Assembly: GCF_001305595.1 (NCBI RefSeq)
Contig: NZ_CP012401.1
Location: 2,429,001-2,493,000, forward strand
DNA length: 64,000 bases
Origin: Azospirillum thiophilum
Lineage (GTDB): Bacteria > Pseudomonadota > Alphaproteobacteria > Azospirillales > Azospirillaceae
Reading direction: 5' to 3'
Position 1 is the first letter of the stretch. Each line of letters begins with the position of its first letter. The notes beneath the pieces were generated by a model. That model saw only the letters and a program-made list of their open reading frames with translations. It did not search any database and was not told the origin of the DNA. Made by a program: the position numbers and the translations under genes. This document shows, in pieces, positions 1 to 64,000 of this stretch.

Positions 1-116
1 CCGGCGACACTGAAAAGGCCCGCACGCTCTACAGGCAGCTTGCGGACGACCAGCAGGCGCCGTCCGGCGTGCGCAGCCGCGCCGCCGATCTCGCCTCCCT
101 CTACGGCAAGGGCTGA
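1..116 (+). CDS. C-terminal end of a YfgM-like tetratricopeptide protein (partial)
   Basis: The window opens inside a forward gene; frame 3 encodes 37 residues and stops with TGA at 114-116. The visible end (…TEKARTLYRQLADD…SRAADLASLYGKG) looks like the last helical repeat of a TPR protein. Position is the main clue: in many proteobacteria yfgM, an ancillary SecYEG-associated TPR membrane protein, lies directly before bamB and der, as here. The next gene starts 9 nt after the stop, so they are probably co-transcribed. The N-terminal membrane anchor expected for YfgM is outside the window, so this assignment rests on synteny. Confidence 0.6.
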   Translation, partial: GDTEKARTLYRQLADDQQAPSGVRSRAADLASLYGKG

Positions 117-125
117 CCCAACGCC

Positions 126-1520
126 ATGACGACCGATAAGGCGAAAGCCACCATGCCGGCGGGCGGCAAGACCCGCAATCGGCCCCGCACCCTCCGCCGC
201 ACCGCGTTGCTGTCGGCCTCGCTGCTCGCCGTCCTGCTCGGCGGCTGCGACACCGTGGACAGCTGGTTCGGCAAGACGGCGGAACCGCCGCTGCCGGGCA
301 AGCGCCTCGCCATCCTCCAGCGTGAGCGCAAGGTCGAGCCGGACGCCCAGCTGGCGGGCGTCGCCGTCACCGTGCCGGCGCAGACCGTCAATGCCGCCTG
401 GTCGCAGCCGGGCGGCACCACCGACCATGCGCTGGGCAACCTCGCTTTGTCTGCCACCCCGTCCGACGCCTGGCGTGCCGACATCGGCTCGGGCTCCAGC
501 AGCTCGCGGGCGCTGCTCGGCACCCCGGTGATCGCCGACGGGCGCATCTTCGCGATGGACGCCGACTCGCACGTCTCGGCCCTGAACGAGCGCAGCGGGC
601 AGTCGTTGTGGCGGGTCGACACCCGGCCGGAGAACGAACGCGGCGGCGCCACCGGCGGCGGCGTCGCCTATGCGGACGGCCGGCTCTATGCCGCCACCGG
701 CTTCGCCGAGGTGCTGGCGATGGAACCCGCCACCGGCAAGGTGCTGTGGCGCAAGCGGATCGCCGGCCCGGTGCGCGGCGCCCCGACCGTCGCGGGCGGG
801 CGGGTGCTGGTCGTCACGCTGGACAACCAGCTGCTGGCGCTGTCGACCGACGACGGTGCCGTCCAATGGTCGCACCAGGGCATCCTGGAGAGTGCCGGCC
901 TGCTCGGCGCCGCCAGCCCGGCGGCGACCGGCACGCTGGTCGTCGCCCCCTATTCGTCGGGCGAGCTGTTCGGCCTCCGTCCGGAGAACGGTCGCGTCGC
1001 CTGGCAGGACAGCCTTGCGGCAATTCGCCGCACCGGCGCGCTCAGCGCCCTTGCCGACATCCGCGGGCTGCCGGTGATCGACCGCGGCGCCGTCTATGCC
1101 ATCGGCCATTCCGGCCGCATGGTCGCCATCGACGAGCGCATCGGCAACCGCATCTGGGAGACCGAGATCGGCGGCGTCAACACGCCCTGGCTGGCCGGCG
1201 ACTTCCTGTTCACCGTCACCAACGACCAGGAGGTCGTCGCGGTCGCCCGCCAGACCGGCCGGATCCGCTGGGTGGCGCCACTCGCCCGCTACAAGGATCC
1301 CGAGGACAGGACCGGCGCCATCGTCTGGTCCGGCCCGGTTCTGGCCGGCAACCGGCTGTGGGTGGCGGGCTCCAACGGCCAGCTGCTCGGCCTGTCGCCG
1401 TCGGATGGCCGGGTGGAGGTGACGCGCTCGCTTCCCGCCGGCTCCTACTTGTCGCCGGTCGTCGCCAACAACACTCTTTATGTGCTTTGCGACAACGGAA
1501 CGCTCGCTGCGTTCCGTTGA
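126..1520 (+). CDS. bamB: Outer membrane assembly lipoprotein BamB (PQQ-like beta-propeller)
   Basis: 464 residues. The N-terminus is basic, followed by a hydrophobic stretch and the lipobox LLGGC near residues 36-40, so this should be an exported lipoprotein. The rest carries repeated blade motifs typical of PQQ-like propellers, such as SGQSLWRVDTR, TGKVLWRKRIAG, DGAVQWSHQG and IGNRIWETEIGG. BamB is the accessory propeller subunit of the BAM complex that folds outer-membrane beta-barrels. It lies 9 nt after a YfgM-like gene and 41 nt before der, the conserved yfgM-bamB-der order. The length is somewhat above the E. coli protein (about 390) because of a longer N-terminal region. Confidence 0.92.
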   Translation: MTTDKAKATMPAGGKTRNRPRTLRRTALLSASLLAVLLGGCDTVDSWFGKTAEPPLPGKRLAILQRERKVEPDAQLAGVAVTVPAQTVNAAWSQPGGTTDHALGNLALSATPSDAWRADIGSGSSSSRALLGTPVIADGRIFAMDADSHVSALNERSGQSLWRVDTRPENERGGATGGGVAYADGRLYAATGFAEVLAMEPATGKVLWRKRIAGPVRGAPTVAGGRVLVVTLDNQLLALSTDDGAVQWSHQGILESAGLLGAASPAATGTLVVAPYSSGELFGLRPENGRVAWQDSLAAIRRTGALSALADIRGLPVIDRGAVYAIGHSGRMVAIDERIGNRIWETEIGGVNTPWLAGDFLFTVTNDQEVVAVARQTGRIRWVAPLARYKDPEDRTGAIVWSGPVLAGNRLWVAGSNGQLLGLSPSDGRVEVTRSLPAGSYLSPVVANNTLYVLCDNGTLAAFR

Positions 1521-1561
1521 TCGCGGATTTCCTCCGTCTGTTGTGAAAGGCCTTTGGCCCC

Positions 1562-2956
1562 ATGTCGTTCACCGTGGTCCTCGTCGGTCGGCCGAATGTC
1601 GGCAAATCGACCCTCTTCAACCGTCTGGCCGGCAAGAAGCTGGCCCTGGTGGACGATACGCCGGGCGTCACCCGTGACTGGCGCTCGGCCCCGGCCCATG
1701 TCGGCGGCCTGTCCTTCACCGTCGTCGACACCGCCGGGCTGGAGGACGTGACCGACGACAGCCTGGAGGCGCGGATGCGCCGCCAGACCGAGCAGGCGCT
1801 GGCCCGCGCCGACGTCGCTCTGTTCATCATCGACGCGCGCGCCGGCATCACGCCGCTCGACCGCCATTTCGCCAACCTGCTGCGCCGGGGCAAGACCCCG
1901 GTCCTGCTGGTCGCCAACAAGACCGAGGGCAAGGCCGGCCAGCCCGGCATGTTCGAGGCCTACGAGCTGGGCCTGGGCGACCCGATCCCGCTGTCGGCCG
2001 AGCATGGCGAGGGCATGGCCGATCTGGTCGAGGCGCTGCTGCCCTACGCCCCGCCCGACGACGATGCGGTGGAGGAGCGGGCCGACGACGGCTTCGATCC
2101 CAGCATCCCGATCGGCGACCAGCCGGAGCCGGAGGAGGACCGCAGCAAGCCGATCCAGATCGCCATCGTCGGCCGTCCGAACGTCGGCAAGTCGACGCTG
2201 CTGAACGGCCTGCTCGGCGAGGAGCGTGTGCTGACCGGCCCCGAGGCCGGCATGACCCGTGACGCCATCGCCGTCGATTGGGAGTGGCGCGACCGCCGCT
2301 TCAAGCTGGTCGACACCGCCGGCATGCGCCGCCGCGCCCGCGTCGACGAGAAGGTCGAGAAGCTGGCGGTCGCCGACAGCCTGCGGGTCATCCGCATGGC
2401 CAATGTCGTGATTCTGGTGGTCGATGCCGGCGCGATCCTCGACAAGCAGGATCTGACCATCGCCCGGCTGGTGATCTCCGAAGGCCGCGCGCTGGTGATC
2501 GCCATCAACAAGTGGGACACGGTGGACGACCGGGCGATGGCGCTGCGCCAGGTCGAGGACAAGCTCGAATCGACGCTCGGCTACATCAAGGGCGTGAAGG
2601 TCGTCACCATCTCGGCGCTGAAGGGGCACAAGCTCGACACGCTGCTGGACGGGGTGCTGGAGACCTACACCATCTGGAACCGCCGGATTCCGACCTCCCA
2701 GCTGAACCGCTGGATGGAGGGGGTGCTGGAGCATCATCCGCCGCCCCTGGTCGAGGGCCGCCGGGTGAAGATCCGCTATGTGACCCAGGTGAAATCGCGC
2801 CCGCCGACCTTCGCGCTGTTCGTGAACAAGCCGCTGGACCTGCCGGAGAGCTACCAGCGCTATCTGACCACGCATCTGCGCGACAGCTTCGAGATGCCCG
2901 GCGTGCCGGTGCGCCTGCTGCTGCGCAAGGGCAAGAACCCCTACGCCGACGAGTGA
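1562..2956 (+). CDS. der: Ribosome biogenesis GTPase Der (EngA)
   Basis: 464 residues with the tandem GTPase architecture unique to Der. The first G1 loop is [12 protein letters not shown] at about residues 9-20 and the second [13 protein letters not shown] at about 203-215. Matching G3 motifs (DTAGLED, DTAGMRR) and G4 motifs (NKTEG in the first domain, NKWD in the second) are present. A C-terminal KH-like domain follows. Der acts in maturation of the 50S ribosomal subunit. ATG at 1562 puts the first P-loop immediately after the start, as usual. The first-domain NKTEG is a common Der variant of NKxD. Confidence 0.97.
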
Positions 2957-2984
2957 GCGGGCAGGGGGGCGTCGCTGACGATGC

Positions 2985-3112
2985 CCCCATCCTCCCCATG
3001 CTTCGCATGGGTCCCCTCCTTCCCCCGCTTCGCAGGGGAAGGCATTCCCCTCCCGCCCAACCACTTGTTCCCTCCCCCGCCCAGCGGGGGAGGGTTAGGG
3101 AGGGGGCAGGGC
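2985..3112. repeat. GC-rich intergenic inverted repeats
   Basis: Between der and the convergent cupin gene lie several short C-run/G-run palindromes, for example CCCTCCCCCGCC with GGGGGAGGG near 3071-3095 and CCCATGCTTCGCATGGG near 2996-3012. The same kind of element recurs at about 5000, 9013 and 14362. It may act as a bidirectional terminator between the two convergent genes. It overlaps the 3' end of the cupin gene slightly. Confidence 0.7.
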
Positions 3113-3568
3113 GTTCCCCGGCTCCCAGCCCTCCGGCGCCATGGTGAAGCCGGCGAACTCGAAGGCCGGCGCCACGGTGCAGCTCACCAGCGACCAGCCG
3201 TCCGGCTCCTCCGCCAAGCTGCGCGCCGCCTGCCACGCCCCGACCGGCACCACCGCCTGCGGCCTCTCGCCGCCCTCGATGTCCAGCCCGAGCCGGTGCC
3301 GCTCCACCGCGCCGCAATCCTCATGCACCGACAGCTCCAGCGGCGCCCCGCCGTGCCACAGCCAGATCTCGACGGCATCCACCCGGTGCCAGTGCGACCG
3401 CTCGCCCGCCCGCAGCAGGAAATAGATCGCCGTCACCGCGCCCCGGCCGCCCTCCGCCGGTGCCCGGTAGGTCTCGGCATAGCTGCCGCCCTCGGGGTGC
3501 GGCTGCAATCCCAGCAGCCCGATCAGCCGCTCGGCGGGCAAGGGCAGGGAAGGCGCGGCGCCCGTCAT
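3095..3568 (-). CDS. Cupin-fold protein, DUF985 family
   Basis: 157 residues. The family signature is visible: HPEGGSYAETYR near residue 23, AIYFLL, then SHWHRVDAVEIWLWHGG around residues 57-73, which supplies the cupin histidine and acid positions, and a C-terminal FEFAGFTMAP. DUF985 proteins are small beta-barrel cupins of uncertain role. The ATG overlaps the stop of the upstream NUDIX gene (ATGA), indicating translational coupling in a map-NUDIX-cupin operon. The 3' end enters a GC-rich intergenic repeat, so the last few residues may have drifted. Confidence 0.85.
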   Translation of the reverse strand: MTGAAPSLPLPAERLIGLLGLQPHPEGGSYAETYRAPAEGGRGAVTAIYFLLRAGERSHWHRVDAVEIWLWHGGAPLELSVHEDCGAVERHRLGLDIEGGERPQAVVPVGAWQAARSLAEEPDGWSLVSCTVAPAFEFAGFTMAPEGWEPGNALPPP

Positions 3569-4152
3569 CGGACGGCCCGCGCCGCCATGCCCAGCCCCTC
3601 GCGCAGCTCCGGCACCAGCATGGCGCCCAGCATCGCGATCACCGGCAGCAGGGCGAAGTCGCCGTTGGCGGCGGCGTCGATCAGCGCGCGGGTGCTGTGC
3701 AGCTCGATCCGCATCTCCTCCAGATCGCCGCTGTCGGGCTCCGCCACCTTGCGGGCACCGCGCGCGTGGAACATGTGGCAGGTGCTGCCGCGGAAATTGG
3801 CGCCGACCACGAAGCCGCCCAGCGCCGTCCAGTCGTCGGCGGCATAGCCGGTCTCCTCCAGCAGCTCGCGCTTGGCGGCGGCCAGCGGCTCCTCGCCGGG
3901 CTCGATGGCGCCGGCCGGGAAGGTCAGGCTGACCCGGCGCGGGCCGTGCTTGTAGCTGCGCAGCATCACCACCTGGCCGTCCGCCGTCTCGACGAACATC
4001 AGGGCATAGTCGGGCTGGTCGAGCTGATAGAAGCTGTCGACGGTGCGGCCGTCCGGCAGCTGCACCGTCTCCGCCCGCACCTTCAGGTAGGGGCTGGCGT
4101 CCAGCAGCTCGCGGCTGTCCAGCACCGCCCAGGGCTTCAGCTCGTCGCTCAT
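3565..4152 (-). CDS. NUDIX hydrolase
   Basis: 195 residues. The complete Nudix box G-x5-E-x7-REL-x-EE-x-GY is seen around residues 80-102 (GAIEPGEEPLAAAKRELLEE). Such enzymes hydrolyse nucleoside diphosphate derivatives with Mg2+ bound by the box glutamates. The fold around it (FYQLDQPDYALMF, MFHARGARK) resembles ADP-ribose or ADP-sugar type NUDIX enzymes, but the substrate cannot be read from sequence. Its ATG overlaps the TGA of the upstream methionine aminopeptidase gene and its own stop overlaps the cupin start, so the three genes form a tight operon. Confidence 0.9.
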   Translation of the reverse strand: MSDELKPWAVLDSRELLDASPYLKVRAETVQLPDGRTVDSFYQLDQPDYALMFVETADGQVVMLRSYKHGPRRVSLTFPAGAIEPGEEPLAAAKRELLEETGYAADDWTALGGFVVGANFRGSTCHMFHARGARKVAEPDSGDLEEMRIELHSTRALIDAAANGDFALLPVIAMLGAMLVPELREGLGMAARAVR

Positions 4153-4958
4153 GTGGCGGCTCCGTAGGGCGGTTGCGTGTGGCCGGCCGGAGAGAGGGTG
4201 AAGATCTCGCAGCCCTCCTCGGTGATGCCGATCTGGTGTTCGAACTGGGCCGACAGCGAGCGGTCGCGCGTCACCGTGGTCCAGCCGTCGGACAGGATCT
4301 TCACCTCGGCCCGGCCGGCGTTGATCATCGGCTCCACCGTGAAGACCATGCCGGGGCGCAGCTCGACCCCCGTGCCGGGCTTGCCGAAATGGTCGACATG
4401 CGGCGCGTCGTGGAACACCTGCCCGATGCCGTGCCCGCCGAAATCGCGCACGACGGAGCAGCGCGCCGCCTCCGCCATGGTCTGGATGGCGTGGCCGATG
4501 TCGCCCAGATGGTTGCCGGGCTTGGCCTGCGCGATGCCGGCCATCATGCAGCGATATGTCAGGTCGACCAGCTTGCGCGCCTTGACCCCGACCTTCTCGC
4601 CGACGAAATACATCCGGCTGCTGTCGCCGTACCAGCCGTCGAGGATGACGGTGACGTCGATGTTGACGATGTCGCCGTCCACCAGCTTCTTGTCATCGCT
4701 CGGGATGCCGTGGTTGACGACATGGTTGGGCGAGATGCAGCTGCAGGCCGGATAGCCCTGGTAGCCGAGCGTCGCCGGAATGCCGCCGCGGTCGCGCTGG
4801 AACGTTTCGATCAGCGTGTCGAGCCGGCCGGTGCTGACGCCCGGCACCACGAAGGGCGTGATGTAATCCAGCGTCTCGGCCGCCAGCCGGCAGGCCTTGC
4901 GCAGCGCCTCGAACCCTTCCGGACCGTGCAACACGATCCGCCTGCCGTCCTTTTCCAT
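4149..4958 (-). CDS. map: Methionine aminopeptidase, type I
   Basis: 269 residues from ATG at 4958. It removes the initiator methionine from nascent proteins. All five classes of metal-binding positions are visible: the substrate His in NHVVNHGIPS, Asp in VNIDVTV, Asp in YGDSSRM, His in GGHGIG, Glu in FTVEPM and Glu in QFEHQIG. The open frame continues 43 codons upstream, but that part is translated from a GC-rich intergenic repeat (PPPHPVPLPGGERGERD), so the internal ATG is preferred; a GTG at 4976 is possible. Alphaproteobacteria often carry more than one map, so this may be a paralogue. Confidence 0.93.
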   Translation of the reverse strand: MEKDGRRIVLHGPEGFEALRKACRLAAETLDYITPFVVPGVSTGRLDTLIETFQRDRGGIPATLGYQGYPACSCISPNHVVNHGIPSDDKKLVDGDIVNIDVTVILDGWYGDSSRMYFVGEKVGVKARKLVDLTYRCMMAGIAQAKPGNHLGDIGHAIQTMAEAARCSVVRDFGGHGIGQVFHDAPHVDHFGKPGTGVELRPGMVFTVEPMINAGRAEVKILSDGWTTVTRDRSLSAQFEHQIGITEEGCEIFTLSPAGHTQPPYGAAT

Positions 4959-4999
4959 CAAACCCTCATCCGTCACGAAATCCGCTTTCCAATCTCTTT

Positions 5000-5122
5000 C
5001 CCCCCTCTCCCCCCCGGGGAGAGGGACGGGGTGAGGGGGAGGCATGGCGTGAATTCTCGGTGAAGGGCCGCCACGCTTCCCCCTCACCCTAACCCTCTCC
5101 CCGGGGGGGAGAGGGGACTCTT
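5000..5122. repeat. Paired GC-rich inverted repeat
   Basis: Two arms of the same element face each other: CTCTCCCCCCCGGGGAGAG followed by GACGGGGTGAGGGGG at about 5006-5040, and the inverse (CCCCCTCACCCTAACCC, then a second C-run/G-run palindrome) at about 5081-5115. They are separated by about 40 nt. It lies between the divergent map and radA genes and falsely lengthens the map reading frame. Confidence 0.75.
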
Positions 5123-5275
5123 CCTCTCAACGTCCGTCCGATCTGCGGCCGGCCCAGCAAGCTATCACGCCGCGGGTCTGAAAAAAGCCCCTGCATGGCC
5201 AACCTGCAAGCATAGGATTCGCCGGGCCGGCTTGCTATATGTGGTCCGCCTTATCCCCATCGGACTACCAGACCT

Positions 5276-6751
5276 TTGGCGAAGCCCACCACCCGATATG
5301 TCTGCCAGGCCTGCGGCGCCTCCTTCCCCAAATGGGCGGGAAAGTGCGACGCCTGCGGCGAATGGAACAGCCTGGTCGAGGAGGCGGCGCCCGATGCCGC
5401 GCCCAAGGGGCTGGGATCGGCCCGCGGCCGGCGCATCGAGTTCGTCGGCCTGCACGGCTCCAGCGAGGCGCCGCCGCGGCGGATGACCGGCATCGCCGAG
5501 TTCGACCGGGTGTGCGGCGGCGGGCTGGTCCCCGGCTCGGCCATCCTGATCGGCGGCGATCCCGGCATCGGCAAATCCACCCTGCTGCTCCAGGCGGTGG
5601 CCCGGCTGGCGCAGGACCACCGCTGCGCCTACGTCTCGGGCGAGGAGGCGGTGGACCAGGTGCGGCTGCGCGCCCAGCGGCTCGGCTGCGCCACCGCTCC
5701 GGTCGATCTGGCCTCGGCGACCAGCGTGCGCGACATCGTCGCCTCGCTCGACGACGCCAAGGGTCCGGAGATCATCGTCATCGATTCGATCCAGACCATG
5801 TACATGGACAATCTGGACAGCGCCCCCGGCACCGTCGCCCAGGTCCGCGCCAGCGCGCAGGAGCTGATCCGCATCGCCAAGCGGCGCGGCGTCGTGCTGC
5901 TGCTGGTCGGTCATGTCACCAAGGAGGGCATGATCGCCGGTCCCCGCGTGCTGGAGCACATGGTCGACACGGTGCTCTATTTCGAGGGCGAGCGCGGCCA
6001 CCAGTTCCGCATCCTGCGCGCGGTGAAGAACCGCTTCGGCCCGACCGACGAGATCGGCGTGTTCGAGATGGGCGACGCCGGGTTGGGCGAGGTCGCCAAC
6101 CCGTCCGCCCTGTTCCTGGCCGAGCGGCGCGGCGACGTCTCGGGCGCCGCCGTCTTCGCCGGGATGGAGGGCACGCGTCCCGTCCTGGTCGAGGTGCAGG
6201 CGCTGGTGGCGCCGTCGCCGCTCGGCACGCCGCGCCGCGCCGTGGTCGGCTGGGATACAGGCCGGCTGGCCATGGTGCTGGCGGTGCTGGAGGCGCGCTG
6301 CGGCGTGCAGATCGGCGCCAACGACGTCTATCTCAACGTGGCCGGCGGCCTGCGCATCACCGAGCCGGCGGCCGACCTCGCGGTCGCCGCCGCTCTCGTC
6401 TCGTCGCTGACCGGGGAGCCGGTGCCGGCCGACGCGGTGGTTTTCGGCGAGATCGGCCTGTCGGGCGAGGTCCGCGCCGTCGGCCAGAGCGACACCCGCC
6501 TGAAGGAGGCGGCCAAGCTGGGCTTCTCCTCGGCGATCTTCCCGGCCGGGCGGACCGGCCGCAAGGGCGGCCGCGGCGACGCCGGCCTCAAGACGGTGGA
6601 GCTCCAGCAGCTCGCTGAGCTGATGCCGCTGTTCCAGGGCGCAAGCGGCGGCGGCAGGCCGCCGACAGGCCGCCGATCCCAGGACGACGCCGACCCGCGC
6701 CGCCGGCGCGACGAAGACTCGCGCCGCTGGCGCGATGACGAATACATCTGA
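5276..6751 (+). CDS. radA: DNA repair protein RadA
   Basis: 491 residues. RadA promotes branch migration in homologous recombination. Domains in order: a C4 zinc finger (CQACG … CDACGEW, residues about 10-29), a RecA-like ATPase with Walker A GGDPGIGKST near residue 93, the RadA-specific KNRFG motif near residue 251, and a Lon-like C-terminal domain. The frame begins at TTG 5276; the residues after it (AKPTTRYVCQACG) match the usual RadA N-terminus (MAK…), so TTG is probably the true start, without a clear ribosome binding site. A charged, repetitive R/D-rich tail (DPRRRRDEDSRRWRDDE) extends beyond the usual C-terminus. Confidence 0.95.
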   Translation: MAKPTTRYVCQACGASFPKWAGKCDACGEWNSLVEEAAPDAAPKGLGSARGRRIEFVGLHGSSEAPPRRMTGIAEFDRVCGGGLVPGSAILIGGDPGIGKSTLLLQAVARLAQDHRCAYVSGEEAVDQVRLRAQRLGCATAPVDLASATSVRDIVASLDDAKGPEIIVIDSIQTMYMDNLDSAPGTVAQVRASAQELIRIAKRRGVVLLLVGHVTKEGMIAGPRVLEHMVDTVLYFEGERGHQFRILRAVKNRFGPTDEIGVFEMGDAGLGEVANPSALFLAERRGDVSGAAVFAGMEGTRPVLVEVQALVAPSPLGTPRRAVVGWDTGRLAMVLAVLEARCGVQIGANDVYLNVAGGLRITEPAADLAVAAALVSSLTGEPVPADAVVFGEIGLSGEVRAVGQSDTRLKEAAKLGFSSAIFPAGRTGRKGGRGDAGLKTVELQQLAELMPLFQGASGGGRPPTGRRSQDDADPRRRRDEDSRRWRDDEYI

Positions 6752-6776
6752 CGCACACTCGAACGGCGCAAGGTTC

Positions 6777-7466
6777 ATGGACACTCTTCCCGTCAATCCG
6801 GTCGACATCGTCGTCATCGCCGTGCTGCTGCTGGCGGCGCTGCTCGCCTTCAGCCGCGGCATGGTGGCCGAGGTGCTGTCGGTCGCCGCCTGGGCCGGCG
6901 CCGCGGTGGTGACGCTCTATGCGCTGCCCCATGTCCTTCCCTACGTGCAGATCTATATCCGGTTCGAGATGCTGGCCTATGCCGCCGCGTCGGTCGGCCT
7001 GTTCATCGTCGCGCTGATCGTGCTGTCGCTGCTCGGGCGCAGCCTGTCGCGCGGGGTGCAGTCCTCGTCGCTGTCGGCGCTGGACCGCACGCTCGGGTTC
7101 GTCTTCGGCCTGGTGAAGGGCGGGGTGCTGGTGTCGATCGCCTACCTGTTCTTCCTGTGGCTGGTGCCGAACCCGGCCGAACAGCCGGTGTGGCTGCAGC
7201 AGGCCAAGACCCGGCCCTTCCTGGCCGCCGGTGCGGAGATGCTCTATGGTGTCGTTCCCGATAATTTGCGCCGCGAAGGTCTCGGCCAGATGGACGTCGC
7301 GCGCGACCGCGCACGTCAGGCGATGGAGGCCAAGCAGGCGCTCGACCGGCTGTCGACGCCGGTGCCCAGCCCCGCGAAGACCGGGGGTGCGCAGCCTTCG
7401 GATACCGGCTATAAGGACCGCGACCGCGCCGACCTCGAAAGGCTGATGGAGAACAAAGCCCGCTGA
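6777..7466 (+). CDS. CvpA family inner-membrane protein
   Basis: 229 residues from ATG 6777, which has AAGG about 6 nt upstream; an upstream in-frame ATG at 6735 would overlap radA. Several membrane segments are clear: residues about 8-26, 30-48, 63-85 and 105-125, followed by a soluble charged tail. The spacing and the N-terminal VNPVDIVVIAVLLLAALLAF match CvpA (colicin V production) family proteins. CvpA often precedes purF in proteobacteria, exactly as here. The molecular role is not settled; it has been linked to purine-operon expression and envelope stress. Confidence 0.88.
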   Translation: MDTLPVNPVDIVVIAVLLLAALLAFSRGMVAEVLSVAAWAGAAVVTLYALPHVLPYVQIYIRFEMLAYAAASVGLFIVALIVLSLLGRSLSRGVQSSSLSALDRTLGFVFGLVKGGVLVSIAYLFFLWLVPNPAEQPVWLQQAKTRPFLAAGAEMLYGVVPDNLRREGLGQMDVARDRARQAMEAKQALDRLSTPVPSPAKTGGAQPSDTGYKDRDRADLERLMENKAR

Positions 7467-7559
7467 GTGATCGGCGCGATCGACGTTTGTGGATCGCATT
7501 TTCCCGTTGCATGTGCTGACGCGCCCCCCGGCGCCTCCTTGGACGAAGGACTTCTGGTG

Positions 7560-9008
7560 ATGCTGACGACGCATCCGTTCGACGACGACAAGCTGCGCGA
7601 GGAGTGCGGCGTGTTCGGCATCTACGGCAACCCGCAGGCGGGCGCGATCACGGCGCTGGGCCTGCATGCCCTGCAGCACCGCGGGCAGGAGGCGGCGGGC
7701 ATCGTCAGCTTCGACGGCAGCCGGTTCCATCTCCAGCACACGCTGGGTCTGGTCGGCGACCATTTCAGCTCCGAGGCGATCATCGCCAAGCTGAAGGGCG
7801 CCAGCTCGATCGGCCATGTGCGCTACGCCACCACCGGCGACACCTCGATCCGCAACGTCCAGCCGCTCTACGCCGATTTCGAGTTCGGCGGCTTCGCGCT
7901 GGCCCACAACGGCAACCTGACCAACGCGCAGACGCTGCGCCGCCAGCTGGTCCGCCGCGGCTGCCTGTTCCAGTCCTCCACCGACACCGAGGTCATCGTC
8001 CACCTGATGGCGACCGCCCGCGGCGGCTCGCCGGTCGACCGCCTGATCGAGGCGGTGCGGCAGGTCGAGGGCGCCTTCTCGCTGGTGGCCCTGACCTCCA
8101 AGGAGGTCATCGGCGTGCGCGACGCGCTCGGCGTGCGGCCGCTGGTGCTGGGCCGGCTCGGCGACACCTATCTGCTGGCGAGCGAGACCTGCGCCTTCGA
8201 CATCGTCGGCGCCGAATATGTCCGCGACGTCGAGCCGGGCGAGATGATCGTCATCGACGGCGACGGCGTGCACAGCATGCGCCCGTTCCAGCCGCAGCAG
8301 CGCCGCCTGTGCATCTTCGAATACATCTATTTCGCCCGTCCCGACAGCGTGATGGAGGGCACCTCGGTCTATGAGGCCCGCCAGCGCATCGGCCGCGAGC
8401 TGGCGCGCGAGGCCGGGGTTCCCGCCGACGTCATCGTGCCCGTCCCCGACAGCGGTGTCCCGGCGGCGCTCGGCTACGCCCAGGAAGCCGGCGTGCCCTT
8501 CGACCTCGGCATCATCCGCAACCATTATGTCGGCCGCACCTTCATCGAGCCGACCGACCAGATCCGCCATCTCGGCGTCAAGCTGAAGCACAACGCCAAC
8601 CGCGCGATGATCGAGGGCAAGCGCGTCGTGCTGGTCGACGATTCGATCGTGCGCGGCACCACCTCGAAGAAGATCGTCGAGATGGTGCGCGCCGCCGGGG
8701 CCAAGGAGGTGCACATGCGCATCTCCAGCCCGCCGACCTCGCACCCCTGCTTCTACGGCATCGACACGCCGGAGCAGGGCAAGCTGCTGGCCCACCGGAT
8801 GACGGTGGAGCAGATGCGCGAGTTCATCCAGGCCGACAGCCTTGCCTTCATCTCGCTCGACGGGCTCTACCGCGCGATGGGCGAGGAGAAGCGTGACCCG
8901 GCCAATCTCGGCTATTGCGACGCCTGCTTCACCGGCGACTACCCGATCCCGCTGACCGACGCGCTGGAAAACCCACCGGTCGAGGCGAACGTCGCCGTCC
9001 GCGCCTGA
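7560..9008 (+). CDS. purF: Amidophosphoribosyltransferase
   Basis: 482 residues. It catalyses the first committed step of purine synthesis, PRPP plus glutamine to 5-phosphoribosylamine. The N-terminal glutamine amidotransferase domain starts after a short propeptide ending in EE, giving the catalytic Cys in ECGVFGIYG (residues about 15-23). HRGQEAAGI follows. The PRPP-binding loop VLVDDSIVRGTTS is near residues 357-369. ATG 7560 is preferred over the GTG 93 nt upstream because it has GAAGGA upstream and gives the usual propeptide length. It follows cvpA after 93 nt. Confidence 0.96.
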   Translation: MLTTHPFDDDKLREECGVFGIYGNPQAGAITALGLHALQHRGQEAAGIVSFDGSRFHLQHTLGLVGDHFSSEAIIAKLKGASSIGHVRYATTGDTSIRNVQPLYADFEFGGFALAHNGNLTNAQTLRRQLVRRGCLFQSSTDTEVIVHLMATARGGSPVDRLIEAVRQVEGAFSLVALTSKEVIGVRDALGVRPLVLGRLGDTYLLASETCAFDIVGAEYVRDVEPGEMIVIDGDGVHSMRPFQPQQRRLCIFEYIYFARPDSVMEGTSVYEARQRIGRELAREAGVPADVIVPVPDSGVPAALGYAQEAGVPFDLGIIRNHYVGRTFIEPTDQIRHLGVKLKHNANRAMIEGKRVVLVDDSIVRGTTSKKIVEMVRAAGAKEVHMRISSPPTSHPCFYGIDTPEQGKLLAHRMTVEQMREFIQADSLAFISLDGLYRAMGEEKRDPANLGYCDACFTGDYPIPLTDALENPPVEANVAVRA

Positions 9009-9012
9009 TTTA

Positions 9013-9175
9013 ACACCCTCTCCCGTCCCGGGAGAGGGGAGGGGCCCAAGCGAAGCTTGGGAGGGGTGAGGGGCGATCCAAGGAGCAGGAAGCGCATATG
9101 AATCCTTGGATCACCCCTCACCCTCCCCACGCCTGACGGCGCGGGTCCCCTCCCTCTCCCGGGGCGGGAGAGGGC
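9013..9175. repeat. Long GC-rich intergenic inverted repeat
   Basis: A long imperfect hairpin lies between purF and the SDR gene. GGAGGGGTGAGGGG followed by ATCCAAGGA (about 9059-9083) is matched by TCCTTGGAT followed by ACCCCTCACCCTCC (about 9103-9127). Outer palindromes CCCTCTCCCGTCCCGGGAGAGGG (split across the loop) and CCTCTCCCGGGGCGGGAGAGG flank it. It belongs to the same family as the elements at 2985, 5000 and 14362. Confidence 0.75.
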
Positions 9176-9205
9176 GTGTCCACGTCCAACGCCAGAGTCT
9201 CCGCC

Positions 9206-9913
9206 ATGTCCCGTCTGTCCGGCCGCATCGCCCTCGTCACCGGCGCCTCGCGCGGCATCGGCGCCGCCGTCGCCAAGCGTTTCGCCGCCGAAGGCGCCCA
9301 TCTGGTCCTGGTCGCCCGCACCGTCGGCGGGCTGGAGGAGACCGACGACGCCATCCAGAAGCTGTCGGGCCAGTCGGCGACGCTGGTGCCGATGGATCTG
9401 CGCGACTATGACCGGATCGACCAGCTCGGCCATGCGCTGTACCAGCGCTTCGGCAAGCTCGACGTCGTCGTCGGCAATGCCGGCGCGCTGGAGGCGCTGG
9501 GTCCGGTCGCCCAGTATGATCCCAAGCTGTGGTCGCGGGTGATGGATCTGAACGTGACGGCGAACTACCGGCTGATCCGTTCGATGGACCCGCTGCTGCG
9601 GGCGTCGGGCACCGGCCGCGCCATCTTCGTCACTTCCGCCGCCGCCCGGGCGCCGCATCACTATTGGATGCCCTACGGCGCCAGCAAGGCGGCGCTGGAG
9701 ATGATCGTCAAGACCTATGCGCTGGAGGTGTCGAGCTCTACCGTGCGGGTCAACCTGATCGACCCCGGCGTGGTGGCGACCAAGCTGCGCACCCAGGCCT
9801 TCCCCGGCGAGGATCCCACGAAGATCGCCCAGCCCGACGACGTGACCGAACGCTTCGTCGAGCTTGCCGAGGCCGCCTGCACCCTGCATGGGGAGCTGGT
9901 TCAGGCACAGTGA
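9206..9913 (+). CDS. SDR family NAD(P)-dependent oxidoreductase
   Basis: 235 residues. Classical short-chain dehydrogenase: cofactor motif TGASRGIGAAV near residues 12-22, VVGNAGAL (NNAG-equivalent) near residue 91, catalytic Ser in VTSAAARAP and the YGASK catalytic Tyr/Lys near 154-158. Start ATG 9206 (MSRLSGRIALVTG) is chosen over a GTG 30 nt upstream because it gives the normal SDR N-terminus. Substrate unknown. It stands alone after purF, separated by an inverted repeat. Confidence 0.9.
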   Translation: MSRLSGRIALVTGASRGIGAAVAKRFAAEGAHLVLVARTVGGLEETDDAIQKLSGQSATLVPMDLRDYDRIDQLGHALYQRFGKLDVVVGNAGALEALGPVAQYDPKLWSRVMDLNVTANYRLIRSMDPLLRASGTGRAIFVTSAAARAPHHYWMPYGASKAALEMIVKTYALEVSSSTVRVNLIDPGVVATKLRTQAFPGEDPTKIAQPDDVTERFVELAEAACTLHGELVQAQ

Positions 9914-9959
9914 GGGGCGATGGCCGCTGGCATCGCCCCACCGTCTGATCAGCGTCTGA

Positions 9960-10715
9960 TCATTCGATGGCCTTGAGGAAGGCCAGGATCACCGGGTCGA
10001 TGTCCAGGAACGCCAGTGCCAGGCTGTTCGTGCCGTCATCGCGGCGGGCCACCCGTGCCTGTTGGCGATGACGCATCTCGACATTGGGGCAGGAGATCTC
10101 CACGCGCACCTGATCGCCGACGATGAGCGGAACCGCGGCGGGGCCGACGTCGAGAAGCAGCCCGCGGGTCGACCAGTCGATCGTCCGATACTCCACATGG
10201 TTGATGGCGACGGTGAGGACCGGTTCGGTGTAGCGGATGGTGTTGCGCTTTTCGACGCCGTTGGGGGGCTGTGCCTGGGCCTGGCGTTTCCGCAGTTTTT
10301 GCCGGACAGGAGCCGGGGCGATCTCCATGGCCGCCACCGACGAAAGGCGCTTCTCCATCTCCTTTCGGAACTCTTTGCCCGAACCGCTCTTCACCGCCTT
10401 CGACAACGCCTCCCTGGCCTTGGCGACGAGGCGGTCGCGGGCGGCCCGGTCGCCCGACCTCGCCCCGTTTTCCGCTTCGCTCAGCAGCCGGTCGGTCGTT
10501 TGTTCGTGACCTTGCCGCTGCAACTGTTTGGCCGCCTCCTGGAAGGCCGATTTGTGCGGGCGCGGAAAATCGGGGTTCTTGATGAGGTCGCTCAACAGTC
10601 CCGCTTCGATGTCGAAATGCTCGGGCCTGGAGGATTCGACGATCCGCTGCATTCTCTGCAGCAGCATTTCCGCCCGGCGGGTCAGTGCCTCTTGGATGCT
10701 CTCTCGCTGTACCAT
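9960..10715 (-). CDS. PilZ-domain protein (probable c-di-GMP effector)
   Basis: 251 residues. The C-terminal part carries both c-di-GMP binding motifs of PilZ: R-N-T-I-R (RxxxR) near residue 155 and D-W-S-T-R-G (DxSxxG) near residue 180. The N-terminal 130 residues are charged and predicted helical (many K/R/E/Q), not resembling a known domain, and could be a partner-binding coiled region. The ATG at 10715 begins MVQRESIQEALTRRAEML. It is monocistronic and convergent with the SDR gene. Binding of c-di-GMP is inferred from the motifs. Confidence 0.82.
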   Translation of the reverse strand: MVQRESIQEALTRRAEMLLQRMQRIVESSRPEHFDIEAGLLSDLIKNPDFPRPHKSAFQEAAKQLQRQGHEQTTDRLLSEAENGARSGDRAARDRLVAKAREALSKAVKSGSGKEFRKEMEKRLSSVAAMEIAPAPVRQKLRKRQAQAQPPNGVEKRNTIRYTEPVLTVAINHVEYRTIDWSTRGLLLDVGPAAVPLIVGDQVRVEISCPNVEMRHRQQARVARRDDGTNSLALAFLDIDPVILAFLKAIE

Positions 10716-10934
10716 GATGTGCGGATCTCCGCCTCATTCGATCCGGGCGGGAGTTCCGAACCCTGCCCACGGGTGGCCGGGACCGGACATCCTACAAAAC
10801 CGATGGGTGTGCGAATTCACCAGAAATAAAATTATCCTTAATAGGTTACGTCATTACCGGCCCGATTGGAACAAAATCATCGCCGCATGGTGACACGTGG
10901 GATCTTCGGAGGTACCCCGATGGTCGGAGGGGGC

Positions 10935-13676
10935 TTACCGCCCCCGCATCAGCCCGCGCAGCCGGTACAGCTCCTCCAGCGCCTGCCGGGGCGTCAGGCT
11001 GTCCGGATCGATCCCCGCCAGCGCCTCCTCCACCGCCGACGGCCCGGCGACCGCAACCGCCGCAGCCTCCGCCTTCGGTGCCGGCCGCTTCAGCGCCGCA
11101 CTGAACAGCGGCAGATCCTCGGCCAGCCGGTGGATGGTGGCGTTCTGGTCGCCCGATTCCAACAGCTTCAGCACCTCGTCGGCCCGCCCGACCACCGCCG
11201 CCGGCAGCCCGGCCAGCTTGGCGACATGGATGCCATAGCTGCGATCCGCCGACCCCGCCGTCACCTCGTGCAGGAACACCACGTCGCCCTGCCATTCCTT
11301 GATCCGCATGGTGTGGCAGGACAGCGCCGGCAGCTTCGACGCCAGCATCGTCAGCTCGTGATAGTGCGTGGCGAACAGCGCGCGGCAGCGGTTGACGTCA
11401 TGCAGATGCTCGACGCAGGCCCAGGCGATCGACAGCCCGTCGAAGGTCGCCGTTCCGCGGCCGATCTCGTCCAGGATCACCAACGCCCGCGCGCCCGACT
11501 GGTTCAGGATGGCCGCCGTCTCCACCATCTCCACCATGAAGGTGGAGCGCCCGCGGGCGAGGTCGTCGGCGGCGCCGACGCGGCTATACAGCCGGTCGAC
11601 CACGCCGATGTGCGCCTGCTCGGCCGGGACGAAGCTGCCCATCTGCGCCAGCACGGCGATCAGCGCGTTCTGGCGCAGGAAGGTCGATTTGCCGGCCATG
11701 TTCGGGCCGGTCAGCAGCCACAGCCGGTTGTCCGACGCCAGATCGCAGTCGTTGGCGACGAAGGGGCCGCCATGGGCGGAATCCAGCACCGCCTCGACCA
11801 CCGGATGCCGCCCGCCCTTGATGGTGAAGGCGAGGCTGTCGTCCACCAGCGGCCGGCTGTAGCGCCGTTCCTCCGCCAGTTCGGCCAGCGATGTGGCGAC
11901 GTCCAGCGCCGCCAGCGCGTGGGCGGCCTGGGCGATGGCGTCGGCGCGGGCCGACACCGCCTCGACCAGCCCGGCGAACAGCTCCAGTTCCACCGCCAGC
12001 GCCCGGTCGGCCGCTTCTGAGATGCGGCGCTCCAGGTCCGACAGCTCGACCGTGCCGAAGCGCACCGCGTTCGCCATGGTCTGGCGGTGCATGAACACCG
12101 CTCGGCCCCGGTCCGACATCAGCTTGTCGGCATGGGCGGCGGTGACCTCGATGTGATAGCCCAGCACGTTGTTGTGCTTGATCTTCAGCGACGCCACCCC
12201 GGCGATCTCGGCGTATTTGCCCTGCAGCCCGGCGATCAGCCGCCGGCTCTCGTCGCGCAGCGTCACCAGCTCGTCCAGCGCATAGCTGTAGTCGCGGGCG
12301 ATGAAGCCGCCGTCGCGGGCCAGCAGTGGCAGCTCGGGCGCCAGCGCCTGGGTCAGCTGGTCGACCAGCTCCGCATGCTCGCCCAGCCGCTTGTCGAGCG
12401 CCGCCAGCCCCTCCGGCAGCGGCCCGACGGTGCCGAGCAGCTGCCGGATCGCCGCCGCCTGTCTCAGCCCGTCGCGGACCGCCGCCACATCGCGCGGACC
12501 GCCGCGCCCCAGCGTCAGCCGCGATAGCGCCCGTTCCAGGTCGGGACAGCTGCGCAGGGCGTGGCGCAGCTCGCCGCGCAGCCGCTCCTCGGTCAGCGCG
12601 AACGCGACCATGTCGAGCCGGCGGCCGATGGCGGCGGGATCGGTCAGCGGCGCGGCGAGATGGGCGCACAGCAGCCGGGCGCCGGCCCCCGTCACCGTGC
12701 GGTCGATGGTGGCGAGCAGGCTGCCGCGCCGCTCGCCGGTCAGGGTACGGATCAGTTCCAGGTTGCGCCCGGTCGAGGCGTCGATCTCCATCACCGCGCC
12801 CGGCCCGACGCGGCGCGGCGGCGACAGCCGCGGCACCCGGCCCTTCTGCGTCAGCTCGACATAGCCGACCAGCGCGCCGGCCGCCGCGACCTCGGCGCGG
12901 GTGAAGCTGCCGAAGGCGTCGAGCGTGCCGACACCATAGAGCGCCAGCAGCCGCTGCCGGCCGTTCTCGCTGTCGAATCGCGGGTTGGGCTGCACCGTCA
13001 GCCGCGCCTTCCACTCCCCCCACAGCTCGAACAGCTCCGGCGTCTGCGCCAGCTTCTCGGAGACCAGCACCTCCTGCGGGTCGAGCCGCCCGAGCGCGGC
13101 ACCGAGACCGGCCCGCTCCACCGGCTGGATCACCAGCTCGCCGGTCGACATCTCCAGCCACGCCAGCCCCAGCCCGCCCGCGGTTTCCGCCACCGCCGCC
13201 AGCCAGTTGGAGGAGCGGGCGTCGAGCAGGCTGTCCTCGGTCAGGGTGCCGGGGGTGACGATGCGGATGACGCCGCGCTTCACCACCGACTTGGCGCCGC
13301 GCTTCTTCGCCTCGGCCGGGTCTTCCATCTGTTCGCAGATGGCGACGCGGAAGCCCTGGCGGATCAGGCGCTGCAGGTAATTCTCGTGGCTGTGCACCGG
13401 GACGCCGCACATCGGGATGTCTTCGCCCAGATGCTGGCCGCGCTTGGTCAGCGCGATGTCGAGCGCCGCGGCGGCATTCACCGCGTCCTCGAAGAACATC
13501 TCGTAGAAATCGCCCATCCGGTAGAACAGCAGGCAGTCGGGATGCGCCCGCTTGATCTCCAGATACTGCGCCATCATCGGGGTGGCGTCGGCGGGGATGA
13601 CGATGTCGGCTGCGTTTGACGAGGAAATGGACAAGGGAAACCGTGCGGCGGTTGCGGGTGACTGTCGGGTGCGCAC
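10935..13676 (-). CDS. mutS: DNA mismatch repair ATPase MutS
   Basis: Up to 913 residues. MutS recognises mismatches and recruits MutL. The N-terminal mismatch-binding motif [11 protein letters not shown] (the Phe-x-Glu wedge) lies near residues 51-61. The C-terminal ABC-type ATPase has Walker [11 protein letters not shown] (about residue 655) and Walker B with signature [15 protein letters not shown] (about 735). The longest frame starts at GTG 13676; ATG at 13577 ([10 protein letters not shown]) is an alternative that would keep all domains, so the start is uncertain by about 33 codons. Divergent from the gene at 13832. Confidence 0.96.
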
Positions 13677-13831
13677 CCTAGCACGGGAGATGCCGCGGCG
13701 GGATAGGCCGGATGCGGCGCTTGGGATGCGGCTGCGTCCCCATGGCGGTTGACGGACGCTCGAAGCCGGTCGCTACAATGGATGAAACCCCGGGGAGGAA
13801 ACCCGGGCCGGACTTGTGGGAGACGGCCACC

Positions 13832-14338
13832 ATGACCCAGACCACCGAAGACACCACCCCCGCCGAACTGCGGGAGGTCGTTGCCCTCTTCACCACCCGC
13901 GCCGGTTTCGACCGCGCGGTCGAGGCGCTGCTGGCGGAGGGATTCGACCGCGCCGACCTGTCGGTGCTGGCCAGCCACACCTCGCTGGAGGCGGCCGACA
14001 CCAGGAGCAAGCCGCGGGACGAGGCGCTGACCGGGCTGGTCGGCGAGCTGAAATACGCCTTTCCCCTGACCACCGCCGGCCTGATCGCCATCGTCGGCGG
14101 CCCCATCGAGGCAGCGCTGGCGGCCGTGGTCGCGGCTGGCGTCGGCGGTGCCGCGATCAAGGATTACCTGGACGAGCTGACCAGCCACCCCAAGCCCGAC
14201 GAGTTCACCCGGGCGCTGGAGGCCGGCGGCGTGATCCTGTGGGTGCGGGTCGGCACGGCGGAGCAGGAGGCACGCGCTTCCACCCTGCTGGACCGCGAAG
14301 GCGGCGGCAACGTCCATGTGACGGTGCGCGAGCCCTGA
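13832..14338 (+). CDS. Conserved small membrane-associated protein, possibly general-stress type
   Basis: 168 residues from ATG 13832, preceded by a purine-rich GGGAGA. The N-terminal region (VVALFTTRAGFDRAVEALLAEG) resembles the N-terminal module of general-stress YflT-like proteins. A glycine/alanine-rich hydrophobic stretch (residues about 84-108, GLIAIVGGPIEAALAAVVAAG) could enter the membrane. The C-terminus ends in GNVHVTVREP. A longer frame from 13712 is open but translates intergenic sequence. Function unknown; the stress link is only by resemblance. Confidence 0.7.
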   Translation: MTQTTEDTTPAELREVVALFTTRAGFDRAVEALLAEGFDRADLSVLASHTSLEAADTRSKPRDEALTGLVGELKYAFPLTTAGLIAIVGGPIEAALAAVVAAGVGGAAIKDYLDELTSHPKPDEFTRALEAGGVILWVRVGTAEQEARASTLLDREGGGNVHVTVREP

Positions 14339-14361
14339 GAGAAGGGACGGCCGCCCACTCC

Positions 14362-14420
14362 AACATCCCCTCATCCACAGCCAGGGTCCCCTCTCCCCAG
14401 GGGGGGAGAGGGGGAGGTCA
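14362..14420. repeat. GC-rich intergenic palindrome
   Basis: CCCCTCTCCCCAGGGGGGGAGAGGGG (split here as CCCCTCTCCCC and GGGGGAGAGGGG arms) sits between two convergent genes ending at 14338 and 14418. It is the same family as the elements near 2985, 5000 and 9013 and may terminate both transcripts. Confidence 0.65.
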
Positions 14421-14816
14421 CGCGGTCAGGTTCACCACGGCGCCGCGCTTTGCGTCGTCGCCGGTCAGCTTCCGCTTCATCTCCTCGGCGATCTCCTTTT
14501 CGATGGCCTCGCGCTTTTCGGCCGGCATCGAAGCGAGGTCTTCCTCGGTCATCTTGTGGCGGGCGAGCCAATCGTCGCGAATCCGCTGGGCCGGCGTCTT
14601 CTTCGCTTCGGCAAGGAAGTCGTCGACGGCGCTTGCCGCCTTGGAGGAGAGCGTCCCGGACGAGGCGCTGCCGGCCGTACCTGCGGCACCCGCATCGGCG
14701 GTCCCGGCCACGCCGGCGATGCCCCCGCTGTCGGAGGAGTCACCGTTCCGCGTTCCACGGGACCGGAATTGCTGCGATTGGCCAAGAACGCTGGCGAGAT
14801 AGCCGCTGATCTGCAT
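14418..14816 (-). CDS. Hypothetical protein with low-complexity centre
   Basis: 132 residues, ATG at 14816. Not recognised. It has three parts: an N-terminal MQISGYLASVLGQSQQF, a Gly/Ala/Ser/Thr-rich linker (residues about 28-60), and a helical charged C-terminus (residues about 62-125) with TPAQRIRDDWLARHKMTEED and KREAIEKEIAEEMKRKL. No signal peptide or membrane segment is apparent. Codon use matches the surrounding high-GC genes, favouring a real gene. Confidence 0.65.
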   Translation of the reverse strand: MQISGYLASVLGQSQQFRSRGTRNGDSSDSGGIAGVAGTADAGAAGTAGSASSGTLSSKAASAVDDFLAEAKKTPAQRIRDDWLARHKMTEEDLASMPAEKREAIEKEIAEEMKRKLTGDDAKRGAVVNLTA

Positions 14817-15029
14817 CGTTGGGTCGTCCGACCGGTTGCACGGTGGCGCGGCCCGTCGCCGGCAGCCGCACCGGTCGGCGATGCAAAGTCCATGCTAGGC
14901 AACAACCTCAACGAGTCCCGATGGATGGCCGGGCCGCAGGCCGGATGGCACTGCCGGCGGGCAATCCTTGCCGGATCGATCTTGCCGGGTGGAGACCGCT
15001 CAGATCATCTCTCCCGAGCCGTCATCCTT

Positions 15030-15377
15030 TCAGGCCGCCACCCGCTCCGCCGTCCGTTCGACCACCAGCCGCAGCCCCTGCTGTTTGTACTGCGCCTGGA
15101 CGATCGACGCCCAGCCCATGCGGATCAGCGTCAGCTTCACGCCCTCGCCGACCTCGCCTCCGGCGACGAGGTCGGTGACCTGCCACATCAGCGTGTCGTC
15201 GACCGATTTCGGGTGCATGGCCGCCACCCGCAGCAGCCGGGCCATCAGCGCCGCCGGGCTCTGCCGCCCGAGGCCGCGCTCGGCCAGCGTCAGCGCGTCG
15301 TTCAGCGCCGCCAGTTCCCGCCGCGCCTTCAAGGAGGCCTCGCCCGTCGCGCGTTCCGTATTCTTCCGGCCGGTCAT
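15030..15377 (-). CDS. Hypothetical protein
   Basis: 115 residues from ATG 15377, which has a near-perfect AGGAGG ribosome binding site; the longer open frame to 15464 lacks one. The protein is mainly helical (ALNDALTLAERGLGR, AALMARLLRVAAMHP, KSVDDTLMWQVTDLV) with no membrane segment or cysteine. Not recognised. It is divergent from glnD, sharing a 218-nt promoter region with it. Confidence 0.7.
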   Translation of the reverse strand: MTGRKNTERATGEASLKARRELAALNDALTLAERGLGRQSPAALMARLLRVAAMHPKSVDDTLMWQVTDLVAGGEVGEGVKLTLIRMGWASIVQAQYKQQGLRLVVERTAERVAA

Positions 15378-15595
15378 GGCCCGTCCCTCCTGCAAACCGC
15401 TGTGCAGGCCCCACTCTGGCGCCGCGGCGCCGCCTTGGCTGTGACGGCCGTCACTCCCGCGCAACGGACGCCGCGGCGCCGGCTTTCGGCAGGGCTGGTT
15501 TTCCAGAGCGGGCGTGCTACCTGAAGGCTTTACCGCTATAGTGCGAATGCTGCGGCCAGTCCTGACCGCCCGAATGTCGAGGTTCCTGCCGCCCG

Positions 15596-18466
15596 ATGCT
15601 GTCCGCCCGCTCCAAGACGCCGACGCCGCCCGCCTCTCCGTCGGATTCCGGGGCGGATGCCCAGCCGACCGCCATCCCCAACAAGCGAGCCATCATCTCC
15701 CGCCGCAAGCTGGCGGGGGAGCTTGAGGATCTGGTCGCCGAGCACGGCACCGGCGACAAGCTGCGCCCGGCGCTGATCGCCTGCCTGCGCCGGACGCTGG
15801 CCGACGGACGGGTCGAGGTGCGGCGCCGCTTCGATGCCGGCGGGTCGGGCGAGCAGTGCGTGCGCGAGAACTGCTATCTGGCCGACCGGCTGGTCGGCAC
15901 GCTGGCCGACTTCACCGTGCGCTTCATCTTCCCCACCGCCAACCCGACCTCGGGCGAGGTGTTCGACGTGGCGGCGACCGGCGGCTACGGCCGCGGCGAG
16001 CTGGCGCCCTTCTCCGACATCGACCTGCTGTTCCTGCTGCCCTACAAGCGCACGCCGCGGGTAGAGCAGGTGGTCGAATACATGCTCTACATCCTGTGGG
16101 ATCTGGGGCTGAAGGTCGGCCATGCCGTGCGCAGCGTCGACGACTGCATCCGCCAGTCCAAGGCCGACGTCACCATCCGCACCGGCATCCTGGAATCGCG
16201 CTATCTCTGGGGCCCCGGCAAGCTGTTCGCCGAGCTGCGCAAGCGCTACGACAAGGAGGTCGTGGCCGGAACCGGCCCCGAATTCGTCGAGGCCAAGCTG
16301 GCCGAGCGCGACGCCCGCCACCTGAAGATGGGCGACAGCCGCTATGTGCTGGAACCCAACCTGAAGGACGGCAAGGGGGGCCTGCGCGATCTCCAGACCC
16401 TGTTCTGGATCGCCAAGTATCTCTACCGGGTGGAGGGCGTCGCCGAGCTGGTCGGCAAGAAGGTGCTGATGCCGGAGGAGGCGCAGCGCTTCGCCAAGGC
16501 GCAGAACTTCCTGTGGACCGCGCGCTGCCACCTGCATTACCTGACCGGCCGGCTGGAAGACCGGCTGACCTTCGACGTCCAGACCAGCATCGGCGCCGCC
16601 ATGGGCTACACCGACCATGCCGGCACCAAGGGCGTCGAGCGCTTCATGAAGCATTACTTCCTGGTCGCCAAGGATGTCGGCGACCTGACGCGCATCTTCT
16701 GCGCGGCGCTGGAGGCCGAATCCAAGCGGCCGCCCAAGTTCAACCTGCTGCGGCTGGCCTCGGTCGCCCGGCGCAAGGACGTCGACGGCTTCATCGTCGA
16801 CGGCGAGCGGCTGAACGCCCGCAACGACAAGCAGTTCAAGGAACAGCCGATCGACATGATCCGCCTGTTCCACACCGCCCAGATCAACGACATCGACATC
16901 CATCCGGCGGCGCTGCGGTCCATCACCCGGTCGCTGACCGCCATCGGGCCGAAGCTGCGCAACGATACGGAAGCCAACCGGCTGTTCCTCGACATCCTGA
17001 CCGGGCCGAAGGATCCGGAGATCACGCTGCGCCGGATGAACGAGGCCGGGGTGCTGGCCCGCTTCATCCCCGACTTCGGCCGGGTGGTGGCGCAGATGCA
17101 GTACGACATGTACCATGTCTACACGGTGGACGAGCACACGCTGTTCGCGCTCGGCATCCTGCACAAGATCGCGTCGGGCGACCATGCCGACGAGCTGCCG
17201 CTGTCGACCGAAGTGATCCACAAGGTGGTGTCGAAGCGGGCGCTCTATGTCGCGCTGCTGCTGCACGACATCGCCAAGGGCCGCGGCGGCGACCATTCGG
17301 TGCTGGGTGCCCGCGTCGCCGAGAAGCTGTGCCCGCGCCTGGGCCTGACCGCGGAGGAGACCGAGACGGTGGCCTGGCTGGTGCGCTGGCACCTCGCCAT
17401 GTCGCACACCGCCTTCAAGCGCGACCTGGAGGACGACAAGACCGTCCGCGACTTCGTGGCGCTGGTCCAGTCGCCGGAGCGCCTGCGCCTGCTGCTGGTG
17501 CTGACGGTGGCCGACATCCGCGCGGTCGGGCCGCAGCGCTGGAACAATTGGAAGGCCACGCTGCTGCGCGAACTGTACACCCGTTCCGAAGAGGTGATGT
17601 CGGGCGGCATGTCGGTGGAGGGGCGCGGCCGGCGCATCCAGGCCGCCCAGGCCGCATTGCGGGCCGAGCTGACCGACTTCGACGACGCCGCCTTCGAGCA
17701 TCACAAGGGGCTGGGCTATCCCGGCTACTGGCTTGCCTTCGATGCCGAGACGCTGGGTCATCAGGCCCGCATCGTCCGTGAGGCGGAGCGCCAGCAGCAG
17801 CCGCTGACCGTCGACACCCGTGTCGACCGCGGCCGGTCGGTGACCGAGGTGACGATCTACGCCACCGACCACAGCGGCCTGTTCTCCCGCCTTGCCGGGG
17901 CGCTGGCGGCCAGCGGCGCCGATATCGTCGACGCCCGCATCTTCACCATGACCAACGGCATGGCGCTCGACGTCTTCTCGGTGCAGGACGCGGCCGGCGG
18001 CGGTGCCTTCGAGAGCGGCGACAAGCTGGCCCGGCTGTCGGTGATGATCGAGAAGGTGCTGTCGGGCCAGTTGAAGCCGCTGAACGAGCTGTCGACCCGC
18101 CGCACCGCCCAGGCCAGCCGCACCCGCGTCTTCCATGTGCCGCCGCGCGTGCTGATCGACAACAACGCCTCCACCACCCATACGGTGATCGAGGTCAACG
18201 GGCGCGACCGTCCGGGGCTGCTCTACGATCTGACCCGGGCGCTGTCGAGCCTGACCCTGCAGATCAGCTCGGCCAAGGTCTCGACCTTCGGCGAGAAGGC
18301 GATCGACGTCTTCTATGTGAAGGACGTCTTCGGCCTGAAGGTGACGCATGAGGGCAAGCTGGCGAAAATTCGGGAGCGGCTGCTGAGCGCGCTCGACGAT
18401 CCCAGCGGCGACGCCCCGCCGCCGGCTGCCGTGAAGCGGACCCAGGCCAAGACGACGGGGGCGTGA
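15596..18466 (+). CDS. glnD: [Protein-PII] uridylyltransferase / uridylyl-removing enzyme
   Basis: 956 residues. GlnD senses glutamine and adds or removes UMP on PII proteins, controlling nitrogen assimilation and, in diazotrophs, nitrogenase. Visible domains: nucleotidyltransferase motif GGYGRGELAPFSDIDLLF (about residues 126-143), HD phosphohydrolase LLLHDIAKGRGGDHS (about 553-567), and two C-terminal ACT domains (around 749, VTIYATDHSGLFSRL, and 861, VIEVNGRDRPGLLYDL). A proline/serine-rich stretch of about 30 residues precedes the conserved part. It is near mutS as in other alphaproteobacteria, though divergent with small genes between; murJ, often next after glnD, is not seen. Confidence 0.97.
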   Translation: MLSARSKTPTPPASPSDSGADAQPTAIPNKRAIISRRKLAGELEDLVAEHGTGDKLRPALIACLRRTLADGRVEVRRRFDAGGSGEQCVRENCYLADRLVGTLADFTVRFIFPTANPTSGEVFDVAATGGYGRGELAPFSDIDLLFLLPYKRTPRVEQVVEYMLYILWDLGLKVGHAVRSVDDCIRQSKADVTIRTGILESRYLWGPGKLFAELRKRYDKEVVAGTGPEFVEAKLAERDARHLKMGDSRYVLEPNLKDGKGGLRDLQTLFWIAKYLYRVEGVAELVGKKVLMPEEAQRFAKAQNFLWTARCHLHYLTGRLEDRLTFDVQTSIGAAMGYTDHAGTKGVERFMKHYFLVAKDVGDLTRIFCAALEAESKRPPKFNLLRLASVARRKDVDGFIVDGERLNARNDKQFKEQPIDMIRLFHTAQINDIDIHPAALRSITRSLTAIGPKLRNDTEANRLFLDILTGPKDPEITLRRMNEAGVLARFIPDFGRVVAQMQYDMYHVYTVDEHTLFALGILHKIASGDHADELPLSTEVIHKVVSKRALYVALLLHDIAKGRGGDHSVLGARVAEKLCPRLGLTAEETETVAWLVRWHLAMSHTAFKRDLEDDKTVRDFVALVQSPERLRLLLVLTVADIRAVGPQRWNNWKATLLRELYTRSEEVMSGGMSVEGRGRRIQAAQAALRAELTDFDDAAFEHHKGLGYPGYWLAFDAETLGHQARIVREAERQQQPLTVDTRVDRGRSVTEVTIYATDHSGLFSRLAGALAASGADIVDARIFTMTNGMALDVFSVQDAAGGGAFESGDKLARLSVMIEKVLSGQLKPLNELSTRRTAQASRTRVFHVPPRVLIDNNASTTHTVIEVNGRDRPGLLYDLTRALSSLTLQISSAKVSTFGEKAIDVFYVKDVFGLKVTHEGKLAKIRERLLSALDDPSGDAPPPAAVKRTQAKTTGA

Positions 18467-18468
18467 TG

Positions 18469-18510
18469 GGGGCGCCCTCCCGATGGGGGAGGGCGCCCCG
18501 TCTTCTTCCC
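18469..18510 (+). terminator. Terminator of glnD
   Basis: A perfect 13-bp stem (GGGGCGCCCTCCC at 18469-18481, GGGAGGGCGCCCC at 18487-18499) with a 5-nt loop begins 3 nt after the glnD stop and is followed by a pyrimidine-rich GTCTTCTTCC. It closes the high-GC block just before base composition turns AT-rich. Confidence 0.85.
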
Positions 18511-18729
18511 GCTGCGCGGATATTGAAGGCCTGCCATGGCAGGTGACGCCGGGCGGGCCGGTTGGCGTCGGCGACGCCGGGGCGCGGCAGCCGTCGAAGT
18601 CCCCGGCTTGTGCCGCTTTTTCCTTTATGCCGATTGAAGCAAGTGAAGGCGTTGAAATTGAATTTCACGCTTATAATAAAAATTGATTCATTCCGACTCC
18701 ATAGGATGAAAAATTTGCATAGAGAGGCA

Positions 18730-18758
18730 TTGAGTATAATTCCGGTTGATCGTATAGG
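18730..18758 (+). promoter_or_regulatory. Candidate sigma-70 promoter of the AT-rich gene pair
   Basis: TTGAGT (18730-18735), a 17-nt spacer and TATAGG (18753-18758) lie about 90 nt before the first AT-rich gene. In this AT-rich stretch such matches arise easily. A perfect TATAAT also occurs at 18672-18677 beside a 7-1-7 dyad (TGAAATT-G-AATTTCA, 18653-18667), so the actual start point is not fixed. Confidence 0.35.
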
Positions 18759-18849
18759 TATATGAACCAATGGCTATTGAGGGAAAATGTATCGCCTGTA
18801 AATGTTTTTCAAATGTCTGGCCCGTAATTTTCAGTTATAGGAGTTGATC

Positions 18850-19239
18850 ATGGGGGATGTCAGGCTTACGAATCTGACTTCAATTCAGTTCATCGTAAAA
18901 AAACTAAAGATAAACGATACGGAAGTTATTAATAGTGATATGGGAATAGGATTAATTCATACCAATATTTTTGATTATAGTGAAAGTGAAAGCGATAAAT
19001 TCAAGCGCTTGATAATTGAAGTTTCTGTTAAGAACAGAATTTACAAAATTGATCTAAACAGAGATCATTATTTTGGTGGAGGAGCACATCATTATCCGGG
19101 ATTGGAATCAAAGGTTGGTTATATATTTAGTGGACTAAGTGTTGATGAAAAGAAAATACAATTGAATCTTAACTACGCTCCGAAATACTCATATCCATTG
19201 ACGTATTGTGATGATTTAAAATACATGGACTTAAAATAA
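18850..19239 (+). CDS. Unknown protein A of an AT-rich paralogous pair
   Basis: 129 residues from ATG 18850, with AGGAG ending 7 nt upstream. Not recognised. No signal peptide or membrane span; alternating hydrophobic/polar residues suggest a beta-rich soluble fold. It shares with the next gene the motifs LNRDHYF, a YPG followed by an SG, KIQLNL-Y, and LTY-DLKYMDL at the C-terminus. Base composition is far below the window average, with A/T-ending codons (AAA, AAT, ATA), unlike every neighbour, which points to acquisition from elsewhere. The gap to the paralogue is 74 nt, so both are probably one transcript. Confidence 0.75.
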   Translation: MGDVRLTNLTSIQFIVKKLKINDTEVINSDMGIGLIHTNIFDYSESESDKFKRLIIEVSVKNRIYKIDLNRDHYFGGGAHHYPGLESKVGYIFSGLSVDEKKIQLNLNYAPKYSYPLTYCDDLKYMDLK

Positions 19240-19313
19240 AATTCAGATATGAAGATCGCAAAGTGAAAATTATCTGAATTTCATTTGAATTTTAACTTGA
19301 AAGGAATGGCGAA

Positions 19314-19736
19314 ATGGGAGTGATCAACGTTACTAATGTTTGCGGAAGAAAGATTGAAATAATAAATCTAGAAATAAATGGAACAAAATTGATAGACAGC
19401 AGCTTTAGCGATATTAGGAAAAAGGTAAAAATTTCTGATACTGCCACTTTTTCCGGGTTTTATGACGAAAAAAACTGGGACGATTTCAGTTCTTTTCAGA
19501 TGAAATTGGACTACATCGGTAAGAAATACTATGTAAATTTGAACAGAGATCATTTCTTTTATGGGTCAAACTATCGATATCCTGGATGGGGGTCTGAATC
19601 CAACTTCATCATCAGCGGAATTGGTGATGGCGATAAAAACATACAGTTGAACCTGTGTTATGGCAAATCAGGCGATTTCAGCCTTACCTATTCGAATGAT
19701 TTCAAGTATCTCGATCTGATCTCCGCTGAATCCTGA
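19314..19736 (+). CDS. Unknown protein B of an AT-rich paralogous pair
   Basis: 140 residues, ATG 19314 preceded by AAAGGA. Not recognised. It is clearly related to the preceding gene: LNRDHFF, YPGWGSESNF-ISG, KNIQLNLCYG, LTYSNDFKYLDL correspond in order and spacing. The N-terminal thirds are more divergent. Two cysteines (residues about 10 and 113) are not shared with protein A. Codon use is AT-rich as in A. The gene ends 93 nt before the convergent ccoG stop, with an elaborate inverted-repeat region between. Tandem duplication followed by divergence is the simplest history. Confidence 0.75.
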   Translation: MGVINVTNVCGRKIEIINLEINGTKLIDSSFSDIRKKVKISDTATFSGFYDEKNWDDFSSFQMKLDYIGKKYYVNLNRDHFFYGSNYRYPGWGSESNFIISGIGDGDKNIQLNLCYGKSGDFSLTYSNDFKYLDLISAES

Positions 19737-19756
19737 ATAAAATCGGGACTCCCGGG

Positions 19757-19833
19757 CCTGAGGCCCAAGGCGGAACCGCGCCCTGCCCGGCAGGCGGGCG
19801 GCCTCGGTTCCGCCTGCCGGGCAGGGCCTCAGG
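19757..19833. terminator. Nested and interleaved inverted repeats between convergent genes
   Basis: Three pairs of arms are present. Outer: CCTGAGGCC (19757-19765) with GGCCTCAGG (19825-19833). Middle: GGCGGAACCG (19769-19778) with CGGTTCCGCC (19805-19814). Inner: a perfect 17-bp pair GCCCTGCCCGGCAGGCG (19780-19796) with its complement at 19811-19827. The middle and inner pairs alternate (A-B-A'-B'), so they compete or form a pseudoknot-like fold. It probably serves as a bidirectional terminator; the last arm contains the ccoG stop codon. Confidence 0.7.
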
Positions 19834-21343
19834 GTGCCATGAACACGCTGACATGACGGCCGACCTCGCCGCTGCCCTGGTCCTTGGCGACCACCGCCAC
19901 GTCGGTCGAGCCGGACTTCACCGCCGCCGCCGGCATCTTGACGAAGACGCGGTAGGTCGCCACCGAATCGGCCGCTGCCCGCAGCGTCAGGTTGGCGCCG
20001 CCGCCGGCCTTCTCGTCCCCGACCACCGACAGATGGGCGCCGGGCAGGCCGTCGACCGTGACGGCATAGTCGCGGGCGATGTGGGTCTTGTTCAGGATCT
20101 TGATGGTATAGGCGTTCTGCACCGACCCGTCGGAAAGGGCGACGAACAGCGGCGCCCGGTCGCGCAGCACGCTGACGTCCAGCGTCGGCCGCAGGATCAG
20201 CGCGATCGCCATGGCGCAGGCGACCACCAGCATGATCATCGAATAGATGACGGTGCGCGGGCGAACCAGCTTCACCCGTTCCGGCTTGCCGTCGATCTTG
20301 GCGATCTGGTTCGACTGGGTGTCGAAGCGCACGAGGTCGAGCGGCCGGCCGATCTGCGTCATCACGTCGTTGCAGGCATCGACGCACAGGCCGCAGCCGA
20401 TGCAGGAGATCTGCTGGCCTTCGCGGATGTCGGTGCCGGTCGGGCAGACATGGACGCACTGCTTGCAGTCGATGCAGTCGCCCAGCCCCGCCGCCTGCCG
20501 GTCCTCCCAGCTCTGCGACTTGCGCAGCGGCGCCCGGCCTTCGCCGCGCCAGTCCTCATAGGTGACGAGGAAGGTGTCCTCGTCGACCATCGCCGACTGG
20601 AAGCTGCGCCACGGGCAGACATAGATGCAGATCTGCTCGCGCGCCCAGCCGGCGAAGAAATATGTGGTGAAGGTGAACAGCGCGATGAAGGTGGCGACGC
20701 CGCTGGTGATCTCGCCGTGCAGCAGCTCGCCCAGCAGCGTCGGCGCGTCGTTGAAGTAGAACACCCAGGCGCCGCCGGTCAGCAGCGAGATGCCGAGCCA
20801 CGCCGCATGCTTGGCGGTCTTGCGCGCGATCTTCGCCCCTGTCATCGGCGCCTTGTCCAGGCGGATGCGCGTGGTGCGCGGGCCTTCGATCTTGCGCTCC
20901 ACCCACATGAACAGGTCGGTCCACACGGTTTGCGGACAGGCATAGCCGCACCAGATGCGCCCGGCCAGCGTGGTGGCGAAGAAGATGCCGAAGGTGCCCA
21001 GGATCAACAGGCCGGTCAGGTAATAGACCTCCTGCGGCCAGATCTCGATCCACAGGAAATAGGCCCGGCGCCCGACCATGTCGACCAGAACCGCCTGGTC
21101 CGGGATGCCCGGCCCCCGTTCCCAGCGGATCCAGGGCGTGACGTAATAGATCGCCAGCAGCGCGATCAGCGCCGCCCATTTGATCCGGCGGAAGGTGCCG
21201 CGGACATCGGCGGCATAGACCTTGGGCCGGTCGATGAACCAATGGCGTCCCGGTTCCTCATGCGGCGCGCCATGCGGCTGGCCGGCCGGTTTCGCCGCCG
21301 GGGTCGGCTGGCGGGAGAGGGTGTTTTCTTGCGGAAGGGACAT
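19829..21343 (-). CDS. ccoG: Cytochrome c oxidase accessory protein CcoG (FixG)
   Basis: 504 residues. CcoG is a membrane iron-sulfur protein used in assembly of cbb3 oxidase, linked to copper reduction. Several membrane segments are visible (for example WAALIALLAIYYVTPW, YLTGLLILGTFGIFFATTL, VIYSMIMLVVACAMAIALIL). Conserved CGYACPQTVWTDLF and ICIYVCPW occur, followed by two 4Fe-4S motifs CIDCKQCVHVCPTG and CIGCGLCVDACN around residues 271-305. A periplasmic Ig-like domain forms the C-terminus. The ccoNOQP and ccoHIS genes usually adjacent are absent from the window, so it is orphaned here. Confidence 0.95.
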   Translation of the reverse strand: MSLPQENTLSRQPTPAAKPAGQPHGAPHEEPGRHWFIDRPKVYAADVRGTFRRIKWAALIALLAIYYVTPWIRWERGPGIPDQAVLVDMVGRRAYFLWIEIWPQEVYYLTGLLILGTFGIFFATTLAGRIWCGYACPQTVWTDLFMWVERKIEGPRTTRIRLDKAPMTGAKIARKTAKHAAWLGISLLTGGAWVFYFNDAPTLLGELLHGEITSGVATFIALFTFTTYFFAGWAREQICIYVCPWRSFQSAMVDEDTFLVTYEDWRGEGRAPLRKSQSWEDRQAAGLGDCIDCKQCVHVCPTGTDIREGQQISCIGCGLCVDACNDVMTQIGRPLDLVRFDTQSNQIAKIDGKPERVKLVRPRTVIYSMIMLVVACAMAIALILRPTLDVSVLRDRAPLFVALSDGSVQNAYTIKILNKTHIARDYAVTVDGLPGAHLSVVGDEKAGGGANLTLRAAADSVATYRVFVKMPAAAVKSGSTDVAVVAKDQGSGEVGRHVSVFMAP

Positions 21344-21483
21344 GGCGTGTTTCCTCGGCCGTCGGCGGCCCGCTGGATACTGCTATATCCCTTCTCCATA
21401 AGACTTCCGTGATGGAGTCACATTGCGCGATGTCAATCGCCGCCCGATTTCGCCCCCGTTCCCCGCCCGATCTCCCCGCCCGT

Positions 21484-22047
21484 TCAGCCGTTAGGCCCGC
21501 GCAGCTCGGCCAGCCCGTCATGATAGGCGCGGTCGAACAGCGCCTCCAGCCTGGTGTCGGTGCCGCGCAATCCGGCGACCACCGCATGGGCCCATTCGAA
21601 ATACTCGACCTTGCGCGACAGCGACCAGTCGGCCGGCGGGCTGTGCGCCATCGAGCGCAGGTTCGACACCTTGTCGGCCAGCTTCACCAGCTTCGCCCGG
21701 GTCGAGGCGTGGGGGGCGGCGTCGATCTGGTGCTGCTTGCGCTCGGCCTTCGACATGCGTTTGTCGTCGGTGGTCTCGGCGACGACCTGCACCACCTCCG
21801 CCCCGAACGCCTGCTCGATCTCCTCATAGCTGGCGTCGGTGTCCTCCAGCGTGTCGTGCAGCAATGCTGCGATCACCACCACCGGGTCGGTGCCGTGGGT
21901 CGCCTCGGCCACCAGCAGCGCCACCTCCGACAGGTGGTTGACGTAGGGTTCGGCGCGCACGCCCTTGCGGCGCTGGTCGATGTGCCGGCGCGCGGCGAAG
22001 TCGAGCGCGCGGGCGAAGTCGAGAAGGGGGGCATTGGGCAGGCTCAT
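21484..22047 (-). CDS. HD-domain hydrolase, MESH1/SpoT-hydrolase type
   Basis: 187 residues. HD phosphohydrolase motifs: RRKGVRAEPYVNHL (residues about 27-40), the HD pair in ALLHDTLEDTD (about 61-71) with the ED dyad characteristic of RelA/SpoT hydrolase domains, and KLADKVSNLRSM (about 122-133). The synthetase and TGS domains of RelA/SpoT are missing, so it resembles stand-alone small alarmone hydrolases (MESH1-like) that can degrade (p)ppGpp. Activity on ppGpp is inferred. Divergent from the VWA gene, 89 nt away. Confidence 0.85.
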   Translation of the reverse strand: MSLPNAPLLDFARALDFAARRHIDQRRKGVRAEPYVNHLSEVALLVAEATHGTDPVVVIAALLHDTLEDTDASYEEIEQAFGAEVVQVVAETTDDKRMSKAERKQHQIDAAPHASTRAKLVKLADKVSNLRSMAHSPPADWSLSRKVEYFEWAHAVVAGLRGTDTRLEALFDRAYHDGLAELRGPNG

Positions 22048-22136
22048 GCAGGCGCTCTCATGTCAGCAGGCTCTTGGCGTTCTCTCGGCCGGGGCGGTAG
22101 TCTCGGCAGGGCAAGCCCGTGCGAAGGACCGCGCCG

Positions 22137-23342
22137 ATGTTCACGAGTTTCTTCTTCGATCTGCGCAAGGCCGGCGTCCCCGTCTCGCTGACGGAGTACC
22201 TGACGCTCATGGAGGCCATGAAGCAGGGCACCGCGTCCTTCCGCGTCGAGGACTTCTATTACCTCAGTCGTGCATGTCTGGTTAAGGACGAGCGCAATCT
22301 CGACCGCTTCGACCGGGTGTTCGGGGCGACCTTCAAGGGCCTGGCCGACGATGCCGCCCCGGATGAAAAAGCCGCCGGTGACGAGGTTCCCGTCACCGAC
22401 CTGCCGGAGGAGTGGCTGCGCCGGCTGGCCGAGCGTTTCCTGACCGAGGAGGAGAGGGCGCAGGTCCAGGCGCTCGGCGGCTGGGACACGCTGATGGAGA
22501 CGCTGGCCCAGCGGCTGGCCGAGCAGAAGGGCCGGCACCAGGGCGGCTCCAAATGGATCGGCACGGCCGGCACCTCGCCCTTCGGCGCCTACGGCTACAA
22601 CCCGGAGGGCGTGCGCATCGGCCAGAGCGAGAGCCGCCACCGCCGCGCCGTCAAGGTGTGGGACCGCCGCGAGTTCCGCAACCTGGACGACCGGGTGGAG
22701 ATCGGCACCCGCAACATCAAGGTGGCGCTGCGCCGCCTGCGCAAGTTCGCCCGCAGCGGCGCGGCCAGCGAGCTGGATCTGCCCGGCACCATCCGCGCCA
22801 CCGCCGGCAACGCCGGCTGGCTCGACCTGAAGATGGTGCCGGAGCGCCACAACACGGTGAAGGTGCTGCTGTTCCTCGACATCGGCGGCTCGATGGACGA
22901 CCACATCCGGCTGGTGGAGGAGCTGTTCTCAGCCGCGCGCAGCGAATTCAAGCATCTGGAGCATTTCTACTTCCACAACTGCGTCTATGAGGGCGTCTGG
23001 CGCGACAACGCCCGGCGCCACACCGAGCGCCTGTCGACCTGGGACGTGCTGCACACCTATCCCGCCGACTACAAGCTGGTCTTCGTCGGCGACGCCGCCA
23101 TGAGCCCCTACGAAATCGTCTATCCCGGCGGCAGCGTCGAGCATTGGAACGAGGAGGCCGGGCAGGTGTGGATGCAGCGTCTGCTGTCGGTCTATGCCAA
23201 GGCGGTGTGGCTGAACCCGACCGCGCCGCAATATTGGGACTATTCGGAAAGCACCCGCCTGCTCCGGGGCCTGATGAACGGCCGGATGTTCCCGCTGACG
23301 CTGGAGGGGTTGGACGGAGCGATGCGGGAGTTGTTGCGGTGA
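22137..23342 (+). CDS. VWA domain-containing protein, CoxE-like
   Basis: 401 residues from ATG 22137, with GAAGGA about 10 nt before. The N-terminus (FFFDLRKAGVPVSLTEYLTLMEAM) and the C-terminal von Willebrand A region with the MIDAS motif DIGGSMDDH (about residue 249) are typical of the CoxE/YehP group. These proteins usually work with a MoxR-type AAA+ ATPase as metal-insertion or remodelling chaperones. No MoxR partner is seen in this window. A 33-nt piece of its 3' part (23199-23231) is repeated, with one mismatch, at 25962-25994. Confidence 0.88.
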   Translation: MFTSFFFDLRKAGVPVSLTEYLTLMEAMKQGTASFRVEDFYYLSRACLVKDERNLDRFDRVFGATFKGLADDAAPDEKAAGDEVPVTDLPEEWLRRLAERFLTEEERAQVQALGGWDTLMETLAQRLAEQKGRHQGGSKWIGTAGTSPFGAYGYNPEGVRIGQSESRHRRAVKVWDRREFRNLDDRVEIGTRNIKVALRRLRKFARSGAASELDLPGTIRATAGNAGWLDLKMVPERHNTVKVLLFLDIGGSMDDHIRLVEELFSAARSEFKHLEHFYFHNCVYEGVWRDNARRHTERLSTWDVLHTYPADYKLVFVGDAAMSPYEIVYPGGSVEHWNEEAGQVWMQRLLSVYAKAVWLNPTAPQYWDYSESTRLLRGLMNGRMFPLTLEGLDGAMRELLR

Positions 23343-23501
23343 TGTGAGCTGCCGCCCATTCCGTGATGTGCGGCGATGCCGATTTCCATCATGCGATCAC
23401 TGCGCCGTTATCCCGGTCGCACGCACATGGCTGTCACCTCATGTCTGAAACAGCCTGTCACATCGGTCGCGAAAGGGATTTCTGGCACCTATCAGTTTCT
23501 G

Positions 23502-23539
23502 TTGACGGGTAGGCGGCCGACCTGTAAGTAAAAACTTAC
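23502..23539 (+). promoter_or_regulatory. Promoter overlapping an operator-like dyad of the arsR-type operon
   Basis: TTGACG (23502-23507), a 17-nt spacer and TAAGTA (23525-23530) form a good sigma-70 type promoter. The -10 box lies inside the inverted repeat GTAAGT-AAAA-ACTTAC (23524-23539). The site is 21 nt before the ATG of the regulator gene, the classic arrangement for repression by the ArsR-family protein encoded directly downstream. Confidence 0.65.
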
Positions 23540-23559
23540 GGGTTGGTGACGGAGCGGAC

Positions 23560-23886
23560 ATGACCGGCAGCGGCGATCAATTGCTCGGGATGATATCCGC
23601 GCTGGCAAATCCGCATCGCCTGCGGATCGTGGCGACACTGAGCGTCATGGGGCGGACCTATGTCAGTCAGTTGGCGCGTGAGATCGGCATCAGCCGTCCG
23701 CTTCTGCACCTCCATTTGCGCAAGCTCGAGGACGCGGGCCTCGTCACCAGCCAGCTCGAGGTCTCTCCCGATGGAAAGGCCCTCAATTTCTTCGAGGTCG
23801 CGCCGTTCGCAATCGTGCTGACGCCTGCGGCGATTGCCGAGGCGGTGCCTTCCCTGACCGCAACCGCCAGAAATTCCGACTCCTGA
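23560..23886 (+). CDS. ArsR-type winged-helix transcriptional regulator
   Basis: 108 residues, GGAG upstream of ATG 23560. The winged-helix core is visible: ALANPHRLRIVATLS, recognition helix YVSQLAREIGISRPLLHLHLRKLEDAGLV (residues about 38-66 in total) and a wing ending LNFFEV. There are no cysteines at all, so metal sensing through the usual CVC box is excluded; the signal is unknown. It leads an operon with three small membrane-protein genes (gaps of 11, -1 and 9 nt) and has a dyad overlapping its promoter, suggesting autoregulation. Confidence 0.85.
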   Translation: MTGSGDQLLGMISALANPHRLRIVATLSVMGRTYVSQLAREIGISRPLLHLHLRKLEDAGLVTSQLEVSPDGKALNFFEVAPFAIVLTPAAIAEAVPSLTATARNSDS

Positions 23887-23897
23887 AGGAGCCTCCG

Positions 23898-24161
23898 ATG
23901 ACTGACAGACCATCACATTTCCTTCTCGTCACCATTCTTGTCCTCGTGACGGTTCTTCTGATTTCCGCGATGAGGCATTTTTCCTCGGCCCGCCGGGTTC
24001 GGGTACAGATCGCCGACGACACCGCATACCGCGACCTCGTCGAGAGGATGCTCAAGACGCAGGAGGAACTGGCCGCGACCCTGGCTTCGGTCAAGGGCAG
24101 CGTCACGCAGATCGAAGGCCGGCTTGCCGGCGTGGAAAAAATCCTGAAGGATGTTGGGTGA
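23898..24161 (+). CDS. Small single-pass membrane protein with coiled-coil tail
   Basis: 87 residues. One N-terminal membrane segment (residues about 8-25, FLLVTILVLVTVLLISAM) is followed by a cytoplasmic helical domain with heptad-like pattern (YRDLVERMLKTQEEL, VTQIEGRLAGVEKIL). GGAG lies about 10 nt before the ATG. Its TGA overlaps the ATG of the next gene (TGATG). No known family was recognised; neighbours suggest a small membrane complex. Confidence 0.75.
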   Translation: MTDRPSHFLLVTILVLVTVLLISAMRHFSSARRVRVQIADDTAYRDLVERMLKTQEELAATLASVKGSVTQIEGRLAGVEKILKDVG

Positions 24162-24490
24162 TGTCGCCGAAGACCGACCTGGAAGACCGCAGGCAGATGC
24201 TGCGGATGCGGACGGCCTGTCTTGTCGAGGGCGGCACATTGCTTCTCCTGCTTTTCGTGGCCGTGCCGCTGAAGCATCTCGCCGGCTTCCCCGATGCCGT
24301 GAAGGCGATGGGGCCGATCCACGGCCTCGCCTTCCTGACCTATGTCTGGATGCTGATCCGGATGGTGTCGGCCGGCGGCTGGTCGCGGGGCGAGACGATC
24401 AAGCTTCTCGTCGCCGCCATCGTGCCGTTCGGCGCCTTGCTCAGCGCCCGCACCCTGACCCGGCGGGCAGCGCTCGCCCCGACCATCTGA
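24161..24490 (+). CDS. DUF3817-like membrane protein
   Basis: 109 residues from ATG 24161 (overlapping the previous stop; a GTG at 24158 is an alternative). Three membrane segments: residues about 17-39 (LVEGGTLLLLLFVAVPL), 50-70 (GPIHGLAFLTYVWML) and 80-96. The conserved order E-G-x-LLLLLF … KHLAG … GPIHGL-F matches DUF3817 integral membrane proteins. The function of that family is unknown. Co-transcribed with an ArsR-type regulator and a CopD-like protein. Confidence 0.8.
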   Translation: MSPKTDLEDRRQMLRMRTACLVEGGTLLLLLFVAVPLKHLAGFPDAVKAMGPIHGLAFLTYVWMLIRMVSAGGWSRGETIKLLVAAIVPFGALLSARTLTRRAALAPTI

Positions 24491-24499
24491 GGCGGGGTC

Positions 24500-24925
24500 A
24501 TGACCTACCTGTGGCTGAAGGCGCTCCACATCATTTCGGTGATGGTCTGGATCGGCGGGATGTTCGTCGCGGCGGTCGCCGTGACCACCCTTTCCGCATC
24601 GAAGCCCCTGTCCGACGCGCCGGGGCGTGCCGATATCCTCGACGCCGTGCGCCGCTGGGACCGCCGGGCGACCTCGCCGGCGATGGCGCTGGCCTGGCTT
24701 TTCGGCGTGGCGGTGGCGATGCAGGGCGGCTGGTTCGGCTCGCCCTGGCTGATGATGAAGCTGGTGTTCGTCGTCGCCCTGTCCGGCCTGCACGGAATGC
24801 TGTCAGGCCTGCTGCGGAACCTTGGCCGGACCGATCGGCCTGCGCCGATGTCGGGCTATCTGCCGCCGGCGATCATCGCCGCGATCGTCGTGATCGTTCT
24901 TCTCGTGGTCTTGAAGCCATACTGA
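24500..24925 (+). CDS. CopD/HemJ-like four-helix membrane protein
   Basis: 141 residues. Four membrane segments (about 1-27, 62-79, 85-107, 118-138). The N-terminus YLWLKALHIISVMVWIGGMF carries the LHI…W motif found in both CopD-family copper proteins and HemJ-type protoporphyrinogen oxidases, where the His may bind metal or heme. HemJ additionally has a conserved later Lys motif (MMKLVFV is compatible), so the two cannot be separated from sequence alone. Last gene of the ArsR-led operon; convergent with the DUF2189 gene. Confidence 0.75.
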   Translation: MTYLWLKALHIISVMVWIGGMFVAAVAVTTLSASKPLSDAPGRADILDAVRRWDRRATSPAMALAWLFGVAVAMQGGWFGSPWLMMKLVFVVALSGLHGMLSGLLRNLGRTDRPAPMSGYLPPAIIAAIVVIVLLVVLKPY

Positions 24926-24937
24926 CATGCCGCATCC

Positions 24938-25750
24938 TCACCCCACCACCCGCCGGTAGAGGTGCCACGTTGCATGCCCCAGCACCGGCATGACGACCGC
25001 CAGCCCGACGAAGGCCGGCAGGCAGCCGAGCGCCAGCGCCACCGCCACGATGACGCCCCACAGCATCATCGGGCCGGGGTTGGCCATCACCGCGCGGACG
25101 GAGGTCTGCATCGCGACGATCCAGTCCACCTCGCGGTCCAGCATCATCGGGAAGGACACCACGCTCAGCGCCAGCGTCGCCAGGGCGAAGGCCAGCCCCA
25201 CGGCATTCCCCAGCACGATCATCTGCCAGCCCTCCGGCGTGGTGAACAGCAGATCGACGAAGGCCCCGGCGCTGTCCGGCCGCAGGCGGCCCAGCGTCAG
25301 GTCGTAGACGATCTGCGCCGCCCCCAGCCACAGCACATAGAGCGTCAGCATCAGCAGCCCAAGCGCCGCGATCGACCAGATCGCCCGCGACCGGAAGACG
25401 TCGAGCGCGTTGATCCAGGAGACCGGCTGTCCGCGTTCCCGCCGCCGGCTCAGCTCATGGATGCCGACGGTGGCGAGCGGCCCGACGAAGGCGAGGCCGG
25501 CGACCAGCGGGTAGAACAGCGGCAGCAGGTCGCCGCCATAGGCGACGCGCGCCGCCACCAGCCCGACCAGCGGATAGATGACGCCCAGGAACAGCAGCTG
25601 CGTCGGCGCCGCCAGGAAGTCGCGCCAGCCCAGCGCCAGCGCCTCGCCCAGGCTGCGGGCATCGATGGTCCGGATGCGGACATCCTTCGGCACCACCAGC
25701 ATATCGGCCAGCGGGGTCCGGTGGTCGGGCATGTACCAGCGGTTCGCCAT
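24938..25750 (-). CDS. DUF2189 family integral membrane protein
   Basis: 270 residues from ATG 25750, preceded by GGAGG; an upstream extension to 25885 is low complexity and discarded. Six or so hydrophobic segments are visible (for example LLFLGVIYPLVGLVAARVAY, AIWSIAALGLLMLTLYVLWL, MMLWGVIVAVALALGCLPAF). The pattern VRIRTIDARSLGEALALGWRD near the N-terminus and the end VVMPVLGHATWHLYRRVV are typical of DUF2189 proteins, whose role is unknown. It ends 12 nt from the convergent CopD-like gene. Confidence 0.85.
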   Translation of the reverse strand: MANRWYMPDHRTPLADMLVVPKDVRIRTIDARSLGEALALGWRDFLAAPTQLLFLGVIYPLVGLVAARVAYGGDLLPLFYPLVAGLAFVGPLATVGIHELSRRRERGQPVSWINALDVFRSRAIWSIAALGLLMLTLYVLWLGAAQIVYDLTLGRLRPDSAGAFVDLLFTTPEGWQMIVLGNAVGLAFALATLALSVVSFPMMLDREVDWIVAMQTSVRAVMANPGPMMLWGVIVAVALALGCLPAFVGLAVVMPVLGHATWHLYRRVVG

Positions 25751-26128
25751 GGCGGGACTCCTCCCTCTTCCTGTGGCCGGCCCGGCGGGCTCCCCGGCGG
25801 CAGGGCAGGGCGGCGGCACTGTGCCGGCCGGGCCGAGCAGGGGATCGGGTCGCGATCCGGCAAAGGATACACCCGGAGTCGTCAATGGGTGCGGCGAATG
25901 ATGGGTATACGCACATTTTCAGCGCATGAGGCCGCGCCGGTCTGGCGATCCGGCGACGGAAAAGGCGGTGCGGCTGAACCCGACCGCGCCGCAAGAGTCG
26001 TCGAGGGCCGGGGTTTCGCGCATTCACCATGGAACACGCGAAACCCCGGCATTTGGCGATGGGCGGCACGCTTCAAGCCGATCCCGGTTTCAAGCGGCCC
26101 GACCCATGCCGCCGATGCGCCTGCCGGA
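25751..26128. other. Gene-free stretch with a hairpin and a duplicated 33-nt segment
   Basis: No convincing gene. It contains a perfect 14-bp inverted repeat (GCCGGGGTTTCGCG at 26007-26020 and its complement at 26037-26050, 16-nt loop) and the 33-nt copy (25962-25994) of part of the VWA gene. The hairpin could end the secreted-protein transcript coming from the right, though no T-run follows. Confidence 0.6.
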
Positions 26129-26485
26129 CTACTTGCAGCTGCTGGCGACCTGCGGGGTCGGGGTGCAGCCCTGGTTGCCGGCGGTCAGGGCGCCGGTGAT
26201 CGTGGCGTCGGGGCCGACGGTCAGGGCATAGTTGCAGCCGACCGGGCCGATGGCCTGCAGCGAGCTGACCAGCGTGCAGGTCTTGCCGGCCACACTGACC
26301 GTCAGGTTCGGGGTGGTCGGGTTCTGCGCCCAGCTCATGGCGGACGACAGCATCTGCGCCGGTGCGCTGACGTTGGCATGGGTGGTGATGGACACGGTGT
26401 CGGCGTGGGCGGCGCCGGCCGCGAAGGCGGCGAGGGTCAGAGCGGCGCCGATCAGGCCGGTTTTGAAAGAAGAGCGCATTTCCAT
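26129..26485 (-). CDS. Small secreted protein of unknown function
   Basis: 118 residues from ATG 26485 with AGGGA 5 nt upstream. A clear Sec signal peptide (basic RSSFK, hydrophobic LIGAALTLAAFAAG, cleavage after AHA around residue 28) leads to a mature part of about 90 residues rich in Thr, Ser, Ala and Pro. Four cysteines (KTCTL, VGCNY, QGCTP, SSCK at the C-terminus) could form two disulfides in the periplasm or outside the cell. Not recognised. Composition of the gene is normal, but its upstream region is very AT-rich and carries inverted repeats. Confidence 0.75.
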   Translation of the reverse strand: MEMRSSFKTGLIGAALTLAAFAAGAAHADTVSITTHANVSAPAQMLSSAMSWAQNPTTPNLTVSVAGKTCTLVSSLQAIGPVGCNYALTVGPDATITGALTAGNQGCTPTPQVASSCK

Positions 26486-26518
26486 GTTCCCTATTTCTAT
26501 GATTGACGTTTGTGTGAA

Positions 26519-26555
26519 TGCGCAGAGTAATAAAAGATACCCCTTGCTCTGCGCA
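26519..26555 (-). promoter_or_regulatory. Inverted repeat in the leader of the secreted-protein gene
   Basis: TGCGCAGAG (26519-26527) and CTCTGCGCA (26547-26555) are perfect 9-nt arms separated by 19 nt, 34 nt upstream of the start codon at 26485. It could be an operator or a leader hairpin. A further palindrome AACAATA-A-TATTGTT lies at 26588-26602. Confidence 0.5.
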
Positions 26556-27181
26556 AATTGACAATCCGATTTTCGGAACATTTCTTCAACAATAATATTG
26601 TTACGAAAAGAATCGAATCTGATAATCATAAGTAGTCATAAACGAAGTGTCGCATACAAAAGTATAATAATAATTTATAGAACGCCATTGAATGTGATTG
26701 TTGAATTATTTTAACTTCAAATGTATGGATCATATTATCGTAGAAAATAACATATCCATGATTTTAATCTCCGATTGACGGAACGTTGCCGATGGCATCC
26801 CGAGGCGACGGAATCCGTTTGCCCCATAAGGTTCGCCGGCACCCTGGAGCAGGTCGACCGGAGCGGCGGAGAGGCACCCGCGTCCGTCCGGTTCCCACCC
26901 CCGGCGGGCTGTCGTTGTCCATCGCGATGGGCTGCATGTCCGCCGTCCGCGGCCCCCGGCGTCAATTCGCGCCGCTGCGATCGCGGCCGGGCGCGGCAGG
27001 AAGAAGAATTTGCACTGCAAACGTCGTCGCGACGACGCCTTTTCATTATTGGGCGAACGGCTCGCCGACAATCACGGCGGTATGATTGGACGAAACAGTC
27101 CAGATGGCGCCTACGGTGTTGCAGAACTGCGCAACCGGGCAGGAATTATCGAATCTCTTACACCAAATCGAGCGAAATCAC
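26556..27181. other. Long region without a convincing gene
   Basis: About 26560-26770 is strongly AT-rich; the remainder returns to moderate GC. Short open frames exist in several phases, but none has a plausible start site, consistent codon use or a recognisable domain. The AT-rich half probably contains the promoter of the secreted-protein gene; a palindrome lies at 26588-26602. I see nothing else that can be supported. Confidence 0.5.
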
Positions 27182-27347
27182 CTAGCAGGGTGCGGAAAAA
27201 GGCTTTTGCGTCGCGAGGGAGGGGGATTTTCGGCAAGATTAGGAAAGGCCGAAGCAAGATACTGGTGGTATCTTGCAAGGTCTTGACGCGAGATTGCCGG
27301 AAAGAACCCGACCGCAGCAGCAAAATGGTTTTTCCGCACCCTGCTAG
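27182..27347. mobile_element. MITE-like element with perfect terminal inverted repeats
   Basis: CTAGCAGGGTGCGGAAAAA (27182-27200) and its exact complement at 27329-27347 bound 166 bp. Because CTAG is itself a palindrome, the element may be read as 15-bp terminal repeats (CAGGGTGCGGAAAAA) flanked by a duplicated CTAG target. No transposase fits inside. A central 9-bp hairpin (GCAAGATAC, 27254-27262; GTATCTTGC, 27268-27276) lies within. This is the structure of a non-autonomous miniature transposable element or an internally deleted IS. It lies 96 nt upstream of the cyclase gene. Confidence 0.7.
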
Positions 27348-27442
27348 CCGAATGTCTTGGGAAACCCTATCTGTTGCCACGCGAAGGGCGGGTGGGCCGT
27401 CCATCTGGGAAACCGGTTGAATAGTCACAGTGTGCAAGAAAA

Positions 27443-29173
27443 ATGCTCATCAACGCTAAAATCTTGCGACGCATGATGATCTTCGTTTCCCTTTGCATCC
27501 TCGCGGGAAACAGCGTCCTGCTTTACTCCGGCCTCAGGAGTCTTGTCGACGCTGTGGAGTGGGTGCGTCACTCCGTTGAGGTGAGGCAATCTCTCTCCGA
27601 TATGGAAGCGGAATTGGCCAAATCCCAATCTGCGAAACGCGGCTATATCTTGACGGAAGATACATTTTATTTGCAGATTTATTACAGTTCGGCCAAGGAG
27701 GCGATGGAAGAAATCGACGCTTTGCGCAATTTCGTATCCGACAACGATGAACAGTTGGACAATCTGATAAAATTGTCGACTGTTCTCGATCAGAAATTCC
27801 AGGAAATGTCGGAAGCCATTCGGCTGCAGATTTCCGGCGATCGGGCAAGCGCCAAGGAATTGGTCCGAATGGACCGCGACGGCGGGGCGATGGAAAGCTT
27901 CAATGCCGCGATAAACGAAATCGAACGGATAGAAAGTCAACTTCTGCGGGAACGTCAGGAGAATGTCGATGTGGCTCGCCATGCGGCGTTCGCCGCATTG
28001 TCGGGATTCATCGTTGCCGTCGCACTGCTGCTTGCCCTTCTTTACTATCTTGCAACCAGGGAAATCAAGCAGAAGACCCTGGCGTCGCATGAACTCAAGC
28101 TATTGGCCGACGAGTTGCATCGACAGACCGAGGATCTGACCAGGGACCGGAACGAGATCGCCTTGCTCAACGAGGCCAGCAGCTTCCTGCACAGCTGCAA
28201 CACGGTCGCTGAGATTGCGTCCGCATTTCCTCCTTTCACGCGTAAATTGTTTCCAGACCGGGATGGCGCCGTCTTTCTGACGGCGGCATCCAGGAACCGC
28301 CTGGATCTTCTATGTCAGTGGGGAAGCGATGACGCCGCTCAACATTTCGCCCCGCAGCAGTGCTGGGGATTGCGGCGCGGCCAGGTTCATATCCACGAAT
28401 CCGACGCCGCAGCGCCGCTGTGCGAACATTTCGGCGTGCTGGGAGGCGGTGCGTCCACTCTTTGCGTGCCGCTGGTGGCCCATGGCGAGACGGTCGGCCT
28501 TCTGAGCCTGTGGAGCACCGCCGGGGAGTCCGGCGGCGTCGACGAGCGCCGCATCCGCCGGATGGCGGACATGGTCGCCCGCCAGCTCGGCCTCACCCTC
28601 GCCAACATCCGGCTCAAGGAAAGCCTCAAGGAACAGACGATCCGCGATGCGATGACCAACGCCTTCAACCGGCGCTATCTCGAGGTGGTGTCGCAGAAGG
28701 AGGTCGCCAAGGCCAGGCGCTTCTCGCGCCCGCTGGCGGTGGCGATGATCGACATCGATCATTTCAAGCGCTTCAACGACACCCAGGGGCATCCGGCCGG
28801 CGACACCGCCCTCGTCAAGGTCAGCCACTATCTCCAGGAGAACATCCGGGAGTCGGACTGGCTGTTCCGCTATGGCGGCGAGGAGTTCCTGATGATCCTG
28901 ACCGATACCGAACCGCAGGACGCGTGTGAGCGGCTGGACATGCTGAGGGCCGGCGTCGAGCAGTTGGTCATGCGGCATGAGGGAACCACCCTTCCCCAGG
29001 TGACGATCTCCTGCGGGCTGGCCGCCTTCCCGGCCCATGCCGACGATTTCGACGGCATCGTCGCGATGGCCGACGAGGCGCTGTACCGTGCCAAGCAGGA
29101 GGGGCGCAACTGTGTGCGGATCGCCCTGGAGGACTGCATCGCGCCCGAACCCGCGGAGCCGCAGCCGGCCTGA
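27443..29173 (+). CDS. Membrane diguanylate cyclase (CHASE3-GAF-GGDEF)
   Basis: 576 residues. An N-terminal membrane helix (about 10-30), a periplasmic CHASE3-like helical sensor (about 35-178, with SQSAKRGYILTED), a second membrane helix (about 183-205), a GAF-like domain (about 235-385) and a C-terminal GGDEF domain. The active-site motif GGEEF is intact, and RESD sits five residues before it, matching the RxxD inhibitory site. It should therefore synthesise c-di-GMP with product feedback. The first third has noticeably lower GC than the last third. A MITE-like element lies just upstream. Confidence 0.93.
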   Translation: MLINAKILRRMMIFVSLCILAGNSVLLYSGLRSLVDAVEWVRHSVEVRQSLSDMEAELAKSQSAKRGYILTEDTFYLQIYYSSAKEAMEEIDALRNFVSDNDEQLDNLIKLSTVLDQKFQEMSEAIRLQISGDRASAKELVRMDRDGGAMESFNAAINEIERIESQLLRERQENVDVARHAAFAALSGFIVAVALLLALLYYLATREIKQKTLASHELKLLADELHRQTEDLTRDRNEIALLNEASSFLHSCNTVAEIASAFPPFTRKLFPDRDGAVFLTAASRNRLDLLCQWGSDDAAQHFAPQQCWGLRRGQVHIHESDAAAPLCEHFGVLGGGASTLCVPLVAHGETVGLLSLWSTAGESGGVDERRIRRMADMVARQLGLTLANIRLKESLKEQTIRDAMTNAFNRRYLEVVSQKEVAKARRFSRPLAVAMIDIDHFKRFNDTQGHPAGDTALVKVSHYLQENIRESDWLFRYGGEEFLMILTDTEPQDACERLDMLRAGVEQLVMRHEGTTLPQVTISCGLAAFPAHADDFDGIVAMADEALYRAKQEGRNCVRIALEDCIAPEPAEPQPA

Positions 29174-29260
29174 TCGCCGACCCGGCGCATAGCGGACCAT
29201 GGGTCCGCTGAGAGCGGGGGAGGGTTGGGGTGGGGGAAAAATCGGCGCTTGGGCGTGAAG

Positions 29261-29330
29261 ATGGATGACCAAAATCCGATGATAGGACCAATCATCCAGA
29301 AAATATGATTTTTATCCTATCTCCATCCAT
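29261..29330. repeat. AT-rich multi-part dyad before the HTH gene
   Basis: Nested complementary arms centre near 29300: ATGGATG (29261-29267) with CATCCAT (about 29324-29330), GATAGGA (29281-29287) with TCCTATC (29315-29321), and AATCAT (29290-29295) with ATGATT (29305-29310). It lies about 50 nt upstream of the HTH gene and after the cyclase gene; it could be an operator or a transcript-end hairpin. Confidence 0.45.
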
Positions 29331-29381
29331 GATCTTGTCGGAAACTGGCGGTGATGCCCACCCGACCCATGGAGCCGCCCC

Positions 29382-30167
29382 ATGCCCCCCGATTGCCTGC
29401 ATCCCGCCGAAGGTTTCGCCGCCGCCGGTCCGATTGCCGATGATTTCCCACGCTGGGCGGAGGAGCCGCCGGTGCCGCCGGACGGCGCTTTGGTGCCCGG
29501 CTCGCGTTTCCACGAGGAGCAATGGGTCATGGCCGCCGGGATGCTGGCGCGCGGTGCGTCCTTCCAGCAGGTGGCCCGTGCCATGGGATGCAGCCGCACC
29601 ACGCTGTGGCGTGCCCATTACGGTTCGCAGCCCTTCCGCCATCGTGTCTGGTGGGAAAGGCAGGCGCTGAACCGGGAAGCCGATCTTCGGCTCGGCTCGC
29701 TGCGCGCCATGGTGACGGAGCAGATCGAACGGCTGGTATCGGCGGGCGATCCGGCGACGGTGCGCTGGCTGGCCGAGCGGCTCGGCCTGTTCACCGACAT
29801 CGGCCGGCCCCGGATGCAGGAGGATTCGCCCGTCCGGCCGGCGTCCCATCACGGCCAGGCCGGATCCGAGCCCCAACCCCGGCCCCAACCGTCCGCCGAT
29901 GCCGCCGACGTCCCAAGCCCGGCGGAGGGCCGTGTGCCCGCGTCGTCACCCGCTCCCGCTTTCGACGACGATGCCGTTCCGGGTGCGTTGCGCGAACGCA
30001 CGCCGCCCGCCCCCAAGGCGGTCGCCGCCATCCTCGCCCGGCCGGAGGCCGACGGGCCGGCGGGGGTCTATCCCTGGACCCTCAATCGCGACGATCCCTT
30101 CCCCAATCTCGGTTCGGCGATGGAGAGGCGGGGCGGGCAGGGTGCCTTCGCGCGCCGCGGCCGATGA
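29382..30167 (+). CDS. Helix-turn-helix protein of unknown function
   Basis: 261 residues. An HTH-like segment ASFQQVARAMGCSRTTLWRA lies near residues 58-78, resembling the homeodomain-like fold of transposase or small-terminase N-termini. A helical segment follows (residues about 95-140), then a long Pro/Ala-rich disordered tail (about 145-261). There is no effector domain. GGAG lies upstream of the ATG. It could be a transcription factor or a remnant of a mobile-element DNA-binding protein, but composition is typical of the host. No partner phage or transposon genes are nearby. Confidence 0.65.
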   Translation: MPPDCLHPAEGFAAAGPIADDFPRWAEEPPVPPDGALVPGSRFHEEQWVMAAGMLARGASFQQVARAMGCSRTTLWRAHYGSQPFRHRVWWERQALNREADLRLGSLRAMVTEQIERLVSAGDPATVRWLAERLGLFTDIGRPRMQEDSPVRPASHHGQAGSEPQPRPQPSADAADVPSPAEGRVPASSPAPAFDDDAVPGALRERTPPAPKAVAAILARPEADGPAGVYPWTLNRDDPFPNLGSAMERRGGQGAFARRGR

Positions 30168-30390
30168 CCGGGCCGATGCCCCGCCGGATGGCTGGCCCGG
30201 TGGCCGGAGTGAACAGTGGAACAGGGCTGGGAAAACGGTTCACGGCGTTTCAAACGTTCCACCCGTCGCCGCCGCCGCCCCTTTCGCCGCCCTTCCGCCG
30301 GGGTCCGTCGCTACGATCCGTCGCTGCCTCCAACCATTGAAAAAGCCCCCGGTTTGCGTCTACGGTCGCGCGTCCCCTTGGAGTGAGTGC

Positions 30391-31836
30391 ATGCGCGATA
30401 TCACCCCCGTCACGGTCGCCCCCGGCGACGGCATCGGCCCCGAGATCATGGACGCGGTGCTTCATGTGATGACTGCCGCCGGGGCGCGGCTGAAGGTGGA
30501 AGAGGTGCCGGCCGGCGAGGCGGTCTACAAGCGCGGCCATCCGGGCGGGCTGGACGCCGCCGGCTGGGGGTCGATCCGCCGCACGCGGGTCTTTCTCAAG
30601 GGGCCGATCACCATGCCCCAGGGCTATGGCAACAAGTCGCTGAACGTGGTCGCCCGCACCACGCTCGGCCTGTTCGCCAATGTGCGCCCCTGCGTGTCCT
30701 ATCATCCCTATGTGCGGACCCGGCACCCGCGGATGGACGTCGTCATCATCCGCGAGAACGAGGAGGATCTTTATGCCGGGATCGAGCACCGGCAGACCGA
30801 CGACGTCATACAGTCGGTCAAGCTGATCTCGCGGCCGGGGTCGGAGCGGATCGTGCGCTATGCCTTCGACTTCGCCCGCTCCAACCACCGGCAGAAGGTG
30901 ACGGCCTTCGTCAAGGACAACGTCATGAAGATGACGGACGGGCTGTTCCTGAAGATCTTCTACGAGCTTGCCGCCGATTATCCGGAGATCAAGGCCGACC
31001 ATATGATCGTCGACATCGGCGCCGCTCGCCTCGCCGACCAGCCGGAGCGCTTCGACGTCATCGTCACCCTGAACCTCTACGGCGACATCGTGTCGGACAT
31101 CGCCGCCCAGCTGACCGGCTCGGTCGGGCTGGCCGGCTCGGCCAACATCGGCGAGACCTGTGCCATGTTCGAGGCGATCCATGGCTCCGCGCCGATGATC
31201 GCCGGGCAGGGGATCGCCAACCCGTCCGGCCTGCTGATGGCGGCGGTGATGATGCTGGTCCATATCGGCCAGGGCGACATCGCCGCACGCATCCACAATG
31301 CGTGGCTGAAGACCATCGAGGACGGCATCCACACCGCCGACATCTATGCCCGCGGGCTGGGCCGGGTCCGGGCCGGCACCGGCGCCTTCGCCGAGGCGGT
31401 GGTGGAGCGGCTGGGCCAGACCCCCGTCACCATGCCGCCGGTCGGCTATTCGACCATGCGGCCGGCCTATGACGGGCTGAACCGGCTGGCGCCGCGCGTC
31501 CGTGCGCACAAGGAGCTGGTCGGGGTCGACGTCTTCCTGCACTGGTCGGGCGGGCTGCCCGACGATCTGGCCGAGCTGGTGCTGCCGCTGTCGACCGAGG
31601 CGCTGACGCTCGCCAGCATCTCCAACCGCTCGCAGCGGGTCTGGCCGGACGGCAACGCCGACGTCTTCTGCACCGACCATTGGCGCTGCCGCTTCCTGGC
31701 GCAGGGCGGCCCGGTCCAGCATGCGGCCATCGTCGAGCTGCTGGGCCGGCTGGCCGAGGCCGGCATCGACTTCACCCAGACCGAGAATCTCAGCAATTTC
31801 GACGGCAAGGCCGGCTTCTCCTCGCCGGGGCAATGA
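30391..31836 (+). CDS. NADP-type isocitrate dehydrogenase, long Thermus/Rickettsia-like form
   Basis: 481 residues from ATG 30391 (GGAG upstream); the longer open frame to 29899 is spurious. Family motifs of the isocitrate/isopropylmalate dehydrogenases: PGDGIGPEIM (about 11-20), IIRENEEDLYAGIEH (about 118-132), LNLYGDIVSDIAAQL (about 228-242), GSANIGE and AIHGSAPMIAGQGIANP. A C-terminal extension of about 140 residues (LASISNRSQRVWP … LSNFDGKAGFS) marks the long homodimeric form found in Thermus and rickettsiae. This differs from the eukaryote-type enzyme at 35899. Cofactor and in vivo substrate are inferred. Confidence 0.85.
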   Translation: MRDITPVTVAPGDGIGPEIMDAVLHVMTAAGARLKVEEVPAGEAVYKRGHPGGLDAAGWGSIRRTRVFLKGPITMPQGYGNKSLNVVARTTLGLFANVRPCVSYHPYVRTRHPRMDVVIIRENEEDLYAGIEHRQTDDVIQSVKLISRPGSERIVRYAFDFARSNHRQKVTAFVKDNVMKMTDGLFLKIFYELAADYPEIKADHMIVDIGAARLADQPERFDVIVTLNLYGDIVSDIAAQLTGSVGLAGSANIGETCAMFEAIHGSAPMIAGQGIANPSGLLMAAVMMLVHIGQGDIAARIHNAWLKTIEDGIHTADIYARGLGRVRAGTGAFAEAVVERLGQTPVTMPPVGYSTMRPAYDGLNRLAPRVRAHKELVGVDVFLHWSGGLPDDLAELVLPLSTEALTLASISNRSQRVWPDGNADVFCTDHWRCRFLAQGGPVQHAAIVELLGRLAEAGIDFTQTENLSNFDGKAGFSSPGQ

Positions 31837-31902
31837 GGGATGGCCGGGGCGGGGGCCGGGACGGACGGAAGGGATGGGAATAAAACCGCGGGGCAGGGCG
31901 TC

Positions 31903-32454
31903 ATGACCGCAGACGACGCCGCGCCCGGACCTTCCATGAACCCGCCAGACATCGACGACCGCGCCATCGCCGCCCATGTGCCGCGGCTGCGGCGCTATGC
32001 CACCGCCCTGGTGGGCAACCGGGCGGATGCCGACGATCTCGTCCAGGATTGCGTCGAAAAGGCGCTGGCCAACCGGCATGCCCTGCGCGACCCGTCGAAG
32101 CTCGGCGGCTGGCTGATGACGATCCTGCACAACCTGCACATCTCCGGCCAGCGCGGGCGGCGGCGGCGCGGGGCCGAGATCCCGGTCGACGACCTGTCCG
32201 ACGATCTGGCGCTCAGCGCGCCGCCGGCCGACCGCGGGGCGGTGCGCGACTTCGTCCGCGCCTTCGCCCGGCTGACCGACGAACACCGCACCATCCTGCT
32301 GTTGACGGGAATGGAGGGGCTGTCCTACCGCGAGGTGGCGGAGGTTCTGGAACTGCCGATCGGGACGGTGATGTCGCGGCTGGCCCGGGCGCGCGAAAAG
32401 TTGAGGGTCCTGCTGGATGGTGGAGCCGAGCAGGCGGTCAGGAGGATCAGATGA
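31903..32454 (+). CDS. ECF-type RNA polymerase sigma factor
   Basis: 183 residues from ATG 31903; starts at 31840 and 31936 are also possible. Region 2 motif ADDLVQDCVEKAL with GGWLMTILHNLHI and region 4 HTH (LSYREVAEVLELPIGTVMSRLARAREKL) are clear, and region 3 is absent, defining an ECF sigma. Its stop overlaps the start of the membrane anti-sigma gene downstream (ATGA), so the two are translationally coupled. The signal and regulon are unknown. Confidence 0.92.
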   Translation: MTADDAAPGPSMNPPDIDDRAIAAHVPRLRRYATALVGNRADADDLVQDCVEKALANRHALRDPSKLGGWLMTILHNLHISGQRGRRRRGAEIPVDDLSDDLALSAPPADRGAVRDFVRAFARLTDEHRTILLLTGMEGLSYREVAEVLELPIGTVMSRLARAREKLRVLLDGGAEQAVRRIR

Positions 32455-33257
32455 TGAGCGGCACCCGCAATCCCGTGAGCGAAGCCGAGCTGCACGCCTG
32501 GCTCGACGGCGAATTGCCGGATGAGCGCCTTGCCGATGTCGAGCGCCACCTTGCCGACCATCCCGACGACGCCCAGCGGTTCGAGCGCTACCGGGGGCAG
32601 CGCGCCCTGCTGGGCCAGAGCTTCGGTCCGCTGATCGACCAGCCGCTGCCGGACCGGCTGACCCCGCCCTTCGCGATGCGCGAGCCTGCCGCCGGGCCGG
32701 CGGCGCCGCGATGGGGGCGGGGGGCGCTGTGGGGGTTGGCGGTCGCCGCCTCGCTGCTGATCTTCGTGTCCGGCGGTGCCGGCGGCTGGCTGCTGCGCGA
32801 CCGCATGGCCGGGCGGGCCGAGCCGCCGACCGCCGCCTTCATCGCCGATGCCGTCGCCGCCCACCGCGTCTTCTCCGTCGAGGTCCGGCATCCGGTCGAG
32901 ATCGGCGTGGACGAGGAAGCGCATCTGGTCAACTGGCTGTCCAAGCGGCTGGGCAAGACCATGCGTTGCCCGAAAGTCACGCGAGCGGGGTATCAGCTGA
33001 TCGGCGGCCGTCTTCTGGCCGATTCCGTCGGACCTGTGGCCTTGTACATGTACGAGGATGCGGCTGGGCGTCGCATCACGTTGTATATCCGCCCGTCTCC
33101 CAATACCTCCGGTTCTGCCTTCCGCTTTGCCCAGGATGGCGGTGTCCGCGCTTTGTATTGGCAGGACAATGGCTTGGCGCTTGCCGTCACCGGCGAGCTC
33201 GATCGGGATACCCTGTCCGGCGTGGCCGAGGAGGTGTACGGCGCACTGAATTCATGA
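32451..33257 (+). CDS. Membrane anti-sigma factor
   Basis: 268 residues; AGGAGG lies 5 nt before ATG 32451 (or 8 nt before the adjacent ATG 32454). The N-terminal cytoplasmic domain (ELHAWLDGELPDERLADVERHL) resembles the sigma-binding domain of anti-sigma factors, but the zinc ligands HxxxCxxC are absent. A single membrane segment (about 86-107, ALWGLAVAASLLIFVSGG) leads to a periplasmic domain of about 150 residues containing VRHPVEIGVDEEAHLVNWLS. The overlap with the sigma gene supports its role. Confidence 0.88.
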   Translation: MMSGTRNPVSEAELHAWLDGELPDERLADVERHLADHPDDAQRFERYRGQRALLGQSFGPLIDQPLPDRLTPPFAMREPAAGPAAPRWGRGALWGLAVAASLLIFVSGGAGGWLLRDRMAGRAEPPTAAFIADAVAAHRVFSVEVRHPVEIGVDEEAHLVNWLSKRLGKTMRCPKVTRAGYQLIGGRLLADSVGPVALYMYEDAAGRRITLYIRPSPNTSGSAFRFAQDGGVRALYWQDNGLALAVTGELDRDTLSGVAEEVYGALNS

Positions 33258-33431
33258 GTCGAGCCCCGGACTTATCAACAGGAATGTTGCCGCGCACCCC
33301 TATCGTCCGCGGCCGTCATCTGGTAGCTTCCTCACCGGCTGGCACAAAATGTTGCGGCTTATGGAAAACGGCACTAGACCGTGTCCCATTTGCCACAACA
33401 GAACCGGACACCGGATCGGGAGTACTCGGGG

Positions 33432-33800
33432 ATGAGTTGGACGGACGAACGGATTCAACAGCTCAAGGATCTCTGGTCCCAGGGGTTGAGCGCGAGTGAG
33501 ATCGCCGACACGCTGGGAGACATCACCCGCAACGCCGTCATCGGCAAGGCCCACCGGCTGGGTCTGTCGGGCCGGCCGTCGCCCATCAAGAAGAAGCCGA
33601 CCCGCGGCGCCACCATCCTCGCCCTGACCGAGCGGATGTGCAAATGGCCGGTCGGCGATCCCAAGCATCAGGATTTCCATTTCTGCGGCAAGCCGGCGCT
33701 GCCCGGCATGCCCTATTGCGCCGAACATGCCGCGCTCGCCTATCAGCCGGCATCGGGCAGCAAGAAGCGCGACGAGGACCGCAACGTCGGCGCGGCCTGA
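33432..33800 (+). CDS. gcrA: Cell-cycle regulator GcrA
   Basis: 122 residues beginning MSWTDERIQQLKDLWSQGLS, the canonical GcrA N-terminus. The HTH continues with ASEIADTLG and TRNAVIGKAHRLGLSGR. The C-terminal RNA-polymerase-binding part has MCKWPVGDP, FCGKPALPGMPYCAEH. In Caulobacter, GcrA binds sigma-70 holoenzyme and activates promoters carrying CcrM-methylated GANTC sites. A 17-codon upstream extension is ignored because it lacks family similarity. Followed by an excellent terminator shared with the convergent nfeD-like gene. Confidence 0.95.
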   Translation: MSWTDERIQQLKDLWSQGLSASEIADTLGDITRNAVIGKAHRLGLSGRPSPIKKKPTRGATILALTERMCKWPVGDPKHQDFHFCGKPALPGMPYCAEHAALAYQPASGSKKRDEDRNVGAA

Positions 33801-33818
33801 CCGGCGGAATAGACATTC

Positions 33819-33856
33819 AAAAAAGCCCGCTCTCGGGGGAGAGGCGGGCTTTTTTG
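33819..33856. terminator. Bidirectional rho-independent terminator
   Basis: AAAAAAGCCCGC then TCTC, loop, GAGA then GGCGGGCTTTTTT: a GC stem with an A-run on the left and a T-run on the right, able to end both gcrA (+) and the nfeD-like gene (-). Confidence 0.93.
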
Positions 33857-33875
33857 TTGGTCCCCGCGAGGGGGC

Positions 33876-34343
33876 CTAGGCCGTTGTGCCGGGGATGTCC
33901 TCCCGCAACTCGACCGCATCGCGCAGCCGCAGCACCATGCCGCTGTGCCCTGAGACCACCATGGCAGTCCCGGCCGGGCGGTCGGGGCCCTCGACCGCCC
34001 ACAGCGTATCCCCGACGAACAGCCGGCCGTGCCCGTTGACGAACGGCTCGGTCAAGCTCACCGAACGCCCGACCAACTGCCCGGCGCGGTCGTTGATCCG
34101 GGCCGCCCCATCGTCCGAGACCGCATTGCCGCGGCGGACGCGAACGATGGCGATGCCAACCGCGACGCCGGCGGCGATGGTGAAGAAACCGGCCTCGTTG
34201 ACCAGCCCCCAGTCATGCCACAATGCGGTGACGAGCCCGGTCAGCAGGGCGGCCCCGCCGAACCAGATCAGGAAGATTCCGGGCAGCACCAGCTCCGCCG
34301 CGATCAGAACGGCACCCAGCGCTCCCCAAAGCAACGGTGACAT
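33876..34343 (-). CDS. NfeD-like membrane protein
   Basis: 155 residues from ATG 34343; the longer frame to 34463 overlaps the upstream gene and is rejected. Membrane segments around residues 5-22, 26-43 and 50-66 precede a small OB-fold-like domain (LVGRSVSLTEPFVNGHGRLFVGDTLW … GHSGMVLRLRDA). This layout is the short NfeD family, which pairs with SPFH/band-7 proteins. The stop of the band-7 gene lies 4 nt before its start codon, consistent with a qmcA-ybbK-type operon. Confidence 0.88.
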   Translation of the reverse strand: MSPLLWGALGAVLIAAELVLPGIFLIWFGGAALLTGLVTALWHDWGLVNEAGFFTIAAGVAVGIAIVRVRRGNAVSDDGAARINDRAGQLVGRSVSLTEPFVNGHGRLFVGDTLWAVEGPDRPAGTAMVVSGHSGMVLRLRDAVELREDIPGTTA

Positions 34344-34347
34344 TCGC

Positions 34348-35292
34348 TCAGTCTCCGTCGGCCGGGGGAGCGGTCGGCGGGACCGACCACGGATTGCGCG
34401 GCGTGACCGGAGCCCGTGGCGGCGATGCCTCGCGCAGCAGGTCGCCCAGCCCGGCCAGCGCACCGGCGACGCCCGCCAACTCCACCGGCAGGATCATCGT
34501 CTTCTGGTTGGGCGACGCGGCGAACGCCTTCAATGCCTCCATGTATTTCTGGCCAAGGAAATAGCCCAGCGTCTGGCTTGATCCCTGGGCCACCGCTTCC
34601 GACACCAACCGGGTCGCCTTGGCCTCCGCCTCGGCCAGACGCTCGCGCGCTTCGGCCTCCAGCTTGGCGGCCTCCAGCTTGCCCTGGGCGATGCGGATCT
34701 GGCTTTCCTTCTCGGCATCGGCTTCCAGAATCTGGGCACGGCGCAGACGCTCCGCCTTCAACTGGCGGCCCATCGCCTGGACGATGTCGTCGGGCGGGGT
34801 GATGTCCCGCAATTCGATCCTGGTCACCCGGACGCCCCAGGACGCCGTTGCCTCGTCGACCGCGCGCAGCAGGCTGGCGTTGATCGCCTCACGCTGGCTC
34901 AGCAACTCGTCCAGGTCCATGGAGCCCATCACCGTCCGGGTGGTGGTCATCGCCAGAGTCTGGATCGCCCGCTGCAGATCGTTGACCTCATAGGTCGCCT
35001 TCATCGGGTCGAGCACCTGGAAATACAGCACGCCGTCGGCGGTCACCGCGGCGTTGTCCTTGGTGATGACGCTTTGCGACGGCACGTCGACTACGGTCTC
35101 GCGCATGTCCACCTTCGCCCGGACCGAACTGATCACCGGGAAGATGACGTTGAAGCCCGGCTGCAGCGTCTCCTGATACCGGCCGAGCCGCTCGACGATG
35201 AAGTTGAAACCTTGGGGTACAATGCGGACGCTGGTGATCGCCAGGATGACGACCAGCACGAAAGCCGCGATGACGAGAATGCCGAGTTCCAT
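34348..35292 (-). CDS. SPFH/band-7 membrane protein (QmcA-like paraslipin)
   Basis: 314 residues. An N-terminal membrane anchor (residues 2-19), then the band-7 domain (VPQGFNFIVERLGRYQETLQPG … VDMRETVVDVPSQSVITKDN) and a long coiled coil rich in Glu/Ala (RAQILEADAEKES … EARERLAEAEAK, about 190-235). Such proteins organise membrane microdomains and influence membrane proteases. Upstream and co-transcribed with the NfeD-like gene. Confidence 0.92.
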   Translation of the reverse strand: MELGILVIAAFVLVVILAITSVRIVPQGFNFIVERLGRYQETLQPGFNVIFPVISSVRAKVDMRETVVDVPSQSVITKDNAAVTADGVLYFQVLDPMKATYEVNDLQRAIQTLAMTTTRTVMGSMDLDELLSQREAINASLLRAVDEATASWGVRVTRIELRDITPPDDIVQAMGRQLKAERLRRAQILEADAEKESQIRIAQGKLEAAKLEAEARERLAEAEAKATRLVSEAVAQGSSQTLGYFLGQKYMEALKAFAASPNQKTMILPVELAGVAGALAGLGDLLREASPPRAPVTPRNPWSVPPTAPPADGD

Positions 35293-35386
35293 CGATGGCT
35301 GCTCCTGGGCATGGACGGGCGCGGCATGGATATGCCCAACCCATCATGGGCCATTTTGGCATCGGCGCAAATCCCGTTGCAGCCCC

Positions 35387-35767
35387 TCAGTAATCCTGCG
35401 CGTCGTGCTTCAGCCGGACCAGTTCGCCGTTCAGCAGGGACAGCATCAATTGCACGACGATTTCATGGACGATGACCGTGTGATGATTGCCGGTCTCTTG
35501 CATCGCCTTGCGCAAGCCTTCGCGCACGGCCGGCACGCCGGTGACATCGATCAGCACGTCCACAGTCTCGCCGAGCGCAGCAAGGTCAAGGAAGCTGGTG
35601 GTTGTCATGATGCCGCGGTGCTGGGCCAGACGCATGCCCGGGGCATCGGGATCGAGGTCGGCCACGCCCGCAAGCTCCACGAACGGGGCTGCCAACAGCT
35701 TGCGCAGCAGGGGCGTTCCGGTCTCACCGGCGCCGACCACGGCGATACGGAAGAGGTCATTGGCCAT
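35387..35767 (-). CDS. Small NAD(P)-binding Rossmann-fold protein
   Basis: 126 residues from ATG 35767; the open frame upstream to 35971 crosses a terminator and is not coding. The N-terminus RIAVVGAGETGTPLLRKLL is a dinucleotide-binding GxGxxG motif, followed by VADLDPDAPG and VDVLIDVTGVPAVREG, as in the N-terminal domains of dihydrodipicolinate reductase or homoserine dehydrogenase. The catalytic domain is missing, so it is a stand-alone Rossmann domain, perhaps a redox or ligand sensor. Not otherwise identified. Confidence 0.78.
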   Translation of the reverse strand: MANDLFRIAVVGAGETGTPLLRKLLAAPFVELAGVADLDPDAPGMRLAQHRGIMTTTSFLDLAALGETVDVLIDVTGVPAVREGLRKAMQETGNHHTVIVHEIVVQLMLSLLNGELVRLKHDAQDY

Positions 35768-35797
35768 CGGGGGCGTTCCTTTTCGGAAATGGGCAAT

Positions 35798-35826
35798 AAA
35801 AAAGCGGGGAGTCGAAACTCCCCGCT
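35798..35826 (-). terminator. Rho-independent terminator of icd
   Basis: On the reverse strand, AGCGGGGAGT, loop TTCG, ACTCCCCGCT (10-bp perfect stem; arms 35803-35812 and 35817-35826) followed by a T-run, about 70 nt after the icd stop. Confidence 0.95.
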
Positions 35827-35898
35827 CGAACCCTAGCCGAGCCGCGGTCCGGTTTGACCCTGACGCGGCGTCGCACCCTCTGGAGAACGGTACTGGCC

Positions 35899-37122
35899 TT
35901 ACGCCCAGACGGCCATCTTCTTTTCCAGATTGTCCGACAGCTTGTCCAGGAACTGCTTCGTGGTCAGCCACGGCTGCTGCGGGCCGATCAGGATCGCGAG
36001 ATCCTTGGTCATATAGCCCGCCTCGACGGTCTCGACGCAGACACGCTCCAGCGTCTGCGCGAACTTGACCACATCCGGCGTGTCGTCGAACTTGCCACGA
36101 TAAGCCAGGCCCTGGGTCCAGGCATAGATCGAAGCGATCGGGTTGGTCGAGGTTTCCTTACCCTTCTGGTGCTCGCGATAATGGCGGGTCACCGTGCCGT
36201 GCGCGGCCTCCGCCTCGACGGTCTTGCCGTCCGGCGTGACCAGGACGGAGGTCATCAGGCCCAGCGAGCCGAAGCCCTGCGCCACCACGTCCGACTCCAC
36301 GTCGCCGTCGTAGTTCTTGCAGGCCCAGACGAAGCCGCCTTCCCACTTCAGGGCGGAAGCGACCATGTCGTCGATCAGGCGGTGCTCGTAGACCAGCCCC
36401 TTCGCCTTGAACTGCTCGGCGTAGCTCTCGTCGAAGATCTTCTGGAAGATGTCCTTGAAGCGCCCGTCATAGGCTTTCAGGATCGTGTTCTTCGTCGACA
36501 GATAGACCGAGTAGCCGCGCTCCAGGCCGTACATCAGGCTGGAGTGGGCGAAGCCCTCGATAGAATCGTCGAGGTTGTACATGCCCATCGCCACGCCGGC
36601 GCTGGGATAGTCGAACACCTCATGCTCGATCTGCTGGCTGCCGTCGGCGGCTTCCCACTTGATCGTCATCTTGCCCGGGCCGGGGACGACGAAATCGGTA
36701 GCCTTGTACTGGTCGCCGAAGGCATGACGGCCGATGATGATCGGCTTGGTCCAACCCGGAACGTAGCGCGGAACGTTTTCGCAGACGATCGGCTCGCGGA
36801 ACACGGTGCCGCCCAGGATGTTGCGGATCGTGCCGTTCGGCGATTTCCACATCTTCTTGAGGTTGAATTCCTTCACCCGCGCCTCGTCCGGGGTGATGGT
36901 CGCGCACTTCACGCCGACGCCATACTGCTTGATGGCGTTCGCCGACTCGACGGTGACCTTGTCGTCGGTCTTGTCGCGGTTCTCGATGCCGAGGTCGTAG
37001 TACTTCAGGTCGATGTCGAGGTAGGGCAGGATCAGCTTGTCTTTGATGAACTGCCAGATGATGCGCGTCATCTCGTCGCCGTCGAGTTCGACGACCGGAT
37101 TGGCTACCTTGATCTTGGTCAT
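35899..37122 (-). CDS. icd: NADP-dependent isocitrate dehydrogenase, eukaryote-like type
   Basis: 407 residues from ATG 37122 ([20 protein letters not shown]). Motifs typical of the homodimeric eukaryotic-type enzyme: [78 protein letters not shown]. It oxidises isocitrate to 2-oxoglutarate in the TCA cycle and supplies carbon skeletons for ammonia assimilation. Followed by a strong terminator. A second, unrelated-type isocitrate dehydrogenase lies 4 kb away at 30391. Confidence 0.96.
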
Positions 37123-37447
37123 GGGTGCGAGATCTCCCCGAACGGGTAAGGGCGTTGTCATTCCTTGGGAGCCGGGCGCGTCGTCCAGCGGGCGCTTGTT
37201 GCCGGGGAGCATGCCTCATGGGTGGCTCCCCGGTACCCCGGGCGGAAATCAATCGCGGTTATATAGCATCGCCCCATGACCGAAAGGAAGGCGTGGCGGT
37301 GGTCCGGGCGTCGATGTCGCACGATTCCGCTTGCAACTCAGCCCAGCGCCCGGCCATGATGGTCAATTGGTATTACCGGTTGGCTGGATTGAGCCTTTTT
37401 GCCGCCCTCGTGACAGCCAAAGGCCTTGCTTCGGGCCAGACCAGGGT
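37123..37447. other. Intergenic region upstream of icd
   Basis: About 325 nt between the icd start and the end of cfa, both on the reverse strand. It should contain the icd promoter and the end of the cfa transcript, but I could not identify clear boxes or a hairpin. Nothing resembling a gene is seen. Confidence 0.5.
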
Positions 37448-38713
37448 TCAGGCGGCCGACTCCGGCGTCCGCGCAGGGCGTAGACCGGCCGAACCAGTGG
37501 ATGCCGATCCAAGCTCATGTTCGGCATTCACCATATAGTCACGTGTCAACGGCACCGCCCCCAACGTTCGCGCAAGCTGGATCTGGAATACCATGTGCCC
37601 CTGCAGGCGGAAGGCCAGCTCGGCACCAGCCAGATAAAATTCCCACATCCGGCAGAACCGCTCGTCAAATAGCTTTTTCGCCTCCTCGCGGTGGGCATCG
37701 AAGCGGTTGCGCCAGTGACGCAATGTTTCCGCGTAATGAAGGCGAAGCACCTCCACATCCGTGGTGAACAGGGCAGAACGCTCGACGACAGCCAACACCT
37801 CGGACAGGGCGGGGGAGTAGCCGCCGGGGAAGATGTATTTGCGGATCCAGGGGTTGGTTGCTCCCGGTCCGTCGAGCCGGCCGATGGCGTGGATCAGAGC
37901 CACCCCGTCATCGTTCAACATATCGTGCACCGCATCGAAGTAATTGCGGTAATGCGGCACGCCGACATGCTCGAACATGCCGACCGACACGATGCGGTCG
38001 AAGACTCCGCGGTGGTTTGCCGCGAACTCACGGTAGTCGTGCAGTTCGAAGTTGACCCGATCGGCCAGCCCGGCCTCCTGTGCGCGTTGCCGGGCGACGG
38101 CAAGCTGTTCCGACGATAGGGTGATACCGGTTACCCGTGCGCCGGTACGCCGTGCCAGATACAGCGCCATGCCCCCCCAGCCGCAACCGATGTCCAGCAC
38201 CCGCATTCCCGGCACCAGCAGCAGCTTGGCCGCGATATGGCGCTTTTTCGCTTCCTGTGCGTCTTCCAGCGACATGGATGGGTCGGGAAAGTAGGCACAG
38301 GAATACTGCATGTCACGGTCGAGAAAGAGCTGATAGAACTGTCGGGACAAGTTGTAATGGTGCTCGACATTCTGTCGCGATCGCCGCATCGGGTTGTATT
38401 GCTGCAGGCGACGCAGCAACGGCGAAAGCGAATGGGCTGCGCGCCCCAGGGCGCCCTGCACCTCGGTCCCGCTCATCAGCATCGCCAGCAGGTCGTAGAT
38501 TGTGCCGCCATCCACCGAAAGGCGGCCGTCCATATAGGCTTCACCGAAATTCAGGCGCGGGTTCAACAGCAGGTCGCGCTCCACCGCGCGATCATGAAGC
38601 CGGAGGGTCAGCTTTGGCGGGCCGGACCCGATGCTGTGATGCCTTCCAGTGGCTGTGACAAGGTCCAGGGTTCCGTCGCCCTTGGCGGCGGCAAGCAGAT
38701 GAACCAGCAGCAT
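37448..38713 (-). CDS. cfa: Cyclopropane-fatty-acyl-phospholipid synthase
   Basis: 421 residues from ATG 38713, which has AAGGAG 7 nt upstream; longer starts (ATG 38746, TTG 38770) lack this. The enzyme transfers a methylene from S-adenosylmethionine to unsaturated phospholipid acyl chains. Motifs: the N-terminal RLNFGEAYMDG, NVEHHYNLS-QFY, QYSCAYF, SAM loop VLDIGCGWGGMALYLA, VSVGMFEHVG and FPGGYSPALSE. The 40-residue tail after the catalytic domain is variable. Confidence 0.94.
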   Translation of the reverse strand: MLLVHLLAAAKGDGTLDLVTATGRHHSIGSGPPKLTLRLHDRAVERDLLLNPRLNFGEAYMDGRLSVDGGTIYDLLAMLMSGTEVQGALGRAAHSLSPLLRRLQQYNPMRRSRQNVEHHYNLSRQFYQLFLDRDMQYSCAYFPDPSMSLEDAQEAKKRHIAAKLLLVPGMRVLDIGCGWGGMALYLARRTGARVTGITLSSEQLAVARQRAQEAGLADRVNFELHDYREFAANHRGVFDRIVSVGMFEHVGVPHYRNYFDAVHDMLNDDGVALIHAIGRLDGPGATNPWIRKYIFPGGYSPALSEVLAVVERSALFTTDVEVLRLHYAETLRHWRNRFDAHREEAKKLFDERFCRMWEFYLAGAELAFRLQGHMVFQIQLARTLGAVPLTRDYMVNAEHELGSASTGSAGLRPARTPESAA

Positions 38714-38856
38714 GCCGAACTCCTTCCGCGGTGCCGGTTCAAGCATGATGCGCAGGGGTGAATGCGACAATCCGTCAATCGGTCAGGACTGCTACCCAAT
38801 TTGGGCATTGCGGATGTATGGCGCCCGATGGAGTTGAAACAACGAACCTGAAATGC

Positions 38857-38890
38857 GGAAAACCGCCCGACCCTGTTCGGGTGGGCGGCT
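38857..38890 (-). terminator. Probable terminator of the ribosomal operon
   Basis: Reading the reverse strand, GCCGCCCACCC, short loop, GGGTCGGGCGG with one mismatch, then TTTT, about 80 nt past the rplI stop. Confidence 0.7.
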
Positions 38891-38970
38891 TCCGGACGAA
38901 CGGTGCGACTGTGCCGAGGCGAACCCGAAGCCGACCAGGCCGGTACGGGACGCTCGCGGCGGGAGGGCGA

Positions 38971-39531
38971 TCAGCCCTCCTCTTCCTCGGTCGCGGTCTC
39001 TTCGACGTAGGTCTCTTCCTCGTCGTCATCGCGCAGGTCGGCGGCGGTGATCATGCCACCGCGCTGGGCCTGCAACTCGGCCTCTTCGGCCGAACGGGCG
39101 ACGTTGACCGTGACCGTGATCGACACTTCCGGATGCAGGACGACGCGCAGCTTGAAGAGACCCAGGGTCTTGATCGGGGTGTCGATCTGAACCTGCTTGC
39201 GGTCGGTCTTGTAGCCGGCGGCGGTCAGCGCGTCGGCGACGTCGCGGGTGGTCACCGAGCCGTAGAGCACGCCGGTCTCGGCGGCCTGACGGATCACCAC
39301 GACAGAGACATTGTCCATCTTGCCGGCGACATGCTCGGCATCCTTGCGGCGCTCGAGATTGACCGCTTCAAGGTGAGCCTTCTGCTTCTCGAAGACGGTC
39401 AGGTTCGCCTTGGTGGCGCGCATGGCCTTCTTCTGCGGCAGCAAGAAGTTGCGAGCGAAGCCGGGGCGCACATTGACGACCTGACCCATCTGGCCGAGCT
39501 TCTCGACCCGCTCCAACAGAATAACTTCCAT
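38971..39531 (-). CDS. rplI: 50S ribosomal protein L9
   Basis: 186 residues starting [21 protein letters not shown], the L9 signature, with [14 protein letters not shown] next. The C-terminal domain includes [19 protein letters not shown]. An acidic tail ([19 protein letters not shown]) extends beyond the usual 150 residues, as seen in several alphaproteobacteria. ATG overlaps the stop of the DUF2232 gene (TGATG). Binds 23S rRNA at the base of the L1 stalk. Confidence 0.96.
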
Positions 39532-40490
39532 CACTCGTCCTCCTGACCGGGGGCCGCGGGGGAAAACCGGCGGCGCAGCCCGATCCATTGCTCGATCATG
39601 CCCAGGCCGACCAAAAGCAGGATCGGCCACCCGAAGAGAAACAGCATCATGTAGAAGCCGACCAGGATCAGCGTGCGTGCCGATCGCCGGCTGGCGAACA
39701 CATGCACCACCGAAAGCCCGGCGAAGGCGAAGGGTACCGCCAGGAGCAGCGCGATATTGGCCGCCAGGAACCCGAAGGTTCCCGGTGCGATGGAAGCGAC
39801 GACGACCGCTACCGCGAACAGCGGCACCAGCCAGTTCGGCAACTCCAACTGGTCCAGACGCATGGCGGGGCGCCGGTTGCGGCCGAACCGCATCAGCACC
39901 CCTTGCGCCAGCACCGCGTTGACGATCGTCATGACAAGCCATGACACCGCCACCAGTCCCGGTAGGACGGCAGCCACCCAGAATGCCTCGGGATCCGGGG
40001 CCGGCTGGCCCTGCGCGCGGAACGCCGGCTCGACGACTCGGGCCAGGGTCTGCTGCATCAGCCCTTCCAGCCCACCGGGCTGATCGAGCGTCAGGATCAC
40101 CGCGGCAAGCAGCGCCGCCATTCCCATCCCGGTCAGGCCCACAAGGACCCGTCCGGGCGGATACCATTCCAGGGTTCCATCTTCCAGCGAACGCGCCAGC
40201 AGCGACTGCCGCACCACTAGGATCGCCGGGGCAGCCCCGGTGACCAGATAGGACAGCGCAACCAGCATGCCGCCGGAAGTTCCCAGCATCACCGCGGCGG
40301 TGCCGGCCAGTCCGGCCAACATCACCGCCGGCGCCCCCAGCCAAAGCCCCGTCAGGAACAGCGGCAGGGGGGCCAGGTAGCCCAGGATCAACGCGCCCAT
40401 CCCCCCGAACATGACGGACAGGTAGAAGAACGCGCTGACCAGACCGCCGCCGACAGCGACCACCAGCGGAACGGCCGGACCCAAGGCCAT
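39531..40490 (-). CDS. DUF2232 (YybS-like) membrane protein
   Basis: 319 residues with about seven to eight membrane segments (for example [79 protein letters not shown]). It sits between rpsR and rplI, the standard alphaproteobacterial position of this family. The function is unknown; energy-coupling-factor-like folds have been suggested for DUF2232. Overlap with rplI indicates translational coupling. Confidence 0.87.
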
Positions 40491-40538
40491 GGGAACCCCT
40501 TAAAGACCTTCACCGATAACCTTCGGCCGTAGCCGGGC

Positions 40539-40808
40539 TTACTTCACCACGTAGGGAAGAAGGGCCAGGAAACGGGCGCGCTTGATGGCGCGAGCCAGTT
40601 CACGCTGCTTCTTCGTCGAGACCGCGGTGATGCGGCTCGGGACGATCTTCCCGCGTTCGGAGATGAAGCGGGACAGCAGCTTGACGTCCTTGTAATCGAT
40701 CGCCGGAGCGTTCGCACCGGAGAACGGGCAGGTCTTGCGGCGGCGGAAGAACGGACGGCGGGCGCCGCCGGTGCGGGCGGGAGCGCCCGTGGTCTGCTTG
40801 TCGCTCAT
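40539..40808 (-). CDS. rpsR: 30S ribosomal protein S18
   Basis: 89 residues. The N-terminal extension is followed by [26 protein letters not shown] (split here across the conserved Cys region) and [21 protein letters not shown], diagnostic of S18. The ATG follows directly on the rpsF TAA. S18 forms a dimer with S6 on the 30S platform, matching the gene order. Confidence 0.97.
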
Positions 40809-41249
40809 TTACACGGACTCCCCTTCGGCGGCGGCAACGTTTTCCTGACGGCGCGGCGGACGCGGGCCACGGTCGTCGAAGCGGCGCGGACCGCGGTCGC
40901 CACGCTCGCCGCGGTCGCCACGCTCGTTGCGGCTCTGCATCATCGCCGACGGATTCGCATCGAGAGCGTCGACACGCACGGTCATGAAGCGCAGCACGTC
41001 TTCGCTGATGCTCATGTTCCGCTCCATCTCCGCGACGGCGGCGGCCGGCGCATCGATGTTGAAGAGGGTGTAGTGACCCTTGCGGTTCTTCTTGATCTTG
41101 TAGGTGAGGGTCTTGAGACCCCAGTACTCGCTCTTCGCGATCGTGCCGCCGTTGTCGCGGGCGATCTGGGCGAACTGCTCGGCGAGCTGCTCGGCCTGGG
41201 CTGCCGAAATGTCCTGGCGTGCGATCAGCACGCACTCGTAAAGTGCCAT
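40809..41249 (-). CDS. rpsF: 30S ribosomal protein S6
   Basis: 146 residues from ATG 41249 ([18 protein letters not shown]) with GGAG 5 nt upstream. Conserved [20 protein letters not shown] and [12 protein letters not shown] are S6 motifs. An Arg/Asp/Gly-rich C-terminal tail ([17 protein letters not shown]) extends the protein beyond the typical length. First gene of rpsF-rpsR-DUF2232-rplI. Confidence 0.96.
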
Positions 41250-41659
41250 TGCACTCCCCATGGCTGTTCATGGTCCGGCGCTGCGCCCCATCCCTCATGG
41301 ATTTGGATCAGCCGCCCGGGCCTAGCCGACGGCGGACCGCCGGCAAGGAGTTATGAAGCGGCGCAGTATGCACAGGCCAATCGGCATGGCAAGCGGAAAT
41401 CCGGCCTCCATGCATTAATCCGGAGCCATCGATTCCGCCTCGGGAAATTCGGCCGAAGGAACCCTGCCGCGCCGCGCGTGGCCTGTGCTGGGTAACGCTG
41501 GCGCAATGCACGATATCGCTGTGGATAAATCGTGACGCATTTGACCGAAGTGCAAGCCAAGTCCGTTGGGGCGATGTTCCTCTGGCCGGGCTTGGCGCCG
41601 CTTCCGCTTGGATAGGTCGCGCCGAGTCCGGCCATGCAGAGCGGCGCCTGGGAGTCGAA
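41250..41659. other. Divergent intergenic region upstream of rpsF and the acyltransferase
   Basis: About 410 nt with no convincing gene. It must hold the promoters for the ribosomal operon (-) and the acyltransferase (+). A TTGACC at about 41541 is a possible -35 box, but no good -10 follows. I see no riboswitch or repeat. Confidence 0.5.
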
Positions 41660-42646
41660 ATGCACAAGTATACACTGCCGTACAATGTCGTGGACCTGAG
41701 AGGGCTGGCCTGCATCCTGTTGGTCGCCTACCATGTGGTCGGCGTTCCGGGGGCGGGCATGCAGGTGGCGGACGGATCGATCTACCGCTACGCCACCGAC
41801 AGTTTCGAACTGATCCGCATGCCGCTGTTCACCTTCGTCTCGGGGCTGGTCTATGCCCTGAACCCGGCCAGGGGCGACAGGCTGAGGACATTCTTCGTCA
41901 AGAAATTGAGGCGGCTGGGTTTCCCATTTCTGGTGGTATCGGCAATTTTCTTCCTTTTGCAGAAAAGCGCGCCCGGCGCCAATGGCACCCACGTCCCCGA
42001 TTCGATGTGGACAATCTATGTCTTCCCCTATGCCCATTTCTGGTATTTGCAGGCGCTGTTCCTGATCTTTTCCCTGGTGGCTTTGCTCGATGCTGCCCGT
42101 CTTATCGAACGGATGGGTGGATACGCCGTGGCGATGGCGGGTGCTGTGGCGGCTTGCCTGACGGTGCGCACCGAATCGAACATCCTGTCGGTGAATGAGG
42201 CCTGCTTCCTGTTGCCGCATTTCCTGCTGGGCGTGGGGGTGACGAGGTTCCGGGATCTGGTGCCGAGGCGCGCCCTTGTTGGCATGGCCGGCATGGCGCT
42301 CGCCCTGGGAGTGACTCTGCACCAAGCATCGCTCTGGGGATTCCTGCCGCATTTCGGATGGAACAGCGGAGTTGCGCTGCTGTGCGGTATGGGGGGCGCG
42401 GTAACCTTGCTGCATGCCATGCCATCGAGCCGGTTTTTCCGCACTGTGGGAGCGTCGTCCTATGCAATCTATTTGCATCACGCTCTGTTCGCCGCCGCGG
42501 CACGGATGGTGTTGCACCGGATGCATACCGGTGACGGCATGATCTTTTGTGTTTCCCTTATTGCCGGGCTGTGCGGGCCGATGGTGCTGGAAATGCTGGC
42601 GCAAATGCGACCGTGGAGTCGGGTGGCGCTGGTGGGCAAGGCCTGA
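41660..42646 (+). CDS. Acyltransferase 3 family membrane protein
   Basis: 328 residues, GGAG upstream of ATG 41660. About ten membrane segments. The N-terminal VVDLRGLACILLVAYHVVG contains the R-x10-H signature of Acyl_transf_3 enzymes, and TFVSGLVYAL, FWYLQALFLIFS, SYAIYLHHALF follow. Such proteins O-acylate cell-surface glycans or exported small molecules. The acceptor is not predictable and no polysaccharide genes are adjacent. It has slightly lower GC than its neighbours. Confidence 0.87.
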   Translation: MHKYTLPYNVVDLRGLACILLVAYHVVGVPGAGMQVADGSIYRYATDSFELIRMPLFTFVSGLVYALNPARGDRLRTFFVKKLRRLGFPFLVVSAIFFLLQKSAPGANGTHVPDSMWTIYVFPYAHFWYLQALFLIFSLVALLDAARLIERMGGYAVAMAGAVAACLTVRTESNILSVNEACFLLPHFLLGVGVTRFRDLVPRRALVGMAGMALALGVTLHQASLWGFLPHFGWNSGVALLCGMGGAVTLLHAMPSSRFFRTVGASSYAIYLHHALFAAAARMVLHRMHTGDGMIFCVSLIAGLCGPMVLEMLAQMRPWSRVALVGKA

Positions 42647-42823
42647 TCGGCAGCCGGCTTCGGCATCAAAGCCGTTATTCGTTTTGCAGCGCAGGAAGCA
42701 GCTTCAAGATCCGGTATGGCGAACCCACGAACAACGCTGCCGGTATCGCGGCATTTCGTAGCCGTTCTGCCGTAATATGCCGTGTTTTATCGTATCGAAG
42801 TGGCTGTGGTCATCGCGCGTCGC

Positions 42824-42851
42824 TTGACTTGCTCGAAAGTGAGGGTATGAC
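42824..42851 (+). promoter_or_regulatory. Candidate promoter of the fab operon
   Basis: TTGACT (42824-42829), 16-nt spacer, TATGAC (42846-42851), 63 nt before the fabD start. Spacing and boxes fit a sigma-70 type promoter. Confidence 0.5.
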
Positions 42852-42914
42852 TGTCGCCCAATCCATGGTGCCGCCGCAGGGGCGGGGCGCTTTCATCCAG
42901 GGTTTCACCGAAGC

Positions 42915-43856
42915 ATGACCAGGGCGTTCGTCTTTCCGGGGCAGGGCAGCCAGGCCGTCGGCATGGGCCGCGAACTCGCCGAGGCGTTCGAAGTCGCTCG
43001 TCACACATTTGAAGAGGTGGACGACGCGCTGAACCAGCGGCTTTCGCGCCTGATGATGGAGGGGCCAGACGCCGACCTGACCCTGACCGAGAACGCGCAA
43101 CCCGCCCTGATGGCGGTCAGCGTTGCGGTGATGCGGGTTCTGGCAAGCGAGGGCGGGGTCGACCTGTCCAAGCATGCGACCTTCGTCGCCGGTCACTCTC
43201 TGGGCGAATATTCGGCGCTCTGCGCTGCCGGCGCCTTCTCTCTCGGCGACACTGCGCGCTTGCTGAAGCTGCGCGGCCAGGCGATGCAGAAGGCGGTGCC
43301 TGTAGGCAAGGGCGCGATGGCGGCTTTGCTTGGCGCCGATCTGGAGCAGGCACAGGCGATTGCCGCCGACTCCGCCCAGGGTGAGGTGTGCGGCATCGCC
43401 AATGACAATTCGGCTGGGCAGGTGGTGATTTCCGGCAGCGCCGACGCCATCGACCGGGCCATCCTGCTGGCGGCCGAACGCGGCTTGAAGCGTTCGGTGC
43501 GGCTGCCGGTCTCGGCCCCCTTCCATTGCTCGCTGATGCAGCCTGCGGCCGATGCAATGGCCGAGGCTCTGGCGAACGTCACGATTTCCGCGCCGGTCGT
43601 TCCGGTAGTCGCCAACGTCACCGCCTCGTCGGTGTCGGATCCCAACGCCATCCGCCGTTTGCTGGTGGAGCAGGTGACCGGGATGGTCCGCTGGCGCGAA
43701 TGCGTCCTCTTCATGAAAGAGCAGGGCGTCGAACGGCTGGTCGAGGTCGGGGCGGGCAAGGTGCTGGCCGGACTGACCAAGCGCATCGACAAGGATCTGG
43801 CGGCGGTTTCGGTCGGCACGCCGGCCGATGTCGAGTCGTTCCTCAAGACTCTGTGA
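42915..43856 (+). CDS. fabD: Malonyl-CoA:ACP transacylase
   Basis: 313 residues. FabD loads malonate onto ACP for fatty-acid synthesis. FVFPGQGSQAVGMGR is at the N-terminus, the nucleophile elbow GHSLGEYSAL (about residues 94-103) holds the catalytic Ser, and SAPFHCSLM carries the catalytic His (about residue 204). First gene of fabD-fabG-acpP-fabF-mltG, a conserved proteobacterial order. Confidence 0.97.
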   Translation: MTRAFVFPGQGSQAVGMGRELAEAFEVARHTFEEVDDALNQRLSRLMMEGPDADLTLTENAQPALMAVSVAVMRVLASEGGVDLSKHATFVAGHSLGEYSALCAAGAFSLGDTARLLKLRGQAMQKAVPVGKGAMAALLGADLEQAQAIAADSAQGEVCGIANDNSAGQVVISGSADAIDRAILLAAERGLKRSVRLPVSAPFHCSLMQPAADAMAEALANVTISAPVVPVVANVTASSVSDPNAIRRLLVEQVTGMVRWRECVLFMKEQGVERLVEVGAGKVLAGLTKRIDKDLAAVSVGTPADVESFLKTL

Positions 43857-43881
43857 ACACTACAGCCTCGTGAGGCCATCC

Positions 43882-44619
43882 ATGTTTGACCTGACCGGCA
43901 AGTCGGCCCTCGTCACCGGCGCGTCCGGCGGCATCGGCGCGTCTATCGCCCGTGCGCTGCACGCCCAGGGTGCCTCCGTGGCGCTGTCCGGCACCCGCGT
44001 AGCCCCTCTGGAGGCATTGGCCGCAGAACTGGGCGAGCGCGCTGTCGTGGTGCCCGGCAACCTCGCCGAGGCGGCCGCTACCGAACAGCTTGCCAAGGAC
44101 GCTGAAGCGGCACTGGGCAAGATCGACATCCTCGTCAACAATGCCGGACTGACCCGCGACCAGATCGCGATGCGTCTGAAGGACGAGGATTGGCAGTCCG
44201 TGCTGGACGTGAACCTGACGGCAGCCTTCCGGCTGTCGCGCGCTGCGATGCGCGGCATGATGAAGCGCCGCTGGGGCCGCATCGTCAACATCACGTCCGT
44301 CGTCGGCGTCACCGGCAATCCGGGGCAGGCCAATTACGCCGCGTCCAAGGCCGGCCTGATCGGCATGTCGAAGTCCATGGCAGCCGAGCTAGCCTCGCGC
44401 AACATAACCGTCAACTGCGTCGCGCCCGGGTTCATCACCACGGCCATGACCGACGCCCTGAACGACGAGCAGAAGCAGAAGCTGCTCCCCGCCATTCCGG
44501 CCGGCCGCATGGGCCAGCCGGAGGAGATCGCCGCCGGGGTCGTGTACCTCGCGAGCGACGAGGCCGCCTACGTCACCGGTCAAACGCTGCATATCAACGG
44601 CGGCATGGCCATGATCTGA
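43882..44619 (+). CDS. fabG: 3-oxoacyl-ACP reductase
   Basis: 245 residues from ATG 43882 (TGAGG upstream). SDR motifs: TGASGGIGASIA, LVNNAGLTRDQ, catalytic Ser in NITSVVG, YAASK, and the FabG C-terminus VTGQTLHINGGMAM. It reduces beta-ketoacyl-ACP with NADPH. 25 nt after fabD. The NNAGLTRD and GMMKRRWGRI segments distinguish true FabG from other SDRs in this window. Confidence 0.97.
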   Translation: MFDLTGKSALVTGASGGIGASIARALHAQGASVALSGTRVAPLEALAAELGERAVVVPGNLAEAAATEQLAKDAEAALGKIDILVNNAGLTRDQIAMRLKDEDWQSVLDVNLTAAFRLSRAAMRGMMKRRWGRIVNITSVVGVTGNPGQANYAASKAGLIGMSKSMAAELASRNITVNCVAPGFITTAMTDALNDEQKQKLLPAIPAGRMGQPEEIAAGVVYLASDEAAYVTGQTLHINGGMAMI

Positions 44620-44806
44620 TGAGGATCTGACGGGACGGCATCGCCCTATGTGAAGAAGGGCTCTGTCCGGCTCCTTCGCAGGTGCTGGTCAAGCCTGGTG
44701 AAATGTGTTATCGGACGGGGCTTTTCGCGGCAGGACGGCACGTTCTTCGCGTGTTGCTCCGACCGGATTATCCCGAGCGGTTTCAAGGATTGGAAGGTCT
44801 TAAAAG

Positions 44807-45046
44807 ATGAGCGACATCGCCGAGCGCGTGAAGAAGATCGTTGTGGACCACCTGGGTGTCGAGGAGTCGAAGGTGGTGGAGAACGCCTCCTTCATCGACG
44901 ATCTGGGCGCCGACAGCCTCGACACCGTCGAGCTGGTCATGGCCTTCGAGGAGGAGTTCGGTGTCGAGATCCCGGACGACGCCGCGGAGAAGATCCTGTC
45001 GGTGAAGGACGCCATCGACTTCATCAAGGCCAACGCCGCCGCCTGA
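44807..45046 (+). CDS. acpP: Acyl carrier protein
   Basis: 79 residues. The phosphopantetheine attachment motif [14 protein letters not shown] (Ser near residue 38) and [14 protein letters not shown] are standard for AcpP. A 187-nt gap from fabG suggests an additional promoter for this highly expressed gene, though I could not fix one. Confidence 0.98.
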
Positions 45047-45173
45047 TCGGGCCGCGGGCTTTGAGCCCCCGAGGGCCAGGCAAACCGCTCGTGCAGTATC
45101 AGCAGCGCGGGGCCTGGCCGTCGACGAGTGATTCGTCGACATTTTATTCGAGGAAAGGTCAAGGAACAGCCTC

Positions 45174-46436
45174 ATGAGACGTGTCGTCGTCACCGGCCTC
45201 GGTATGGTCACGCCGCTTGGCGTCGGCCACGCGCTGAACTGGGAGCGGCTGATTTCCAGCAAGTCGGGAATCCGCGGCATCACGGGGTTCGACGCTTCGG
45301 ACCTGGCCTCGAGGGTCGCCGGGCAGCTTCCGCGCGGTACGGGTGACGGCGAGTTCAATGCCGACACCTTCGTGCCGCCGAAAGACCAGCGAAAGATGGA
45401 TGATTTCATCGTCTTCGCCATCGCCGCGGCGCAGGAAGCAATCAAGGATTCCGGTTGGGTTCCCCAGACGGATGAAGAGCGTGAACGAACCGGCGTGATG
45501 GTCGGTTCCGGCATCGGCGGCCTGCCGGGCATCGCCGAAGGTGCGGTGACCCTGCATGAAAAGGGTCCGCGCCGGCTGTCGCCTTTCTTCATTCCTGCCT
45601 GCCTGATCAATCTGGCCTCCGGCCATATTTCGATCCAGCACGGCTTTAGGGGCCCCAACCATGCGGTCGTTACCGCCTGCTCGACCGGCGCGCACGCCAT
45701 CGGCGACGCCGCCCGTCTGATCATGTGGGACGATGCCGACATCATGGTCGCTGGCGGCACCGAAGCCGCCGTGAGCAGGCTTGGCGTCGGCGGCTTCGCC
45801 GCCATGCGCGCGCTGTCGACCAGCTTCAACGATGAACCGGAGAAGGCGTCCCGTCCTTATGACAAGGACCGCGACGGCTTCGTCATCGGCGAGGGTGCCG
45901 GTGTCGTGGTTTTGGAGGAGTTGGAGCACGCGAAGAAACGCGGCGCCACCATCTATGCCGAAATCATCGGCTATGGCATGTCGGGCGACGCCCACCACAT
46001 CTCCGCTCCGGCGGAGGATGGCAACGGCGGCTTCCGCGCCATGAAGGGGGCGCTGAAGCGTGCCGGACTGAACCCGTCCGATATCGATTACGTCAACGCC
46101 CACGGGACTTCCACCCCGCTCGGCGACGAGATCGAGCTTGGTGCGGTGAAGCGGCTGTTCGGCAATGCCATGGACAATCTGGCCATGTCCTCCACCAAGT
46201 CGGCCATCGGCCATTTGCTGGGGGCTGCCGGTGCTGTCGAGGCGATCTATTCGATCAAGGCGATCAACCACGGTATCGTTCCGCCGACGCTGAATCTTGA
46301 AAACCCGTCGGAGAGCTGCCTGGGCGTCAATCTGGTGCCGAAGGTAGCGCAGGAACGCCGCGTCCGCGCTGCACTGTCGAATTCCTTCGGGTTCGGCGGT
46401 ACCAATGCGTCGCTGATCTTCAAGGAATTCGTGTAA
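45174..46436 (+). CDS. fabF: Beta-ketoacyl-ACP synthase II
   Basis: 420 residues. Thiolase-fold condensing enzyme with catalytic Cys in VTACSTGAHA, first His in NAHGTSTPLGD and second His in SAIGHLLGAAGA. Starts MRRVVVTGLGMVTPLG. It elongates acyl-ACP by two carbons using malonyl-ACP. Lies between acpP and mltG as in E. coli. Confidence 0.97.
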   Translation: MRRVVVTGLGMVTPLGVGHALNWERLISSKSGIRGITGFDASDLASRVAGQLPRGTGDGEFNADTFVPPKDQRKMDDFIVFAIAAAQEAIKDSGWVPQTDEERERTGVMVGSGIGGLPGIAEGAVTLHEKGPRRLSPFFIPACLINLASGHISIQHGFRGPNHAVVTACSTGAHAIGDAARLIMWDDADIMVAGGTEAAVSRLGVGGFAAMRALSTSFNDEPEKASRPYDKDRDGFVIGEGAGVVVLEELEHAKKRGATIYAEIIGYGMSGDAHHISAPAEDGNGGFRAMKGALKRAGLNPSDIDYVNAHGTSTPLGDEIELGAVKRLFGNAMDNLAMSSTKSAIGHLLGAAGAVEAIYSIKAINHGIVPPTLNLENPSESCLGVNLVPKVAQERRVRAALSNSFGFGGTNASLIFKEFV

Positions 46437-46486
46437 ACGAATCACCGCATCGATTTTGCCGTTTTCAGCCGTCAATGAGGTGAGCG

Positions 46487-47494
46487 ATGGGCTGGGGTCT
46501 CCGAATTTTCACGGGGACACTGGCCCTCGTGGTCGGTGCTGCAGGAGGAATCGGTATCTGGGGGATCCAGCGTTACGAGTCCCCCGGACCGCTGGAACAG
46601 GCCGAAACAGTCGTGATTCCGCGAGGCAGCGGCCTGGAAGCCATTGCCATCACGCTTGGAGACTCCGGCGTGATAGGATCGCCGCTGGTCTTCATTGCCG
46701 CGGCCAAGCTGACCGGTGCCTTCCGTGAGTTGAAGGCCGGAGAGTACCAGTTTCCTGCAGGAATCAGCATCGAAGCCGTTTTGGAGCAGATGCGCCAAGG
46801 CCGTACCGTCGTGCATCGTTTCACCGTGCCGGAAGGGTTGAGCTCGGCCCAGGTGATTGCGCTCCTGGAGCGCGAGGCGATTTTGACCGGTCACATCCTG
46901 AAGCCGCCGAAGGAAGGTTCACTCCTGCCGGAAACCTACCATTTCGCCTATGGTGACAGCCGTACCGCATTGGTCGAGCGGATGCAGACCGCGATGAGCC
47001 AAGCTCTAGCGGAGGCCTGGAAGAACCGCGATCCGAATCTGCCCTTTGAAACGCCGCAACAGGCATTGACGCTGGCCTCCGTCGTGGAGAAGGAAACCGG
47101 CATCGCGGCGGAGCGACCCAAGGTGGCCGGCGTTTTCGTCAACCGGCTTGAAACCGGTATGAAACTCCAGTCCGATCCAACGGTTATTTACGCCCTGACC
47201 GAAGGCAGTGGCGAGCTGGGGCGGGCACTGACCCGCAACGACTGGAAGTTCGAGTCGCCCTATAACACCTACCAAGTCAACGGTCTGCCGCCGGGACCGA
47301 TTGCCAATCCGGGCAAGGCCTCGATCCAGGCGGTGATGAAGCCCGAGCGCCACGAATTCCTGTATTTCGTCGCCGACGGCACCGGTGGCCATGTCTTCGC
47401 AAAGTCTTTGCCGGATCACAACCGCAACGTTGCCAAATGGCGGGAGTTCCAGCAAAGCCGCCAACCCGATCATGGCGACACGTCATCTGAATGA
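46487..47494 (+). CDS. mltG: Endolytic murein transglycosylase
   Basis: 335 residues. A membrane anchor at residues about 5-25 (IFTGTLALVVGAAGGIGIW), a LysM-like domain (VVIPRGSGLEAIA), then the YceG/MltG domain: LLPETYHFAYG, ASVVEKETG with the catalytic Glu (about 204), LQSDPTVIYAL, YNTYQVNGLPPGPIANPG. It cleaves nascent glycan strands, setting their length. Order fabF-mltG is common in proteobacteria. Confidence 0.95.
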   Translation: MGWGLRIFTGTLALVVGAAGGIGIWGIQRYESPGPLEQAETVVIPRGSGLEAIAITLGDSGVIGSPLVFIAAAKLTGAFRELKAGEYQFPAGISIEAVLEQMRQGRTVVHRFTVPEGLSSAQVIALLEREAILTGHILKPPKEGSLLPETYHFAYGDSRTALVERMQTAMSQALAEAWKNRDPNLPFETPQQALTLASVVEKETGIAAERPKVAGVFVNRLETGMKLQSDPTVIYALTEGSGELGRALTRNDWKFESPYNTYQVNGLPPGPIANPGKASIQAVMKPERHEFLYFVADGTGGHVFAKSLPDHNRNVAKWREFQQSRQPDHGDTSSE

Positions 47495-47607
47495 TCGCCG
47501 ATGGACCGTGACGGGTGCCCGAAGACGATCAGCTCGGTTGCATGCTCCCCGCATTTTCGGCAATCTTTGCACCGCAGCAAAATTGACCACCAATCCATGG
47601 GGGAGTG

Positions 47608-47910
47608 ATGAGCCTGGATATCGAGCAGCGCATCCGTGATCGTGCCTATGCGATCTGGCAGGCGGAAGGCTGTCCGGATGGACGTAATACCGATCACTGG
47701 CTTCAGGCCGAACTCGCGGTTCGGACCGAAGCGACGGGGATCCCGGACCGGGCGCCGGTCGTCGCGGTGATGAAGGCACCGCGCAAGACGACCAATGCAA
47801 AGCCGGCTGCGGCGAAAGCGGAAGCCATGGAGTCTATGGCAGCGGAAGTGGTGGCGGCAGAGCCCGTCAAGTTGCGCAAGCCGCGGGCTCGCAAAGTGGA
47901 CATTCCCTGA
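47608..47910 (+). CDS. DUF2934 domain protein
   Basis: 100 residues from ATG 47608 preceded by GGGGGAG. The N-terminus RIRDRAYAIWQAEGCPDGR-TDHWLQAE is the DUF2934 motif (residues about 7-36), of unknown function. An Ala/Lys-rich tail ending PRARKVDIP is probably disordered and basic, suggesting nucleic-acid or membrane association. Confidence 0.85.
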   Translation: MSLDIEQRIRDRAYAIWQAEGCPDGRNTDHWLQAELAVRTEATGIPDRAPVVAVMKAPRKTTNAKPAAAKAEAMESMAAEVVAAEPVKLRKPRARKVDIP

Positions 47911-47921
47911 CCGCCGCTTCG

Positions 47922-48161
47922 TCAGGCTGCATTGGAAGCCCGAGGCAGAGACAGGTTGGAGATGACCATCACTCCGGCGGTCGTGCCGTAGGACTTGCGG
48001 GCGGTGCGAAGCCCCTCCAGCGCCTCCAGCAAGCTTTCTTCGGCAAAACCAGGGGGAAGTCCGGCCAGTTCCCGCTCCGTCAAGTCGATGAAGGCGTCCA
48101 ACAGGCGCGCATGGATACGGCTGGCCAAACGGACTTCGTCGGCGACTTTCTGTGCGGGCAT
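47922..48161 (-). CDS. Hypothetical small helical protein
   Basis: 79 residues from ATG 48161 with AGGGAG upstream. Mainly helical (VADEVRLASRIHARLLDAFIDL, SLLEALEGLRTARKSY), no cysteine or membrane span. Not recognised. Convergent with the DUF2934 gene, 11 nt apart. Confidence 0.65.
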   Translation of the reverse strand: MPAQKVADEVRLASRIHARLLDAFIDLTERELAGLPPGFAEESLLEALEGLRTARKSYGTTAGVMVISNLSLPRASNAA

Positions 48162-48570
48162 GGAAGGCTCCCTTGGTGTCGGGTGGATTTGAGCGTCGAT
48201 ATGGCGTCTTCTCGGGACCAAGCGTTCCCGTGAACCGATTAAAGAGGTAATAGGGTTAAAAGAACTTTAAATACCAGATATCGCCGTTTGGGATTAAGGC
48301 TTACCACTTCGGATATTTTTGAAAATGCGGATTGGGTGGGGCGTTTGCAGTCTCCGGTATCGCCGGATCTTTTCAATATCTGTTAAGTTGCAGCAAACAT
48401 TTCGAAATCGGGCACTCTCCGCACCGGGGCCGGCTGACGTATCTTGTTCCGGATGAGTGACTAGGCGCTTCATAAGGCACGAATGTGCTCCGGAAGAGCC
48501 TTGTGTCCAGAAGCATCGCCAGGAGCACCGAGGGCCAGCCAGAAGGCGCAATTCTATATGGTCGACGTGC
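48162..48570. other. Intergenic region, partly AT-rich
   Basis: About 410 nt between two reverse-strand genes. The segment 48235-48400 is AT-rich and likely holds the promoter of the small gene at 47922-48161. No coding sequence, repeat or terminator with adequate support. Confidence 0.5.
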
Positions 48571-48993
48571 TCAGTCGATTTGCCATATACCGGCCCCTTC
48601 GTTGGTCCGAACGCCATCCACTGCCGGGCGTTGCGCGGCCCAAGTCAGCAACCCGTCCAAAACGGGGCATAGCGATTGCCCCCACTCCGTCAATCCATAT
48701 TCTACCTTGGGCGGCACCTGATGATGAACGATGCGGCGGACGATGCCGTCCGTTTCCATCTGGCGAAGCTGCTGAATCAGCATTTTCTGTGAAATGGTGG
48801 GAATTGCGCGCTCCAGTTCAGAAAAGCGGCGCAGTGTTCCACCGAACAGGTGGAACAGGATCATCAGCTTCCAGCGCCCCTCCAAAACCTTCAGGGCTTG
48901 TTCCACTCCGGCAGCCGCGGTATCGCGGGTATAATGATGTTCCACTTCCTTACCCTCCGGTAAGTACCTTACTTTTTTGTGCGTACTTGTCAT
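48571..48993 (-). CDS. HxlR-family transcriptional regulator
   Basis: 140 residues. The winged helix shows the HxlR pattern: ALKVLEGRWKLMILFHLFGG (about residues 33-52), RFSELERAIPTISQKMLIQQLRQME (recognition region, about 56-80) and YGLTEWGQSL. The N-terminal CP motif with sensing cysteine common in the family is absent. Divergent from an SDR gene, which it probably controls. An inverted repeat AAGTAC/GTACTT (48962-48988) overlaps its 5' end; a later start would place that repeat in the promoter. Confidence 0.88.
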   Translation of the reverse strand: MTSTHKKVRYLPEGKEVEHHYTRDTAAAGVEQALKVLEGRWKLMILFHLFGGTLRRFSELERAIPTISQKMLIQQLRQMETDGIVRRIVHHQVPPKVEYGLTEWGQSLCPVLDGLLTWAAQRPAVDGVRTNEGAGIWQID

Positions 48994-49180
48994 CGGGGAA
49001 GCCTACCGGCATCTTTCGTCCATCGCAACGACCGCCATGCTTGATCGCCGGGATCGAACGGAAGCAATGGTTCGCTGCGCCTCACATCGATGCACAAGGA
49101 TTTCCGACGATGCATGGCATTCCGTCATCGCGAGCGCTTGGCCGTTGCCTGTCCTGTCCCGCCGTTGCGGGGGGGCGGCA

Positions 49181-49972
49181 ATGAGCCTGTCCATCGACCT
49201 GAGCGGACGCCGGACTCTTGTCACTGGAGGTAGCAAGGGGATCGGCGAGGCAACCGTCTCGCGCTTGGTCGAAGCCGGCGCCACCGTCATGACCACGGCT
49301 AGGCGGCTGCCTCCGCATGTGCCGTCCGGGGTATCCGAGAACCTGTTCATCACCGCCGATCTGACGTCCGAGGAAGGCTGCCGGACAGTTTCCGACGCTG
49401 TGCATCGCCACTGGGGCGGCATCGACGTTCTGGTCCATGTGGTCGGCGGTTCGGACGCCCCCTCTGGCGGCTTCGCGGCCTTGACGGAGGAACAATGGAC
49501 CCGGGAGCTGTCCCTGAACCTGCTGCCGGCGGTGCGCCTCGATCGGGCCTTGCTGCCGTTGATGGTGGCGTGCGGATCGGGGGTGGTGGTCCATGTCACG
49601 TCGATCCAGAGCCAACTGCCGTTGCCTGATTCCACGTTGGCCTATGCCGCCGCCAAGGCAGCCCTGTCCAACTATAGCAAGGGCTTGTCGAAAGAGGTCG
49701 GTCCCAAAGGCGTCCGCGTGTTGCGCGTGGCGCCCGGCTGGGTCGAAACGACGGCGGCCACTGCGTTGATCGAGCGGCTGGCTCAGGAAGCCGGCACCGA
49801 TATGGATGCCGCTCGACAGGGGCTGATGGCGTCGCTCGGCGGTATTCCGTTCGGCCGCCCTGCCAAGCCGGTGGAGGTTGCCGATCTCATTGCCTTCCTC
49901 GTTTCCGATCATAGCGGCTGCATCACCGGGACCGAGTTCGTCATCGATGGCGGCACGGTGCCGACCGCTTGA
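49181..49972 (+). CDS. SDR family oxidoreductase under HxlR control
   Basis: 263 residues from ATG 49181. TGGSKGIGEATV cofactor loop (about 15-26), VHVVGGSD in place of NNAG, catalytic Ser in VTSIQSQ, and YAAAK. C-terminus CITGTEFVIDGGTVPTA. It resembles SDRs commonly found next to HxlR or TetR regulators and used in aldehyde or quinone detoxification. Substrate unknown. Confidence 0.88.
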   Translation: MSLSIDLSGRRTLVTGGSKGIGEATVSRLVEAGATVMTTARRLPPHVPSGVSENLFITADLTSEEGCRTVSDAVHRHWGGIDVLVHVVGGSDAPSGGFAALTEEQWTRELSLNLLPAVRLDRALLPLMVACGSGVVVHVTSIQSQLPLPDSTLAYAAAKAALSNYSKGLSKEVGPKGVRVLRVAPGWVETTAATALIERLAQEAGTDMDAARQGLMASLGGIPFGRPAKPVEVADLIAFLVSDHSGCITGTEFVIDGGTVPTA

Positions 49973-50374
49973 GCCTCTCTCCTTGGTCCAGCCGGTTCAT
50001 GACGTGGAATTCATGGTCGGGTCAGGTTCGGGACAGGGCGGCTGGCCTATGATCCTCTTTGTGACGCGGTCGGGCCAGCCCCCCTGAAACACCGACCGCC
50101 CACCCAGAGCGTCTTCTCTTCTGGTGTCTCTCCCCGATGGTCCCCTGCCATCGGACTTGGCCGTCCGGGCCTCCCGTTTGCCTCCGGACGGTACCTATCG
50201 GCGGAGCGCGTCCGTGGCCAAGTTCAGGCCGGCGTTGCCCCCCACCGAAGGCCACCGGCCGCGGTGCGTTCCGCCGTTCCTTCTTTTCCCCTGTTCGTCG
50301 CAGCGGCCTTGACGGCACCGCGCCCAACCGGCTTTCTGAGGACCGTCCAAGACTTTCCCGATAGCGTCCCGCCC
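49973..50374. other. Intergenic region upstream of recG
   Basis: About 400 nt; an open frame runs in from 50264 in the recG phase but its translation is unlike RecG N-termini. No other supported feature. Confidence 0.5.
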
Positions 50375-52456
50375 GTGCGTCCTGCCATCCTGTTTCCGCT
50401 TTTCAAGCCGGTCACGGCACTCCCCGGCCTCGGCCCCCGATTGGGCAAGCTGGTGGAGAAGCTGGCTGGCGCCCATGTGGTCGACTTGCTGTGGCATCTG
50501 CCCTGCGGCGTGGTTGACCGCCGCTTCTCGCCCAAGATCGCGCAGGCGCCGCACGGCCGCATTGCGACACTGACCGTCCGCATCGATTCGCATGCGCCGC
50601 CGATGAACCCGCGCCATCCCTACAAGATCCGCTGCACCGACGAGACCGGCGTGCTGGAACTTGTCTATTTCCATATCCGTGGCGATTGGCTGTCAAAGCA
50701 GATTCCGTCGGGTTCCACCATGGTGGTTTCCGGCAAGGTCGAATGGTTCAACGACACTGCCCAGATCACTCATCCCGACGCCGTCGTCCCGCTCGATGCC
50801 CGTGACGAGATGGAGATGGTGGAACCGGTCTATCCGATGACTGCAGGCCTGCCGGCCAAGACGCTGCGCAAGGCGGTGCGCGCCGCGCTGGGCGACATCC
50901 CTGAACTCGCGGAGTGGCAGGATCCTGCTTGGCTGGCCCGCCGGCAATGGCCGACCTGGGCCGATGCATTGAGGCGTGCCCACACACCGGAGGACGAGGG
51001 AGCCCTTGCGCCGACCGCGCCGATCCGTTGCCGATTGGCCTATGATGAGTTGCTGGCGAACCAGTTGGCGCTGATGCTGGTGCGGGCAAGCCAGCGGCGG
51101 CTTGCCGGGAGGGTTACGCAGGGTGACGGGAGCCTGCGGCAGGCTGCATTGGCGGCGCTGCCATTCTCGCTGACCGACTCGCAGGCTGCGGCGCTGGAGG
51201 ACATCTATTCCGACATGGCGGCGGAACGCCGCATGTTGCGTCTGTTGCAGGGCGATGTCGGCAGTGGCAAGACCGTGGTCGCGCTGCTGGCCATGCTGAA
51301 TGCGGTGGAGGCCGGCGCCCAGGCAGCCTTGATGGCACCGACCGAGATCCTTGCCCGCCAACATGCTGAAAGCCTTGCGCCGCTGTGCAAGGCGGCGGGG
51401 GTGGAGATCGGGCTGCTGACCGGTCGTGACAAGGGGAAGGCGCGTCAGGCCGTGCTCGACCGGCTTGCTTCGGGCGAGTTGCCGTTGCTGGTCGGCACCC
51501 ACGCGCTGTTCCAGGAGGATGTCACCTTCAAGGATCTGGCCCTGGCAGTGATCGACGAGCAACACCGCTTCGGTGTCCACCAGCGTCTGCAGCTTTCAGC
51601 CAAGGGCAGGGCGGTCGACGTCCTGGTGATGACGGCGACGCCGATCCCGCGCACCCTGACCCTGACTGCCTATGGTGACATGGACGTATCGCGCCTGACC
51701 GAGAAGCCGGCCGGCCGTAAGCCGGTGCAGACCGTCACCGTGGCGCTCGATCGTCTGGAGGATGTCGTCCAAGGCATCCAACGCAAGGTGAGCGAGGGTG
51801 CGCGGGTCTATTGGGTTTGCCCGCTGGTCGATGAGTCAGAGCAGAGCGACCTTGCCGCCGCGACTGAGCGCCATGCCTTTCTGCGTGCGAGCTTCGGCGA
51901 TAAGGTCGGGCTGGTCCATGGAAAGATGCGTGGGCCGGACAAGGATGCAGTGATGGCTGCCTTCGCGGAGGGCAACCTCGACGTCCTGGTCGCCACCACG
52001 GTGATCGAGGTCGGGGTGAATGTCCCGGAAGCCACGGTGATGGTCATCGAACATGCCGAACGGTTTGGATTGGCTCAGCTTCACCAACTGCGCGGTCGGG
52101 TCGGACGTGGCGAAAAGCCGTCGAGTTGTCTCCTGTTGTTCGATTCGAACCTGACCGAGGCGGCGCGGGCAAGGTTGAAGACGCTCCGCGATACTGAAGA
52201 CGGCTTTGTCATCGCCGAAGAGGATCTGCGTTTGCGCGGGGCTGGCGAAGTGCTTGGGACGCGGCAGTCCGGCCTGCCGGGATTCCGGCTGGCCGATCTG
52301 GCGGTGCATGGTGATCTGCTGGCTGTGGCGCGCGATGACGCGCGCTTGGTGGTCGACCGCGATCCCGATCTCGCCAGTCCGCGCGGACAGGCACTGCGGA
52401 CGCTGCTCTACCTGTTCGAACGCGACGCCGCGGCCAAGACCTTGCGGTCCGGCTGA
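50375..52456 (+). CDS. recG: ATP-dependent DNA helicase RecG
   Basis: 693 residues from GTG 50375 (VRPAILFPLFKPVTALPGLGPR), the usual RecG length. Wedge/OB domain first, then helicase motifs: Walker A GDVGSGKTVVALL (about 292), motif II IDEQHRFGVHQR (about 395), TATPIPRTL, and motif VI HQLRGRVGRGEK. RecG remodels stalled forks and Holliday junctions. The 3' end overlaps the convergent DUF502 gene by 49 bp. Confidence 0.96.
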   Translation: MRPAILFPLFKPVTALPGLGPRLGKLVEKLAGAHVVDLLWHLPCGVVDRRFSPKIAQAPHGRIATLTVRIDSHAPPMNPRHPYKIRCTDETGVLELVYFHIRGDWLSKQIPSGSTMVVSGKVEWFNDTAQITHPDAVVPLDARDEMEMVEPVYPMTAGLPAKTLRKAVRAALGDIPELAEWQDPAWLARRQWPTWADALRRAHTPEDEGALAPTAPIRCRLAYDELLANQLALMLVRASQRRLAGRVTQGDGSLRQAALAALPFSLTDSQAAALEDIYSDMAAERRMLRLLQGDVGSGKTVVALLAMLNAVEAGAQAALMAPTEILARQHAESLAPLCKAAGVEIGLLTGRDKGKARQAVLDRLASGELPLLVGTHALFQEDVTFKDLALAVIDEQHRFGVHQRLQLSAKGRAVDVLVMTATPIPRTLTLTAYGDMDVSRLTEKPAGRKPVQTVTVALDRLEDVVQGIQRKVSEGARVYWVCPLVDESEQSDLAAATERHAFLRASFGDKVGLVHGKMRGPDKDAVMAAFAEGNLDVLVATTVIEVGVNVPEATVMVIEHAERFGLAQLHQLRGRVGRGEKPSSCLLLFDSNLTEAARARLKTLRDTEDGFVIAEEDLRLRGAGEVLGTRQSGLPGFRLADLAVHGDLLAVARDDARLVVDRDPDLASPRGQALRTLLYLFERDAAAKTLRSG

Positions 52457-53193
52457 CCGCCGTCGGAAGCGGGTCGGTTCTCGACAGGCTCGGCAAGAGC
52501 GGTATGGTGTTCGGGCGGGACGACGATGCCGCCGGACATCACCAGCTTCAACCCGTCCTCCACCGACATGTTCAGCACCGTCACTTCGCGTCGCGGCACC
52601 ATCGCCAGATAGCCGGCGGTAGGCGGTGCGCAGGGAATGAACACATTCACCATGTCGTCGGCCTGACCGTCCAGGCGCAATTGGACTTCCGGATGGGCAT
52701 TGCCAGTGATGAAACCAAGCGACCATACTCCGGGGCGCGGGTACTGGATCACCACCACCTCGCGGAAGGCGTTGGACTTCTTCGCCAGGACCGTCTCGAA
52801 GATCTGCTTCACCACGCCATAGACTGAGCGGACGACCGGCATCCGCCCGACCGCACCTTCGCCGACGCTCAAGACCAGCCGGCCGACATATCCCGCAGCG
52901 AAGGCGCCGATCAGGGTGACGACGACGATGACCACCAGAACGCCGATACCGGGAATGGAAAAGGGCAGGTAATTCTCAGGATTATAGGTGCTAGGAATGA
53001 ACGGGCGGATATAGCCGTCGATCAGCGAGACGAACCACCAGGCGATGTAGGCGGTGATGGCTATCGGGGCCGTGACCAGGATGCCGGCCAGGAAATAGGC
53101 CCGAAGGCGCCCCATGAATCCGATGCCTTCACGGCGGTGCCGCACCGGTTCCGGTGTCTGGCCCTTCTTCGATTCCGTCTGATCCCCGCTCAC
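52408..53193 (-). CDS. DUF502 family membrane protein
   Basis: 261 residues. Two membrane segments (about 31-56, LRAYFLAGILVTAPIAITAY, and 79-104, IPGIGVLVVIVVVTLIGAFA) and a conserved domain with GYVGRLVLSVGEGAVGRMPVV, YGVVKQIFET, VFIPCAPPTAGYLAMVP and the end LKLVMSGGIVVP, diagnostic of DUF502. Function unknown. Overlaps recG tail to tail. The last 40 residues are variable. Confidence 0.92.
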   Translation of the reverse strand: MSGDQTESKKGQTPEPVRHRREGIGFMGRLRAYFLAGILVTAPIAITAYIAWWFVSLIDGYIRPFIPSTYNPENYLPFSIPGIGVLVVIVVVTLIGAFAAGYVGRLVLSVGEGAVGRMPVVRSVYGVVKQIFETVLAKKSNAFREVVVIQYPRPGVWSLGFITGNAHPEVQLRLDGQADDMVNVFIPCAPPTAGYLAMVPRREVTVLNMSVEDGLKLVMSGGIVVPPEHHTALAEPVENRPASDGGQPDRKVLAAASRSNR

Positions 53194-53281
53194 GCCCGCC
53201 CATCCGCTGCTCGTCCGCCCGCGCCATAGTGGGGCAAGCGTGGTCCGCTCTCAACTGCCGTGTGCGTTGCGGCGTGCGGGA

Positions 53282-53683
53282 TCAGCTGATCAGGGCTCCG
53301 GCCAATGTACAGAGCAGGGTAACCGCGCCGGCGATGGCTGCGCCGTCGACATGATTTGGAAAGGCGCGCCAGAATTCATCCTTGGATATCGGCTCCGGTG
53401 CATCGAACTCGTCCATCGACAGGCCTGCAGCCATGCCGCCGCAGGTGCGCTCGGCGATCGCGCCGGACAGATGGGCCATTGCGACGGCCAGATAGCAGAA
53501 GGTCGCGAAGTCGAGCAGGAAGCCCAGCGTGCTGTTCGCCTCGCCCAGCGGGGTGGCGGTCATGCCGGTTGCGGCGACCGTGCTCGCCATGGCGATCGCC
53601 GCGGCCAGGGGGATCAGAGCGACCGACAGCAGCCGATGACCATCGATGCGGCGGGCGGTAGGCACGGGGAACAGCTTGGGCAT
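53282..53683 (-). CDS. Small membrane protein of unknown function
   Basis: 133 residues from ATG 53683 (GGAG 8 nt upstream; ATG 53689 also possible). Three membrane segments: about 17-42 (LLSVALIPLAAAIAMASTVA), 50-72 (LGFLLDFATFCYLAVAMAHL) and 114-132 at the C-terminus. Not recognised. Monocistronic, divergent from the Crp-type gene. Confidence 0.7.
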   Translation of the reverse strand: MPKLFPVPTARRIDGHRLLSVALIPLAAAIAMASTVAATGMTATPLGEANSTLGFLLDFATFCYLAVAMAHLSGAIAERTCGGMAAGLSMDEFDAPEPISKDEFWRAFPNHVDGAAIAGAVTLLCTLAGALIS

Positions 53684-53876
53684 GGACATCGCTCCGGCAG
53701 CGGAAGGCAAATGAGGGTGTCGGTGATGCTTGGTCGGCGAGGCTTGGGTTCCTTCTGCCCTGTCGGTGTTAACGGAGGGTTGACACCGTCCATTGGTCAC
53801 ACGCCTTCCCCCTTTGCGCGGGTCGAGCTATCCTTTCGCGTAAGAAGCAGTCCGGGCCGGAGGCCGAATCATTCCC

Positions 53877-54614
53877 GTGTCGAAAGCTGAATTGCCCAAA
53901 CACGAAGCCGCGACCGATCCGCCAACAGCCGGACTGGACCGTATCGCGTTGCTTCGACCGCTGACGCCCGAACAACGAGCCGCGGTGGCGCGTCAGTGTC
54001 GGTGGCGTCGTTTCAGCGCCGATGAACAGTTGATCGACCATTGGGGCGATACCCGCGATGTCGCCTTTGTGGTCGAAGGGCGGGTCAGGGTGCTGAGCCA
54101 TTCTGCCGGCGGGCGCGAGATCAGCTTCAGCGACATCGACGCTGGTGAGCCGGTGGGGGAGATGTCGGCGTTGGATGGGCGGCCACGCTCCGCGTCCGTC
54201 GTGGCGCTGGCGGATGGGGCACTGGTCGCCTTCCTGCCGGCGCGTCCGTTCCAGGAACTGGTGACCGGACATCCGGAGCTGGCGCAGGCCATGTTGCTGC
54301 GGCTGTGCGATAAATTGCGCGGTGCGACCGACCGCATCATGGAGTTGTCGACGCTGGGCGCCAACAATAGGGTTCATGCGGAGCTGTTGCGCCTTGCAAA
54401 GCGTGGCAAGCGACAGGGTATCGTCGCGATCATCGCGCCGATTCCCGTCCATTCCGACATCGCGGCCCGCGTCAGCACCACGCGTGAAACCGTTGCCCGC
54501 GTCCTGAGCGACCTGACCCGCGATGGTATGCTGGAACGCCGTCCGGACGCGCTGGTGGTCCGCGACCTTCCAAGGCTGGAGATGCTGGTCGAGGATGTGC
54601 GCGGTGCAGTGTGA
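53877..54614 (+). CDS. Crp/Fnr-family transcriptional regulator
   Basis: 245 residues, GTG start at 53877. Cyclic-nucleotide-binding fold (LIDHWGDTRDVAFVVEGRVRVL, GEPVGEMSALDGRPRSAS near the phosphate-binding cassette, about 95-112) and a C-terminal HTH (SDIAARVSTTRETVARVLSDL, about 195-217). The GEMSALDGRPRSA cassette keeps Glu and Arg as in cAMP-binding proteins. The Fnr Fe-S cysteines are missing. Ends in a strong terminator. Confidence 0.9.
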   Translation: MSKAELPKHEAATDPPTAGLDRIALLRPLTPEQRAAVARQCRWRRFSADEQLIDHWGDTRDVAFVVEGRVRVLSHSAGGREISFSDIDAGEPVGEMSALDGRPRSASVVALADGALVAFLPARPFQELVTGHPELAQAMLLRLCDKLRGATDRIMELSTLGANNRVHAELLRLAKRGKRQGIVAIIAPIPVHSDIAARVSTTRETVARVLSDLTRDGMLERRPDALVVRDLPRLEMLVEDVRGAV

Positions 54615-54640
54615 CGCGCCAAAGGATGAGTCTGAAAAGA

Positions 54641-54690
54641 AAAGGCCGCGGCGGTCCGAATGAACGGACCGTGCCGCGGTCGCCTTTTTT
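54641..54690 (+). terminator. Rho-independent terminator
   Basis: AAAAGGCCGCGGCGGTCCG, short loop, CGGACCGTGCCGCGG with TCGCC and then TTTTTT: a long stem with one bulge 27 nt after the Crp-type gene. The leading A-run could let it also end the reverse-strand transcript of the small-protein pair. Confidence 0.9.
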
Positions 54691-54756
54691 CTTGCCGTTT
54701 CCTCACCATGAACTCCGCCCGAACCCTCGTCCGGCCGAATAACGGTGTTTTGCGGG

Positions 54757-54954
54757 CTAGTGGTGCAGTGCGTGGAACAGAATGGCGGCCGGGGTGGCGT
54801 TCGCCCAATCCGTCAGAAAGGCACCGACCGGATGGAGCAGGATCGCCGCCGGGGTGGCTTCGAGCCAATCGGCGATGAAGTCGCGGACTGGATGCAGGGA
54901 CGGAGTGTCGCCGTGGAGGCTGTGGCCGTCGCGGTGAAGACTGAGCGTGCTCAT
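54757..54954 (-). CDS. Small protein with two 20-residue repeats (member 1)
   Basis: 65 residues. After a 20-residue histidine-rich leader (MSTLSLHRDGHSLHGDTPSL) come two adjacent 20-residue repeats: HPVRDFIADWLEATPAAILL (21-40) and HPVGAFLTDWANATPAAILF (41-60), identical at 13 of 20 positions, then HALHH. The shared core is F-x3-W-x2-ATPA. No known family was recognised. The next gene upstream has the same plan, so this is a real gene family. The amphipathic repeats may pack against each other or a membrane. Confidence 0.75.
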   Translation of the reverse strand: MSTLSLHRDGHSLHGDTPSLHPVRDFIADWLEATPAAILLHPVGAFLTDWANATPAAILFHALHH

Positions 54955-55002
54955 GGTTGAGTCCCCGTTGGCAAAAGGGAAGGGGTGAAAGGCGCGTTGA
55001 TG

Positions 55003-55197
55003 TCAGCGCTTCAGCATGCTCAGGACCATGCCGGCTGGAGTCGCTGCGGCCCATTCGCGCAGGAAAGCGGTTGTTGGACGCAGCACCAGATAGGCCGGGG
55101 TCGCTTCAAACCAAGCGGCCGGAAATTCGGCGATGGCATGCAGGGCATCAGTCGATACATGGTTGGCGGTGTCGGTTTGGAAAGTGGTGGTGGACAT
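55003..55197 (-). CDS. Small protein with two 20-residue repeats (member 2)
   Basis: 64 residues with GGAGA 8 nt before ATG 55197. Same architecture as its neighbour: MST start, 19-residue leader, then two 20-residue repeats HAIAEFPAAWFEATPAYLVL (20-39) and RPTTAFLREWAAATPAGMVL (40-59), then SMLKR. Conserved F, W and ATPA occupy the same repeat positions as in member 1. The leader has two histidines instead of five. First gene of the pair; the gap is 48 nt. A possible promoter lies in the AT-rich stretch 55220-55250. Confidence 0.77.
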   Translation of the reverse strand: MSTTTFQTDTANHVSTDALHAIAEFPAAWFEATPAYLVLRPTTAFLREWAAATPAGMVLSMLKR

Positions 55198-55468
55198 GAT
55201 CGGTCTCCATCAGGCTGTTGAGTAGACTATATACTGGTATACCCAATGCCAAATACGCTTCCTCTGCATTGCTGAATGCTGCAAAAATTACAGCTTCCCC
55301 AAGATTTTCTTCGGCAGAACATCTTTGTGGCAGATATTCAGTTATGCTGACGATGCGTCCACCTTCTTTTGTCGTGGCGATCCTGAAGGTGTCCGGATGA
55401 ATGGGTGAAAAGCTGGTTGATCAAACCAATGTCTTGACAGCGATCATCGAAAAAACGAATCCAGGTCC

Positions 55469-55858
55469 ATGATTCAGTACATTGGCCCCGATCCCCTCCG
55501 CAGCTTGTATGACGCCGTGCAGACCCTGCGGCGTGAGCCTGCTGCTGCACCCGAAGCCTCCCGTACGGCAAAGCTGCTGGCTCAGGGACGTGCCCGTATG
55601 GCCCGGAAGGTCGGCGAGGAGGCGATCGAAGTTGCGATCGAAGCCATGCGCGGCGACCGCGACGCGCTGGTGATGGAGGCGGCAGACCTTCTCTACAATC
55701 TGGTCGTACTGCTTGCCGACCTGGACATCGCCCCCGATGAAGTTTTAGCGGAGTTGCGTCGGCGAGAAATGGCATTTGGCATTGCCGAAAAGCTGCCGAA
55801 GCCCGACGATCTTACTAACAACGTTGCTGTCGGGCCGGTAAAGCGAGGCAAGCGGTGA
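55469..55858 (+). CDS. hisE: Phosphoribosyl-ATP diphosphatase-like protein
   Basis: 129 residues. MazG-like all-alpha fold with the HisE signature KLLAQGRARMARKVGEEAIE (about 36-55) and EAADLLYNLVVLLADLDI with ELRRRE (about 71-99); the Glu and Asp residues bind Mg2+. HisE hydrolyses phosphoribosyl-ATP in histidine synthesis. It is not beside other his genes here. Alphaproteobacterial HisE is often found at the end of hisBHAF, so this isolated and slightly long copy could be a paralogue with another nucleotide substrate. Confidence 0.78.
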   Translation: MIQYIGPDPLRSLYDAVQTLRREPAAAPEASRTAKLLAQGRARMARKVGEEAIEVAIEAMRGDRDALVMEAADLLYNLVVLLADLDIAPDEVLAELRRREMAFGIAEKLPKPDDLTNNVAVGPVKRGKR

Positions 55859-55883
55859 GCCGTTTCTTTGAGACTCGATCTGC

Positions 55884-57761
55884 TTAGATGTTCTCGACAT
55901 CCCGTGGAAAGACGAGCTCAAAGCGCGTACCGCCACGTTGGGTAAAGCGGTACTCACCCTGGATTTGCTGGGTGAAGGCTCTAATCAGGTCCATGCCCAT
56001 CGATCGCCGACCGGTTCCTGCTGGTGCCACCCCCTGTTCGGCACAGCCGGTGCCGTCATCCTCGACTGTGAGCTTCAGAAAATTGTCCTGTGCATTGACG
56101 GTGATCGTGATGATGCCGGCATGGCGATCGGCGAAGGCATGTTTGAAGGCGTTCGACACCACCTCGTTCAGGATCAGCGCAAAGGGAACCACCCGGTTAA
56201 GGTCGATGCTAAGCGGTTCCACTTGGTGCCGAATCATGATCTCGCGCCCCGGCCGGCGGTGGAAGCTGCTGAGATGGCCGGCCAGCGCCTCAATGAAATT
56301 GTCGAGCCGGACGGACGATACTCCCGTGGACCGATAAATCTGCTCATGGATCAGTCCCATTGTGTTGATACGGCTCAGCGCTTCGCTGAATGGTCCCTCC
56401 AACTCCGGCGTACGCTGGGCCTGTAATTCCAATAGGCTCAGGATGACCTGGAGGTTGTTCTTCACCCGGTGGTGAACGTCTCGCAGCAGCACCTCCTTTT
56501 CAGCCAGTGTCTGGTCCAGATGGCGGGTGCGTTCGGCGATGCGACTTTCAAGCGCTTCGTTGACGCATCGCAAGGCTTCCTGTGCGTCGGCGGCCTGACG
56601 CGACCGGCGCAACGCGATGCCGCCTAGCAGGACCAACAGGCACAACGAGGGGATGGCGAACAATGCATAGGGCTTCACCCTGTCACGCCATGCCGTCTCG
56701 ACGGAGGTGATGTCTGTTCCGTATACTACGTAGATAGGCAGGTTCGGAACCTTGCGGCGAGCCAGAATCCGTTGTGCACCGTCGAAGGAGGTCACGATGC
56801 GGACGACTCCATTCTCTTCCGTGCCCTTGATCAACTCTGGGTATCGGCCGATGTTGACGCTGTCCGGTGCGGCGCTCGACGGCTCGCGCACCAGCACTTC
56901 GCCGTCCTCCCGCAGCAGCAGGACGACGTCTTGTGGATCGTGCAGGACCGATCGGTAGAAATCGGTGAAATAGCTCGGCTCCAGCGAGATCTGCACCACC
57001 CCGTGGAACCTGTGGTCGGTGGATTCCATCCGACGGCTGAGGGTGAAGATGACCTTGGACATGAGCTTGCCGCTCAGGCGCGGACCGAAATAAACCTGAT
57101 CATTGCTCGCCCGATGTGCCTGAAAATACGCACGGTCCGCTACGTTCAGCGGGCGCATCGGCCATTCGAAGCTGCTGGCGCGCATCCGCCCGGTCTCGTC
57201 GGCGATCCAATAGGACTGTACCTCCGGTGCTTCGGCAGCCATGGCCTTCAACCGCTCGTGCAGCAGGGGGGAGGAGTCGACGCGCTCCCAGCCGAGATCG
57301 TCGATCATCCATTCGATATGGGACAATGTCGTTGCGTGGATGCCCAGCGTCTTGGCGGCATGCTCTTCCAGAACGCGGGCGATGGCGACGCTGCGGCTCT
57401 CCGCCTCCTCGATCACTTGATGGCGGTATTGGTGGGCCGCGATGGCCAGCAGGGCAGCCGTCAGAGTGACTGCGACAGCCAGCAGGGCCAGAACGGCGGG
57501 CGACGCCGCCTGTCGCCGCTCTCGGGCAGTGCCCCGCGCATTTTGCGGCATTCGATCATTGCTTTGGCGGCCATTGGTTCGGTTCCCACCGGCTTGCCGG
57601 CCATCCGCTTGGCGAAGGCCGTTGTCCGTGGCATCGGGTTCGTTGCTTATCCCAGAGATTGTCTCAGGTTCCTGCGCGGACCGGTTCGGGTGCGGAACGT
57701 TCCGCATGCCGGTCCGATCCTCTGCGGCGTGCGCGTGCTGATCGAAACCGGGAGAGGTCAT
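55884..57761 (-). CDS. Membrane sensor histidine kinase (Cache, HisKA_2 type)
   Basis: 625 residues. A long polar N-terminus, membrane segment 1 (about 88-109), periplasmic dCache sensor (about 115-355; YWIADETGRMRASS, DRAYFQAHR, YFGPRLSGK), membrane segment 2 (about 363-385), coiled coil, then the HisKA_2 phosphoacceptor region LRDVHHRVKNNLQVILSLL and an HATPase domain (LNEVVSNAFKHAF, VEDDGTG). The family often signals to stand-alone receivers. Start uncertain: ATG 57707 or 57551 would remove the polar leader. Convergent with hisE, 25 nt apart. Confidence 0.9.
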   Translation of the reverse strand: MTSPGFDQHAHAAEDRTGMRNVPHPNRSAQEPETISGISNEPDATDNGLRQADGRQAGGNRTNGRQSNDRMPQNARGTARERRQAASPAVLALLAVAVTLTAALLAIAAHQYRHQVIEEAESRSVAIARVLEEHAAKTLGIHATTLSHIEWMIDDLGWERVDSSPLLHERLKAMAAEAPEVQSYWIADETGRMRASSFEWPMRPLNVADRAYFQAHRASNDQVYFGPRLSGKLMSKVIFTLSRRMESTDHRFHGVVQISLEPSYFTDFYRSVLHDPQDVVLLLREDGEVLVREPSSAAPDSVNIGRYPELIKGTEENGVVRIVTSFDGAQRILARRKVPNLPIYVVYGTDITSVETAWRDRVKPYALFAIPSLCLLVLLGGIALRRSRQAADAQEALRCVNEALESRIAERTRHLDQTLAEKEVLLRDVHHRVKNNLQVILSLLELQAQRTPELEGPFSEALSRINTMGLIHEQIYRSTGVSSVRLDNFIEALAGHLSSFHRRPGREIMIRHQVEPLSIDLNRVVPFALILNEVVSNAFKHAFADRHAGIITITVNAQDNFLKLTVEDDGTGCAEQGVAPAGTGRRSMGMDLIRAFTQQIQGEYRFTQRGGTRFELVFPRDVENI

Positions 57762-57795
57762 CGGAGCGAGGCAATTCGGTTATGGTGAACGGTTG

Positions 57796-57818
57796 GTTAC
57801 GCTCAAGCATAGCGTAAC
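57796..57818. promoter_or_regulatory. Operator-like inverted repeat before the histidine kinase gene
   Basis: GTTACGCT (57796-57803) and AGCGTAAC (57811-57818), perfect 8-nt arms with a 7-nt spacer, 35 nt upstream of the kinase ATG at 57761. Its size and symmetry suit a dimeric regulator. Confidence 0.5.
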
Positions 57819-58336
57819 TGCAGCTTGCCGTCATCCAACAATCAAAACGATATTATCTCTATATATGAGGGCGCATTAAGTGTAGTTGCTTCTCAGAGTA
57901 GATGTTTGGCAACCAGACGGTGCTGGGACCGAATTCATAACTTCGCATATCAACCGAAGCGGCTCACTGCTTATCCCGATAAAGCAGATGGCTGCAACCG
58001 GTCAGAATGCTGTCGAACCATAATGTTCAACATTTCTATTTCGGCAAAAATGCTGTCGTGGGCAGAAGTGGAAAGACATGGATAGCGTAGGGAAAATCAG
58101 AAAAATCACGATATTTCATACACAAAAATACTCACTCACTGCAGTTCTTGCCGCGTTTCCCAAGAACAGCATCTTGGGAAGGGTCGGTTACAGCAGGCGA
58201 CGAACTTTCGTAATATGCGACAAATTGAAACGAATGCTGCCCAATCGGTGAAATCGGCCTTGGAAGTACCGGCTTCCGGTGGTTCCATCGCAGGCGGGAC
58301 AAAGGCCGACACGGCCGGTCGTGGGGGAGGCGGTTC
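57819..58336. other. Divergent intergenic region, AT-rich in part
   Basis: About 520 nt between the divergent kinases. AT-rich around 57840-57880 and 58085-58135, likely holding promoters for both. A short open frame at 57825-58085 lacks a start site and normal codon use and is not called. Nothing else is supported. Confidence 0.5.
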
Positions 58337-60130
58337 ATGACCGGGATGACGGCCGGGACGAAGAATGGGGGAACGGACGACGAACTGCTGTTTGGGCCGG
58401 AGGACGGCACGGTTTCGGCAGTGCGCTCCCAGCGGCCGAGCGGTCCCCCCTGGCCCATCCTGGTGGTGGATGACGACCCGCAGGTCCATGCCATGACCGC
58501 AGTCCTTTTGCGCGACTTCGATTTCGACGGCCGTCCGTTCGAAGTGGTGAGTGCGATGTCGGCGGAGGAGGCCAAGGCGATTTTGGTCGAAAGGCCGGAT
58601 CTGCCCGTGGCCCTGCTGGACGTGGTGATGGAGACGGAGGATGCCGGCCTCAAGCTGGTTCGGCACATCCGTGACGATCTGGGCAACCGGCGCATGCGCA
58701 TCGTTCTGCGTACCGGCCAGCCGGGCCAAGCACCCGAACGTGACGTCATCGTCGGTTACGACATCAATGACTACAAGGCGAAGAGCGAACTGACCGCCCA
58801 ACGCCTGTTCACCACCCTGGTCAGCGCGCTCCGGGCTTGGCGCGACATCTTGACGATCGAACGCAACCGCCAGGGGCTGGAACGCATTCTCAGCGCCGCC
58901 ACTACGCTGTTCGAGACGCGGTCGATGCGGAGCTTCGTCGAACGGCTGGTGGAGCAGATCGCCCGTGTCGTCGATCCCGGCATCGCGCCTGCCGTGCTGG
59001 CTTGTCGGCCGATTGAGCGGGACGACGGCACCCGTCCGGTCTCGGTGGTTGCCGCCCTAGGTGGATTTGGCCGGACCGTCGGGCTGCCGGTGGCCGACAT
59101 CCTGCCCGCCGACGCCGTGGCGGCAATCGAGGAAGCCTTGAGCGGACACAGCAACCTGTATGGCGAATACAGGTGCGTCCTGATCTTCCGCACGCGCGAG
59201 CATGGCGTCACCGCTTTCCAGCTGGAGCGAGCGGAGCGCTACACTGCGGATGAGCATCGGCTTCTGGAACTGTTCTGCAACCGAGTCGCCATCGGCTTCG
59301 ACAATGTCTGCCTTTATGAAGAACTGGTGGCACTGAACCGCTCGCTGGAACAGCGGGTGGCGGAACGGACGAATGAACTTGCCGCCAACCAGAAGGCGCT
59401 GATTCTGGCAAAGGAGAGAGTCGAGCGCGCCCTGGAATGCGAATTGCTGGCCCGTGACCGCCAACGGCAGTTCCTGGGCATGGTAAGCCATGAATTCCGC
59501 ACGCCGCTTGCCATCATAGACAGCGCGGCCCAATTGCTGGCGATCCGGGCCGAGCAGGTGGAACCTGACATGCTGGAACGACTGGCGGTGATCCGCGGCA
59601 GCGTCCAGCGCCTGACCGGCCTGATCGACGCCCATCTGACCGATGAAAGGCTGCAGGGCAACGCATTGGTAGTGGAGCGTTGCGAGGTCGATCTGCCCGA
59701 TCTGATCCACACCGTGGTTCAGCCCTTCCGCATCGCCTATCCCGATCGCAAATTCCGGATGGAGTTGGAGGAATTGCCGCGCAAGGTGGAGATCGACGCC
59801 CATCTGATCGGGCTGGTTCTGACCAATCTGATCAACAACGCGGTCAAATACGCTGCGCCTCCCAGCCCGATCCTGCTGCGCGGCCACACGGATGGCGCCA
59901 TGGCGGTGATCGAGGTGGCCGACCACGGCCGTGGCATCCCTCAGCCGGAGATCCCGCGTCTGTTCGACCGCTTCTTCCGTGGATCCGGTGCGTCGGGCGT
60001 TCCCGGCACCGGCATCGGCCTGCATACTGTGCAGCAGATCGTGCTGCTGCATGGCGGCGCGGTCGCAGTCGACAGCGAATTGGGCAAGGGCTCCACCTTC
60101 CGGGTCGTGCTTCCCGCGCCGCATGCCTGA
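58337..60130 (+). CDS. Hybrid response regulator-histidine kinase (REC-DUF3369-HisKA)
   Basis: 597 residues. N-terminal receiver (ILVVDDDPQVH at about 41-51, phospho-Asp in VALLDVVMETEDAG), then a DUF3369 domain (about 185-330, RNRQGLERILSAATTLFETRS … GVTAFQLERAERYT), a coiled coil, and a C-terminal kinase with H-box MVSHEFRTPLAI (about 384-395) and ATPase motifs NLINNAVKYA, DHGRGIP and GTGIGLHTV. No membrane segment, so a cytoplasmic relay kinase that receives phosphate at its N-terminus. Convergent with the OmpR-type regulator at 60211. Confidence 0.93.
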   Translation: MTGMTAGTKNGGTDDELLFGPEDGTVSAVRSQRPSGPPWPILVVDDDPQVHAMTAVLLRDFDFDGRPFEVVSAMSAEEAKAILVERPDLPVALLDVVMETEDAGLKLVRHIRDDLGNRRMRIVLRTGQPGQAPERDVIVGYDINDYKAKSELTAQRLFTTLVSALRAWRDILTIERNRQGLERILSAATTLFETRSMRSFVERLVEQIARVVDPGIAPAVLACRPIERDDGTRPVSVVAALGGFGRTVGLPVADILPADAVAAIEEALSGHSNLYGEYRCVLIFRTREHGVTAFQLERAERYTADEHRLLELFCNRVAIGFDNVCLYEELVALNRSLEQRVAERTNELAANQKALILAKERVERALECELLARDRQRQFLGMVSHEFRTPLAIIDSAAQLLAIRAEQVEPDMLERLAVIRGSVQRLTGLIDAHLTDERLQGNALVVERCEVDLPDLIHTVVQPFRIAYPDRKFRMELEELPRKVEIDAHLIGLVLTNLINNAVKYAAPPSPILLRGHTDGAMAVIEVADHGRGIPQPEIPRLFDRFFRGSGASGVPGTGIGLHTVQQIVLLHGGAVAVDSELGKGSTFRVVLPAPHA

Positions 60131-60210
60131 AGTGGATCGATAGCGATGGCGCCGATCTGGGATCCGGGCCATCGCGGACACATGCGGCCGACCTGACCTA
60201 GGCCCCCGAC

Positions 60211-60969
60211 CTAGGCCTGCGGTGTACCCACCACACGGACCGGGGCGGAGAAGACGTAGCCGACGCCATGCACCGATTTCAGCGGGGCAGGACCGCCGAT
60301 GGCGCCTTCCACCTTATGACGCAGGCGGCCGACGACGGTATCGATCGAACGGTCTTCCGGGTTCCAGCGGCGGTTGTACAGTGCCTGGGAGATCTGGTCG
60401 CGCGTCGCCGGCTTTCGTGCCTGGGCGGCCAGCAGGCTGGTCAGTTTCATTTCCATGCTGGTCAGGCTGATCCGGACCCCGGCCGGGTTGGTCAGGCTCC
60501 ATTCCGTAGGGTCGAGGGACCAACGCGCCTCGTCGCCGTCGGCAAGAGCGTCAGCACCAGCAGCGCCATTGATTGGCTGGGCAGCCGATTCGGCAGCCCG
60601 CTCGTTCAAACGGCGCAGCAGCGACTTGACCTGTGCTTCCAGTTCGCGCAGTTCGACCGGCTTCACCAGATAAGCGTCGGCGCCGATTTCCAGTCCGACC
60701 ACACGGTCGACGGTGGAGCCGCGCGCGGTCACCATGATGATGCCGGCATCATGGCCGTCGCGCAGCCGCGCGGCAATCTTGAACCCGTCCTCGTCCGGCA
60801 GGTTCACGTCCAGGATCACGATGGCGGCGTTGTGGATCTCCAGCATCCGGTCCAGTTCAGCACCGTCGCGGGCACCGATCGCTTCGAAACCGCAGCCGGA
60901 CAGATACTCGATCATATCGGTCCGCAGGGAATTCTCATCTTCGACCACGACGATCGTCGGACCGGCCAT
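60211..60969 (-). CDS. OmpR-family response regulator
   Basis: 252 residues. Receiver (VVVEDENSLRTDMIEYL, phospho-Asp in VILDVNLPDEDG near residue 54, Lys in LVKPVELRELEAQ) and a C-terminal winged helix (LTSMEMKLTSLLAAQARKPATRDQ … YNRRWNPEDRSIDTVVGRLRHKV, with VHGVGYVF). A longer than usual linker of about 45 residues separates them. Four tandem NGTNACA boxes lie about 100-140 nt upstream of its ATG, suggesting autoregulation. Its end is 80 nt from the convergent hybrid kinase, which may be its partner. Confidence 0.93.
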   Translation of the reverse strand: MAGPTIVVVEDENSLRTDMIEYLSGCGFEAIGARDGAELDRMLEIHNAAIVILDVNLPDEDGFKIAARLRDGHDAGIIMVTARGSTVDRVVGLEIGADAYLVKPVELRELEAQVKSLLRRLNERAAESAAQPINGAAGADALADGDEARWSLDPTEWSLTNPAGVRISLTSMEMKLTSLLAAQARKPATRDQISQALYNRRWNPEDRSIDTVVGRLRHKVEGAIGGPAPLKSVHGVGYVFSAPVRVVGTPQA

Positions 60970-61070
60970 CCCGTGCTCTCCCTATCACCACTTCAGCGGG
61001 TGAAACATACCCCAGAATGCATAAATTTTAAAACAAAGTCGATGCAACTCCAACCCTGCCGAACCCGCTG

Positions 61071-61108
61071 CGTCACAAACTGTCACATTAAGTGACATCT
61101 CTGTAACA
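61071..61108. promoter_or_regulatory. Four tandem direct repeats, likely response-regulator binding site
   Basis: CGTCACA (61071), TGTCACA (61081), AGTGACA (61091) and TGTAACA (61102) follow one another with starts spaced 10, 10 and 11 bp, one helical turn each. Consensus NGTNACA on the forward strand. The middle two also form the palindrome TGTCAC-ATTAA-GTGACA (61081-61097). Direct repeats with this period are the usual target of OmpR/PhoB-type proteins. The nearest gene is the OmpR-type regulator transcribed leftward from 60969. Confidence 0.65.
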
Positions 61109-61402
61109 GATTTGGTGAATCGGTCCAGGTCTTTTACGCCGCAATCTGTCCGGATCCGTAGCTCGCGCCGACGGCTGTCTGGCCGGACCGTAAGCGAGTG
61201 CCGAACTGGGTGATGCCGTCGCGCTGCACACGGCCGGCCTGGGAGCGTTTGGTGAACCCGGCGGGCAGCATGTCCATCGACCGCAGGGTGACGGACCGGA
61301 TTGGCCGCGCATATTCGGACAACGGCATCGTGACCGTCCTGATGGCGACTGTGGTGGGGAGGATAACGGCCGCTATAGGAGTCAGTTGGGAACCGTGGCA
61401 TT

Positions 61403-62191
61403 TCACGTCAAGATCCCGCTGCGCCGCCACAGAGAGTCCAACTGGCCGTCTTCTGTGAGACGGTCGAGCAATGAATTGAGCCACGCTGCGGCGACCGGAC
61501 CGCCGCGGCGCGTCAGGATGGTATGCTCGTAGACCTGATCCGTCCGCTCCGAAATCAGCAGTTGGCCTGCCAGCCCGGGTTCGCGTTGCAGCAAGCGCGT
61601 CAGGAAAGAGCGGGTGACGATGGCAAGGTCGGCGCGTCCGGCGGCGACGCTGCGCACATTGCCTTCGTGCGTCACTGTAACGCGGGTACGATAACGCTGT
61701 TCCAGAACCTTCGGGTCTGCATCGAATCCGGCGAAGGCATAATGATAACCGAGTCGTCCAAGAATCGTCTTGCCGGACAGGTCGTCGAAGTAGCGCTGGT
61801 CGATCCCAGGCGCCGCTCTGGCCACGAACACTTCCGCGTCGTGCAGGAAGGGGCGCGTAACGTCGACCGCCCGATCCTGCCAGCCCCAGGCACGACTTTC
61901 GAAGGCGATCATATCGAACCGTCCCTGTTCCAGATCCTCGTAACGCCGTTGCGGTGCCGTCCGGACCAGTTGGAAGCGGCGTTCATTCTGGGCGGCGTTG
62001 AACAGGTTCAATAGATCCTGTGTGACGCCGCCGCCCGAATCATCGACATAGGGAGGAAATTCATAGGCGCCGACCTTGACGGTTACCGGCACCCCCTGTG
62101 CCCAAACCTTCCGGTCGGAGAGAAAAGGCAAGGCTGAAAGAAGAGGCAACACAGTCTTCAGCGCCGTGCGGCGGGATACCGGCCCCGTCAT
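61403..62191 (-). CDS. Periplasmic solute-binding protein (SBP family 3)
   Basis: 262 residues with an N-terminal export signal containing SRRTALKTVLPLLSAL (a Tat-like RR, although the following residues do not fit the strict twin-arginine motif). The mature domain follows the family-3 pattern: VKVGAYEFPPYVDD, GVTQDLLNLFNAAQ, FDMIAFES, FLHDAEVFVA, LSGKTILGRLGYHYAF, GRADLAIV. No transporter genes adjoin it, so it could serve a sensor kinase instead. Ligand unknown. Confidence 0.88.
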   Translation of the reverse strand: MTGPVSRRTALKTVLPLLSALPFLSDRKVWAQGVPVTVKVGAYEFPPYVDDSGGGVTQDLLNLFNAAQNERRFQLVRTAPQRRYEDLEQGRFDMIAFESRAWGWQDRAVDVTRPFLHDAEVFVARAAPGIDQRYFDDLSGKTILGRLGYHYAFAGFDADPKVLEQRYRTRVTVTHEGNVRSVAAGRADLAIVTRSFLTRLLQREPGLAGQLLISERTDQVYEHTILTRRGGPVAAAWLNSLLDRLTEDGQLDSLWRRSGILT

Positions 62192-62311
62192 TTTGCCCTT
62201 CTCCTTTTGCCCTGATTCCGTGTGGTTACTCTACCCCCGTATGTATCCATGCTGCAATGCGTGACGTTTCCTGTCCGTCCTTCGAAGCAGGGCAATGGCA
62301 GGCGGTGACTG

Positions 62312-64000
62312 TCACGCCGCCTCGGTGGTCAGCTCTTCCAACTGGTCGGCCAACCGGGTGATCTCGTCGCCACTCAGGGTTTCGCGTTCCAGCAGCGCCT
62401 GGACGATGGCGTCCAGCGCGGCGCGGTCGGTGCGCAGCAGGCGGCGGGCATGGTCCATCCCCTCGTCGGTGATGCGTCGGACCTCTTCATCGATGCGCCA
62501 GGCGGTGCGTTCGGAGCGTACGCCTGGCTCGCCGCCGGCCTGGGCACCGCCGCCATAGGCGGCATGGGCGACGAAGCCGATTTCCTCGCTCATGCCCCAG
62601 GCGGTGACCATCCGGCGGGCGAGGTCGGTGGCGGCGCGGAAATCGGCTTCCGCCCCGGTGGTGACTTGGTCGGGACCGAAGGCGATCTCCTCAGCGGCGC
62701 GGCCGGCCATTGCGACGGCGATATCAGCCAGCAGCTTGGCGCGCGAGACCGACACGCGGTCGCCCTCCGGCAGCCGCACCACCATGCCCAGCGCGCCGCC
62801 GCGCGGGATGATGGTGGCCTTGTGGATCGGATCGGCCTGCGGACAGCGCAGGGAAACCAGCGCGTGGCCAGCCTCGTGGACGGCGATTAACCGCCGCTCG
62901 TGCGCCGACAGGGCAAGGCTGCGGCGTTCGGTGCCCATCAGCACCCGGTCCTTGGCCGCTTCGAAATCGGCCATGGTGACGATGACGCGACCCTGGCGCG
63001 CAGCGGACAGCGCCGCTTCGTTGGACAGGTTGGCGAGTTCGGCGCCGGAGAATCCGGGGGTGCCGCGCGCCACCGTGCGGGGACAGACGTCGGGCGCCAG
63101 CGTCAGTCGGCTGGCATGAACACCCAGAATCGCCTCGCGCCCGGCCACGTCGGGCAGGCTGACATGGATGTGGCGGTCGAACCGGCCGGGGCGGAGCACC
63201 GCGGGGTCAAGCATTTCCGAGCGGTTGGTGGCGGCGATCACCACCACGTCGCCGCCGTCGACGATGCCGTCCATTTCGACCAGCAGCTGGTTCAGCGTCT
63301 GCTCGCGTTCGGAATGACTGTTCGATTCGCCGCGCTTGCCGGCCAGAGCGTCGATCTCGTCGATGAATAGGATGCAGGGTGCGGCGGCGCGGGCAGTCTT
63401 GAACAGGCTGCGGACGCGCGCCGCTCCCAGCCCGACGAACATTTCCACGAAGTCGGACCCCGACGCGGCGAAGAAGGGCACGCCGGCCTCGCCGGCCGCC
63501 GCCTTGGCCAACATGGTCTTGCCGGTGCCGGGCGGGCCGACCAGCAGGATGCCCTTCGGCACGCGGGCGCCGGCCATGGCGAAGCGGCGCGGATCCTTCA
63601 GGAATTGGACGGTCTCCCGCAGTTCCTCCTTGGCCTCGTCCACGCCGGCGACATCGGCGAAGACGGTGCCGGTGTCCTCCGGCCGCACGCGGGTGGCGCG
63701 CGCCATCCCGAAGAACTGCCCGCCGCCGAGCAGTAGGCCGCCGATCAGCAATGCCACCACCAGGAAGGGAGCGGCGCGGTCGAGTACGCCCACCGTCCGG
63801 GCCAACAGGCCGTCGGGCCCCTCGTCGAAGGCGATGGCGACCTTGTGTGCGCGCAGTTCCTTCAGCAGGTCGTCGGTCACCGGCATGACGATGCGGTAGC
63901 GGGTGCCGTCACCGGCGACCGCATGGCCGGCGCCCCCGGCGAAGGTGATGGAGTCGATCTCGCCCCGGTTTGCCCGTTCGATCAGCGTGCTATAGGTCGC
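62312..64000 (-). CDS. FtsH-family ATP-dependent zinc metalloprotease (5' end beyond window)
   Basis: At least 562 residues; the frame stays open to the window edge at 64000, so the start is outside. The visible N-terminal part ([32 protein letters not shown]) is the FtsH periplasmic domain, followed by a membrane segment (about 63770-63720). AAA motifs: [24 protein letters not shown], the second region of homology [11 protein letters not shown]. The zinc site HEAGH is intact, with a later Asp in [11 protein letters not shown]. It lacks the long tail of housekeeping FtsH, so may be a second paralogue. It degrades membrane and soluble proteins. Confidence 0.93.

What the first reader, a model, noticed from the sequence alone, without database searches (positions are those of the whole stretch)
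54757..55197. Two tandem tiny proteins built from paired 20-residue repeats
Both ORFs (65 and 64 residues) start with MST, have a leader of about 20 residues and then exactly two 20-residue repeats with a fixed F-x3-W-x2-ATPA core (four copies in total; 13 of 20 identical within member 1). The repeats, the shared architecture and a good ribosome binding site on member 2 argue for real genes. I know of no family with this motif. They could be membrane-active peptides, small regulators or a structural/metal-binding pair (histidine-rich leader in member 1).
Basis: partly seen in the sequence, partly recalled or inferred. Interest (0 to 1): 0.75.

Follow-up and report, generated by a model that had tools for sequence, protein, structure and literature searches.

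The report
Tiny helical proteins of oxalate regulon
Two overlooked neighbouring genes in an Azospirillum soil bacterium make tiny proteins built from a repeated helix, and they carry the same DNA switch as the genes for eating oxalate, a common plant acid, which suggests that they are unrecognised helpers or tuners of oxalate use.

Summary
In detail: both ORFs (65 and 64 codons, minus strand) have two 20-residue F-x3-W-x2-ATP repeats. The tandem pair occurs in 13 of 37 same-genus genomes (dN/dS about 0.33); 31 of 37 carry some family member, often a one-repeat gene. Pfam and NCBIfam do not know the proteins. New is the promoter: 65 of 67 distinct family genes (gene B left out) have GGYATNNGGTATACCA, with at most two mismatches, 50-79 nt before the start. 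In the window's genome 6 of the 7 other sites (up to one mismatch) stand before genes of the oxalate clusters: oxalate/formate antiporter, gntR-oxc-frc, a PAS-frc operon, panE-CBS-pntAB, a GNAT and a CBS gene. All 31 genomes with family genes have frc; the five genomes without frc have neither family genes nor sites, a pattern that needs at least three changes on a one-gene tree. In two species the gene lies inside the oxalate cluster. Best reading: small helical proteins under an oxalate-responsive GntR regulator, acting as accessory or regulatory peptides in oxalate use. Regulon membership is well supported by sequence; regulator, signal and molecular action are inferred.

The parts
55003..55197 (-). 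Gene A: 64-aa protein, leader plus two F-x3-W-x2-ATP repeats; first gene of the two-gene operon
   Evidence: orthologues; median dN/dS 0.336
54757..54954 (-). Gene B: 65-aa protein of the same architecture; second gene, 48 nt after gene A, no element of its own
   Evidence: in 16 distinct B-type genes the best match to the element has 5-7 mismatches; median dN/dS 0.320
55235..55250 (-). Putative GntR-type operator GGCATTGGGTATACCA, shared with genes of the oxalate clusters
   Evidence: no binding data
55226..55231 (-). Putative -10 hexamer TATAGT (inferred from the promoter alignment; no consensus -35)
   Evidence: alignment, promoter listing; one search finds no consensus sigma-70 promoter
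55271..55294 (-). Upstream block GCTGTAATTTTTGCAGCATTCAGC, conserved in front of family genes; a possible activator site
   Evidence: a match to its first 11 bases occurs in 45 of 67 family promoters
55204..55208 (-). Shine-Dalgarno-like GGAGA of gene A
   Evidence: sequence
54961..54966 (-). Shine-Dalgarno-like GGGGAC of gene B
   Evidence: sequence
54639..54690 (.). GC-rich hairpin with U-rich flanks between gene B and the convergent crp/fnr-type gene: putative terminator
   Evidence: -31 kcal/mol, z -3.0; 1 of 200 shuffles as stable; one search lists one terminator-like site there, on the + strand only, where 0.7 are expected by chance in the region

Best explanation
The two ORFs are a real two-gene operon. 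They encode members of a genus-restricted family of very small, helical proteins that belong to the bacterium's oxalate regulon. A GntR-family regulator encoded in front of oxc-frc most likely binds GGYATNTGGTATACC in the promoter and, when oxalate or a product is present, lets the small proteins be made together with the oxalate/formate antiporter, formyl-CoA transferase, oxalyl-CoA decarboxylase, the PanE-type reductase, transhydrogenase and formate dehydrogenase. Each repeat puts F, W, A, Y/A and L on one face of a helix; this face probably docks on a partner (a transporter, enzyme or sensor of oxalate or redox metabolism) and tunes it. Shown: genes, purifying selection, shared promoter element, co-occurrence, linkage in two species. 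Inferred: that the GntR protein is the binder, that it represses, which compound is the signal, and the docking role (docking role about 0.35).
For: Homologues and selection. Element in front of 65 of 67 distinct family genes within 2 mismatches (47 exact, 14 with one, 4 with two), against 7 of 13,400 shuffled upstream regions; absent before 16 of 16 second genes. In the own genome 8 sites with up to one mismatch (reversed-pattern control 2): 1 family gene, 6 genes of the oxalate clusters, 1 other place. Genes named by curated models over their cut-offs: TIGR04259, TIGR03253, TIGR03254, TIGR01504; formate dehydrogenase gamma NF004638 stands behind a two-mismatch site. Co-occurrence in 37 genomes: family genes and frc in 31, neither in 5, frc alone in 1, family gene alone in 0 (Fisher p 1.4e-5). 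The frc-less genomes have 0 sites each and need at least 3 changes on a one-gene tree. The exception G025 gives no hit for the neighbouring DUF502 gene and only hits of 49-53% identity for the neighbouring PRA-PH gene, so that stretch may be missing from its assembly. In A. soli (L243) and Azospirillum sp. TSO22-1 (L242) the order is gcl-gntR2-pyk-family gene-frc.
Against: No expression or binding data. The pattern was drawn from 20 family promoters, so its presence there is by construction; the link to oxalate genes is the independent part. With up to two mismatches the own genome has 18 matches and the reversed control 21, so the enrichment shows only at one mismatch or less. All family genomes are one genus, so p values overstate independence. 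Some sites stand by genes with no known oxalate role (L200; L202 at 1542; four genomes with GGGATACGGTATACCA). In 20 further family loci of 9-11 kb no oxalate enzyme or transporter of my reference set was seen. Family genes have an upstream block that one search does not find at the oxalate sites of the own genome, so a second regulator is likely. The AlphaFold model is weak (mean pLDDT 66.7, pTM 0.28) and gives helices but no fold or partner.
Confidence: 0.72

Rival explanations
1. The proteins are truncated, repeat-expanded offshoots of DUF1127-type small proteins and act as those do, by binding a sensor kinase or RNA; the oxalate link is only the condition in which they are made.
For: One-repeat proteins align over their whole length with the 45 N-terminal residues of 73-aa relatives (hhalign P 1.6e-13), whose C-terminus resembles DUF1127 (hhalign P 1.3e-4; 8 of 9 members score at or above the best of 1000 shuffles). 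Outside the genus the 73-aa profile weakly reaches DUF1127-like proteins (7 of 37 genomes, E 5e-8 to 0.01). A. tumefaciens small DUF1127 proteins bind the sensor kinase PhoR (PMC12501420, passages).
Against: hhalign probability for the 73-aa relatives against DUF1127 is only 26%, and 0.2% for the one-repeat proteins; Pfam gives no DUF1127. The 25 of 30 DUF1127 loci that the script resolved show no such element. The window proteins lack the DUF1127 core.
Confidence: 0.3
2. The ORFs are incidental and the locus makes a regulatory RNA.
For: Small size; strongly conserved DNA around the promoter.
Against: The conserved block lies upstream of the inferred -10; substitutions respect codons and dN/dS is about 0.33; no Rfam match up to E 1 in 53700-56000.
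Confidence: 0.05
3. Membrane-active peptides (toxin-like or membrane-stress peptides).
For: Hydrophobic, aromatic repeats with prolines.
Against: Charged residues within each repeat, moderate hydrophobic moments and purifying selection, several copies in some genomes, promoter element of a catabolic pathway.
Confidence: 0.1
4. The shared element is bound by a different regulator (the second GntR paralogue next to oxlT2, or another protein), and the small genes answer to a signal other than oxalate, such as glyoxylate or formate.
For: Two GntR paralogues lie in the own cluster (L039 1045-1737, L040 11028-11717); sites also precede CBS, GNAT and formate dehydrogenase genes; in A. soli and TSO22-1 the gntR2-type gene is the near one.
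Against: In the own genome only gntR1 has the element in front of it, gntR2 has none; gntR1-type genes with the element were also seen in G005, G007 (two loci), G012, G020, G027 and G034.
Confidence: 0.3

Closest known systems
DUF1127 (PF06568) small proteins, e.g. A. tumefaciens SDPs, YjiS, CcaF1
   Same: Tiny proteins of alphaproteobacteria, several paralogues per genome, conserved Trp; the 73-aa relatives resemble DUF1127 at the C-terminus
   Different: Window proteins lack the DUF1127 core and any Pfam hit; they have repeats and the oxalate-type element instead
GntR-regulated catabolic operons (UxuR/ExuR-type operators, recalled)
   Same: Palindromic GGTATACC-type site near the promoter; the regulator gene has the site in front of its own operon
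   Different: The regulon here is oxalate/formate/glyoxylate and includes unannotated small proteins
YfdX of the enterobacterial frc-oxc locus (recalled)
   Same: Protein of unclear role tied to oxalate genes
   Different: Recalled as a larger, periplasmic protein; no similarity tested

Membership tests
DUF1127 (PF06568) | Match to the 37-residue Pfam model over its cut-off | tested here: not met
   No Pfam match for the two window proteins; none to DUF1127 for three 73-aa relatives
DUF1127 (PF06568) | Remote homology of the 73-aa relatives to DUF1127 | tested here: inconclusive
   hhalign P 1.3e-4 but probability 26%; 8 of 9 at or above the best of 1000 shuffles
VtlR-controlled DUF1127 genes | VtlR box CAATGCAGCCATGCA (PMC12595884, passages) in the promoter | tested here: inconclusive
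   Best match 11 of 15 in the window promoter, 8-12 of 15 among paralogue promoters, in varying orientation and place
Oxalate regulon of this genus | Element GGYATNNGGTATACCA in the promoter | tested here: met
   Exact in the window; 65 of 67 family genes (gene B left out) within 2 mismatches
Oxalate regulon of this genus | Phyletic match with frc | tested here: met
   31 both, 5 neither, 1 frc only, 0 family gene only, of 37
Oxalate regulon of this genus | Induction by oxalate through the GntR protein | not testable with these tools
   No expression or binding data at hand
Membrane-active peptides | Strong amphipathic or transmembrane segment | tested here: inconclusive
   Windowed hydrophobic moment 0.02-0.43 in the two window proteins
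Metal-binding peptides | Binding of metal by a conserved histidine-rich leader | not tested
   Gene B leaders stay histidine-rich with shifting positions; no binding test possible

The most novel reading that the evidence does not exclude
A dedicated family of small proteins controls or organises oxalate catabolism: copies expand from one to several per genome, and the repeats double, to tune a specific partner (antiporter, CoA enzymes, transhydrogenase or formate dehydrogenase), giving oxalotrophy its own small-protein control layer.
Probability: 0.35. Interest if true: 0.75.

Novelty: new variant of a known kind. Interest (0 to 1): 0.6.

Why it matters
Oxalate is a major plant and soil acid, and Azospirillum are root-associated bacteria (general knowledge). 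If right, a set of largely unannotated small genes becomes a testable part of oxalate use, with a named operator, a named candidate regulator and a clear growth condition. It also shows that promoter sharing plus joint absence can place orphan small proteins in a pathway when the protein sequence alone says nothing.

Tried and rejected
Pfam and NCBIfam and Rfam gave nothing useful for the proteins or the locus. A link of the upstream block to the VtlR (LysR) box of DUF1127 genes looked tempting but is not consistent across paralogues. My first genus-wide promoter pattern had the wrong spacing and found nothing in 37 genomes; I used a shorter one afterwards. Weak hits with 111- or 129-aa frames (L042, L054, L055, L079, L080) and others (L070, L071, L075-L078, L081) do not look like family members and were dropped by eye. 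The site GGTATTGGGTATCCCA occurs 10 times in G088 (10 of its 11 hits) and looks like an unrelated repeat. AlphaFold gave helices only, so I did no fold search. Literature: searches are search listings; passages only were read of PMC12595884, PMC11975290 and PMC12501420. None of the listings showed a paper on this family or on this regulon in Azospirillum; most subscription journals are not in the library.

I then corrected: the metal-binding verdict (gene B leaders do stay histidine-rich), the control, the number of plasmid records, the wording on tree changes, unassigned sites and out-of-genus hits.

Full report
OBSERVATION. Both ORFs exist at the stated coordinates on the minus strand. Gene A (55003-55197, 64 aa) is transcribed first, gene B (54757-54954, 65 aa) follows after 48 nt. 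Each has a leader of about 20 residues and two 20-residue repeats with F-x3-W-x2-ATP; 13 of 20 positions are identical between the repeats of gene B (counted by hand). The DNA copies in gene B are 70% identical in register. Downstream lies a GC-rich hairpin shared with the convergent crp/fnr-type gene (z -3.0); the terminator scan lists one site there, on the plus strand only, with 0.7 expected by chance in the region. The neighbours are a crp/fnr-type regulator, a PRA-PH protein and a HisKA_2 histidine kinase.

FAMILY. A search of 61 genomes with protein A gave 13 full-length relatives including the window's own, all in the same genus, each with a gene B behind it: 13 of 37 same-genus genomes. 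Other genomes of the genus have one-repeat proteins of 43-46 aa and 64- to 73-aa relatives with a C-terminal extension. With an alignment of all types (14 rows), 31 of 61 genomes match at E <= 0.01, all 31 among the 37 of the genus. With the 73-aa relatives alone as profile, 46 of 82 genomes of the order match: 39 of 45 in the genus and 7 of 37 outside it, the latter weakly (E 5e-8 to 0.01); the four of these that I read (L157, L160, L164, L166) match in the DUF1127-like part and show no such promoter element. dN/dS medians are 0.336 (78 pairs of A) and 0.320 (45 pairs of B; 3 of the 13 B sequences dropped for unequal length). Mean repeat identities (A1-B1 0.54, A1-A2 0.42, A2-B2 0.49, B1-B2 0.48, 7 A and 7 B sequences) suggest, weakly, that the repeat doubled before the gene did. 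Three A. brasilense plasmid records have no annotated feature under their match; other records there carry no annotation at all, and the 64-aa MAYASAH type is annotated as hypothetical protein in seven (the PLSDB gene table is incomplete).

RELATION TO DUF1127. The one-repeat proteins match the first 45 residues of the 73-aa relatives (hhalign P 1.6e-13). The 73-aa relatives match a DUF1127 alignment made here from 10 sequences only weakly (P 1.3e-4, probability 26%; 8 of 9 members score at or above the best of 1000 shuffles), and the one-repeat proteins do not (probability 0.2%). Pfam reports no DUF1127 for any of them. So the window proteins are not DUF1127 members; a distant common origin is possible. 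In A. tumefaciens small DUF1127 proteins bind PhoR (PMC12501420, passages read), which makes 'small protein that docks on a partner' a fair model.

PROMOTER. Aligning the upstream regions of 20 family genes showed a long conserved block with GGYAT-NN-GGTATACCAG. The own genome has 18 places within two mismatches, no more than the reversed-pattern control (21), but besides the family gene seven of the 18 lie before genes of oxalate or formate use or of the oxalate clusters: panE, oxlT, a GNAT gene, a CBS gene, gntR-oxc-frc, a PAS-frc operon and fdsG. With GGYATNNGGTATACCA and up to one mismatch the own genome has 8 sites (control 2): the family gene, six in the oxalate clusters, and one elsewhere at C4:147265. 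The site before gntR lies between it and a divergent IclR-type gene, so it may serve both. Named by curated models over their cut-offs: oxalate/formate antiporter TIGR04259, formyl-CoA transferase TIGR03253, oxalyl-CoA decarboxylase TIGR03254, glyoxylate carboligase TIGR01504, transhydrogenase alpha NF006942, PanE-type 2-dehydropantoate 2-reductase (NF005089, TIGR00745), formate dehydrogenase gamma NF004638. The GNAT, PAS, CBS and PntB labels are mine, by eye. That such PanE proteins can be oxalyl-CoA reductases is recalled. The GntR protein matches no regulator model over its cut-off (best TIGR03338, below it).

In six further genomes of the genus (G005, G007, G012, G020, G027, G034) the same pattern has 9-18 hits each, some of them both strands of one palindrome, against 0-1 per strand for the control. 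In the regions that I fetched around these hits, sites lie before panE, gntR1-type genes, oxlT-type genes, GNAT, CBS2 and family genes, and in G034 before fdsG. Not explained: GGGATACGGTATACCA in G005, G007, G012 and G020, between an alpha/beta hydrolase gene and a gene of unknown role; one site in G005 (L200) beside unrelated genes and one in L202 at 1542. Of three genomes of other genera, G088 had 11 hits, 10 of them one repeated sequence, G103 one and G091 none.

Over all fetched loci there are 67 distinct family genes other than gene B. In 65 the element, with its first base 50-79 nt before the ATG, has at most two mismatches (47 none, 14 one, 4 two); one has three mismatches and one, directly behind another family gene, has none of it. 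In 16 distinct B-type genes the best match has 5-7 mismatches, as expected for the second gene of an operon. Mononucleotide shuffles of the upstream regions reach two or fewer mismatches in 7 of 13,400 cases. The 20 promoters are among the 67. The upstream block GCYGTAATTTTT... has one exact match in the own genome, at the family gene; matches with up to two mismatches (7) are not above the control (6), and none of the 7 lies at an oxalate site. So a second input specific to this family is likely.

CO-OCCURRENCE. Among 37 genomes of the genus, 31 have both a family gene and frc, 5 have neither (G002, G009, G029, G031, G036), 1 has frc only (G025) and none has a family gene only (Fisher p 1.4e-5). 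The five frc-less genomes have 0 promoter sites each, while frc-bearing G000, G018, G025 and G032 have 7-12; of three genomes of other families in that call G037 has one, G043 two and G051 none. On a tree of the neighbouring DUF502 protein (30 rows: 29 of the 37 genus genomes and one outgroup) the frc-less label needs at least three changes, gains or losses; it is a one-gene tree with 12 of 27 inner branches open. G025 lacks a DUF502 hit and a close PRA-PH hit, so its assembly may miss the locus. In G029, G031 and G036 the aligned parts of the crp and PRA-PH genes lie 62-103 bases apart with no family gene between. Outside the genus, 1 of 24 genomes has frc (G043), without the family.

LINKAGE. 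In A. soli (L243) and Azospirillum sp. TSO22-1 (L242) the one-repeat gene stands between pyk and frc in the order gcl-gntR2-pyk-family gene-frc, with further sites before frc. In 20 further loci of 9-11 kb around family genes no oxalate enzyme or transporter gene of my reference set was seen; four showed a PAS/chemoreceptor-like match.

HOW IT MOST LIKELY WORKS. The element lies between the upstream block and the inferred -10, a usual place for a GntR repressor (general knowledge); release by oxalate or a product would switch on the operon with the oxalate pathway. AlphaFold predicts helices 9-32, 35-52 and 54-63 with breaks at the prolines but no fold (mean pLDDT 66.7, pTM 0.28). On an ideal helix the conserved residues F25, W29, A32, Y36 and L39 fall within 80 degrees on one face; P34 may bend it. 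This suits docking on a partner. What the partner is, is not known; the antiporter, transhydrogenase, formate dehydrogenase or a sensor are candidates. Regulon membership I hold at about 0.85, docking or tuning of a partner at about 0.35.

NOVELTY. The proteins are in no family of Pfam or NCBIfam as searched here, and literature searches (listings only) showed no description. As a kind of thing, small accessory proteins in a metabolic regulon are known; here the family, the repeats and the oxalate link appear new.

Noticed in passing
L066 1174-1293, L219 (G012:C107) and L262 from 5232: A further small-protein subfamily MTYAT...FMxAWxEKSRLxG of about 40 aa; in L219 it carries the element exactly, in L262 with three mismatches, in L066 it follows directly behind a 73-aa relative.
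   Followed up: partly
L041 6783-7280 (own genome C1): A 165-aa protein that looks PAS-like by eye stands between the operator and frc, as first gene of that operon.
   Followed up: no
L201, L208, L213, L223: A conserved variant site GGGATACGGTATACCA lies between an alpha/beta hydrolase gene and a gene for a short protein of unknown role in four genomes.
   Followed up: no
window 55271-55294 (-): An upstream block GCTGTAATTTTTGCAGC conserved before family genes; it may bind an unknown activator. A stretch overlapping it resembles the VtlR box at 11 of 15 bases.
   Followed up: partly
L250, L255, L259, L260: Family genes near genes similar (37-40% identity) to the PAS/chemoreceptor-like protein of the own oxalate cluster.
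   Followed up: no
L231, L233-L238, L240, L241: An in-frame ATG four codons upstream (METxM, MESxM) makes the true start of gene A uncertain in these genomes; in the window that ATG is out of frame.
   Followed up: no
L110 (G037): A 184-aa open frame with two DUF1127 units in tandem.
   Followed up: no
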